A stretch of 32,737 bases of DNA. It comes from an uncultured Mycoplasmatota bacterium. GTDB taxonomy: Bacteria; Bacillota_I; Bacilli_A; RF39; UBA660. The stretch is from NCBI GenBank assembly GCA_947574085.1, contig CANPIH010000008.1, positions 1-32,737 of the forward strand, read 5' to 3'. Below are positions 1 through 32,737 of the stretch, piece by piece; position 1 is the first letter of the stretch; each line of letters starts with the position of its first letter. Made by a program: the position numbers and the translations under genes. The notes below the pieces were generated by a model that worked only from the letters and a program-made list of their open reading frames with translations, searched no databases and was not told where the DNA came from.

Positions 1-11
1 TAATTAATAGA

Positions 12-38
12 AAACCCATAGAAAAAATCTATGGGTTT
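12..38. repeat. Hairpin at window start
   Basis: A perfect 10-bp inverted repeat (arms 12-21 and 29-38, 7-nt loop) lies just beyond the recX terminator. No strong T-run follows on either strand, so it may be a second weak transcription stop or the terminator of a gene outside the window. Confidence 0.5.
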
Positions 39-51
39 GTCTACATTCTGT

Positions 52-78
52 AAAAAATCATCCATTGGATGATTTTTT
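52..78. terminator. Terminator at the recX 3' end, bidirectional
   Basis: A 12-bp stem (52-63 with 67-78, 3-nt loop) has A/T-rich outer pairs that supply a T-tract on both strands. The recX stop codon (58-60) lies inside the stem. Confidence 0.8.
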
Positions 79-849
79 TAATTCTTCTAAAACTTTTTCG
101 ATGTCTTCCAAAAGAAATCCTTTATTCAAAAGTCGACCTTTTATTTGATATTTTAAACTACTTCCATTATATTTTATTGACAATTTTTTTAAAAGTTTTA
201 TAGCTTCTTTTTCTAAATATTCATTATTTTTTGGATAATTTATTCTTTCTAAAATTAAAAGAATTTCTTCTTTTTCATATCCCTCATTCATACAATAATA
301 AAGAACTTTTTCTTTTATTTTATGTATTCCATCTTTTTTGTTGGCTTTCACTTTTTTTTGTACTAAATGTTCTAATCGTTCTTGCCATATTTCTTTTTTT
401 ATTTTTAATAACTCTTTTGCTATGGCTTCTTTCTCTAAGCCAAGATCTAATAACTTTCTTTCTATCCATTTTGCCCCTTTGAAAGTCATTAACAATTGAG
501 TATTTATATAAGATTCTATGTAGCTTTTTTCGTTTAAAATATTTTTTTTCTCTAAAATCATTAAAGTATTTTCAATATCCTGTGGATTGTATTTCTGTTT
601 TTCTAAATACATTTCCATTTCTTTTTTAGAACGATTTTTTTTAGATAAATATTGAATAGCTTTATAATAGCAGGCGTACGGTTCGTTTTCTGCTTTTAAT
701 TTTGTTATTTCTTTTTTTGATAGTTCTTTTTTTAATAGTAAATTGTATTTTAATATGATTTCATCATAGAATACAACTTCAATATCTTCATTTTCAAAAA
801 TTATTTTGTATTGGTTATTTGCTAATTTTTTATAACTTTTTATTTTCAT
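58..849 (-). CDS. recX: Regulatory protein RecX
   Basis: RecX binds RecA filaments and modulates recombination and the SOS response in the cytoplasm. The 263-residue product shows the family layout: a beta-rich N-terminal segment, then repeated three-helix units with the signature AIQYLSKKNRSKKEMEMYLE near residue 72 and further units such as KGAKWIERKLLDLGL. This is close to B. subtilis RecX (264 residues). The start is placed at MKIKSYKK (849) rather than an in-frame ATG nine codons upstream, because a -10 TATAAT lies between the two and the shorter form fits the family. There is no ribosome-binding site before either ATG. The promoter position suggests an almost leaderless mRNA. It ends in a bidirectional terminator. 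Confidence 0.85.
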   Translation of the reverse strand: MKIKSYKKLANNQYKIIFENEDIEVVFYDEIILKYNLLLKKELSKKEITKLKAENEPYACYYKAIQYLSKKNRSKKEMEMYLEKQKYNPQDIENTLMILEKKNILNEKSYIESYINTQLLMTFKGAKWIERKLLDLGLEKEAIAKELLKIKKEIWQERLEHLVQKKVKANKKDGIHKIKEKVLYYCMNEGYEKEEILLILERINYPKNNEYLEKEAIKLLKKLSIKYNGSSLKYQIKGRLLNKGFLLEDIEKVLEELKKSSNG

Positions 850-856
850 AATTAAA

Positions 857-886
857 ATTATAAACCATTTTTTCAAAAATATACAA
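857..886 (-). promoter_or_regulatory. recX promoter (SigA type)
   Basis: On the minus strand, -35 TTGTAT (881-886), an 18-nt spacer and -10 TATAAT (857-862). The expected start of transcription, about 7 nt downstream, falls on or next to the recX ATG at 849. Confidence 0.65.
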
Positions 887-914
887 GAAAAAAATTGATA
901 TACTTGATATCAAT
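887..914 (-). terminator. Terminator after the 274-residue gene
   Basis: Perfect 8-bp stem ATTGATAT/ATATCAAT (894-901, 907-914) with a 5-nt loop. It directly follows the stop codon at 915-917 and leads into a run of seven T on the minus strand. Confidence 0.75.
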
Positions 915-1739
915 TTATCTTTTTAATGTTTCGTCTAAAACTATGCTTTCAATTTCACTTATTTTCTTTTTAACGTTTTCCCAATCGTTTGTTAAATAAA
1001 AGCCATTCAATTCAAATACAAGTTGCCCTAAATTTTGTTTTTGATTATCTGTAAAATTTTTCTTATTTCTTTCTAAAGTATTTATTAGCTCTTCTGCTTC
1101 TATTTTTACTTTATTGGCCTCTTCATCTGCATTGCCAAATACCAATTCATTTATCATTGCCACTTTTTGCTTGTTTTTATACATTTTTTCTTTCTTAGAA
1201 TAAACTCGCTTTTTTTCGTTTTTAATTAATAAAAAATAAATTGTTTTTGATATTCTAAAAATATCTTCATAAAAGGGAGCATCTACTTTTTCTAAATTTT
1301 CCCATTGCTTCAATAACTCTGTTTTTATTGATTTATCGATTTCATTTTGCTCTTTTAGACTTGTCATTTGAGTAATCAATTCTTTCTTCCAAGAAAGAAT
1401 ATAATTATGAATGGAAGTTTTATCTTTAATGCTTTTTCTCATTTTTACGGATTTTTTAGCTATATCTTTACAAATTAACAAATTTCCTTCTTCTACGTTT
1501 AAAAGAGATTTTTGTTCAAATAAAGCTGGATTTTCTTGATATTTTTCATAAATGGATATATAAATGTCATATAAATACGCTGAAAACTCTTTAGTTCCTT
1601 TTGGACCTAAGTTACTATGTTTAGACAGAAATAAAGCTTTTTCTTTTAGTCTATTCCAAAAAAGATGTGTACGATCGTAGTATAAATTTGCTAAATTATA
1701 CAATACTAACTTAGTTAAAAAAATTTCATCTGATTTCAT
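915..1739 (-). CDS. Hypothetical protein, 274 residues
   Basis: I do not recognise this protein. It is soluble by sequence (no signal peptide or membrane segment), predicted mostly helical and rich in Lys/Glu, with a highly charged C-terminal half. Its N-terminal part has aromatic-rich helices (LYNLANLYYDR, AYLYDIYISIYEKYQ). It is a free-standing gene: a near-consensus promoter lies upstream, GGGGG (1749-1753) serves as ribosome-binding site 9 nt before the ATG, and its own terminator follows. No catalytic motif or nucleic-acid binding motif was visible. It may be restricted to this lineage. Confidence 0.7.
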   Translation of the reverse strand: MKSDEIFLTKLVLYNLANLYYDRTHLFWNRLKEKALFLSKHSNLGPKGTKEFSAYLYDIYISIYEKYQENPALFEQKSLLNVEEGNLLICKDIAKKSVKMRKSIKDKTSIHNYILSWKKELITQMTSLKEQNEIDKSIKTELLKQWENLEKVDAPFYEDIFRISKTIYFLLIKNEKKRVYSKKEKMYKNKQKVAMINELVFGNADEEANKVKIEAEELINTLERNKKNFTDNQKQNLGQLVFELNGFYLTNDWENVKKKISEIESIVLDETLKR

Positions 1740-1769
1740 TCTGGTTTTCCCCCTTTTTTATATTTTCGT

Positions 1770-1798
1770 ATTATAACATAATCATAATAATTATACAA
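1770..1798 (-). promoter_or_regulatory. SigA promoter of the 274-residue gene
   Basis: -35 TTGTAT (1793-1798), 17-nt spacer, extended -10 TGTTATAAT (TATAAT at 1770-1775) on the minus strand. Confidence 0.75.
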
Positions 1799-1855
1799 CA
1801 TTTTTTATAAAAATATAAATAACAGTTTAAAAATATACAAAATTTAAAAAAACAA

Positions 1856-2821
1856 TTATTTTTGTATTTTAAACTCTTTACATATTTTATCTAAATCTTT
1901 TAATAAGTTATTAACTTCATTTTCTTCTTTGCATCTAGCTCCACTCGCAAACTTATGCCCACCACCATTGTATTTTTCAGCTGTTTCATTTACAATAGGC
2001 CCTCGACTACGAATATTTACTTTAAAAAGCTCATTTTTTTCATCATAAGTAATAAATATCCAGACTAAGACTTCCTTTATAAAATTAAAGTCATTAATCA
2101 TATTAGACGGTGTGCCATGATCTACACCATATTCTTTTAAAATTTCTGGTGTGATCTTTACATACGCTAGACCATTTTCTGTTAAATTTAAATGTTGGGC
2201 CAAATAGCCATGAAATTGAATCTCATTCAGTGGTCTTTCATACAATCTATTATATAACGAAACAAAATCAATAGAAAATTGATCTATTAATTTTGAAACA
2301 ATTTGAAAAGTTTTTGCTGTGGTATAGGAAAGTAAAAAACGATCACTATCTGATACAATCCCTAAAAACAAGTTATTAGCAATCGTTTGGTTTATTTTTA
2401 AAGGCGTTTTTAACAAAAAATCTGCAATTATTTGACAAGTACTAGAAGCAGTTTCTTCAACTAGTTCAATATTTGCAATTTTCTTTTCACACGGATGATG
2501 ATCTATTTTAATTACTTCTTTATAAGATAATCCTTCAATTCCATCTACACGATCTATTGTAGGTACATCTAAAATAATAAGCAAAGCATCTTTGATACTG
2601 TCAAAATCTGCTTTATCTAGTAATCCAAAATATTTGAATTTGTTGATACTTGTTCCTACAGCTAGTACTTTTTTTTGAGGAAAAGTAACGCGTATAGCAT
2701 CTCGTAATGCAACTTGGCTAGCGATGGCATCTGGATCTGGACCAATATGTCTAGCCACTACGATCGTATCGTATTTTTTAATTTTTTTGTATATTATTTT
2801 TTTACTATCCATTGCCATCAT
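1856..2821 (-). CDS. nrnA: DHH-family phosphoesterase, NrnA-like (oligoribonuclease/pAp phosphatase)
   Basis: NrnA-type proteins degrade 2-5 nt RNA fragments and dephosphorylate pAp to AMP, using two Mn ions. Metal-binding motifs are intact: H25-x3-D29-x-D31 (motif I), D85 (II), D107-H108-H109 (III) and a later DSD motif. The C-terminal DHHA1 domain has GGGH at 286-289 followed by KFASGA. The length (321) fits NrnA (about 313). It begins 6 nt after ackA ends, so the two are probably cotranscribed. AGGAG lies 3-4 nt before the first ATG and 6 nt before a second in-frame ATG at 2818, which may be the real start. A GdpP-type role is unlikely, since there are no membrane or GGDEF-like domains. 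Confidence 0.85.
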   Translation of the reverse strand: MMAMDSKKIIYKKIKKYDTIVVARHIGPDPDAIASQVALRDAIRVTFPQKKVLAVGTSINKFKYFGLLDKADFDSIKDALLIILDVPTIDRVDGIEGLSYKEVIKIDHHPCEKKIANIELVEETASSTCQIIADFLLKTPLKINQTIANNLFLGIVSDSDRFLLSYTTAKTFQIVSKLIDQFSIDFVSLYNRLYERPLNEIQFHGYLAQHLNLTENGLAYVKITPEILKEYGVDHGTPSNMINDFNFIKEVLVWIFITYDEKNELFKVNIRSRGPIVNETAEKYNGGGHKFASGARCKEENEVNNLLKDLDKICKEFKIQK

Positions 2822-2827
2822 GATCTC

Positions 2828-4024
2828 CTATCCAATAATGTTATATGTATCTAACGCTATCATTAATTCTTCATTTGTTGGAATAACATAAACAGGAACT
2901 TTGGATTCATTTGAAGAAATCATTCCTTCTTTGGTTTCTAAATAACTTGCAATTTTATTGTTTTTTTCTTTATCCAAAAAGATTCCTAAAGCGTTTAATT
3001 TTTCTACAATGGCTTCTCTAAATTCACGTGCATTTTCTCCTAAACCAGCTGTAAATACTAACGCATCTACTTTTCCATTTAATTCTACATAGTATTTAGC
3101 AATATAATCCACTACACGATTTATATACATATCGTTTGCTAATATACATTGTGGGTTACCCTCTTTCATTCCCTCTTCTATATCTCGATGATCAGAAAAT
3201 TTACCGCTTATTCCAAACAAACCACTCTCTTTATTTAAAATATGCTCTACTTCCATTATATTTTTTCCAGTTTTATTCATATAAAATGGAATGATAGAAT
3301 AATCAATATCTCCAGAACGTGTCCCCATCATTAATCCAGCATTAGGACTGAATCCCATAGTAGTATTTACACTTTTCCCTTCTTTAATACAACAAATACT
3401 ACTTCCACTTCCTATATGACAATTAATAATGTTTATTTCATTTCTCCCTAATTTTTCTTGCATAGTCTTTGTTATATATTTATGACTTGTTCCATGAAAT
3501 CCGTATTTTCGAATTCCAAAATTTTTATACCAATCTAATGGTACCGAATATAAGAAATTCACCTCTGGAATTGTTTGATGAAAAGAAGTGTCAAACACAC
3601 CGACCATTGGAGTTGAAGGCATTGCACTTTTAAAAGCACGAATACAAGAAAGCATTGCTGGATTATGAAGCGGTGCCAAATCATTAAAATTTTCGCATTC
3701 TTTTAATACTTCTTCTGTTATTAAAACAGAATCTTTAAATTTATCTCCACCATGCACTAAACGATGACCTACTCCATCAATTTCTTCTAAAGAAGAAACA
3801 ATGTTCTTATTTAACAATTCTTCTTTTAAGTAAGTTACAGCATCGTTATGATTTTCTAACTCTACTTCTTTTTTAATTTTTTCACCATTTATTTTAATAG
3901 TATAGAAACTTCCTTTCATTCCTATTTTTTCAAAATAACCGTTGATTAGCTCGTTTTCACTGGGAAGTTCAATACAATTAAATTTCAAAGAAGAACTTCC
4001 AGCATTGACTGTTAATATTTTCAT
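2828..4024 (-). CDS. ackA: Acetate kinase
   Basis: Catalyses acetyl phosphate + ADP to acetate + ATP, the ATP-yielding last step of acetate fermentation. The 398-residue protein carries the family signatures: LTVNAGSSSLKFN at the N-terminus, HRLVHGG, APLHNPA, VFDTSFHQTIPE, and the nucleotide-binding HIGSGSS and MGTRSGDID segments, with GLGENA near the C-terminus. The length is normal (B. subtilis about 395). Ribosome-binding site GAGGTG lies 8-9 nt upstream of the ATG. A TATAAT lies in the leader, but no good -35 was found. Phosphotransacetylase (pta) is not in this window. nrnA follows directly. Confidence 0.95.
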   Translation of the reverse strand: MKILTVNAGSSSLKFNCIELPSENELINGYFEKIGMKGSFYTIKINGEKIKKEVELENHNDAVTYLKEELLNKNIVSSLEEIDGVGHRLVHGGDKFKDSVLITEEVLKECENFNDLAPLHNPAMLSCIRAFKSAMPSTPMVGVFDTSFHQTIPEVNFLYSVPLDWYKNFGIRKYGFHGTSHKYITKTMQEKLGRNEINIINCHIGSGSSICCIKEGKSVNTTMGFSPNAGLMMGTRSGDIDYSIIPFYMNKTGKNIMEVEHILNKESGLFGISGKFSDHRDIEEGMKEGNPQCILANDMYINRVVDYIAKYYVELNGKVDALVFTAGLGENAREFREAIVEKLNALGIFLDKEKNNKIASYLETKEGMISSNESKVPVYVIPTNEELMIALDTYNIIG

Positions 4025-4070
4025 TTTTCATTCACCTCTTAATTATTATACAAAAAAAAAAGAAGTTTTT

Positions 4071-4271
4071 CTATCTTTCTTTGTTCCCTAATGAATTTTT
4101 GACATTTTTATAATCTGTTTTTCTAGCAAGTTCATCATAATTTATAATTCTTTTGCTATTGGAATCAAAATTATAGCCATATTCATTAAAGCGTTCGCTT
4201 ACAATTTTATCAATAGTACTTTCGTTTTGTCTATCATAGCATTTGTAATAATAATCAATATGTTTACGCAT
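4071..4271 (-). CDS. Small hypothetical protein, probable forespore gene
   Basis: A 66-residue, charged, Tyr/Asn-rich protein that I do not recognise; it has no membrane segment and one Cys. The start is placed at ATG 4271 (product begins MRKHIDYYYKCY) because AGGTGG lies 6 nt before it; a longer in-frame reading would run through the promoter. It is transcribed divergently from the DUF1540 gene, and both appear to be driven by one palindromic SigG-type promoter (TGAATA, 17 nt, CATACTA on this strand). That suggests expression in the late forespore and possibly a spore-core or germination role; this is inference from the promoter only. Confidence 0.7.
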   Translation of the reverse strand: MRKHIDYYYKCYDRQNESTIDKIVSERFNEYGYNFDSNSKRIINYDELARKTDYKNVKNSLGNKER

Positions 4272-4288
4272 AATGCACCACCTAATTT

Positions 4289-4323
4289 TAGTATGTATAA
4301 AATAATTACATTTATTCATACTA
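4289..4323. promoter_or_regulatory. Palindromic divergent SigG-type promoter pair
   Basis: An inverted repeat (12-nt arms 4290-4301 and 4311-4322, one mismatch, 9-nt centre) contains two overlapping promoters. Minus strand: TGAATA, 17 nt, CATACTA. Plus strand: TGTATA, 17 nt, CATACTA. Both agree with the B. subtilis SigG consensus (GHATR, 17-18 nt, CATnHTA). Predicted transcript starts fall at or next to the ribosome-binding sites of the two flanking small genes. The repeat could also be a repressor site. Confidence 0.65.
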
Positions 4324-4338
4324 TAAATGGTGATAACT

Positions 4339-4488
4339 ATGGACGAAATCTATTTTAATCAATGTATAGCTTGTACAGTAAAAAATTGTAAATTTCATAA
4401 CAAAGAAAATTATTGTACTTTAGGAAAAATTTTAGTATCTAATGAGAATAATCGTACAAATTGTGCAAGTTTTAAAAAAAAGGATTAG
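4339..4488 (+). CDS. DUF1540-type small Cys-rich protein
   Basis: A 49-residue protein reading MDEIYFNQCIACTVKNCKFH at its start. Cys residues at 9, 12, 17, 26 and 42 follow the DUF1540 pattern (CxxC, NCKF, NYCT, then a late NCASF), suggesting a small metal-binding or disulfide-rich fold. The biochemical function of this family is unknown to me. GGTGA sits 5 nt before the ATG. It diverges from the 66-residue gene, shares the palindromic SigG-type promoter with it, and ends in a terminator, so it is a single-gene unit. Its small size means it is easily missed by gene callers. Confidence 0.75.
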   Translation: MDEIYFNQCIACTVKNCKFHNKENYCTLGKILVSNENNRTNCASFKKKD

Positions 4489-4513
4489 ATATTTTGTTTT
4501 CTAAAGCCTTTTT
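4474..4513. terminator. Bidirectional terminator between DUF1540 gene and thiI
   Basis: Stem AAAAAAAGG...CCTTTTTTT with an inner TAGA/TCTA pairing. It starts inside the end of the DUF1540 gene and provides T-runs on both strands, so it also serves thiI, which ends at 4542. Confidence 0.7.
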
Positions 4514-4541
4514 TTATTCTACTTATTTTGGGCAATTTTTT

Positions 4542-5732
4542 TTACAATAGATCTGTAAATTTTTGATGCTGTTTTTCTACTATTTTTATAATCTCATGTT
4601 CTTTTATTGCTTTATAAATCAAATCCTTATAAGGTATTAGTTCTTCATATTCTTTACACAATTTTCTATCTGGATTAATTACAGGATGACGAGGAACAAA
4701 AATAGTACAGCAATCTTCAAAAGGTAAAATACTTGTTTCATAAGTATTTATTTTTTTGGAAATAGAAATAATTTCCAACTTATCAAAACAGGCAAGTGGT
4801 CGAATAACAGGAATATTTACTACTTCATTTATTGCTTTCATACTTGTTAATGTTTGACTTGCCACTTGACCAATAGATTCGCCATTTACTAAAATTTTAC
4901 AATTGTTTCTATTTGCCAAAATTTCTGCGATACGATACATGATTCGACGCATAATGGTAATTAAGTATTCATGGGGAATATTTTTATAAATTGCTTCTTG
5001 AATTTCAGTAAAGTTTATGACATGTAACTTTATTTCATTATTGTATTTTGCTAAATTTCTTGCAAGTTCTATTACTTTGTTTTTGGCTTCTATACTAGTA
5101 TGAGGTGGGCTTTCAAAATAAAGGGCTTCTAACTTAACTCCCCTTTTTATTGTCATAAACCCCGCAACAGGAGAATCAATTCCTCCACTTAACATAAGCA
5201 AACCTTTACCAAGAGTACTTACTGGATAGCCACCTAATCCTTCTATAGTTTCAAAATAAAGATAACTTTCATTATTACGTAATTCTAAGTAAATCGTTAA
5301 TTCTGGATTATGAACGTTTACTTTTATATTTTTTCTATTTTTTAATAAAAAAGCTCCTAATTCACTATTTATTTCAACACTGGTTTTAGGTATTTTTTTA
5401 TTACTTCTTTTGGTTTCTACCTTAAATGTTTTAAATTCTTTCGCTTCTAATAAATTGATTAATGTTTGTTTTATTTCATCTAAATTTAAAGTTTTTAATT
5501 CATAACCAATTATAATTTCATGAATGCCAAAAACTTCTTTTAATTTATGAACTACATCTTTAAAGAACTTTTCTGAAGTATAAATAAACATTCTTCCTTT
5601 ATCAAATTTAATTTCTATAGTAGAATCATTTAATTTTTGCTTTATATTTTGTTTTAAAGTCGTAATAAATAAATTGATATTTTCTTTTTTTGTAGTAAGT
5701 TCCCCATACTTAATTATAATTAGCTTTTTCAT
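4542..5732 (-). CDS. thiI: tRNA sulfurtransferase ThiI
   Basis: ThiI adenylates U8 of tRNA and installs sulfur to make 4-thiouridine; in many bacteria it also supports thiamine thiazole synthesis. Domain order: ferredoxin-like/THUMP N-terminal half (about 60-165), then a PP-loop ATPase with SGGIDSPVAG at 182-190 and downstream NGESIGQVASQT. A Cys pair (341-342, EDCCTIF) corresponds to the region of the conserved Cys of the family. There is no C-terminal rhodanese domain, as usual for Bacillus-type ThiI of about 400 residues, so this is not a truncation. Ribosome-binding site GGTGAG. A cysteine desulfurase gene lies upstream, separated by a terminator and a separate promoter. Confidence 0.93.
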   Translation of the reverse strand: MKKLIIIKYGELTTKKENINLFITTLKQNIKQKLNDSTIEIKFDKGRMFIYTSEKFFKDVVHKLKEVFGIHEIIIGYELKTLNLDEIKQTLINLLEAKEFKTFKVETKRSNKKIPKTSVEINSELGAFLLKNRKNIKVNVHNPELTIYLELRNNESYLYFETIEGLGGYPVSTLGKGLLMLSGGIDSPVAGFMTIKRGVKLEALYFESPPHTSIEAKNKVIELARNLAKYNNEIKLHVINFTEIQEAIYKNIPHEYLITIMRRIMYRIAEILANRNNCKILVNGESIGQVASQTLTSMKAINEVVNIPVIRPLACFDKLEIISISKKINTYETSILPFEDCCTIFVPRHPVINPDRKLCKEYEELIPYKDLIYKAIKEHEIIKIVEKQHQKFTDLL

Positions 5733-6045
5733 TTTTATCTCACCGAACTTTTTTTATTTTAAAGTAAGAATATCACATAATTTTCTAAAGTGTCAATTCA
5801 TTTCACTTTTTTAATTTAACTTCCTGTTTATATTTTCAAAGTTGTTTTTATTCTTTCGTTGTAAAATTCAATTATGCTGATTTAGTATATTGCCCTAAAA
5901 ACATCCTTCTCTTATTATAATGACAAACCAATAACCATTACTATTATCTTCGTTAAAGTAAGTGATGAATCCTCGTGTTTATCAACATATTTCTACAAAA
6001 CTCCTGTAAACTCAAAGTAAAAATAAAACCAGGCTTGGGTTTTAT
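5733..6045. other. Non-coding gap between nifS and thiI
   Basis: This 313-nt gap holds the nifS terminator at its right end and the thiI promoter at its left. In the middle (about 5800-6015) I see no gene, tRNA or convincing riboswitch. A 10-codon minus-strand reading frame (5872-5904) begins MFLGQYTKSA but has no usable ribosome-binding site spacing. Confidence 0.6.
5767..5796 (-). promoter_or_regulatory. thiI promoter (SigA type)
   Basis: Perfect -35 TTGACA (5791-5796), 18-nt spacer, extended -10 TGATATTCT (TATTCT at 5767-5772) on the minus strand, 35 nt before the thiI start. Confidence 0.8.
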
Positions 6046-6047
6046 TT
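6018..6047 (-). terminator. nifS terminator
   Basis: 10-bp stem AAATAAAACC/GGTTTTATTT (6021-6030, 6038-6047) overlapping the nifS stop codon, with a T-rich tail on the minus strand. It separates nifS from thiI. Confidence 0.75.
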
Positions 6048-7170
6048 ATAAAGTATCTAATTTATTATATACGTTGCGAAAACAATTTAAAAAACGATTG
6101 ATTTCCTCTGTGGTTGTTAAATAAGACAAACTTATTCTTATACTATGTCTTGCTCTTTCTTCGTCATTAAATAAAGCCATAATTGTAGGGGAAACTTCTC
6201 CACTCGCACACGCAGTATTTGTTCCGATATAAATTTCATATTCTTCCATAGCATGAATGAATGTTTCTGGTTTTATATTATTTAAACTAATATTTAAAAT
6301 ATGAGGTATAGAATATTTTGTACTATTAATGAGAATTCCTTCTAAATCTTGAATTTCTTCTCTTATTTTTTCATTTAATTTCCGTATAAAAGTTTCTTTT
6401 CGATCTAAATCCTGTATACCTAAACGAATAGCTTTGGATGATGCAGCAATTAATGGTACTGCTGGGGTGCCAGGACGTAAATTTTTCTCTTTATTGCTTC
6501 CATGAATTAGTGGTTCAATTTTTATAAAATTACTTTTATATAGTAATCCTATTCCTTTAGGACCATATATTTTATGGATAGAAAAACTTGCCATATCTAC
6601 ATCTTTTACATTAACAGGTATTTTTCCCAAAGCCTGAGTCATGTCACTATGAAAAATAGTTTCTGGATTCTCTTTTTTTATAATTTGACGAATCATTTTT
6701 AAAGGTTCACGTATACCTAATTCACTATTTACTGCACAAATACTTACTAGAATTGTTTCAGGACGCATTTTAGACTTTAAATCATTAAAGTCTATAAGAC
6801 CATCTTGATCATTTTCTACAAAACTAACTTCAAATCCCAATTCTTTTAAATAATTGCAAATCGCGTAAATAGAAGGATGTTCTAAACGAGAAATAATAAG
6901 ATGATTTCCTTTTTTTCTATGAGCTAAACAAGAGCCAATTAAAGCTAGATTATTTGATTCCGTAGCTCCACTTGTATAAATTATTTCGTTTTCACTTGTG
7001 CCTAACAGTTCACTAATTTGTTTTGTTGCACTTCCTATTAATTCTTTCGATTTTATTCCTAAACTATGTAACGAATTGGGATTTCCAATAAATTCTTTAC
7101 TAGCTTTATTAAAGGAATCCAAAACATCCAAAGAAATAGGAGTTGTTGCACAGTAATCCAGATAAATCAT
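6046..7170 (-). CDS. Cysteine desulfurase (NifS/IscS family, NifZ-like partner of ThiI)
   Basis: A PLP enzyme that removes sulfur from cysteine and holds it as a persulfide. The 374-residue protein shows IYLDYCATTP at the N-terminus, TSGATESNN (67-74), His98 in EHPS, the PLP lysine K200 in SIHKIYGPKG, and the persulfide Cys321 in TACASGEVSPT. In B. subtilis a dedicated desulfurase (NifZ) sits directly before thiI and feeds it sulfur for 4-thiouridine. The same order here argues for that role rather than Fe-S assembly. AGGTG lies 7 nt before the ATG, and a TATAAT at 7189-7194 lacks a clear -35. Confidence 0.9.
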   Translation of the reverse strand: MIYLDYCATTPISLDVLDSFNKASKEFIGNPNSLHSLGIKSKELIGSATKQISELLGTSENEIIYTSGATESNNLALIGSCLAHRKKGNHLIISRLEHPSIYAICNYLKELGFEVSFVENDQDGLIDFNDLKSKMRPETILVSICAVNSELGIREPLKMIRQIIKKENPETIFHSDMTQALGKIPVNVKDVDMASFSIHKIYGPKGIGLLYKSNFIKIEPLIHGSNKEKNLRPGTPAVPLIAASSKAIRLGIQDLDRKETFIRKLNEKIREEIQDLEGILINSTKYSIPHILNISLNNIKPETFIHAMEEYEIYIGTNTACASGEVSPTIMALFNDEERARHSIRISLSYLTTTEEINRFLNCFRNVYNKLDTL

Positions 7171-7307
7171 GTTTTCACCTCATTTTCTATTATAACCAAC
7201 TTTTTTTTAAATTACTATCTTGACTTTGCAACGTATACATAATATTCATAACAATTTTTTATTTTTACTTGAGTAATTTAATGTACGATAAAAAAGATGA
7301 ATTATTC

Positions 7308-9020
7308 TTATTGATACTCTTCTATAAGTCTTTTATGGATTCCTGGTTCCACAATATTTATAGCCACTATAGCTTGTTCTAGAGCTATTTTAAAATTTCC
7401 TTTGTAAAAATTCATTTCAGCTTTCATAAGACCAGAATCAACCTCTTTGTTATTTCGATAACGATTGCCATATACAATAGCTGTTTCTGCCATCTTAGCT
7501 GTTTTTACAATTTCTTTAGAAGTATTAAAAACTTTAAATACTAGATCTCTTGCTGTATCCACTCGTGTATTTAATATCTTAATTGATATAGGAGCATTCT
7601 CTAGTACTTTTATAATTTCATCAATTCCTTCACTAGCTTCTGATAGTTCTACAAAATAATTTTCTGGAACAACTGGAAGTTTGTAATCACGAATTTGCTT
7701 TTTAGCTTTTAATAAAATATCTTTTATTTCATCTAATTGCTCTCTGGCACGAAGCTCATCTTCTTTTAAAGAACCTATAGTTCTTAAAGCTCTTTCTAAC
7801 TTCTCTTCCGTTTTGGAAAGGCGAACGTGTAAATTTTCCATTTCTTTTCCAAGATGTACAAAATATGACTTTTTACTTCGATGAAGTTCTATAATTTCAT
7901 CATATTTTTCATGAATTTGATCTAATTCTTCTCCAATTTCTCCAATTACAGATACGTCTTCATTGGTTAAATCATAACTATATTTTATATCATCCATTTT
8001 TTGATACAAATCGTTATTAATTTTATTAAGTTTTGTGACTTTAATTAAAATTGTTCTTGCGTAATCTTCAAATATTTTTTTGGCAATTCTTTCTTTATCA
8101 AAATCATTATCACTGGATTCAAAGAAGTCAAGTATTGTTTTTAATTCAAAAATAGAATCTTCCAAATTTAAAACGTTGAGTCTTTGAAAAACATCAGCAA
8201 TTTTTTTATTGGCTTCTGTAACATTGTAGTCAATATTTAAGTATTCCAAATTAAAGCCATCTCGTTCCATTTTTTCTTTAGATTTTAAAAGACTTTTTAT
8301 TTTATTAGGGATTAATTTTTTTCCCATTAAAATAATACTTGGAGCTTCTTCCATTACAATTTTTAAATTTCCAATAATATCATCTATAGCTTTTACTATT
8401 TTCCCAACTTCTTGATAGGCGTTTTTTTCCATAGCAAGTTCAAAAGCACTAAATAATTTATCAACGTTTTCAAATTGAAGTTCAATTGGCGAAGAAACTA
8501 TTTTATATTCTTCCAGATTATTATTGTATTTGTTTAAAATTTCACGGTAGTTGGCCTTTAGCTTTGTAATCGTATCTCGATTTCTTTCTTCACTTAAGGT
8601 AATTCCTTTTATTTCTTCTAATAAAAAATTGGATTTTGTTTTTACAAAACAAATATCTATTTCTACTTCTGCTAATTTCTTTTTTAAGTCCTTATAATTT
8701 CTATCGTTATACAATTCCTCAATTTCTAAAAGTTGATCCGTAATTTTAGGAACTTCGACGTCTTTTATTTCTTTAAATCTTCTTTGCCAATTGTCAAAAG
8801 ATTCTTTCGAATCGGAATTCATTACAAGAGGTTCTACCTTATTTAGTTCTGATAATATGCTTGCAGAGATTATTAAATTTTTTTCTCTCTCCAACTGAGC
8901 TATAATTTCAGCGTATTTTTTTCTTTCCTTTTTGGCAATAAAATTTAAAATAACCACAATGGTAATCATGGAAAGAATATAATAAGTTATACCTACCATT
9001 ATAAACGTAGTTCTAGACAT
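7308..9020 (-). CDS. ezrA: Septation ring formation regulator EzrA
   Basis: EzrA is a membrane-anchored, spectrin-like coiled-coil protein that binds FtsZ and limits Z-ring formation to midcell. One N-terminal membrane helix (about 6-28) is followed by KKERKKY and a long helical coiled-coil body of about 540 residues. The segment LEREKNLI...LSELNKVEPLVMN...FDNWQRRFKEI matches the conserved first repeat of EzrA. The length (570) is the family length (562 in B. subtilis). Its upstream neighbour is another single-pass protein with a large cytoplasmic domain, separated by a strong terminator. In B. subtilis too, ezrA lies close to the nifZ-thiI pair, so the order is conserved. Confidence 0.92.
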   Translation of the reverse strand: MSRTTFIMVGITYYILSMITIVVILNFIAKKERKKYAEIIAQLEREKNLIISASILSELNKVEPLVMNSDSKESFDNWQRRFKEIKDVEVPKITDQLLEIEELYNDRNYKDLKKKLAEVEIDICFVKTKSNFLLEEIKGITLSEERNRDTITKLKANYREILNKYNNNLEEYKIVSSPIELQFENVDKLFSAFELAMEKNAYQEVGKIVKAIDDIIGNLKIVMEEAPSIILMGKKLIPNKIKSLLKSKEKMERDGFNLEYLNIDYNVTEANKKIADVFQRLNVLNLEDSIFELKTILDFFESSDNDFDKERIAKKIFEDYARTILIKVTKLNKINNDLYQKMDDIKYSYDLTNEDVSVIGEIGEELDQIHEKYDEIIELHRSKKSYFVHLGKEMENLHVRLSKTEEKLERALRTIGSLKEDELRAREQLDEIKDILLKAKKQIRDYKLPVVPENYFVELSEASEGIDEIIKVLENAPISIKILNTRVDTARDLVFKVFNTSKEIVKTAKMAETAIVYGNRYRNNKEVDSGLMKAEMNFYKGNFKIALEQAIVAINIVEPGIHKRLIEEYQ

Positions 9021-9072
9021 AATACCACTATCCCTATTCTTTTATTTTACCATAGCTTTTAAAATATTTGTT

Positions 9073-9103
9073 AAAAAAATAGTTCTATAGGAACTATTTT
9101 TTT
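9073..9103 (-). terminator. Strong terminator between the acidic gene and ezrA
   Basis: 13-bp perfect stem (9073-9085 with 9091-9103, 5-nt loop) whose outer pairs are seven A:T. It overlaps the TAG stop codon at 9094-9096. Confidence 0.85.
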
Positions 9104-10095
9104 ATAATATAAGAATCTTCTTCAATTTGATCCAATATATTTTCGTTTTTTTCTTCTCTTAACGAAGAAATAATATTATCATTAATTGTACTTGCATTTT
9201 CGCTTCTTTTCGGTAAATCTACTCTTTTTGGCATTTCAAAAGAAGGTTTTGAAGGTTGTTGATAGCTATTTTCTGTTTCCATTTTTTCTTGTTTTTCTTC
9301 TGCTTGTTCTTTAGTTAAATAAACAGAACTAAAAGGACTTGCCATTTTTTTAGAACTTTCATTTGAACTATTGAATACTTTCCATTCTGTTGAGTCTTTT
9401 CCATCACCACTATTATTTGACGCGTTTTGCTGATAATCAGAAGTATTTACCAATTCTGTTTCTTCCCTATCGTCGTATTTGTTCAAAACATCTTCAAAAG
9501 TTTCATTTTCTGGAATCGAATTCGATTCTTCATTTATTATGGAATCTAAAGAATAAATATTTGAAGTTAAATCCATTTCTTCATTTGCTTCTACACTATT
9601 TTCCATTATTGGTTCTTCTATATAATCTGTATTTAGAACAATATTACTTGTTACAAAAGGATCAAGCTCTTCTCTTGGGGTCTCTTGAAATGTTTCTATT
9701 GGTTCTATTTGTTCTTGAAAATTGTATTCTTCTTCAACTTTTTCCTTATTTACAGAGTATTCGTTATCCAATTCATTTAAACTCTCTTCTTCTTTTAAAG
9801 GTTGCTCAAAAGGGTCTTTTGGAATAGTATCTAATTTAGATACATCTATTTCATTCATGGAAGGCGATTCTTGTTCTAAAACTATTGACTCTAAATTGTT
9901 TGAGTTTACAATTTCTTGTTCAGTAGTTTTTTCTTTCTTATAATTTTCAAGTTCTTTCTTTTCTGCCATTCTTTCTTTTTCATCTTTTTTGCCAAAGAAT
10001 AAAATAATTAAAAATGCAAACGCTAGTACGGTAATTACTATAAATAAGCCTATACCAAAATAATTATTACTATAGAGTTTATATAGGAATTCCAT
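9094..10095 (-). CDS. Single-pass membrane protein with long acidic cytoplasmic tail
   Basis: I do not recognise a family. The 333-residue product has one hydrophobic helix (about 13-35) followed by KKDEKERMAEKKE, which predicts an extracellular N-terminus and a cytoplasmic tail of about 295 residues. The tail is strongly acidic, Asn/Ser/Glu-rich and probably disordered, with short conserved-looking patches (ASPFSSVYLTKEQ, MPKRVDLPKR) near the C-terminus. This layout resembles ZipA or EzrA in topology only. The start is ATG 10095, preceded by AGGTGG at 8-nt spacing; GTG codons just upstream fall in the ribosome-binding site. It has its own promoter and terminator and lies directly upstream of ezrA, which makes a divisome or envelope role a reasonable guess. 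Confidence 0.75.
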   Translation of the reverse strand: MEFLYKLYSNNYFGIGLFIVITVLAFAFLIILFFGKKDEKERMAEKKELENYKKEKTTEQEIVNSNNLESIVLEQESPSMNEIDVSKLDTIPKDPFEQPLKEEESLNELDNEYSVNKEKVEEEYNFQEQIEPIETFQETPREELDPFVTSNIVLNTDYIEEPIMENSVEANEEMDLTSNIYSLDSIINEESNSIPENETFEDVLNKYDDREETELVNTSDYQQNASNNSGDGKDSTEWKVFNSSNESSKKMASPFSSVYLTKEQAEEKQEKMETENSYQQPSKPSFEMPKRVDLPKRSENASTINDNIISSLREEKNENILDQIEEDSYIIKK

Positions 10096-10125
10096 GGCTA
10101 CCACCACCTTTTATTCTATAAATTA

Positions 10126-10154
10126 AGAATATCATATTCTATTTTACAAATCAA
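10126..10154 (-). promoter_or_regulatory. Promoter of the acidic membrane protein gene
   Basis: -35 TTGATT (10149-10154), 17-nt spacer, extended -10 TGATATTCT (10126-10131 core). The -10 lies in a perfect 15-nt palindrome AGAATATCATATTCT (10126-10140), a possible regulator site. Confidence 0.7.
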
Positions 10155-10182
10155 GTCCAATTATTATGACTGTAAACTAAAA

Positions 10183-10207
10183 AAAGATAAAAATATTATT
10201 TATCTTT
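10183..10207 (-). terminator. yneF terminator
   Basis: 9-bp stem AAAGATAAA/TTTATCTTT (10183-10191, 10199-10207) ending on the yneF TGA codon, followed on the minus strand by seven T. It closes the tkt-sirA-yneF segment. Confidence 0.75.
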
Positions 10208-10416
10208 CACATAAATTTGTTCATTTGCTTCATGACTTGATTTACTTGTTTTTGACTTGGCTTTCTTCCCATACTACTCATCATAACTTCAATCATTTTT
10301 TCATTGATTGGAGGATTTTTTTGCATATATTTCTTCATAAAAAAACGTGCTCCTAAAAAACCAACAACTAAGCCAACGATAAGACCTATAAGTATTAATA
10401 AAATATCGTGTATCAT
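10207..10416 (-). CDS. yneF: YneF family (UPF0154) small membrane protein
   Basis: A 69-residue protein with one N-terminal membrane helix (about 5-24, rich in Gly/Val/Leu), then GARFFMKKYMQKNPPINEKMI and a conserved RKPSQKQVNQVMKQM tail. This matches the UPF0154/YneF family of Firmicutes, whose function is not known to me. AGGAGG lies 6 nt upstream of the ATG. The order tkt-yneE(sirA)-yneF is the same as in B. subtilis, which strongly supports the assignment. Confidence 0.9.
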   Translation of the reverse strand: MIHDILLILIGLIVGLVVGFLGARFFMKKYMQKNPPINEKMIEVMMSSMGRKPSQKQVNQVMKQMNKFM

Positions 10417-10468
10417 TTTGTTCCTCCTTTTTTTCTATTTTACTAAAAAATATGCTATTTTGTAAAGT

Positions 10469-10885
10469 TTATACTGGAAGTTTTTCTAACCAAAAATAAT
10501 CAAGATTTTCAAAATCACACAAAAATAAATTGGGAATTGAATATAAATCATCTAAAAAAGAAGGTTTTACAATTGTACTTTCTAAAAGCAAATAATGATT
10601 TCGAATCATTAATTTGGATTCCTCTTTCTGGTAAATATTATTCACTTGATGTTTGTTTTTAAATTTCATATAAAAATAATTTTCTTGATATTTTTGAAAA
10701 ATTTTTTTATCCAATATTTTTGTATTTATATTTTCTACAAGTTTATAAAATATATCTGCACCTTGATTAATTTCTTTTTTGTCTAAATTATAAATATATT
10801 TTAGCATTCTAAACAAAGTGTATGGGTTGTTTTTTGTTAATTGTGCATATTCCTCTTTTATTTTAAAAATATAAAACGTTCGCAT
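10469..10885 (-). CDS. sirA: Sporulation inhibitor of replication SirA
   Basis: SirA binds domain I of DnaA and blocks new rounds of replication when cells commit to sporulation. The 138-residue product starts MRTFYIFKIKEEYAQLTKNN, matching the typical MRTYYIF start of SirA (148 residues in B. subtilis, YneE). It has no membrane segment. The position between tkt and yneF is exactly that of B. subtilis yneE. GGTG precedes the ATG at 7 nt. A TATACT with a TG extension (10903-10908) lies upstream but lacks a good -35; in B. subtilis transcription is Spo0A-dependent, and I could not identify a clear Spo0A box here. The middle of the protein is diverged. Confidence 0.8.
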   Translation of the reverse strand: MRTFYIFKIKEEYAQLTKNNPYTLFRMLKYIYNLDKKEINQGADIFYKLVENINTKILDKKIFQKYQENYFYMKFKNKHQVNNIYQKEESKLMIRNHYLLLESTIVKPSFLDDLYSIPNLFLCDFENLDYFWLEKLPV

Positions 10886-10949
10886 TTGACTTCACCAAGT
10901 TAAGTATAACAACAATAAAATAATTTATTTGTCAAAAAAAGTCGAATTT

Positions 10950-12935
10950 TTATGATTCTGTTAATAATTTTACTACTTTCATTTTTAAATTTTCAAAATC
11001 GTACTCACATTTATTTACTACTTCTTGAGAAAATCCACTATAGCCAAAATCGTTAAATCCCAAAATATATTTATCAGAAGAAACAAATAATCCCCATCCT
11101 AATTTGCTACTTGGTTCTAAAACAATTGTTTTTACTCCTTTTGGCAAAAGACTTTCTTGATAAGTTTTTTCTTCTTTTAAGAACAATTCCATACTAGGCA
11201 TAGACACTACACGAAGTTCAAAGTTGTCTCTTCGAAGTTCAATTGCAATGTTTAATGCATTTAGCACTTCTTTTCCGGTTGCAATTAAAATACCATCTAA
11301 TTTTTTTTCTTCTTTTCTCACAATATAAGCACCATGATTTATCATTTTTGGATTACTATTTGGCAATTTAGGTATGGTCGCATTTCCTAAAACTATACAA
11401 ACTGGTTTTTTATTTTTACAAATAAATTCCCATACCCCCATAATTTCATAAATATCGCTAGGTCGAAACGTAAGTAAATTGGGAATACTTCTTAAAGCAG
11501 TAAGTTGTTCAATGGGTTCAAAAATGGCTCCATCTTCGCTATAATGAATACTATCATGAGTAAAAATATATGTAACAGGTAAATTCATAAAAGCACTCAT
11601 TCTCATAGCAGTTTTTAAAGAATCTGCATTTACTAATTTAGTGCTACAATACATTTTTAAACCACTTATCGCCATACCATTCATTATGCCAGCCATTGCT
11701 TCTTCACGTCCGCCAAAATTTATGTTTTTACCTAATGGTTTTTCTGGAGTTTGAATACTTGTATTGTCTAAATACGCTTTTGTAGTCGAGGCAAGATCTG
11801 CACTTCCTCCTAAAATAAATTCAGATTTAGAGGCAACTAGATTTAAAACTTTGTGATGTGTGAGTAATAAATTTTCATTGTAGGTTTCGCTAACTTTATA
11901 ATTTAAACTATCAAAAGGAATTGGAAAATTTTTATTAGTCAACAATTGAAATAAATTTAAAAGTCGAGCGTTTCCAGATGATTTAATTTTATTAACAGAA
12001 TTGGTAAAATCTGTGTATTTTTTTTCAATGCGTTCACGAATTAAGTTTTTTATATGAACTACCGTATCTTTTCTTACTTCAAAAGGTGCAATGGTAACGT
12101 TTAAATTTCTTTTTAAATTAAAGATATCATCATCCATTAATGGACCTTCAAAAACTACATTTTTATTTTCGTTTCGTGTTCCTTTTCCTAAAACAGTCTG
12201 AAATAAAAGTAAAGATGGCTTTTTACTTTTTTTAGCAAGAGTTATTGCTTTATCTATACTTTTTAAATTGTCAGCGTCTTTAATTTTATTGACATAAAAT
12301 CCCATAGATTCAAAACGTTTTTCTATATCCTCCTTAAAATTATCAGCTGTGGAACCATCATTGGTAACGTTTGAAAAATCGCACAAAATCATTAATTTGT
12401 CTAATTTTTGTACACCAGCAAATGAAGTAGCTTCGTAGCTAACTCCTTTCATCAAATCTAAATCGGTGCAATATACATAAGTACGATAATCAATAAATGT
12501 TTCATTTTCTTCTTCACTTTTTAAAATAGATTCAAAATATCGCTCTGCAAGAGCAAATCCTACCGCATTAGCAATACCCATTCCATATGAACCTATAGAA
12601 ATATCTATACCTGGAGTAATTTCTACTTCAGGAGATCCAGGGGATTTTGCATCTATACTTTTATACTGCTTTAAGTCCTCTTTGGATATATTAAATCCAC
12701 AAATATGCAACGTTGCGTAAAGCAAAGCAGAAGCTTGATAGGAAGATAGAACAAAACGATCTCGATTGAGCCAATCTGGATCTTCAGGATGTATAATCAT
12801 ATGTTTGGCATAAAGAGTATACAAAATAGGTGCACCAGATAAAGCTATTCCTGGATTTCCACTTTTGGCTTTACTGATCATATCTATAGCTAAAGCCTTT
12901 ATTTCTGCAACAGCATTTGTATCATTTGTATTCAT
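10950..12935 (-). CDS. Transketolase homologue with lost active-site residues (probable pseudoenzyme)
   Basis: The 661-residue product aligns end to end with transketolase (B. subtilis Tkt 667) and sits in the tkt position before sirA. It keeps the fold-level signatures: RDRFVLS, ANAVGFALAER, GGSADLA, FGGREEAM with E411, FTHDSI (H460), and RPSD. However, most cofactor and substrate residues are changed relative to Tkt: SGHPG is SGNPG (N27), SAGHGS is SSYQAS (Q67), PGHPE is PGSPE (S101), PLGQG is SYGMG, the TPP-binding GDGD is TDLD (157-160), the Mg-ligand Asn is S188, VHGAPL is VFEGPL (E263), PTHEP is AIFEP (F472), TRQNLP is GNATIP (N518), and the aromatic cofactor pocket FSDY is NADS. The frame is intact, so it is not a decayed gene. 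I infer a non-catalytic or altered function. A terminator and separate promoter precede it. Confidence 0.85.
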   Translation of the reverse strand: MNTNDTNAVAEIKALAIDMISKAKSGNPGIALSGAPILYTLYAKHMIIHPEDPDWLNRDRFVLSSYQASALLYATLHICGFNISKEDLKQYKSIDAKSPGSPEVEITPGIDISIGSYGMGIANAVGFALAERYFESILKSEEENETFIDYRTYVYCTDLDLMKGVSYEATSFAGVQKLDKLMILCDFSNVTNDGSTADNFKEDIEKRFESMGFYVNKIKDADNLKSIDKAITLAKKSKKPSLLLFQTVLGKGTRNENKNVVFEGPLMDDDIFNLKRNLNVTIAPFEVRKDTVVHIKNLIRERIEKKYTDFTNSVNKIKSSGNARLLNLFQLLTNKNFPIPFDSLNYKVSETYNENLLLTHHKVLNLVASKSEFILGGSADLASTTKAYLDNTSIQTPEKPLGKNINFGGREEAMAGIMNGMAISGLKMYCSTKLVNADSLKTAMRMSAFMNLPVTYIFTHDSIHYSEDGAIFEPIEQLTALRSIPNLLTFRPSDIYEIMGVWEFICKNKKPVCIVLGNATIPKLPNSNPKMINHGAYIVRKEEKKLDGILIATGKEVLNALNIAIELRRDNFELRVVSMPSMELFLKEEKTYQESLLPKGVKTIVLEPSSKLGWGLFVSSDKYILGFNDFGYSGFSQEVVNKCEYDFENLKMKVVKLLTES

Positions 12936-12960
12936 AATTTCCCTACCTATTCTTTTTATC

Positions 12961-12989
12961 AGTATAACAAAAAATGGAAAAGATTAAAA
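12961..12989 (-). promoter_or_regulatory. Candidate promoter of the transketolase-like gene
   Basis: Extended -10 TGTTATACT (TATACT at 12961-12966) with a weak -35 TTTTAA (12984-12989) at 17 nt. It would allow expression independent of the LexA-controlled genes upstream. Confidence 0.5.
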
Positions 12990-12996
12990 CCATTTT
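12969..12996 (-). terminator. Terminator after the MazG-like gene
   Basis: 7-bp stem AAAATGG/CCATTTT (12971-12977, 12990-12996) with a 12-nt loop and six T on the minus strand. It spans the stop codon at 12984-12986. The large loop suggests incomplete termination. Confidence 0.55.
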
Positions 12997-13313
12997 GCTA
13001 CTTTTCCATTTAAAACATTTTCTTTTTCTTGTAAAGCAGAGAATAAATTAATATTTAAATTATTACAAATCGATATTAAAACGAGGAATATATCGGCAAT
13101 TTTTAATTCGGTATTTTGATAATCTTGGTCTTTTAATGAAGAACGTATCTCTTTGCCTAATTCAATAACATTAAAAAATAATCGAAACATTTCACTCGAA
13201 ATATCCTTTTTATCAAATGTGTCTAATTCTATATGTTCTTCTACATATTTTTGTATTAAATCCAAACTATCTTCACGCGTAATAGATAAAAATTGTTTTT
13301 CTGTTATATCCAT
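12984..13313 (-). CDS. MazG-like (all-alpha NTP-pyrophosphatase fold) protein, degenerate metal site
   Basis: A 109-residue helical protein. Its second half (ELGKEIR ... LKIADIFLVLISICNNLNINLFSALQEKE, ending NGKVAKWF) follows the MazG/dUTPase-like four-helix pattern of house-cleaning NTP pyrophosphatases. In that pattern the metal is bound by ExxE and ExxD motifs. Here the second Glu of the first motif is K54 and the Glu of the second motif (three before D74) is K71, so the metal site looks incomplete. The gene starts 1 nt after the 50-codon membrane gene ends, with GGGGGA from the end of that gene as ribosome-binding site, so the two are translationally coupled and share its LexA-controlled promoter. 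Family assignment is by pattern only. Confidence 0.55.
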   Translation of the reverse strand: MDITEKQFLSITREDSLDLIQKYVEEHIELDTFDKKDISSEMFRLFFNVIELGKEIRSSLKDQDYQNTELKIADIFLVLISICNNLNINLFSALQEKENVLNGKVAKWF

Positions 13314-13314
13314 T

Positions 13315-13467
13315 TTAATCCCCCATTGCTACTAATTTGTAGCTTCTTTCTTCATTAATTTCTATAGTATTTAAATTTTTAAATCTATAGTTTATGGCAA
13401 AAACTCCAAAAATAATTACCGAATAGAGCAATAAGGCTCCATTGTATTTTGTCCATATTTTTTTCAT
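13315..13467 (-). CDS. 50-residue SOS-regulated membrane peptide in the YneA position
   Basis: A 50-residue protein (MKKIWTKYNGALLLYSVIIF at its start) with a positively charged N-terminus, one membrane helix (about 10-25) and a 24-residue C-terminal tail that should face outward or be short-looped. It is divergent from lexA, where B. subtilis has yneA and staphylococci have sosA, both SOS-induced membrane division inhibitors. Unlike YneA it has no LysM domain. AAGGA lies 6-7 nt before the ATG. A LexA box sits between its -35 and -10. I infer a DNA-damage-induced division inhibitor or similar checkpoint peptide; there is little sequence to test homology. Confidence 0.75.
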   Translation of the reverse strand: MKKIWTKYNGALLLYSVIIFGVFAINYRFKNLNTIEINEERSYKLVAMGD

Positions 13468-13490
13468 CTACATTCCTTCTTTCTAGATTA

Positions 13491-13519
13491 AGAATGACAC
13501 GTATATTTGTTCGTGTCAA
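13491..13519 (-). promoter_or_regulatory. LexA-controlled promoter of the 50-residue peptide
   Basis: -35 TTGACA (13514-13519), 17-nt spacer, extended -10 TGTCATTCT (CATTCT 13491-13496). A LexA (SOS) box CGTATATTTGTTCG (13500-13513) fills the spacer; it matches CGAACnnnnGTTCG at 8 of 10 fixed positions. Confidence 0.75.
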
Positions 13520-13527
13520 CGAAAACA

Positions 13528-13567
13528 TGAACATTTGTTTGACTTTTTATGCAATTAATGTTATCAT
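13528..13567 (+). promoter_or_regulatory. lexA promoter with second LexA box
   Basis: LexA box TGAACATTTGTTTG (13528-13541; core GAAC-4-GTTT) overlaps -35 TTGACT (13539-13544); 17-nt spacer, extended -10 TGTTATCAT (TATCAT 13562-13567). This is a classic autoregulation layout. Confidence 0.8.
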
Positions 13568-13589
13568 AATATTGGAGGTTAAGACTATA

Positions 13590-14207
13590 GTGAAAGAATT
13601 AACTTTGAAGCAAACAGAAGTATTAAATTTTATAAAAAAGTACACCGCTACGCATGGTTTTCCACCAGCAATTCGAGAAATTTGCGAGGGTCTTGGTTTA
13701 TCCAGCCCTGCTACAGTACATGCCCATTTAAAAAAATTAGAAATGGCTGGCGTTATTAAAACAAGCAATAATAAATTTAGAACTATTGAAGTTCTCGTGG
13801 AAAACGAATATATTGATAAAAAAGAAGATGTCATTAAAATTCCTCTCCTCGGTAAAATTACCGCTGGAAGTCCAATAGAAGCTATTGAACAACCAAATGA
13901 ATTTTTTAATATTCCTGCTTCTTTAGTTCCAAAAAAGGAAACTGTTTTTGCTTTACATGTAAGTGGTGAATCTATGATTAATAAAGGAATTTTTGATGGA
14001 GATTATATAATTGTTCAAAAACAAAAAATAGCTAGAAATGGTGACATTGTTGTTGCAATGACTCCAGATAATGAAGTTACTTTAAAAACATTTTATAAAG
14101 AAAAAGATCACATTCGCTTACAGCCAGAAAATGACACCATGAATCCTATACTTTTACCAAACTGTACAATTTTAGGAAAAGCTATAGGTTTGTATAGACA
14201 ATTTTAA
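13590..14207 (+). CDS. lexA: LexA repressor
   Basis: Represses the SOS regulon and self-cleaves when RecA is activated. From the GTG at 13590 the protein has 205 residues, the same as B. subtilis LexA. It has a winged-helix DNA-binding domain (ELTLKQTEVLNFI, GFPPAIREI, SSPATVHAHLKKLE), the cleavage site A92-G93 in GKITAGSPIEA, the nucleophile Ser128 in VSGESM and the base Lys166 in EVTLKTF. The GTG is chosen because it gives the family N-terminus; GGAGG is 11 nt upstream, somewhat far, while longer in-frame starts would lie upstream of the promoter. It has autoregulatory LexA boxes and is transcribed divergently from the 50-residue gene. Confidence 0.95.
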   Translation: MKELTLKQTEVLNFIKKYTATHGFPPAIREICEGLGLSSPATVHAHLKKLEMAGVIKTSNNKFRTIEVLVENEYIDKKEDVIKIPLLGKITAGSPIEAIEQPNEFFNIPASLVPKKETVFALHVSGESMINKGIFDGDYIIVQKQKIARNGDIVVAMTPDNEVTLKTFYKEKDHIRLQPENDTMNPILLPNCTILGKAIGLYRQF

Positions 14208-14237
14208 AAAGTATCGTTAAAAATAACGATACTTTTT
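14206..14237 (+). terminator. lexA terminator
   Basis: 14-bp perfect stem (14206-14219 with 14224-14237, 4-nt loop) starting within the TAA stop codon, with five terminal T. Confidence 0.85.
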
Positions 14238-14262
14238 AAATCAAAAAATTTATTTAATTTTT

Positions 14263-15402
14263 TTAACGAAATAGCATAATGCTTAAAAATGCAAGATAAA
14301 TTACAAGTGCAATGTATCCATTTAATTGGTCAGATTTACTGGATTTTCCATGAATTCCAACGGCCATTGTAGTTAAATACCCTCCAATCAATCCACCTAT
14401 ATGAGCTAAATTATCAATGCCTGTTAACATAAAGCCTAAAAACAAATTCATTAAAATTAAAGGAACGATTTGAGCACGTAAAACATTTCCTAAATACAAA
14501 CGATAATGGTATCCAAAATAAAGCATACTTCCTAATAATCCAAAAATGGCTCCACTTGCACCAACTGATAGAGAAAGAGAAAACAAAGAAGACATTAAAC
14601 TACCACTTATTGCACTAATTAAATATATAGTTAAGAATTTCTTTTTTCCTACAAAATTTTCTAATTGTGTTCCAATAATACATAGAGAATATAAATTTAC
14701 AAATAAATGAATAATACCAGCGTGAAGAAATGTTCCTGTTAGAAGTCGCCAAATTTGCCCGTTTCTTATTGCGGAGGAACTTACAGCACCTAGTAAGTTT
14801 AAGGCATAAGCATCTGTTTCTCCTTTACCTACTATAAAACTCACAAAAAATAAAAACACACAAATTGCCATGATAACATAAGTTACTATTATTCTTTTAG
14901 GCTTAAAAGTTGCTTCATATATACGATTGTTTTTTTCCGTTTTGGCATTAATGTCTTCCGTTACATTAATAATTAAATCTAAGCCTTTTTCTTCTTTTAA
15001 AAGTTTGTTTTCAATTCCAGGAAAAAATTTTTCTATTTTGTTTGTTTCTTTATTATTTATATCCTTTAATACAATGGATTTAATATTTTTATCATCTTCT
15101 AAATGAATCTCATCATTTACATCTAAAAATATATTAAAAGCGTTCATAGAAAACGAAACCGTTTTCTTTTTTATTTGTCGCATAACATTTTTTATTTTAA
15201 AAAGATCTGTTTTAAATTGTTCTTCATTATGAATGTAGTTAGAATTTATTCTAACAATTTTATATTTTGCCTCACTATTTTCTAACCAAACCTCATCTTT
15301 AACTCCATGTACAATAATAGGAGTATAATTTTCTTCTGTAATGAAATAATGGACCAATCTCATCACTATTTCATCTTTTTTGGTAATAGTAATTGTATTC
15401 AT
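14263..15402 (-). CDS. Rhomboid-family intramembrane serine protease (GluP-like)
   Basis: A 379-residue protein with a cytoplasmic N-terminal domain of about 165 residues followed by a six- to seven-helix rhomboid domain. Catalytic Ser283 lies in GASGAIFG and His334 in NLAHIGGLIGG; HAGIIHLFVNLYSL and the WR segment are other rhomboid landmarks. The large soluble N-terminal domain resembles B. subtilis GluP (YqgP), but the C-terminal TPR repeats of GluP are missing. The start is ATG 15402, preceded by GGAG at 8-9 nt; an upstream ATG at 15444 runs through the promoter region. Substrate unknown. It diverges from a small membrane-protein gene. Confidence 0.88.
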   Translation of the reverse strand: MNTITITKKDEIVMRLVHYFITEENYTPIIVHGVKDEVWLENSEAKYKIVRINSNYIHNEEQFKTDLFKIKNVMRQIKKKTVSFSMNAFNIFLDVNDEIHLEDDKNIKSIVLKDINNKETNKIEKFFPGIENKLLKEEKGLDLIINVTEDINAKTEKNNRIYEATFKPKRIIVTYVIMAICVFLFFVSFIVGKGETDAYALNLLGAVSSSAIRNGQIWRLLTGTFLHAGIIHLFVNLYSLCIIGTQLENFVGKKKFLTIYLISAISGSLMSSLFSLSLSVGASGAIFGLLGSMLYFGYHYRLYLGNVLRAQIVPLILMNLFLGFMLTGIDNLAHIGGLIGGYLTTMAVGIHGKSSKSDQLNGYIALVIYLAFLSIMLFR

Positions 15403-15420
15403 TTTTGCATCTCCTTTTAG

Positions 15421-15449
15421 TAATATTATTTTAGTATATTTCATATTTT
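15421..15449 (+). promoter_or_regulatory. SigE-type (mother-cell) promoter
   Basis: TAATATT (15421-15427) matches the SigE -35 KMATATT fully; 14-nt spacer; -10 CATATTTT (15442-15449) matches CATACAnT at 6 of 8. The predicted transcript start lies just before the GAGGTG ribosome-binding site (15457-15462). Confidence 0.55.
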
Positions 15450-15467
15450 TAGTAAAGAGGTGAATCT

Positions 15468-15800
15468 ATGTTTGCATTTTTTTTAACCTTAGGTTTTGTC
15501 TTTACGCATTTCTTTTTGTGCTTTCCCATTAAAAAAATTATTTTACTGAATAAAGTCGATAATGATTTTTTATTCATTTATATTACAAATCTTCTTTTAC
15601 TACTCGCTTTTTTTTATTATTTTATTCTACTTAGCCAATTGTTTTTTACATTCTTCTTATCTTTATTCTTAATGGTTTTCTCCTACTTACTTCTTTATCA
15701 TATAAAAAATATTTTAGGAAAATACTCTTTACTGAGTTTCCCTTATTTTTTCTTGTGTGTTTATACCTTCTCTAAAATTTTTATTTTATATTTATTCTAA
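15468..15800 (+). CDS. Small four-helix membrane protein, possible sporulation gene
   Basis: A 110-residue, extremely hydrophobic Phe/Leu-rich protein with about four predicted membrane helices (2-21, 34-55, 55-79, 86-110) and short charged loops (KKIILLNKVDND, HIKNILGK). I do not recognise a family. The reading frame is real: GAGGTG sits 5-6 nt before the ATG, and a SigE-type promoter lies directly upstream. It is one of few plus-strand genes here and its last 9 nt overlap the end of rluD on the other strand. The promoter suggests production in the mother cell during sporulation, perhaps at the forespore outer membrane; this is inference. Confidence 0.7.
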   Translation: MFAFFLTLGFVFTHFFLCFPIKKIILLNKVDNDFLFIYITNLLLLLAFFYYFILLSQLFFTFFLSLFLMVFSYLLLYHIKNILGKYSLLSFPYFFLCVYTFSKIFILYLF

Positions 15801-16679
15801 TTCTTTTAAATAATTTTTAAAATAAGTAGGTAAAGGAGTTTCAAAGTGCATTTCTTGTCGAGTAATCGGATGTACAAAATCAATAGTTTTGGAATGCAAA
15901 AACTGTCCTACATCTTTTCTCTTTTGGATTCCATAGATAGGATCATTGAAAACAGGATAACCAATATATTTCATATGAACACGTATTTGATGGGTTCTTC
16001 CTGTTTCTAAATGTAGATTTACTAAAGTATGATTGGAAAATCGCTTTTCTACACTTAAGTAGGTAACCGCATTTTTAGCATTTTGGTCCGTAACAGCCAT
16101 TTTTTTTCGATTGTTTTTATCTCTTCCAATAGGTGCGTCAATTTTGGCTTCCTTATGAGGAAATACTCCACAAAGTAAAGCAGTATACTCTCTTTTTATT
16201 GCATGAACTTTAAAAGCATCAGATAAAATTTCATGTGCTTTATTGGATTTTGCTACCAACATGACTCCAGATGTATCCTTATCCAAGCGATGAACAATTC
16301 CTGGCCGAACTTCTCCGTTTATAGTACTTAAATTTTGTGTGTAATACAAAAGACCATTCGCTAAAGTATTTTCTTTTGTGCCACAACCTGGATGTACTAC
16401 AACTCCTGTAGGTTTATTTACCACCAAAATGTCTTCATCTTCATACAAAATATCTAGTTCCATTTTCGATGGTTTTAGATTGGTTTCTTTAACATATTCC
16501 TGTACGACTTCTACAAGATCGCCTTGTTTGACTATATAACTAGGTTTTACATTTTTTCCATTTACTAAAATAGATCCCGCTACTAACATCTTACCAATGC
16601 AACTTCGAGAATATTCTAATTTTTCACTCAAAATTTTATCAATTCGCTCTTTACTTTCTTCAATTGTCCATTTTTGCAT
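15792..16679 (-). CDS. rluD: Pseudouridine synthase, RluD/YlyB family
   Basis: Converts uridines in 23S rRNA (RluD-type positions) to pseudouridine. The 295-residue product has an N-terminal S4 RNA-binding domain (about 12-60) and the catalytic domain with GIVHRLDKDTSGVMLVAK; D133 is the catalytic Asp. RTHQIRVHM and a C-terminal HPITRQEMHFETPLP complete the family. Its start overlaps the end of lspA by 20 nt, so the two are cotranscribed, as lspA-ylyB in B. subtilis. The exact target uridine cannot be told from sequence. Confidence 0.92.
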   Translation of the reverse strand: MQKWTIEESKERIDKILSEKLEYSRSCIGKMLVAGSILVNGKNVKPSYIVKQGDLVEVVQEYVKETNLKPSKMELDILYEDEDILVVNKPTGVVVHPGCGTKENTLANGLLYYTQNLSTINGEVRPGIVHRLDKDTSGVMLVAKSNKAHEILSDAFKVHAIKREYTALLCGVFPHKEAKIDAPIGRDKNNRKKMAVTDQNAKNAVTYLSVEKRFSNHTLVNLHLETGRTHQIRVHMKYIGYPVFNDPIYGIQKRKDVGQFLHSKTIDFVHPITRQEMHFETPLPTYFKNYLKELE

Positions 16680-17130
16680 TTTGATCTTCTCCTTTTAAAA
16701 TAGCAACGATTAGAAGAAAAATTCCTATTACTATAAAAGCATCTGCAAAATTAAAAATTGGATATTGATAAGAAAAAAATTGAAAAGATAAAAAATCTCG
16801 TACATACCCTAAAAATATGCGATCAATTAAATTTCCTACTACACCACCTAAAATAAATCCAAATGCAATATTGTTTCTTTTGTTGTGCTTAAAATTATAC
16901 ATATAACGATAAATAATAAAAATAGCTAATAAAGAAATGGCAATTAAAAAATCTACCTTATTATCCAGTATACTCCATGCTGCACCATAATTTTTAATAA
17001 AGTGTATAGAAAAAAAGTTTTTTATGATAGCGTAGTTTTTGTCAAAAGCAAAAAAGATACCAATTAAGATTTTGGTAATTTGATCCATAAACAAAGAAAT
17101 AACTGCTATTATAAAAATTTTTCGATTCAT
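16660..17130 (-). CDS. lspA: Prolipoprotein signal peptidase
   Basis: Cleaves signal peptides of diacylated prolipoproteins in the membrane. The 156-residue protein has four membrane helices and the aspartic-protease residues D103 (GNLIDRI) and D130 (FNFADAFI), plus MDQITK in helix 1 and KNYGAAWSIL in place of the usual NTGAAFS. The ribosome-binding site is weak (GAAGAA). A promoter lies in the 3' end of ylmC. rluD overlaps its end. Confidence 0.93.
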   Translation of the reverse strand: MNRKIFIIAVISLFMDQITKILIGIFFAFDKNYAIIKNFFSIHFIKNYGAAWSILDNKVDFLIAISLLAIFIIYRYMYNFKHNKRNNIAFGFILGGVVGNLIDRIFLGYVRDFLSFQFFSYQYPIFNFADAFIVIGIFLLIVAILKGEDQNAKMDN

Positions 17131-17153
17131 GATTTTTCTTCTTTCACTTTTGT

Positions 17154-17183
17154 ATTATAGCAAACTCTTTTCTTATATTTCAA
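17154..17183 (-). promoter_or_regulatory. lspA promoter (SigA type)
   Basis: -35 TTGAAA (17178-17183), 18-nt spacer, extended -10 TGCTATAAT (TATAAT 17154-17159). The -35 lies inside the last codons of ylmC. Confidence 0.7.
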
Positions 17184-17394
17184 CTAATATTACATCTTCT
17201 CCTATTTTTTTTATTTGTTCCATTCCAATATTTATCTCTCCATTACTACCAAAAAATCGAAAAAAACGTCTAGGCTCTACAACAAAGTATTTTACATTTC
17301 CTTTTTCATCTAATTCAATATCTGTAATTCTTCCTAATTTTCTCCCATCTATTAAACTGACTATATCTTTTACTTGCAATTCTGAAACACGCAT
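17173..17394 (-). CDS. ylmC: PRC-barrel protein, YlmC/YmxH family
   Basis: A 73-residue PRC-barrel protein (MRVSELQVKDIVSLIDGRKL at its start, then GRITDIELDEKG and an FFRFFG turn). YlmC/YmxH proteins are short, conserved in endospore formers and linked to sporulation, with no known reaction. The start is ATG 17394, with AAGGTGG 5 nt before it; a GTG at 17403 lies in that site. In B. subtilis ylmC lies just after sigG and ylmA, and here it follows sigG and dut. A CATACGTT (17412-17419), close to a SigE -10, lies right before the ribosome-binding site, but I found no matching -35. Confidence 0.85.
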   Translation of the reverse strand: MRVSELQVKDIVSLIDGRKLGRITDIELDEKGNVKYFVVEPRRFFRFFGSNGEINIGMEQIKKIGEDVILVEI

Positions 17395-17430
17395 AGATAC
17401 CACCTTAATAAAACGTATGAAAGAGAAAAA

Positions 17431-17453
17431 AAAAAAGAACCATATTCTTTTTT
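17431..17453 (-). terminator. dut terminator
   Basis: 9-bp stem AAAAAAGAA/TTCTTTTTT (17431-17439, 17445-17453, 5-nt loop) overlapping the dut stop, with a T-run of ten on the minus strand. Confidence 0.8.
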
Positions 17454-17898
17454 ATTTTTCACCTGTAGACCCAAAACTTCCTTTTCCACGTTTAGTAGTA
17501 TCTAATTCTTCTATTTCTACAAAATTGGCTTTTAAATAAGGGGTAATGATAAATTGTGCAATTCTATCGTTTGGCTCAATTGTTTGAGATTCATTACTAT
17601 GATTGTGTAAAGCTACCATAACTTCCCCACGGTAATCTGCATCAACAACTCCTACTTTATTTGCTGGTGCAAGATGCTTTTTACTAGCAAGACCACTTCT
17701 CGCATAAATCAGACCAGCATAGCCTTTTGGCAAAGCAAAAGATAACCCTGTTGGCACTAATTTCGTTTCATGTGCGTTAAAAGTCATTGCGGTTTCAATA
17801 CAAGCGTAAAGGTCTGCACCTGCTGAATCTTCCGTTCCATACGTTGGTATCTTAGCTTTTTCGTTTATTTTTTTTATTTCTACTGTTTCTATTTTCAT
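17452..17898 (-). CDS. dut: dUTP diphosphatase
   Basis: Hydrolyses dUTP to dUMP and PPi, keeping uracil out of DNA and feeding dTMP synthesis. The 148-residue trimeric-type dUTPase has all five motifs: EDSAGADLYA (23-32), ARSGLASK (66-73), GVVDADYRGEV (83-93), RIAQ (112-115) and RGKGSFGSTG (137-146, the Phe that stacks on the substrate). It sits between sigG and ylmC, which is not the B. subtilis arrangement. A terminator follows directly. Confidence 0.95.
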   Translation of the reverse strand: MKIETVEIKKINEKAKIPTYGTEDSAGADLYACIETAMTFNAHETKLVPTGLSFALPKGYAGLIYARSGLASKKHLAPANKVGVVDADYRGEVMVALHNHSNESQTIEPNDRIAQFIITPYLKANFVEIEELDTTKRGKGSFGSTGEK

Positions 17899-17933
17899 AT
17901 TTCTTACTCCTTTTTATATTATAGCATAATTTT

Positions 17934-18710
17934 TTATTTAATTAAACGTTTTATATTTTGAATAGCGTTTTTTTCGATACGTGAAACTTGTGCTTGAGAA
18001 ATTCCTAAACTTTCTGCTATTTCCATTTGGGTTTTTCCAACAATAAATCGAGACAACAAGACATTTCTTTCTCTTTCTTTTATTTTTCCAATGGCTCGCC
18101 TTAATGAAATTAACATATCTTTATCTTGGACCATGTCTTTTTTATCGGCAATTTGGTCAAGCAAATAAATCGTATCACCTCCATCATTATAAATTGGTTC
18201 AAAAATACTCATGGGTTCTTTAAGAGCATCTAAAGCAAAATTAATTTGGTATTCTTCTATTTCAAGTGCTTTAGCTATTTCTTTATTATTTGGTTCCGTA
18301 CCATGTGTTTTCATATAGTCTTCTTTAAATTTTATAATAGCATACGCTTGATCTTTTATACTACGACTTACGCGTACAGGAGTATTATCTCTTATAAAAC
18401 GTTTTATTTCTCCAATTATTAATGGACAAGCGTATGTTGATAGTTTTAAATCGTAGGACAAATCGAAATTATCAATAGCTTTGATAAGTCCTATAACTCC
18501 CACTTGAAATAAGTCGTCAAGATTATATTTTTCTTTATTAAATCGCTTTAATATGCTCAAAACCAATTTTAAATTTCCATTAATTAATTCTTCTTTAGCA
18601 CTCTCATCTCCAGCTTGGTACTTTTTAAACAATTCATTCATTTCGCTCTGTTTTAAAACTTTAATTTCACTTGTATTGATTCCAGTAATATCTACTTTGT
18701 ATTTATTCAC
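17934..18710 (-). CDS. sigG: RNA polymerase sporulation sigma factor SigG
   Basis: The late forespore sigma factor. The 258-residue product (260 in B. subtilis) begins MNKYKVDITGIN, like MSRNKVEICGV of SigG. It has region 2 (NGNLKLVLSILKRF, DDLFQVGVIGLIKAIDNFD), region 3 and a region 4 helix-turn-helix (GKTQMEIAESLGISQAQVSRIEK), plus the SigG/SigF-type FEPIYNDGGD. The start is GTG 18710: AAGGAG lies 8 nt before it, while the in-frame ATG at 18728 is upstream of that site. It follows spoIIGA-sigE with a 90-nt gap holding a SigF-type promoter. Confidence 0.95.
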   Translation of the reverse strand: MNKYKVDITGINTSEIKVLKQSEMNELFKKYQAGDESAKEELINGNLKLVLSILKRFNKEKYNLDDLFQVGVIGLIKAIDNFDLSYDLKLSTYACPLIIGEIKRFIRDNTPVRVSRSIKDQAYAIIKFKEDYMKTHGTEPNNKEIAKALEIEEYQINFALDALKEPMSIFEPIYNDGGDTIYLLDQIADKKDMVQDKDMLISLRRAIGKIKERERNVLLSRFIVGKTQMEIAESLGISQAQVSRIEKNAIQNIKRLIK

Positions 18711-18731
18711 AAAAAAAACTCCTTTCATAGT

Positions 18732-18761
18732 TGTTTTGCTATAAAAAGAGTTTTTTTATTC
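18732..18761 (-). promoter_or_regulatory. SigF-type promoter of sigG
   Basis: -35 GAATA (18757-18761, fits GHATR), 16-nt spacer, -10 AGCAAAACA (18732-18740; fits GGHRARHT at 6 of 8). In B. subtilis the sigG gene (spoIIIG) is transcribed by SigF, so this fits, though the -10 is imperfect. It could also be read by SigG itself. Confidence 0.45.
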
Positions 18762-18800
18762 ATTTTGTTAAAAATTCTAAATTAAATTAAAAAACACAAT

Positions 18801-19484
18801 TTAAGTTTTTAATAAATTTTTTAAATTTTTAATTACTTTTTTTTCAATTCTAGAAATATAAGACTGACTAATTCCTAATATTTCTGCCACTTCTTTTTGC
18901 GTATATTCTTCAGTATTGTTTAATCCATAACGCAAAATCATAATTTGTTTGTCTCTAGGATCAAGTTTATTAATCTCGTTAGCCAACATTTTCTTATCCA
19001 TAGAAGATTCAAATTCTTTAATTACAACATCTTCTTCTGTTCCTAAAATATCTTCTAAATGAAGTTCATTTCCTTCTGAGTCATAATTTAAAGCATCCTC
19101 AAAAGATATTTCTGTTTTTCTTCTTTTATTTTTACGCAAAAACATTAAAATTTCATTGGCGATGCATCGAGAAGCGTATGTAGCTAATTTAATGTTTTTA
19201 TCAATTTTATAAGTATTGATTCCTTTGATAAGTCCTATAGAACCTATACTTACCAAGTCCTCTATATCATATCCAGCACTTTCATATTTTTTAGCTAAAA
19301 ATACCACTAACCGAAGATTGTGTTCAATTAATTTGTCCCGAGCATTTTCATCCCCACTTTTTAATCGTATTAAAAGAGCAAGCTCCTCTTCTTTTTCTAA
19401 AGGGGGTGGTAATTTGTCAGTACTACCCACAAAAAAGCATTCTACATATTTTGTTTTTAACCACTGCAATAATTTTCTTATCAT
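18801..19484 (-). CDS. sigE: RNA polymerase sporulation sigma factor SigE precursor
   Basis: The early mother-cell sigma factor, made as inactive pro-SigE. The 227-residue protein has an N-terminal amphipathic pro-sequence (MIRKLLQWLKTKYVECFFVG) before the conserved LPPPL at 25-29. This leader is about ten residues shorter than in B. subtilis. Region 2 (NLRLVVFLAKKYESAGYDIEDLVSIG, LATYASRCI) and region 4 (TQKEVAEILGISQSYISRIEKK) are intact. Its ATG overlaps the end of spoIIGA by 4 nt (ATGA), coupling the protease to its substrate. Confidence 0.96.
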   Translation of the reverse strand: MIRKLLQWLKTKYVECFFVGSTDKLPPPLEKEEELALLIRLKSGDENARDKLIEHNLRLVVFLAKKYESAGYDIEDLVSIGSIGLIKGINTYKIDKNIKLATYASRCIANEILMFLRKNKRRKTEISFEDALNYDSEGNELHLEDILGTEEDVVIKEFESSMDKKMLANEINKLDPRDKQIMILRYGLNNTEEYTQKEVAEILGISQSYISRIEKKVIKNLKNLLKT

Positions 19485-20269
19485 TCTAAATCCTCCATTA
19501 ATTTGTTATTTAAAATACATTCTACACCATTCATTGAAAATTTTTTGTCGCTTATACCAATTAAATAATTTTTGTATTTTTTCTTTCCAATAATTACATA
19601 TTCTGGTTTAAAGCATTTTAGTAAATTGTTATTTCCTAAGCTATGAAAAGGAATACAATATATTTTTTGTTTTTGTTCATCAATAATTCCTTTTTGAATA
19701 AGAAGTATTGGTTTATTGGTAATTGGATCTATTAATTTATTTCCAGTATCTAAAAAACCTTTTAATTTTAAGCTTAAACTGTTTTTTATTCCTATTTCTA
19801 CTTGATGCACTAAGTGAAAAGTAGTTTTAAACTTTTTCGACTGTTTATAATATATATATAAAATGATTGGAGAAATTAGAATTAAAAAAACAGCGTTTAT
19901 ACTAATTCCTTTATTGATAAAAATCATTCCTACATGTGTATAGGAAAATTCTAGATTTAAATAATACAAAAAGCCTCCTAAAATAACTCCAAGCATATAA
20001 AAATAGCCTAGATTATTTAAAGTGTATTTTAAGTCTTTGTATTGAAAAGCCATTAAATTCATTGCAATTGCAATACTAATTTTTCCCAAAAATAGAGGTA
20101 ATGAACTTATTGAAAAAAATAAAAATAATATAGAAAAACTTCCAAGCAAACTGCCCAGAACAATTCTTTTGAAAGAGGCATTTCTTTTTAAAGTAATACT
20201 CGTGGTAATTAGCAAAAGAAAGTCTATATAAAAATTTAATAAAACAATTAAATCTATATAAACTTTCAT
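19481..20269 (-). CDS. spoIIGA: Pro-SigE processing aspartic protease SpoIIGA
   Basis: Cleaves the pro-sequence of SigE after a signal from the forespore. The 262-residue protein has five N-terminal membrane helices (about 1-140) and a soluble protease half with the catalytic motif GFLDTGNKLIDP (D174). The start is ATG 20269 (MKVYIDLIVLLNF), with GGTGA 5 nt before it, matching the B. subtilis N-terminus. A TATACT (20286-20291) lies just upstream without a standard -35, as expected for a Spo0A-dependent promoter. The arms of the ftsZ terminator next to it carry TGTCGCT, which resembles the Spo0A box TGTCGAA. Confidence 0.93.
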   Translation of the reverse strand: MKVYIDLIVLLNFYIDFLLLITTSITLKRNASFKRIVLGSLLGSFSILFLFFSISSLPLFLGKISIAIAMNLMAFQYKDLKYTLNNLGYFYMLGVILGGFLYYLNLEFSYTHVGMIFINKGISINAVFLILISPIILYIYYKQSKKFKTTFHLVHQVEIGIKNSLSLKLKGFLDTGNKLIDPITNKPILLIQKGIIDEQKQKIYCIPFHSLGNNNLLKCFKPEYVIIGKKKYKNYLIGISDKKFSMNGVECILNNKLMEDLE

Positions 20270-20293
20270 AATAATCACCATAAAAAGTATATA

Positions 20294-20321
20294 AAAAAGC
20301 GACAGTAATTTATGTCGCTTT
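20294..20321 (-). terminator. ftsZ terminator
   Basis: 9-bp stem AAAGCGACA/TGTCGCTTT (20296-20304, 20313-20321) with an 8-nt loop and six T on the minus strand. It separates ftsZ from spoIIGA and abuts the spoIIGA -10. Confidence 0.8.
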
Positions 20322-20333
20322 ATGAATTATTGT

Positions 20334-21425
20334 TTAAAAACCATCTTGATTCCTAAAAAAAGGAGGAAAATCATATTCTGAACCCATATCGTCTGCAAAT
20401 CTACTTTGTCTTGTTTGCTCACTATTGTCATATTTTTTAGAATCTTCTAAAATTTTCTCTTGTTTGGTTGCATCAAATCCAGTTGCTATAACTGTTACAA
20501 TTACTTCTTCAGTCAAATTGGCATTAGGTATAGCACCAAAAATGATATTAATGTCATTTTTAGCAGCTGAACGTACAGTCTCTACGGCATCTTCAATTTC
20601 AAATAACGTCAAAGATTCGCCTCCAGTAATGTTAATAATAGCATCAGTAGCACCTTCGATTGTCGTTTCGAGTAAAGCACTAGATACCGCTTGCTCTGCT
20701 GCATCTATAGCTCGATTGTCTCCAACACCCATTCCAATTCCAATTAAAGCGGTTCCGGAATTTTCCATAACGGTTTTAACGTCCGCAAAATCTAGATTAA
20801 TAATTCCTGTAACAGCAATCAAGTCTGAAATAGATTGTACTCCTCGATGCAAGACATTGTCAACTTCTTTAAAGGCCTCCTGAAACTTTGTTGTTCTATC
20901 AATAACGTCTCTTAGTCGATCATTAGGAATAATAATTAAAGTGTCCACATGTTTTTTTAGTTCTTCTACTCCTACTAAGGCTTGTTCCATTCTTTTGTTT
21001 CCTTCGAATAAAAAAGGTTTTGTAACGATACCAACTGTTAGAGCTCCTAAATCTTGTGCAATTTCTGCGACTATAGGACCAGCACCTGTACCTGTTCCTC
21101 CACCAAGTCCACAAGCAACAAAGACCATATCTGCTCCACGGACAGCTTCTTCAATATCTGCTTTATTTTCCAAAGCGGATTCACGTCCTACTTCTGGATT
21201 GGATCCAGCTCCACGACCTCCAGTAATACTTTCACCAATTTGAATTTTATGTTCAGCTTTTGAATTGTCTAAAACTTGTTTATCCGTATTTACTACGTAA
21301 AATTCAACACCTTGAACACCTTCTTCTACCATTCGATTCACTGCATTACAACCGCCACCGCCAACACCAAATACTTTTATTTTGGCAATTGGATTTATTT
21401 TTAGACCATTACTAATTCCTTCCAT
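20334..21425 (-). CDS. ftsZ: Cell division GTPase FtsZ
   Basis: The tubulin homologue that forms the Z-ring. The 363-residue protein has [13 protein letters not shown] (20-32), the tubulin signature GGGTGTG (108-114), NTDKQVL, and the T7-loop region [11 protein letters not shown] with catalytic acids. A short linker (about 325-345) leads to the C-terminal partner-binding tail [12 protein letters not shown], a variant of the usual DIPxFLR peptide that binds FtsA, EzrA and SepF. It starts 12 nt after ftsA ends, and a terminator follows. Confidence 0.97.
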
Positions 21426-21437
21426 AGTACACTCTCC

Positions 21438-22682
21438 TTAATTATCAAAAAAATAACCAAATAATTTTCCCAATACCGAATTATCCGATATATTTATTTT
21501 TTTATGTTTTCCACTTAATTCATCTAATTCTTCAGAAGAGAAAATGGAAAACTCTTTTCCACGTAATTTTAATTTACGATCGTAGTTTTTAATAATACCT
21601 AGGCAAACAGAATATTTATTGTTTCGTACTCCTATTTCGTACAAACGTGCTAATTTAGCACTTTTTCCAAAAACACTTTCCAATGTTAGAGAAAAATCTG
21701 CCATTTCGCTTACGCCACCCGATACTATTATATAATGAATTTCTTTTTTTGTTAAGTAATTAATTTGCTTTTTTGCAATATTTAATATTTCTTCCAAACG
21801 ACTCATAATAATTTCACTTAATTCGTATTGATTCACTTGGATATTTTCACCTAACTTATTTGTAACAAATTGTGTATTACTTGCTTGTGCTAAACGCTTA
21901 TGAGCAAGTCCAAAGTTCTCTTTTAGATTTCTTGCATCACTCTTTGTTACCTTATATATAAATGATATATCATTATCAATATTTTGTCCACCTATTTCAA
22001 TCACAGAGGTATTGGTAAGAACTCCTTTATTATAAATAGATACTGTGGTATTATTCTCTCCAATATTTATAATTGCTCCTATTTGGCTGATCATTTTTTC
22101 TCTTTCCAAAGCATTGTAATCTCCTATTGAAGTTAAAGATAAATCAATTACTTCAATATTAAGTTGAGAAAAGCTCTCCAAAATTGGTTTGATATTTTCT
22201 TTTGGAACCATTACCACAATTGTTTTGACATATAGTTTATTTGCCATACAATTTAATGGATTTTTTGTTATTTCTTCTTCATTAATTATAAAATTTGTAG
22301 GAATTATTTCTACAATTTCATACGTATCAGGAACTTTATTATAAATAGACGATTGCATTACTCGTACTATATCGTTACCTCGTACAACTTTGTCTTCGTT
22401 TGTAATTGTAGTTAAACCTTCACACAGCATGAATTCCACATGAAAACTGGGAACAGTTACAAGCACCTTATTTATTCTTAATCCGATAATATCTTCTGCT
22501 TTTTTAATTGCTTCTTTTAAAGAAGCTACAAAAGCTTCTTTATTAGCTATTAATCCATGTTTAATGCCCTTTGAATCATTTTCTGCTACGGCTAAAATAT
22601 TTGTTTTGTTTTTTAGGATTTCAGCGACAATAATTTTAATTGTATCAGAACCAATATCTATACCAGCCATTATTTTTCTCAT
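21438..22682 (-). CDS. ftsA: Cell division protein FtsA
   Basis: An actin-like ATPase that tethers FtsZ to the membrane. The 414-residue protein has the phosphate-1 motif MAGIDIGSDTIKI, a 1C domain (about 85-165), GAIINIGENNTTVSIY, the phosphate-2-like region and HYIIVSGGVSEM. The C-terminal amphipathic helix SVLGKLFGYFFDN is the membrane-targeting sequence. It has its own promoter and AGGAG; ftsZ follows at 12 nt. Confidence 0.95.
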   Translation of the reverse strand: MRKIMAGIDIGSDTIKIIVAEILKNKTNILAVAENDSKGIKHGLIANKEAFVASLKEAIKKAEDIIGLRINKVLVTVPSFHVEFMLCEGLTTITNEDKVVRGNDIVRVMQSSIYNKVPDTYEIVEIIPTNFIINEEEITKNPLNCMANKLYVKTIVVMVPKENIKPILESFSQLNIEVIDLSLTSIGDYNALEREKMISQIGAIINIGENNTTVSIYNKGVLTNTSVIEIGGQNIDNDISFIYKVTKSDARNLKENFGLAHKRLAQASNTQFVTNKLGENIQVNQYELSEIIMSRLEEILNIAKKQINYLTKKEIHYIIVSGGVSEMADFSLTLESVFGKSAKLARLYEIGVRNNKYSVCLGIIKNYDRKLKLRGKEFSIFSSEELDELSGKHKKINISDNSVLGKLFGYFFDN

Positions 22683-22711
22683 ACTATTTGCTCCTATTAT
22701 TTATTAGTTTA

Positions 22712-22740
22712 ATTATATAAAAAATCTTTTTAAAACACAA
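22712..22740 (-). promoter_or_regulatory. ftsAZ promoter (SigA type)
   Basis: -35 TTGTGT (22735-22740), 17-nt spacer, perfect -10 TATAAT (22712-22717) on the minus strand, just after the rseP terminator. Confidence 0.7.
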
Positions 22741-22748
22741 GTATTAAC

Positions 22749-22773
22749 AAAAAAAGAAGATTTTACTCTCCTT
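22749..22773 (-). terminator. rseP terminator
   Basis: 7-bp stem with one G:T pair (22754-22760, 22767-22773; 6-nt loop) overlapping the rseP stop codon, followed by seven T on the minus strand. Confidence 0.65.
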
Positions 22774-23821
22774 AAAACAATTTTAAAATATCTTGCAAAG
22801 TAATATATAACATCAAAATCATCAATAAAACGAATCCGATAGTATGAAATACATTTTCTATTTTGGCGTTTACTGGACTTCTTTTTATTTTTTCTATTAT
22901 CATAAAGAATATTCTACCACCATCAAAAGCTGGAAATGGTAAAATATTAATAAATCCAACATTAATACTTAAAAATGCTATGATATATATCAATTGAGAA
23001 AAGCCTAGGCCAATTGAATCTCCCACAACTCCATATATTCCAACGGGTCCAGATAAAGCGTTTAAAGAAATTTTACCTGTAAATAAACTTGTAATTGTTA
23101 ATAGCATAGAAGAAATGATACTTTCAAATTTGCAAAAAGCATATTGGATACTATTCAAAACGCCATATTGTTTAGTAGTGTCTACTCCAAAACCAAATTG
23201 AATTGTTTCATTACCATCTTCACTTTTTACTTTATTGGGTACAACTTGATACATTTTTTGGCTTCCATCTGCTTTTTTGACTTTAAAATCATACGCTTCT
23301 TTTTTATTTTTACGATACAAAGCAATTTGCAATTTATCCCACGAAGAAGCTTTAATTCCATTTACTTCTACAATTTCATCTCCAACTTCAATTCCCGCTT
23401 TTTCCATAGCAGAATTCTCTAATATAGTTCCTACAATTGGCTTTGTAGTTGTAGCCCCCATAAAAAGACCCATAAAGAATAAAATAACAATTGCAAGTAT
23501 AAAATTGTTTACAACACCTGCTATTAAAACAATCAATCTTTGAATCCAAGGCTTATTACACATAAATTTTTCTTTAGGAGTTTTTTCATCGTCTTCATAA
23601 ACTTCCCCAGCCATAGAAACGAATCCACCTATTGGAAAAGCTCGAATATTATAATTAATTCCATCTTTACCCTTGTGCGTGTGTACAATAGGACCCATTC
23701 CTAATGAAAATTCATAAATAAAAACCCCAAATTTTTTAGCCCATATAAAGTGTCCAAATTCGTGTACCAAAATAATAATTCCTAAAATGATAATTAAAAC
23801 CAATAAAGTTATTAGCCACAT
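22772..23821 (-). CDS. rseP: Site-2 zinc metalloprotease RseP/RasP
   Basis: An intramembrane protease that cleaves anti-sigma factors and leftover signal peptides. The 349-residue protein has the zinc motif H20-E21-x2-H24 (ILVHEFGHFIWAKK) in helix 1, a single PDZ domain (about 120-200, with MEKAGIEVGDEIVEVNG) and the second metal motif NILPFPAFDGGR in a C-terminal helix. The length is normal for a one-PDZ form. It lies 14 nt after cdsA; in B. subtilis cdsA-dxr-rasP are adjacent, and dxr is missing between them here. Confidence 0.94.
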   Translation of the reverse strand: MWLITLLVLIIILGIIILVHEFGHFIWAKKFGVFIYEFSLGMGPIVHTHKGKDGINYNIRAFPIGGFVSMAGEVYEDDEKTPKEKFMCNKPWIQRLIVLIAGVVNNFILAIVILFFMGLFMGATTTKPIVGTILENSAMEKAGIEVGDEIVEVNGIKASSWDKLQIALYRKNKKEAYDFKVKKADGSQKMYQVVPNKVKSEDGNETIQFGFGVDTTKQYGVLNSIQYAFCKFESIISSMLLTITSLFTGKISLNALSGPVGIYGVVGDSIGLGFSQLIYIIAFLSINVGFINILPFPAFDGGRIFFMIIEKIKRSPVNAKIENVFHTIGFVLLMILMLYITLQDILKLF

Positions 23822-23835
23822 AATGATTCCTCCTT

Positions 23836-24630
23836 TTATATTATACCAAATAATAACACATATGTAAGAACAATGAAAATAAAACTGTCAAGTCGATCCA
23901 AAATACCGCCATGCCCTGGGATTAAGTTGCTAAAATCTTTACGATTATTTTCTCTTTTGATTTTGCTAAATACCAAATCTCCTATTATGCCTGTTATGGA
24001 CAAAATGGTTGTGAAAACAATAAGTTTCAATAATGGAAGGTCTCCAATTAGAAAGAAATAAAACAATGAAGAAATAAAGACTCCCATAATTACTCCAGCA
24101 ATACATCCTTCCCAAGTTTTATTTGGACTTATATTTGGCGAGCATTTAATACGACCGATTTTTTTTCCAATGAGATAAGCAAAAACATCGGTAAAAATTG
24201 CAATAAAAAGCAAATACACCATATTCCATAGATTATAAAAACGTATTAAAATTACACAATTTAAAACAATTTCTAAAAAAAGTAAAGTCCCAAAAAAATA
24301 AAATGCATCGTTTGTAGAATATATTTCTTTTTTATAAATCAGACAAGGAATTAGTAATCCTAAAAAAGTCAAAATCATTAAATGAAAATCTAAGTTTAAA
24401 AAGATTTCTTCTTTCAAGAGGAAAGAATTTATTGGAAGTATTAAAAGTAAAACATTTAGCAAAAAAATCATTTTTGGTAAAGGTTTAGCTGGTTTTCTCA
24501 AATCCACTATTTCTTTTAAAGCGAGAACTCCTAAGAGTCCACAGAAAAGAATAAACGTTTTGCCACCTAATAGAACAATAGGAATTCCTATTAATAATAT
24601 CAAAATTGCTCCCACTACTCTTTTTTTCAT
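23836..24630 (-). CDS. cdsA: Phosphatidate cytidylyltransferase
   Basis: Makes CDP-diacylglycerol from phosphatidate and CTP, the branch point to phospholipid head groups. The 264-residue integral membrane protein has about seven helices, the NISPNKTWEG segment and the full CDS signature near the C-terminus (S-K-I-K-R...K-D...P-G-H-G-G-I-L-D-R-L-D). It has a consensus promoter upstream, and rseP follows in the same unit. uppS and frr, its usual upstream neighbours, are not present. Confidence 0.95.
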   Translation of the reverse strand: MKKRVVGAILILLIGIPIVLLGGKTFILFCGLLGVLALKEIVDLRKPAKPLPKMIFLLNVLLLILPINSFLLKEEIFLNLDFHLMILTFLGLLIPCLIYKKEIYSTNDAFYFFGTLLFLEIVLNCVILIRFYNLWNMVYLLFIAIFTDVFAYLIGKKIGRIKCSPNISPNKTWEGCIAGVIMGVFISSLFYFFLIGDLPLLKLIVFTTILSITGIIGDLVFSKIKRENNRKDFSNLIPGHGGILDRLDSFIFIVLTYVLLFGII

Positions 24631-24650
24631 GTGATCAAACCTCTCTTTTA

Positions 24651-24679
24651 AGTATATGTTTTTCCTACTTTATTGTCAA
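24651..24679 (-). promoter_or_regulatory. cdsA-rseP promoter (SigA type)
   Basis: Perfect -35 TTGACA (24674-24679), 17-nt spacer, -10 TATACT (24651-24656), 21 nt before the cdsA ATG. Confidence 0.85.
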
Positions 24680-24688
24680 TTCAATAAT

Positions 24689-25735
24689 TTAAGTACTAAA
24701 ATCTTCACAAAGCTTGGAGTTTAATTTTAATTTATTATTTCCTAATATAATTGTATTCGATGTTTTGCATTTTAAGAGATGATAATTATCAAATTTATAT
24801 AATTCTTTTTCTTCATTTTCTTCTTTATCTGCAAATGCACTCCATTTCTCAAAAGTTAATTTTTTTGTTTCTAATGCAAGAATTAAGTCGTAAATGGTCT
24901 CTTCATCGTATCCTACAAATACTTCATCTATGCAATTGCTATAAAAATGAATATCTCCTACTTTAGTAAGTTCTTTTAACTTCTTTTTGCAATTTTTTTG
25001 TTCAATAATATTTATTTTAAAATTGTCAAAATTTTGAATAATTTCAATTTTAGGATCATGCAAAACTATTTCTTTGTCTTTTTTTTCTACAATACGTCCA
25101 GTTACTAAAACTGTATCATAAATTTCATAATTTCCATAAAATTTAAGATTTCTTTGATTATTTAATATTTTTACAGACGAACCGTTATTAAATGTAAGTT
25201 GTCCAACTAGACTATTTTCTTTTTGTTCATAAGATTGTAAAAGAATATATTCATTTCCATAAACTTCACTAATTTTACCCTTTATTGTTATAAATTTATG
25301 ATGATATTTTTTATAATTGCTCTCTAAATTGTTTAAAAATACATTAATTTCTTTGGTATCCAAAGGAAAATTACAAACATAATTCTTTTGATAGAATTCA
25401 TCAAATATCTGGTCATTTTCACAAGTATAAATACGATAAAACAAACTTTCATAAATATAAAAATTAGAATTCATAATATTTTTATAAGAAAAAATAGGGA
25501 TACGCTTTAAGAAAAAAGCAGAAGACGTATCTGCAACGTATCCTAGAAATAATACACTCAAAATAAACATTATTGTTTTTATATAATTTCTTTGCTTTTT
25601 AAAAGAACAAAAAGATAGAATAAAAATACCAAATAGAAAAGAAAAAAGACGATAATAATTAAATATATTTATAAAAAAAGGAAACAAAATACTAATCAAT
25701 CCTATTAATTGAAATATAATCTTTTTTTTGTTCAT
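24689..25735 (-). CDS. Membrane protein with predicted extracytoplasmic OB-fold domain
   Basis: Unrecognised 348-residue protein. Three N-terminal membrane helices (about 8-24, 29-45, 53-70) precede a large soluble part. Residues about 140-225 look like an OB-fold of the tRNA-anti/replication-factor-A type: ITIKGKISEVYGNEYILLQS ... YDTVLVTGRIVEKKDKEIVL, with strand-rich repeats of GKI and GRI. This is followed by an alpha/beta segment with four Cys (FYSNCIDE, LLKCKTSN and others). Such OB domains after membrane helices are also seen in uncharacterised nucleotide- or sugar-binding envelope proteins; I cannot assign a ligand. It has its own promoter, and cdsA starts 58 nt downstream from a separate promoter. 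Confidence 0.7.
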   Translation of the reverse strand: MNKKKIIFQLIGLISILFPFFINIFNYYRLFSFLFGIFILSFCSFKKQRNYIKTIMFILSVLFLGYVADTSSAFFLKRIPIFSYKNIMNSNFYIYESLFYRIYTCENDQIFDEFYQKNYVCNFPLDTKEINVFLNNLESNYKKYHHKFITIKGKISEVYGNEYILLQSYEQKENSLVGQLTFNNGSSVKILNNQRNLKFYGNYEIYDTVLVTGRIVEKKDKEIVLHDPKIEIIQNFDNFKINIIEQKNCKKKLKELTKVGDIHFYSNCIDEVFVGYDEETIYDLILALETKKLTFEKWSAFADKEENEEKELYKFDNYHLLKCKTSNTIILGNNKLKLNSKLCEDFST

Positions 25736-25754
25736 AGGTTTTCTCCTCTACTAT

Positions 25755-25784
25755 AGTATAACATATAGTTTGTCTTTCAAACAA
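25755..25784 (-). promoter_or_regulatory. Promoter of the OB-fold membrane protein gene
   Basis: -35 TTGTTT (25779-25784), 18-nt spacer, extended -10 TGTTATACT (TATACT 25755-25760). Confidence 0.6.
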
Positions 25785-25785
25785 A

Positions 25786-25810
25786 AAAGTTAACATTTGG
25801 TGTTAACTTT
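25786..25810 (-). terminator. hup terminator
   Basis: Stem AAAGTTAACA/TGTTAACTTT (25786-25795, 25801-25810, 5-nt loop) followed by a run of six T on the minus strand. Confidence 0.85.
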
Positions 25811-25832
25811 CATAATAATTTATAACTAAAAA

Positions 25833-26105
25833 TTAGTTAAGTGCGTCTTTTAATTTGCTTCCAGCTTTAAATGATGCAACAGTTTTTGCTGGAATTTTAA
25901 TTGTTTCTTTTGTTAAAGGATTAATTCCATTACGTGCTTCTCTTTTTTTTGCACTAAATGTTCCAAAACCAACAAAAGTTACTTTTCCTTCTTTTTTTAA
26001 TCCTTCTACAATCGCATCAAATGCAGCATCTAATGCACGTCCAGCTGCAGCTTTTGAAATCTCAGCTTGTTCAGCCATTTTTTCGATTACGTCATTTTTT
26101 GACAT
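25833..26105 (-). CDS. hup: Nucleoid protein HU (HBsu-like)
   Basis: A 90-residue DNA-bending chromatin protein that acts as a homodimer. It has the helical dimer core (MSKNDVIEKMAEQAEISKAA start), the GFGTFSAKKREAR saddle, and the beta-arm with the intercalating Pro in NGINPLTK. The usual GRNPxTG is GINPLTK here, so one arm Arg is missing. GGAGGT lies 8 nt before the ATG. The order spoIVA-hbs is conserved with B. subtilis. Confidence 0.97.
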   Translation of the reverse strand: MSKNDVIEKMAEQAEISKAAAGRALDAAFDAIVEGLKKEGKVTFVGFGTFSAKKREARNGINPLTKETIKIPAKTVASFKAGSKLKDALN

Positions 26106-26161
26106 CGTTTCTTACCTCCAAAATTTTATTTTTTATAAGGGCATGTTAGCCTTACATACTA

Positions 26162-26190
26162 AAAATAGCAAAAAAACGTCTTAAAAGCAA
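26162..26190 (-). promoter_or_regulatory. hup promoter (SigA type)
   Basis: -35 TTGCTT (26185-26190), 17-nt spacer, extended -10 TGCTATTTT (TATTTT 26162-26167). Confidence 0.65.
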
Positions 26191-26255
26191 GAAAAAAAGT
26201 GGAATTTACATTTTTTTCCTATTGAGTAGACATATATGCTTTTAATTCTATTAAA

Positions 26256-26283
26256 CAAAAAAATAAGTTATTTCTAACTTATT
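26256..26283 (-). terminator. spoIVA terminator
   Basis: 9-bp stem AATAAGTTA/TAACTTATT (26262-26270, 26275-26283, 4-nt loop) overlapping the spoIVA stop codon, followed by seven T on the minus strand. Confidence 0.8.
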
Positions 26284-27760
26284 ATAAGACTATAGTAATT
26301 AAATTATTTGATCCTTTGTTTACAATTTTTGTAACCGTTTGGCTTAATTTATAACGCATATTTTCTGGCATTACTGATAGTTTTGCTTGTATTCCTTCTT
26401 TAACAATTACATCTAAACTACGTCCAAAAATTTCACTTTTCCAAATACTTGATGGGTCTGTTTCATAATCTTTCATTATATAATTAATTAATTCTTTACT
26501 TTGTAATTCTGTACCTATAATAGGTTCAAAAGTAGATTCTACATTTACTTTCATTAAATGAATACTAGATGCCACTGCTTTTAATTTGATACCATAACGT
26601 GAACCTTGTTTTATGATTTCTGGTGTAGACAATGTCATATCCTTTAAACTTGGATATACAATTCCATACCCAGTACTTTTTGTCATTTTAAGTGCATCTT
26701 TAATGCTATCCAATTCTTCTTTTCCTTCTTTGTAAGTAGCAAATATTTTTAACATCCCAGCTTTAGTCATTACCATATCGCCCATTAATTCTTTTAATAC
26801 ATTATTATACAACTCATCACTACTTTCTAGGGTTATGGTTACATTACCAGTAGAAGTATCTACATTACTAATATAACTTTTAGAAATAAAATCTGAATCT
26901 TGGAACATATTCAAAATATTATCCACATCACGTATTTTATTTACTGCAATGACACTTTCTTTAATTTTATCTAAATAATGTTTTTTAATTGAATGATTGT
27001 TTTCTAAAACATGTACCCACTTTGGAATATTTATTTTTATATCTAGAACTGGGAATTCATATAATGCTTCTTTTAAAACATTTAAAATTTCTGGTTCTGT
27101 CATTTCTGTAGCATTTAAAGGAACAACAGGTACGTTATAGGAATTTCTAAGCTCATTTGCCAAAGTAATGGCACTACTACTTTCTTTGTTTTTGGTGTTT
27201 AAAACTACTATAAATGGTTTTCCAAGCTCCAATAATTCATTAATAATTTTTTCTTCCGCTTCTACATAATTTTCACGGGGTATTTCTCCAAAAGAACCAT
27301 CTGTTGTCATAACAATACCAATGGTGGCATGATCTTTAATAACTTTTTCAGTTCCAATTTCCGCAGCTTCATAAAAAGGAACGGATTCTTCGAACCAAGG
27401 CGTTTTTACCATTCTTGGATTTCCATCTTCATCAACATGACCATTAGCTCCTTTAATAATGTAACCAACGCAATCTACAAGTTTAATACTTGTTTCAAAT
27501 TCATCTACTTTTAATGTTGCTCCACTACTAGGAACAAATTTAGGTTCTGTAGTCATAATAGTTTTACCCTCTGCACTTTGAGGTATTTCATCTAAACATT
27601 TTCTTTTTTCGTACTCATCTTCTATGTTTGGAACAACTAAATTTTCAATAAAACGTTTGATAAAAGTTGACTTTCCACATCGTACTGCACCAACTACACC
27701 TAAATATATTTCTCCATTGCCACGTGTAGCAATTGATTTTATAATTTCACTTTTTTCCAT
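26282..27760 (-). CDS. spoIVA: Spore coat morphogenetic ATPase SpoIVA
   Basis: SpoIVA hydrolyses ATP to polymerise on the forespore outer membrane and forms the basement layer of the coat. The 492-residue protein (B. subtilis 492) begins MEKSEIIKSIATRGNGEIYL, with Walker A GAVRCGKS (24-31), a TRAFAC-type GTPase fold (LVDCVGY, VVLNTKNK) and the conserved C-terminus ending NLITIVL. AAAGGA lies 8 nt before the ATG. A CATAGGGT just upstream could be a poor SigE -10. hup follows, as in B. subtilis. Confidence 0.97.
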   Translation of the reverse strand: MEKSEIIKSIATRGNGEIYLGVVGAVRCGKSTFIKRFIENLVVPNIEDEYEKRKCLDEIPQSAEGKTIMTTEPKFVPSSGATLKVDEFETSIKLVDCVGYIIKGANGHVDEDGNPRMVKTPWFEESVPFYEAAEIGTEKVIKDHATIGIVMTTDGSFGEIPRENYVEAEEKIINELLELGKPFIVVLNTKNKESSSAITLANELRNSYNVPVVPLNATEMTEPEILNVLKEALYEFPVLDIKINIPKWVHVLENNHSIKKHYLDKIKESVIAVNKIRDVDNILNMFQDSDFISKSYISNVDTSTGNVTITLESSDELYNNVLKELMGDMVMTKAGMLKIFATYKEGKEELDSIKDALKMTKSTGYGIVYPSLKDMTLSTPEIIKQGSRYGIKLKAVASSIHLMKVNVESTFEPIIGTELQSKELINYIMKDYETDPSSIWKSEIFGRSLDVIVKEGIQAKLSVMPENMRYKLSQTVTKIVNKGSNNLITIVL

Positions 27761-27794
27761 TTTACTAATCCTTTCATCTTTTCTATTTAACCCT

Positions 27795-27826
27795 ATGAAA
27801 AAAGAAAGTCATTTAGAACTTTCTTT
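27795..27826 (-). terminator. Terminator after first XRE gene
   Basis: 9-bp stem AAAGAAAGT/ACTTTCTTT (27801-27809, 27818-27826) with six T on the minus strand, between the small regulator and spoIVA. Confidence 0.75.
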
Positions 27827-27840
27827 AAAATCTATTTTAA

Positions 27841-28041
27841 TTATTTTTCGTAAAAAACCGAATCTGGTTTTAAATGAAACACATCTGCAATTTTTATTGC
27901 CATATCATAATACAATCTTCTTTTTTTATTTTCTATTTGCCAATAATAACACTTACTTATACCTATTTTTTGTGCCATAGTTTTATAACTTAAACCTTTT
28001 TTTTCTCTTAATTTTTTTAACTTACTATAATACATTTCCAC
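27841..28041 (-). CDS. Small XRE-family HTH regulator (copy 1)
   Basis: A 66-residue protein made of a single XRE/Cro-type five-helix domain: LKKLREKKGLSYKTMAQKIG, then ISKCYYWQIENKKRRLYYDM and a closing LKPDSVFYEK. It is clearly paralogous to the gene at 28891-29100. The start is taken as GTG 28041, 7 nt after GAGG; the ATG two codons on would be too far from that site. An extended -10 TGCTATAAT lies at 28064-28069. Likely a dimeric DNA-binding repressor; target unknown. Confidence 0.8.
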   Translation of the reverse strand: MEMYYSKLKKLREKKGLSYKTMAQKIGISKCYYWQIENKKRRLYYDMAIKIADVFHLKPDSVFYEK

Positions 28042-28145
28042 ACGAATCCCTCATCTAAATAAAATTATAGCACACTTTATTACAATAACCCACACATTTT
28101 CGAATTTTAATTCATTTTTAGAGAAAATTAAAACTAGGTGGTACT

Positions 28146-28583
28146 ATGTTCGATAAATTAAAAGAATTACGAGAGTATGAAGGTTTCACTCAAAAAGATA
28201 TATCTAGAAAACTTCATGTAAAAAGAAGTACATACGCTGGCTGGGAAAGTGGAAAAGATATCATTCCTCTACGTAAACTAAATGAACTTGCTAATCTTTA
28301 TCATACTTCACTTGATTATTTGGTAGGAAAGAGTCCTACTATGGAAGAAATTCAACTTGTTCAAACGATAGATGTTAAAAGAGTTGCTCATAATTTAAAA
28401 GAAATACGCAAAACACTTCATTTAACACAAAAGGAATTTGCAGAAAAGCTAACCACTAGTCAAGCCAATATCCACAAATATGAAAATGCCAAATGTCTAA
28501 TTACAACCACTTACGCTTTAGAATTTTCTAAACAATTTTCTTATTCTTTAGATAAATTAGTCGTTCGAAAGAAAAACAACTAA
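28146..28583 (+). CDS. Tandem XRE HTH regulator (two HTH domains)
   Basis: A 145-residue protein with two XRE-type HTH domains in one chain: residues about 3-62 (LKELREYEGFTQKDISRKLH...STYAGWESGK) and about 76-140 (LKEIRKTLHLTQKEFAEKL...ANIHKYENAK). Two fused domains would let one chain bind a repeated operator. AGGTGG lies 4-5 nt before the ATG. It is divergent from the 66-residue XRE gene and convergent with spoVIF; a bidirectional terminator follows. Its target and any ligand are unknown. Confidence 0.85.
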   Translation: MFDKLKELREYEGFTQKDISRKLHVKRSTYAGWESGKDIIPLRKLNELANLYHTSLDYLVGKSPTMEEIQLVQTIDVKRVAHNLKEIRKTLHLTQKEFAEKLTTSQANIHKYENAKCLITTTYALEFSKQFSYSLDKLVVRKKNN

Positions 28584-28604
28584 ATTATAATACTAGTTGT
28601 TTTT
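28572..28604. terminator. Bidirectional terminator between tandem XRE gene and spoVIF
   Basis: 11-bp stem AAAAACAACTA/TAGTTGTTTTT (28572-28582, 28594-28604) overlapping the plus-strand stop codon and ending right at the spoVIF stop; T-runs on both strands. Confidence 0.85.
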
Positions 28605-28847
28605 TTAAAACATCTTATCTATATTTTTAGGAACTTTATCACTTACAATGGTGCCAATTATTTTATCCTCTTGTTCTCTGGTAACTTTTTTACCAGTCAT
28701 ATTACTTAATGTCGTTATTACTTCTCTTAATGTATTCTCATCCTTCATATTTCCATTTTGTAACTTTTTTGCTAAATCAATAATAGTATCTTTACTTACT
28801 TTTGTCTTTTTCTCTACTTTGTTAAAAAAATCATCTTTAAATTCCAC
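28605..28847 (-). CDS. spoVIF: Sporulation stage VI protein SpoVIF
   Basis: Required for spore coat assembly and resistance in B. subtilis, where it is made in the mother cell late in sporulation. The 80-residue product carries the family core DDFFNKVEKKTKVSKDTIID and REVITTLSNMTGKKVTREQED, ending KVPKNIDKMF. The start is taken as GTG 28847, which has AGGTGAT 5 nt before it; another GTG at 28856 lies inside that site. The promoter region fits SigK (gACa, 17 nt, CATATATTA), as expected for this gene. A perfect inverted repeat covers the ribosome-binding site. Confidence 0.85.
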   Translation of the reverse strand: MEFKDDFFNKVEKKTKVSKDTIIDLAKKLQNGNMKDENTLREVITTLSNMTGKKVTREQEDKIIGTIVSDKVPKNIDKMF

Positions 28848-28854
28848 ATAAATC

Positions 28855-28894
28855 ACCTAATGTAATATATGATAAAAACACATTAGGTTGTCAA
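28855..28894 (-). promoter_or_regulatory. spoVIF promoter and SD-covering inverted repeat
   Basis: Perfect 9-bp inverted repeat ACCTAATGT/ACATTAGGT (28880-28888, 28855-28863, 16-nt loop). The promoter-proximal arm includes AGGT of the spoVIF ribosome-binding site. A SigK-like -10 CATATATTA (28863-28871) lies in the loop, with ACA 17 nt upstream. TTGACA (28889-28894) offers an alternative SigA -35 with poor spacing. Confidence 0.5.
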
Positions 28895-29100
28895 TTAAAT
28901 TCATTATAAAAAACTTCATCCGGCTTTAATCCAAAAATAGCAGCTATTTCTTTTGCCATTTCATAAGATAGTCGCCTATTTTTATGTTCAATTTGCCAAT
29001 AATACGATTTACTAATTTTTAATTTTGATGCCATATCTTCATAACTTAAGCCTTTTTTTTCTCTTAGTTCTTTTAGATAATTCATACTACTTTGCTTCAT
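28891..29100 (-). CDS. Small XRE-family HTH regulator (copy 2)
   Basis: A 69-residue single XRE domain (LKELREKKGLSYEDMASKLK, then ISKSYYWQIEHKNRRLSYEM and LKPDEVFYNEF). It shares most positions with the 66-residue copy at 27841-28041, including the recognition-helix region SKxYYWQIExKxRRL, so the two may bind related operators. GGAGGAT lies 7-8 nt before the ATG, and it has a strong promoter. It ends 44 nt before spoVIF with no terminator between. Confidence 0.82.
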   Translation of the reverse strand: MKQSSMNYLKELREKKGLSYEDMASKLKISKSYYWQIEHKNRRLSYEMAKEIAAIFGLKPDEVFYNEFN

Positions 29101-29124
29101 ATCGCTATCCTCCAGACGGTTTTA

Positions 29125-29153
29125 ATAATACTCTAAATTGTCTAAAATGTCAA
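29125..29153 (-). promoter_or_regulatory. Promoter of XRE copy 2
   Basis: Perfect -35 TTGACA (29148-29153), 17-nt spacer, -10 TATTAT (29125-29130). The spacer holds two direct TCTAAA repeats 9 nt apart (plus strand 29132-29146), a possible autoregulatory site. Confidence 0.75.
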
Positions 29154-29180
29154 TTTTTGTGCAGTGATTGTATGGTGGAC

Positions 29181-29209
29181 TTGCCTAGAACAAAAATCTA
29201 TATTAGTAT
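29181..29209 (+). promoter_or_regulatory. Promoter of the third XRE gene
   Basis: -35 TTGCCT (29181-29186), 17-nt spacer, -10 TAGTAT (29204-29209), 16 nt before the ATG. Confidence 0.55.
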
Positions 29210-29225
29210 CAAAAGGAGTTTTTTT

Positions 29226-29489
29226 ATGAAAATTCAAAAAGTAGTTGGTAATAATTTAAAGTATTTTCGATATAGGTCTCAATTATCTCAAGAAAAATTT
29301 TACGGGCAATTTGGATTAAATTATCGTTATCTGGCTTGTATAGAACGTGGCGAAATAAATGTTTCTATTGAATTTTTAGATCAATTAGCAAAAGTTCTAA
29401 AAATTGATATTCGGGAGTTTTTTGATCCGAACAAAGAAAGAATTATAAAAAAACAAAGAATTGATGCCAGAGAAATAAGACGAAAGTAA
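29226..29489 (+). CDS. Small XRE-family HTH regulator (copy 3, distinct)
   Basis: An 87-residue protein with one XRE domain (VVGNNLKYFRYRSQLSQEKF, then YRYLACIERGEINVSIEFLDQLAKVL) and a basic tail (KKQRIDAREIRRK). It differs in sequence from the other two single-domain proteins. The start is ATG 29226 with AAGGAG 7 nt before it; the open frame continues upstream through the promoter. Divergent from copy 2, convergent with der (2 nt between the ends), with its own terminator. Confidence 0.82.
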   Translation: MKIQKVVGNNLKYFRYRSQLSQEKFYGQFGLNYRYLACIERGEINVSIEFLDQLAKVLKIDIREFFDPNKERIIKKQRIDAREIRRK

Positions 29490-29506
29490 ATTTATTCGTC
29501 TTTTTT
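29477..29506 (+). terminator. Terminator of the third XRE gene
   Basis: 8-bp stem AAGACGAA/TTCGTCTT (29477-29484, 29495-29502) overlapping the end of the gene, with six T on the plus strand. Confidence 0.7.
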
Positions 29507-30799
29507 ATTTTTAAATTTTAAAAGAATTGGTGTGCCTGTAAAATCAAAGTTTTCTCTTATTTTATTTTCCAAATATCGTGCATAACTAAAATGAATTAAT
29601 CCTTTATTATTTACTTTAAATTCAAATTTTGGAGGTTTATTATCTATTTGACTTACAAAATATATTTTTAAACGTTTGCCTTTATAAGAAGGTGGTTCAT
29701 GCATAGAAACTGCCTCTAAAATTACATTATTTAAATCGCTGGTTTTAATCTGTTTTTTATTGTTTTCAAAAGAAGCCAAAATAGCTGGCATTAAAGTGTG
29801 GATTCTTTTTTTGGTTTTAGCGGATAAAAATACAACATTAGCATAATTAGCAAACATAAAATGAGATTCTAAATTTTTTTTCCAATTTTTAATGGCTTGA
29901 TCAGGATTTTCAATTGTATCCCATTTGTTTACGGCCACTACAATTCCTTTACCTGCATCAATTGCATAAGAAAGAATGTGCTTATCGTGTTCAATTATTC
30001 CTTCTTCTGCATTAACCACTAGAACACAAACTTCACTTCGATCTATAGCTTTTAAACTTCGCAATAAACTATACCTTTCAACCGACTCATAAATTCTACC
30101 CTTCTTACGCATTCCCGCTGTATCAATTACAACATATTCTTGATTCTGATAAAAAAAGGGGGTATCCGTAGCATCACGAGTGGTTCCTGCAATAGAGCTT
30201 ACTATCACACGTTCTTCGTTTAATAAAGCATTAATCAAGCTACTTTTCCCAACATTTGGTCTTCCTATAAAACAAAATTTTAAACGACTATCCTCTATAT
30301 TTTCTGACTCTTTAAAATCTTCCGTAATTGCACTTAAAAGTTCGTCAAATCCTAAATTGTGAGAAGCACTTATAGGCAAAACAATAGGAAAGCCTAGTTC
30401 ATAAAAGGCGTAAATAGCATCTTTTCTCTGAATATTATCTATTTTATTTACTGCTACAATAACTTTTTTACTCGTTTTTCTCAAAATATTACAAATTTTA
30501 ATATCACTACTGCTAATATCCTCTTTTCCATCCACAACAAAAACAATAACATCTGCTTCTTCTATAGCAAGAGAGGCTTGCATTAATATTTCTTTATTCC
30601 AATCATTATTGTTTTCTTCAATTCCACCTGTATCTATTAACAAGAACTTTTTATTTTTATAAAAAACATCTCCATATATTCTATCTCTAGTTACTCCTGG
30701 GGTATCTAAAACTATAGACTTATTTTCTTTTATTAAACGATTAAAAATAGTGGATTTTCCTACATTTGGCTTTCCAATTAAGCAAACAGTTTGTTTCAC
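29492..30799 (-). CDS. der: Ribosome assembly GTPase Der (EngA)
   Basis: An essential two-G-domain GTPase in 50S maturation. From the GTG at 30799 it has 435 residues (436 in B. subtilis). G-domain 1: GKPNVGKS (9-16), DTPGVTRD, DTGG, NKID. G-domain 2: GRPNVGKS, AGTTRDATD, DTAGMRKKG, NKWD. A C-terminal KH-like domain (ending in the LLKFKNKKDE tail) completes it. The GTG at 30799 is chosen because GAGAGGGG lies 8 nt upstream; an earlier GTG at 30808 overlaps that site. In B. subtilis gpsA lies between der and spoIVA; here a regulator cluster does. Confidence 0.95.
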   Translation of the reverse strand: MKQTVCLIGKPNVGKSTIFNRLIKENKSIVLDTPGVTRDRIYGDVFYKNKKFLLIDTGGIEENNNDWNKEILMQASLAIEEADVIVFVVDGKEDISSSDIKICNILRKTSKKVIVAVNKIDNIQRKDAIYAFYELGFPIVLPISASHNLGFDELLSAITEDFKESENIEDSRLKFCFIGRPNVGKSSLINALLNEERVIVSSIAGTTRDATDTPFFYQNQEYVVIDTAGMRKKGRIYESVERYSLLRSLKAIDRSEVCVLVVNAEEGIIEHDKHILSYAIDAGKGIVVAVNKWDTIENPDQAIKNWKKNLESHFMFANYANVVFLSAKTKKRIHTLMPAILASFENNKKQIKTSDLNNVILEAVSMHEPPSYKGKRLKIYFVSQIDNKPPKFEFKVNNKGLIHFSYARYLENKIRENFDFTGTPILLKFKNKKDE

Positions 30800-30842
30800 A
30801 AAAAACACCCCTCTCTTTTTCGAATTATCCTACCATATTTTG

Positions 30843-31247
30843 CTATTTTTTGCAAACATCATTGATTTCTGCACTAGTAAAATGCACATAAATGCGATTA
30901 TATTTTTCATATACTATTAACTCTAAGTTTTCCATATTCGAATTATTACGTGGATCTATAATTCCATTATTATCCTCTTTTTTTAAATAGCCTTTTTGAA
31001 TCAAATCTTTAACTTGTATTGTTTTGGAAGAGTATTTTCCTTCATACAAATCTTCAAAATTTTCTTTGTAATCTTCTCCATACAATTTTGCAGATACTTC
31101 AATAGAATCTATTTTTTTACAATACATATTTTCTTTTAAGCGATTGGATATTCCTAATGTACTTGTTACAGCAATTGTAATTAAAATCGCTAATATTACA
31201 ATTACAGCCAACAATTCTACTAATGTAAATCCTCTATTGTTTTTCAT
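30843..31247 (-). CDS. Prepilin-like protein (type IV pilin/pseudopilin N-terminus)
   Basis: A 134-residue protein with a class III signal: MKNNRG, cleavage before FTLVELLAVIVILAILITI (Glu at +5), then a pilin alpha-helix and a small globular part. Cys43 and Cys132 could form a disulfide that closes the C-terminal loop, as in some Gram-positive pilins. It resembles competence/type II pseudopilins in general form. No prepilin peptidase, ATPase or other pilin gene is nearby, so it is an orphan. AGGTGA lies 7 nt before the ATG, with an extended TGTTATACT upstream (31267-31272). It lies before der and may be cotranscribed with it. Confidence 0.8.
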   Translation of the reverse strand: MKNNRGFTLVELLAVIVILAILITIAVTSTLGISNRLKENMYCKKIDSIEVSAKLYGEDYKENFEDLYEGKYSSKTIQVKDLIQKGYLKKEDNNGIIDPRNNSNMENLELIVYEKYNRIYVHFTSAEINDVCKK

Positions 31248-31324
31248 TTTGTCTTCACCTATTTTTAGTATAACACAATTCTTGTAAATTCAATCGAAAC
31301 CTTGAAAAGATTTACGTAAAATAA

Positions 31325-31346
31325 AAAAGAATCCTTAAAAGGATTC
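31325..31346 (-). terminator. rpsP-khpA terminator
   Basis: 8-bp stem GAATCCTT/AAGGATTC (31329-31336, 31339-31346) overlapping the khpA stop codon, followed by six T on the minus strand. Confidence 0.8.
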
Positions 31347-31580
31347 AATATTTAATTTTACTTTTTTCTTATCGTGTAAATAAGAATAAGCTTGGACCAT
31401 CGTACGAAGAGCGGAAGCAGTTTTTCCAGCTTTTCCTATTATAGCACCCATATCGCTATCTTTTACTAATACTTCTAAATGAATAATTTCTTCATCATTG
31501 CCAATTTCTTTTACACTTACCATATCTGCTTCTTTTGCAATACTTTTTACTAAAAACAAAGTATATTTTACTATATCCAT
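31335..31580 (-). CDS. khpA: KH-domain RNA-binding protein KhpA (YlqC)
   Basis: An 81-residue protein with a single type II KH domain; the RNA-binding GxxG loop is G49-K-A-G52 (IIGKAGKTASALRTMV). KhpA forms a complex with KhpB and affects sRNA and division-protein expression in Firmicutes. It starts 2 nt after rpsP ends, as in the B. subtilis rpsP-ylqC pair. The usual downstream rimM and trmD are absent; a terminator follows. Confidence 0.92.
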   Translation of the reverse strand: MDIVKYTLFLVKSIAKEADMVSVKEIGNDEEIIHLEVLVKDSDMGAIIGKAGKTASALRTMVQAYSYLHDKKKVKLNIESF

Positions 31581-31582
31581 TT

Positions 31583-31861
31583 TTATTTCCCAGCTTTTGA
31601 TTTGCTTTCTGCGTACTTTTTCATAATACCTTCTTTAGAAAGGATATTTCTTACAGTTTCTGTTGGAATTGCACCATTATGCAACCAATACATTGCTTTT
31701 TCTTCATCGATTTTTATTTCAGCAGGATTTGTAATTGGATTGTAAGTTCCTACTACTTCTAAAAATCTACCATCTCTTGGACTTCTTGCATCTGCAGCAA
31801 CAATACGATAAAATGGTCTTTGTTTTGCTCCCATTCTTTTTAATCTTAATTTAACTGCCAT
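31583..31861 (-). CDS. rpsP: Ribosomal protein bS16
   Basis: A 92-residue small-subunit protein ([20 protein letters not shown], then [22 protein letters not shown]), of normal length (90 in B. subtilis). The start is ATG 31861, with AAGGAGG 8-9 nt before it; the open frame continues upstream through the promoter. ffh, the usual upstream neighbour, is not here; cotE is. Confidence 0.97.
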
Positions 31862-31889
31862 TTCTTTTTCCTCCTTTATAACTGCTAGT

Positions 31890-31918
31890 AGTATATCATG
31901 ATAAAAAGATAGTGTCAA
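31890..31918 (-). promoter_or_regulatory. rpsP-khpA promoter
   Basis: Perfect -35 TTGACA (31913-31918), 17-nt spacer, extended -10 TGATATACT (TATACT 31890-31895). The -35 is part of the right arm of the cotE terminator. Confidence 0.85.
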
Positions 31919-31936
31919 CCTAATTCAGTTGACACT
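31903..31936 (-). terminator. cotE terminator
   Basis: 9-bp stem AGTGTCAAC/GTTGACACT (31911-31919, 31928-31936) right at the cotE stop, followed on the minus strand by ATCTTTTTAT. Confidence 0.7.
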
Positions 31937-32471
31937 ACTTCAAATATTCCTCATCTATTTCCTCTATTGCTGCCTCATCACTGTCAGACATAACCTCTTC
32001 GTCAGTAATAATTTCATAATCGTCCTCTTCATCTTCAATGCTTACTTTTATTTTTGTATCTCCTATAATTTCAACCCCTAGTTCTTTTTCTACATTTAAT
32101 TTTACAATTCCATCATTTACATTGACATTTGTAACTGTTGGTTGTTTTAAACTGCGAACTATAATTTCTTCTTTATTTGTTAAACCTCCACCATCTTTTA
32201 AACGCACTGGCATTTTATCTTGATAACTAAAAGATTGTGTACTAACCGCAGTTTTTGTATCATTGTCATAAGAATACCAAACGTTTACATCAAACGAACC
32301 ATCAAGATTTACAAATCCTCCATTATTACTTCCATTAAATTTATGATTGATTACCCAACACCCTAAAATTGTATCTGGTCTTAGTTCTGGAGTAAGCGTA
32401 AACTCATTTGTACTTGTTTTTTTTGCTTTTCCAATAATAGCTTTTGTCACAATTTCTTTAAAATTAGACAT
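31935..32471 (-). CDS. cotE: Outer spore coat morphogenetic protein CotE
   Basis: CotE organises the outer spore coat. The 178-residue protein (181 in B. subtilis) matches in its conserved core: FKEIVTKAIIGKAKK, RPDTILGCWVINHKF, DVNVWYSYDNDTKT, a VELNV-type strand and LGVEIIGDTKIKV, and ends in an acidic tail (EDEEDDYEIITDEEVMSDSD), as in CotE. GAGGAGGG lies 6 nt before the ATG. A perfect SigE -10 (CATACATT) lies directly upstream, consistent with mother-cell expression. mutS and mutL, its usual neighbours, are not in the window. Confidence 0.92.
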   Translation of the reverse strand: MSNFKEIVTKAIIGKAKKTSTNEFTLTPELRPDTILGCWVINHKFNGSNNGGFVNLDGSFDVNVWYSYDNDTKTAVSTQSFSYQDKMPVRLKDGGGLTNKEEIIVRSLKQPTVTNVNVNDGIVKLNVEKELGVEIIGDTKIKVSIEDEEDDYEIITDEEVMSDSDEAAIEEIDEEYLK

Positions 32472-32491
32472 TTGTAACCCTCCTCTATTTT

Positions 32492-32499
32492 AATGTATG
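32492..32499 (-). promoter_or_regulatory. cotE SigE-type -10 element
   Basis: CATACATT on the minus strand matches the SigE -10 CATACAnT exactly. The -35 14 nt upstream (GAACAAA) matches only 4 of 7. The predicted start lies right before the GAGGAGGG ribosome-binding site (32478-32485). Confidence 0.55.
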
Positions 32500-32560
32500 C
32501 ACAATTGTTTTAATTTGTTCACTTTCCCTACATTTTTTTAAAAGAAACTGCTAAATATAA

Positions 32561-32590
32561 TTAGTCAAAAAAACAAAAAAATGATAAAAT
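32561..32590 (+). promoter_or_regulatory. Candidate promoter of the right-edge gene
   Basis: Weak -35 TTAGTC (32561-32566), 18-nt spacer, extended -10 TGATAAAAT (TAAAAT 32585-32590). Confidence 0.4.
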
Positions 32591-32610
32591 AAAAACAAGA
32601 GGAAGAACAA

Positions 32611-32737
32611 ATGAATGTACAATTAAAAGAAATCTTATTAGAAAAAGCAATCCATGGAGAATTAATTCCAAATGATAAAAACTTAAAACCAATAGATATA
32701 GAAAGTGTTGAAGATATACCCTATGAAATACCAGAAA
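32611..32737 (+). CDS. Type I restriction specificity subunit-like (HsdS), 5' part
   Basis: Only the first 42 codons are present; the gene runs off the window. The visible protein (LKEILLEKAIHGELIPNDKN, then SVEDIPYEIPE) matches the region of HsdS proteins in which a helix LRExILxxAIxGKLVPQDPN is followed by EIPFEIPENW at the start of a target-recognition domain. The normal linker between these parts is shortened. HsdS chooses the DNA site for the type I methylase and nuclease. GAGGA lies 7 nt before the ATG. It could also be a lone or inverted-repeat shuffled specificity gene. Confidence 0.7.
   Translation, partial: MNVQLKEILLEKAIHGELIPNDKNLKPIDIESVEDIPYEIPE

Follow-up and report, generated by a model that had tools for sequence, protein, structure and literature searches.

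A conserved lexA-divergent membrane peptide of uncultured Bacilli as a candidate SOS division inhibitor

Among Gram-positive bacteria, SOS division inhibitors have been described in a few cultured genera and have been called poorly conserved. The window analysed here, the whole stretch of 32,737 nucleotides from an uncultured Mycoplasmatota bacterium, carries a frame of 50 codons that is divergent from lexA. This raises the question of whether the frame is a gene and, if so, whether its product belongs with the SOS-induced inhibitors of cell division.

The peptide gene and its conservation

The minus-strand frame encodes MKKIWTKYNGALLLYSVIIFGVFAINYRFKNLNTIEINEERSYKLVAMGD, and its divergent arrangement with lexA is confirmed as originally predicted (Table 1). 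In the aligned upstream regions, the ribosome-binding site is kept throughout the genus as AGAAAGAAGG/AGAAAGAGGG. Peptide identity to the window copy is 48-69% inside the genus, and the residues M1, K3, Y8, Y15, G21, N26, R28, L32, and N33 are nearly constant. The last four of these stand immediately past the helix, and the end of the tail is also conserved in the genus. Over 17 genomes of the genus, pN/pS is 0.45 for the whole peptide, 0.26 for residues 1-8, 0.37 for the helix, and 0.75 for the tail, values that are rough because dS is high. Changes are in excess at third codon positions. By these substitution patterns the peptide of the source genus is under purifying selection, and on sequence evidence the frame is a real, conserved gene.

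Table 1. Features of the lexA-peptide region, in window coordinates
Feature	Position	Strand	Evidence and remarks
YneF (UPF0154)	10207..10416	-	PF03672, E 8e-28
SirA-like protein	10469..10885	-	PF10747, E 1.7e-4, 22.5 bits, under the 26-bit cut-off; syntenic with B. subtilis sirA/yneE
Transketolase (tkt)	10950..12935	-	PF00456, E 1e-81; third gene in line
Second operon gene, 109 aa	12984..13313	-	start lies one base past the stop of the peptide gene
Gene of the single-helix membrane peptide, 50 aa	13315..13467	-	ORF with ATG at 13467; sequence, selection, helix model
Ribosome-binding site of the peptide gene, GA-rich, AAGAAGGA	13474..13481	-	read from sequence
-10 of the peptide promoter, CATTCT, preceded by TG (extended -10)	13491..13496	-	aligned upstream regions
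Putative LexA box 2, CGTATATTTGTTCG, in the spacer of the peptide promoter	13500..13513		minus-strand reading CGAACAAATATACG
-35 of the peptide promoter, TTGACA	13514..13519	-	sequence; box 2 abuts TTGACN in relatives
Putative LexA box 1, TGAACATTTGTTTG, overlapping the lexA -35 (autoregulation)	13528..13541		box kept among the loci
lexA promoter: TTGACT (13539-13544), 17 nt, TATCAT with TG	13539..13567	+	promoter consensus scan
lexA, 205 aa, GTG start	13590..14207	+	TIGR00498, E 5e-68; PF01726, PF00717

The structure model of the peptide is a single helix over residues 3-48, confident for about residues 11-30. The peptide and its relatives each have one hydrophobic stretch and a charge bias, with an N-terminal net charge of +1 to +6, mostly +4, and a charge of about 0 past the helix. 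The predicted topology is thus a single N-terminal helix with the C-terminus outside. A single helical binding face is not supported, since the periodicity of conservation along the helix is not significant (p 0.095). LysM gave no Pfam match in the window peptide or in 25 relatives and no NCBIfam match in the window peptide, and 50 residues are too short to hold this domain. The one membrane helix, short tail, and lack of LysM described in the original prediction all hold, and they are conserved. The poor conservation that it expected applies between subclades, where the tail is very variable, and does not apply inside the genus.

No Pfam or NCBIfam model fits the peptide; a match to the family "Meg" (E 0.022) fell under the cut-off and was judged to be chance. 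A tblastn search of the peptide against plasmids returned no matches. A profile of the genus peptide was also run against 395 genomes of the class. Its strong matches were confined to the source organism's own family, and the weak matches outside it lay mostly inside long frames and were judged to be chance.

Loci of relatives were fetched with LexA (30 by genome search, together with 80 named contigs), and 100 lexA loci were kept once distant and short ones had been dropped. They come nearly all from metagenome-assembled uncultured Bacilli, including Candidatus Scybalousia and Candidatus Onthousia. An ORF counted when it had a ribosome-binding site, a membrane-helix-like stretch, and a start 60-360 nt from the lexA start. 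Such single-helix ORFs of 37-60 aa (median 49) diverge from lexA in 78 of the 100 loci, against a mean of 1.1 and a maximum of 4 loci in shuffled sequences, so that the search for short lexA-divergent frames in related genomes, proposed with the original prediction, had a positive outcome. Shorter frames of 28, 28, and 32 aa occur in three further loci (L065 and L068, which are sister loci, and L090). A peptide of any length is present at 81 loci; the other 19 have apparently lost the gene, which indicates that the peptide is dispensable in some species. Other clades keep the layout and not the sequence, with types such as MKExLKSK...(I/A)MNVK, and the type linked to polA has a C-terminal NTNxSVSVxLxK. 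The LexA tree requires at least six gains or losses of the peptide on well-supported branches, and because the peptide and its tkt neighbour are spread across the main clades, most of these events were probably losses. A literature search for lexA-divergent peptides in uncultured Bacilli found none in the collection of papers covered.

Promoters and SOS sites

Boxes 1 and 2 are each two mismatches away from the LexA consensus CGAACN4GTTCG. Box 2 fills the spacer of the peptide promoter, lying exactly between TTGACA and CATTCT on the minus strand, and box 1 lies over the lexA -35; both placements are as the original prediction gave them. The -10 of the peptide promoter is weak in the source genome, for which reason this promoter is absent from the consensus-scan list, and relatives have TAATCT, TATTCT, or TAAAGT instead. 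The window holds four LexA-like sites with two mismatches where 2.9 are expected. This is chance level, so a significance drawn from the window by itself was rejected, and the significance of the boxes comes from their conservation among the loci.

Box 1 is present with at most three mismatches in 97 of the 100 loci. Box 2, at the same threshold, accompanies 80 of the 81 loci with the peptide versus 3 of the 19 without it (Fisher p ~1e-14, a value that ignores relatedness). TTGACN is found at 75 of 78 loci, and in 66 of those 75 the box starts exactly after it. On the LexA tree, ~5/6 well-supported independent contrasts agree with the coupling of box and peptide and almost none oppose it, with a borderline sign test (median p 0.06). 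The conserved sites argue for the LexA control of the peptide promoter that had been claimed. Where family models are missing, the combination of TTGACA, an immediately following LexA box, and a short lexA-divergent frame offers a compact signature for finding candidate checkpoint genes.

In the source genome as a whole, the exact pattern CRAACN4GTTYG occurs at only two sites, compared with one for the reversed-pattern control. One site stands just upstream of the recA promoter, directly before the -35. The other, at a contig end (L146 1-131), is about 45 nt upstream of a gene for a putative DNA modification/repair radical-SAM protein (TIGR03916), matched by a stub of its first 24 residues only. 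Since these are the genes at which they are found, LexA sites of this kind mark repair genes here. The genome also encodes FtsW- and RodA-type proteins, together with a single CtpA-like S41 protease. A third gene of the FtsW/RodA/SpoVE type has one in-frame TAA (L148, G000:C59:6428-7402). The DivIC model has no match in the source genome, which is 86% complete. Multi-copy LysM proteins are widespread in the whole family, and their presence elsewhere in the genome therefore says nothing on a displaced YneA.

Gene neighbourhood and known SOS peptides

Divergent from lexA, the gene order in the window is peptide, 109-aa gene, tkt, SirA-like gene, and yneF. It matches the yneA region of B. subtilis, in which the order divergent from lexA is yneA-yneB-ynzC-tkt-sirA-yneF. 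The claimed YneA/SosA position, opposite lexA and upstream of the tkt-sirA-yneF stretch, thus applies to the peptide and is conserved. SirA is a sporulation inhibitor of replication; the SirA-like gene here sits in a small-genome bacterium.

The second frame is 91-110 aa long in the genus, begins no more than a few bases from the stop codon of the peptide gene, and is translationally coupled to that gene. In profile searches, the 109-aa protein is remotely similar to MazG-type nucleotide pyrophosphohydrolases (2gta YpjD, E 5.7e-4; also 1vmg and 5ie9). The Pfam MazG model reached E 0.1 against its family, in one member only. In the alignment to 2gta, the acidic motif EExxE...ExxD is altered, with the first glutamates replaced and KxxD in place of ExxD. 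The model of the protein is poor (pLDDT 59) and a fold search with it gave no supported match, so the MazG kinship is drawn from the sequence profiles. The protein would be a MazG linked to the SOS response, perhaps altered or inactive, and it occurs only in the source genus and a few relatives. In other clades the gene after the peptide is tkt, polA, yneF, or a glycosyltransferase gene. In one clade, polA (DNA polymerase I) lies directly 3' of the peptide, which suggests an SOS-linked polA (L066, L074, L078, L081-L084, L087, L089, L091, L094, L096, L098, L101, L103, L106, and others).

YneA of B. subtilis and Listeria resembles the peptide in being lexA-divergent and LexA-controlled, with one N-terminal helix and with tkt, a SirA-like gene, and yneF downstream. 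In contrast, the peptide is half as long and is without the LysM that YneA requires for activity (PMC13396833), and its second gene is MazG-like rather than the YneB resolvase found beside YneA. Bacillales loci fetched with LexA had no clean YneA frame, and the comparison with YneA was made by domain content and position. Because LysM is missing, the peptide is by content not YneA and is a separate LysM-free form. The helix of YneA binds TM7 of FtsW, a protein on which SosA and SidA have been modelled as well; YneA without LysM arrives at the division site yet does not block division (PMC13396833).

SosA of Staphylococcus aureus is also lexA-divergent, with one helix, no LysM, and a short extracellular tail, and it still arrests division at 77 aa, for which the membrane-proximal part of the tail is needed (PMC6851548). 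Its conserved membrane-proximal motif is reported as Y40/E41/D44/H45, whereas the 50-aa peptide has NxRFKxLN there and, by eye, no D-H pair past the helix; this comparison uses the published description of SosA. SidA of Caulobacter crescentus is an SOS-controlled inner-membrane micropeptide of 29 aa that acts on FtsW (PMC4211646), and differs, as far as its description goes, in being alphaproteobacterial and having another lexA box. ChiZ of Mycobacterium and DivS of Corynebacterium are likewise lexA-adjacent, SOS-controlled, and single-helix proteins (PMC6851548), but, again by description, they are actinobacterial and ChiZ carries LysM. YneA has at least 103 aa (residues 28-103 were purified; PMC6051672), and CtpA clears YneA and probably SosA too (PMC6051672, PMC6851548). 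With 50 aa, the peptide is, as proposed, among the smallest SOS division-inhibitor candidates of Firmicutes. Shorter ones exist beyond that comparison, namely SidA (PMC4211646) and the 28-aa relatives found here.

Candidate role in cell division

The best explanation, and a fairly likely one by analogy with YneA, SosA, and SidA, is that the product of this real gene is a single-pass membrane peptide, induced by the SOS response, which delays division after DNA damage. In the undamaged cell, the conserved sites suggest that LexA would occupy box 2 in the promoter spacer and box 1 at lexA. After damage, following established LexA/RecA biology, RecA filaments would bring about LexA self-cleavage and free both promoters (recA has its own box). 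The peptide would be made off a very short leader, along with the 109-aa protein, and would insert N-in/C-out through its positive N-terminus and helix. As in the known inhibitors, the helix may then bind a septal peptidoglycan synthase, most likely FtsW, and halt septal synthesis; a contact with FtsW via the helix is probable. By the same analogy, clearance of the peptide would fall to a tail-specific protease, for which the CtpA-like S41 enzyme of the genome is a candidate.

The points weighed in favour of a division inhibitor are the conserved ORF, coding selection, box-peptide coupling, LexA sites before recA and a repair gene, gene order, N-terminal charge, the FtsW/RodA and CtpA-like proteins, and the literature on YneA, SosA, and SidA. 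Those weighed against it are the LysM need of YneA, the lack of a significant helical face, the variable tail, the 19 loci without the gene, and the missing DivIC match. As YneA without LysM fails to block division, the action of a LysM-free peptide cannot be identical to that of YneA, and by analogy it must be more like that of SosA or SidA.

It is very improbable that the frame is no gene, that is, a frame arising by chance in the leader that precedes the next gene, where only the DNA of promoter and box is conserved. The frame is short and the boxes in the window are at chance level, but the 78 loci against a shuffled mean of 1.1, the pN/pS of 0.45 and third-position excess, and the conserved ribosome-binding site and start all argue for a coding sequence, and at loci such as L090 a terminator-like hairpin stands directly 3' of the stop of the 28-aa frame. 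If the frame is a gene, its product might still be an SOS-induced membrane-depolarising micro-toxin and not a divisome inhibitor. TisB of E. coli is a type I toxin under antisense-RNA control and is not lexA-divergent. The peptide has in common with it a very small size, a single hydrophobic helix, and control by LexA (TisB reviewed in PMC8309996), and some members are reduced to the helix alone. This type I toxin-antitoxin or persistence-peptide reading is nevertheless unlikely. The leader, only some 20 nt long and with its ribosome-binding site open, seems to leave no room for TisB-like antisense control, and none of the RNA families in Rfam matched; residues directly past the helix and, in the genus, at the tail end are conserved, and the gene keeps the yneA position instead of occurring as scattered copies.

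An SOS-induced membrane peptide could also have another target and regulate a membrane protease, the cell envelope, or the protein encoded by the second gene. Many small membrane proteins modulate larger ones, the peptide is translationally coupled to the MazG-like protein in the source genus, and polA is the next gene in another clade. These neighbours, however, change between clades while peptide and box persist, which makes the peptide independent of any one of them, and its position is that of yneA and sosA. Such a different target is accordingly considered improbable.

Among relatives, the division-inhibitor reading extends to helix-only versions. L065 (2680-3010) and L090 (2680-3010) have peptides of 28 aa, each with two strong LexA boxes, and these 28-aa members are the most interesting part of the finding. 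They are essentially a helix alone, and they raise a question because B. subtilis YneA is inactive without LysM. A tentative and somewhat doubtful proposal is that a whole family of uncultured Bacilli relies, for its SOS division checkpoint, on peptides reduced to the helix and as short as 28 aa. If true, a bare transmembrane helix would suffice to stop septal synthesis, with neither LysM nor an extracellular domain of any kind, and Firmicutes would have a convergent or reduced SidA-like mechanism.

The peptide is probably a stripped-down, LysM-free form of damage checkpoint that is not listed in the protein-family libraries searched (Pfam and NCBIfam), and the roughly 100 lexA loci of uncultured gut Bacilli provide a ready alignment of it. 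YneA needs LysM, SosA has none, and SidA is almost only a helix; against this contrast, peptides graded in length between 28 and 60 aa permit a direct look at the part that is responsible for stopping FtsW.
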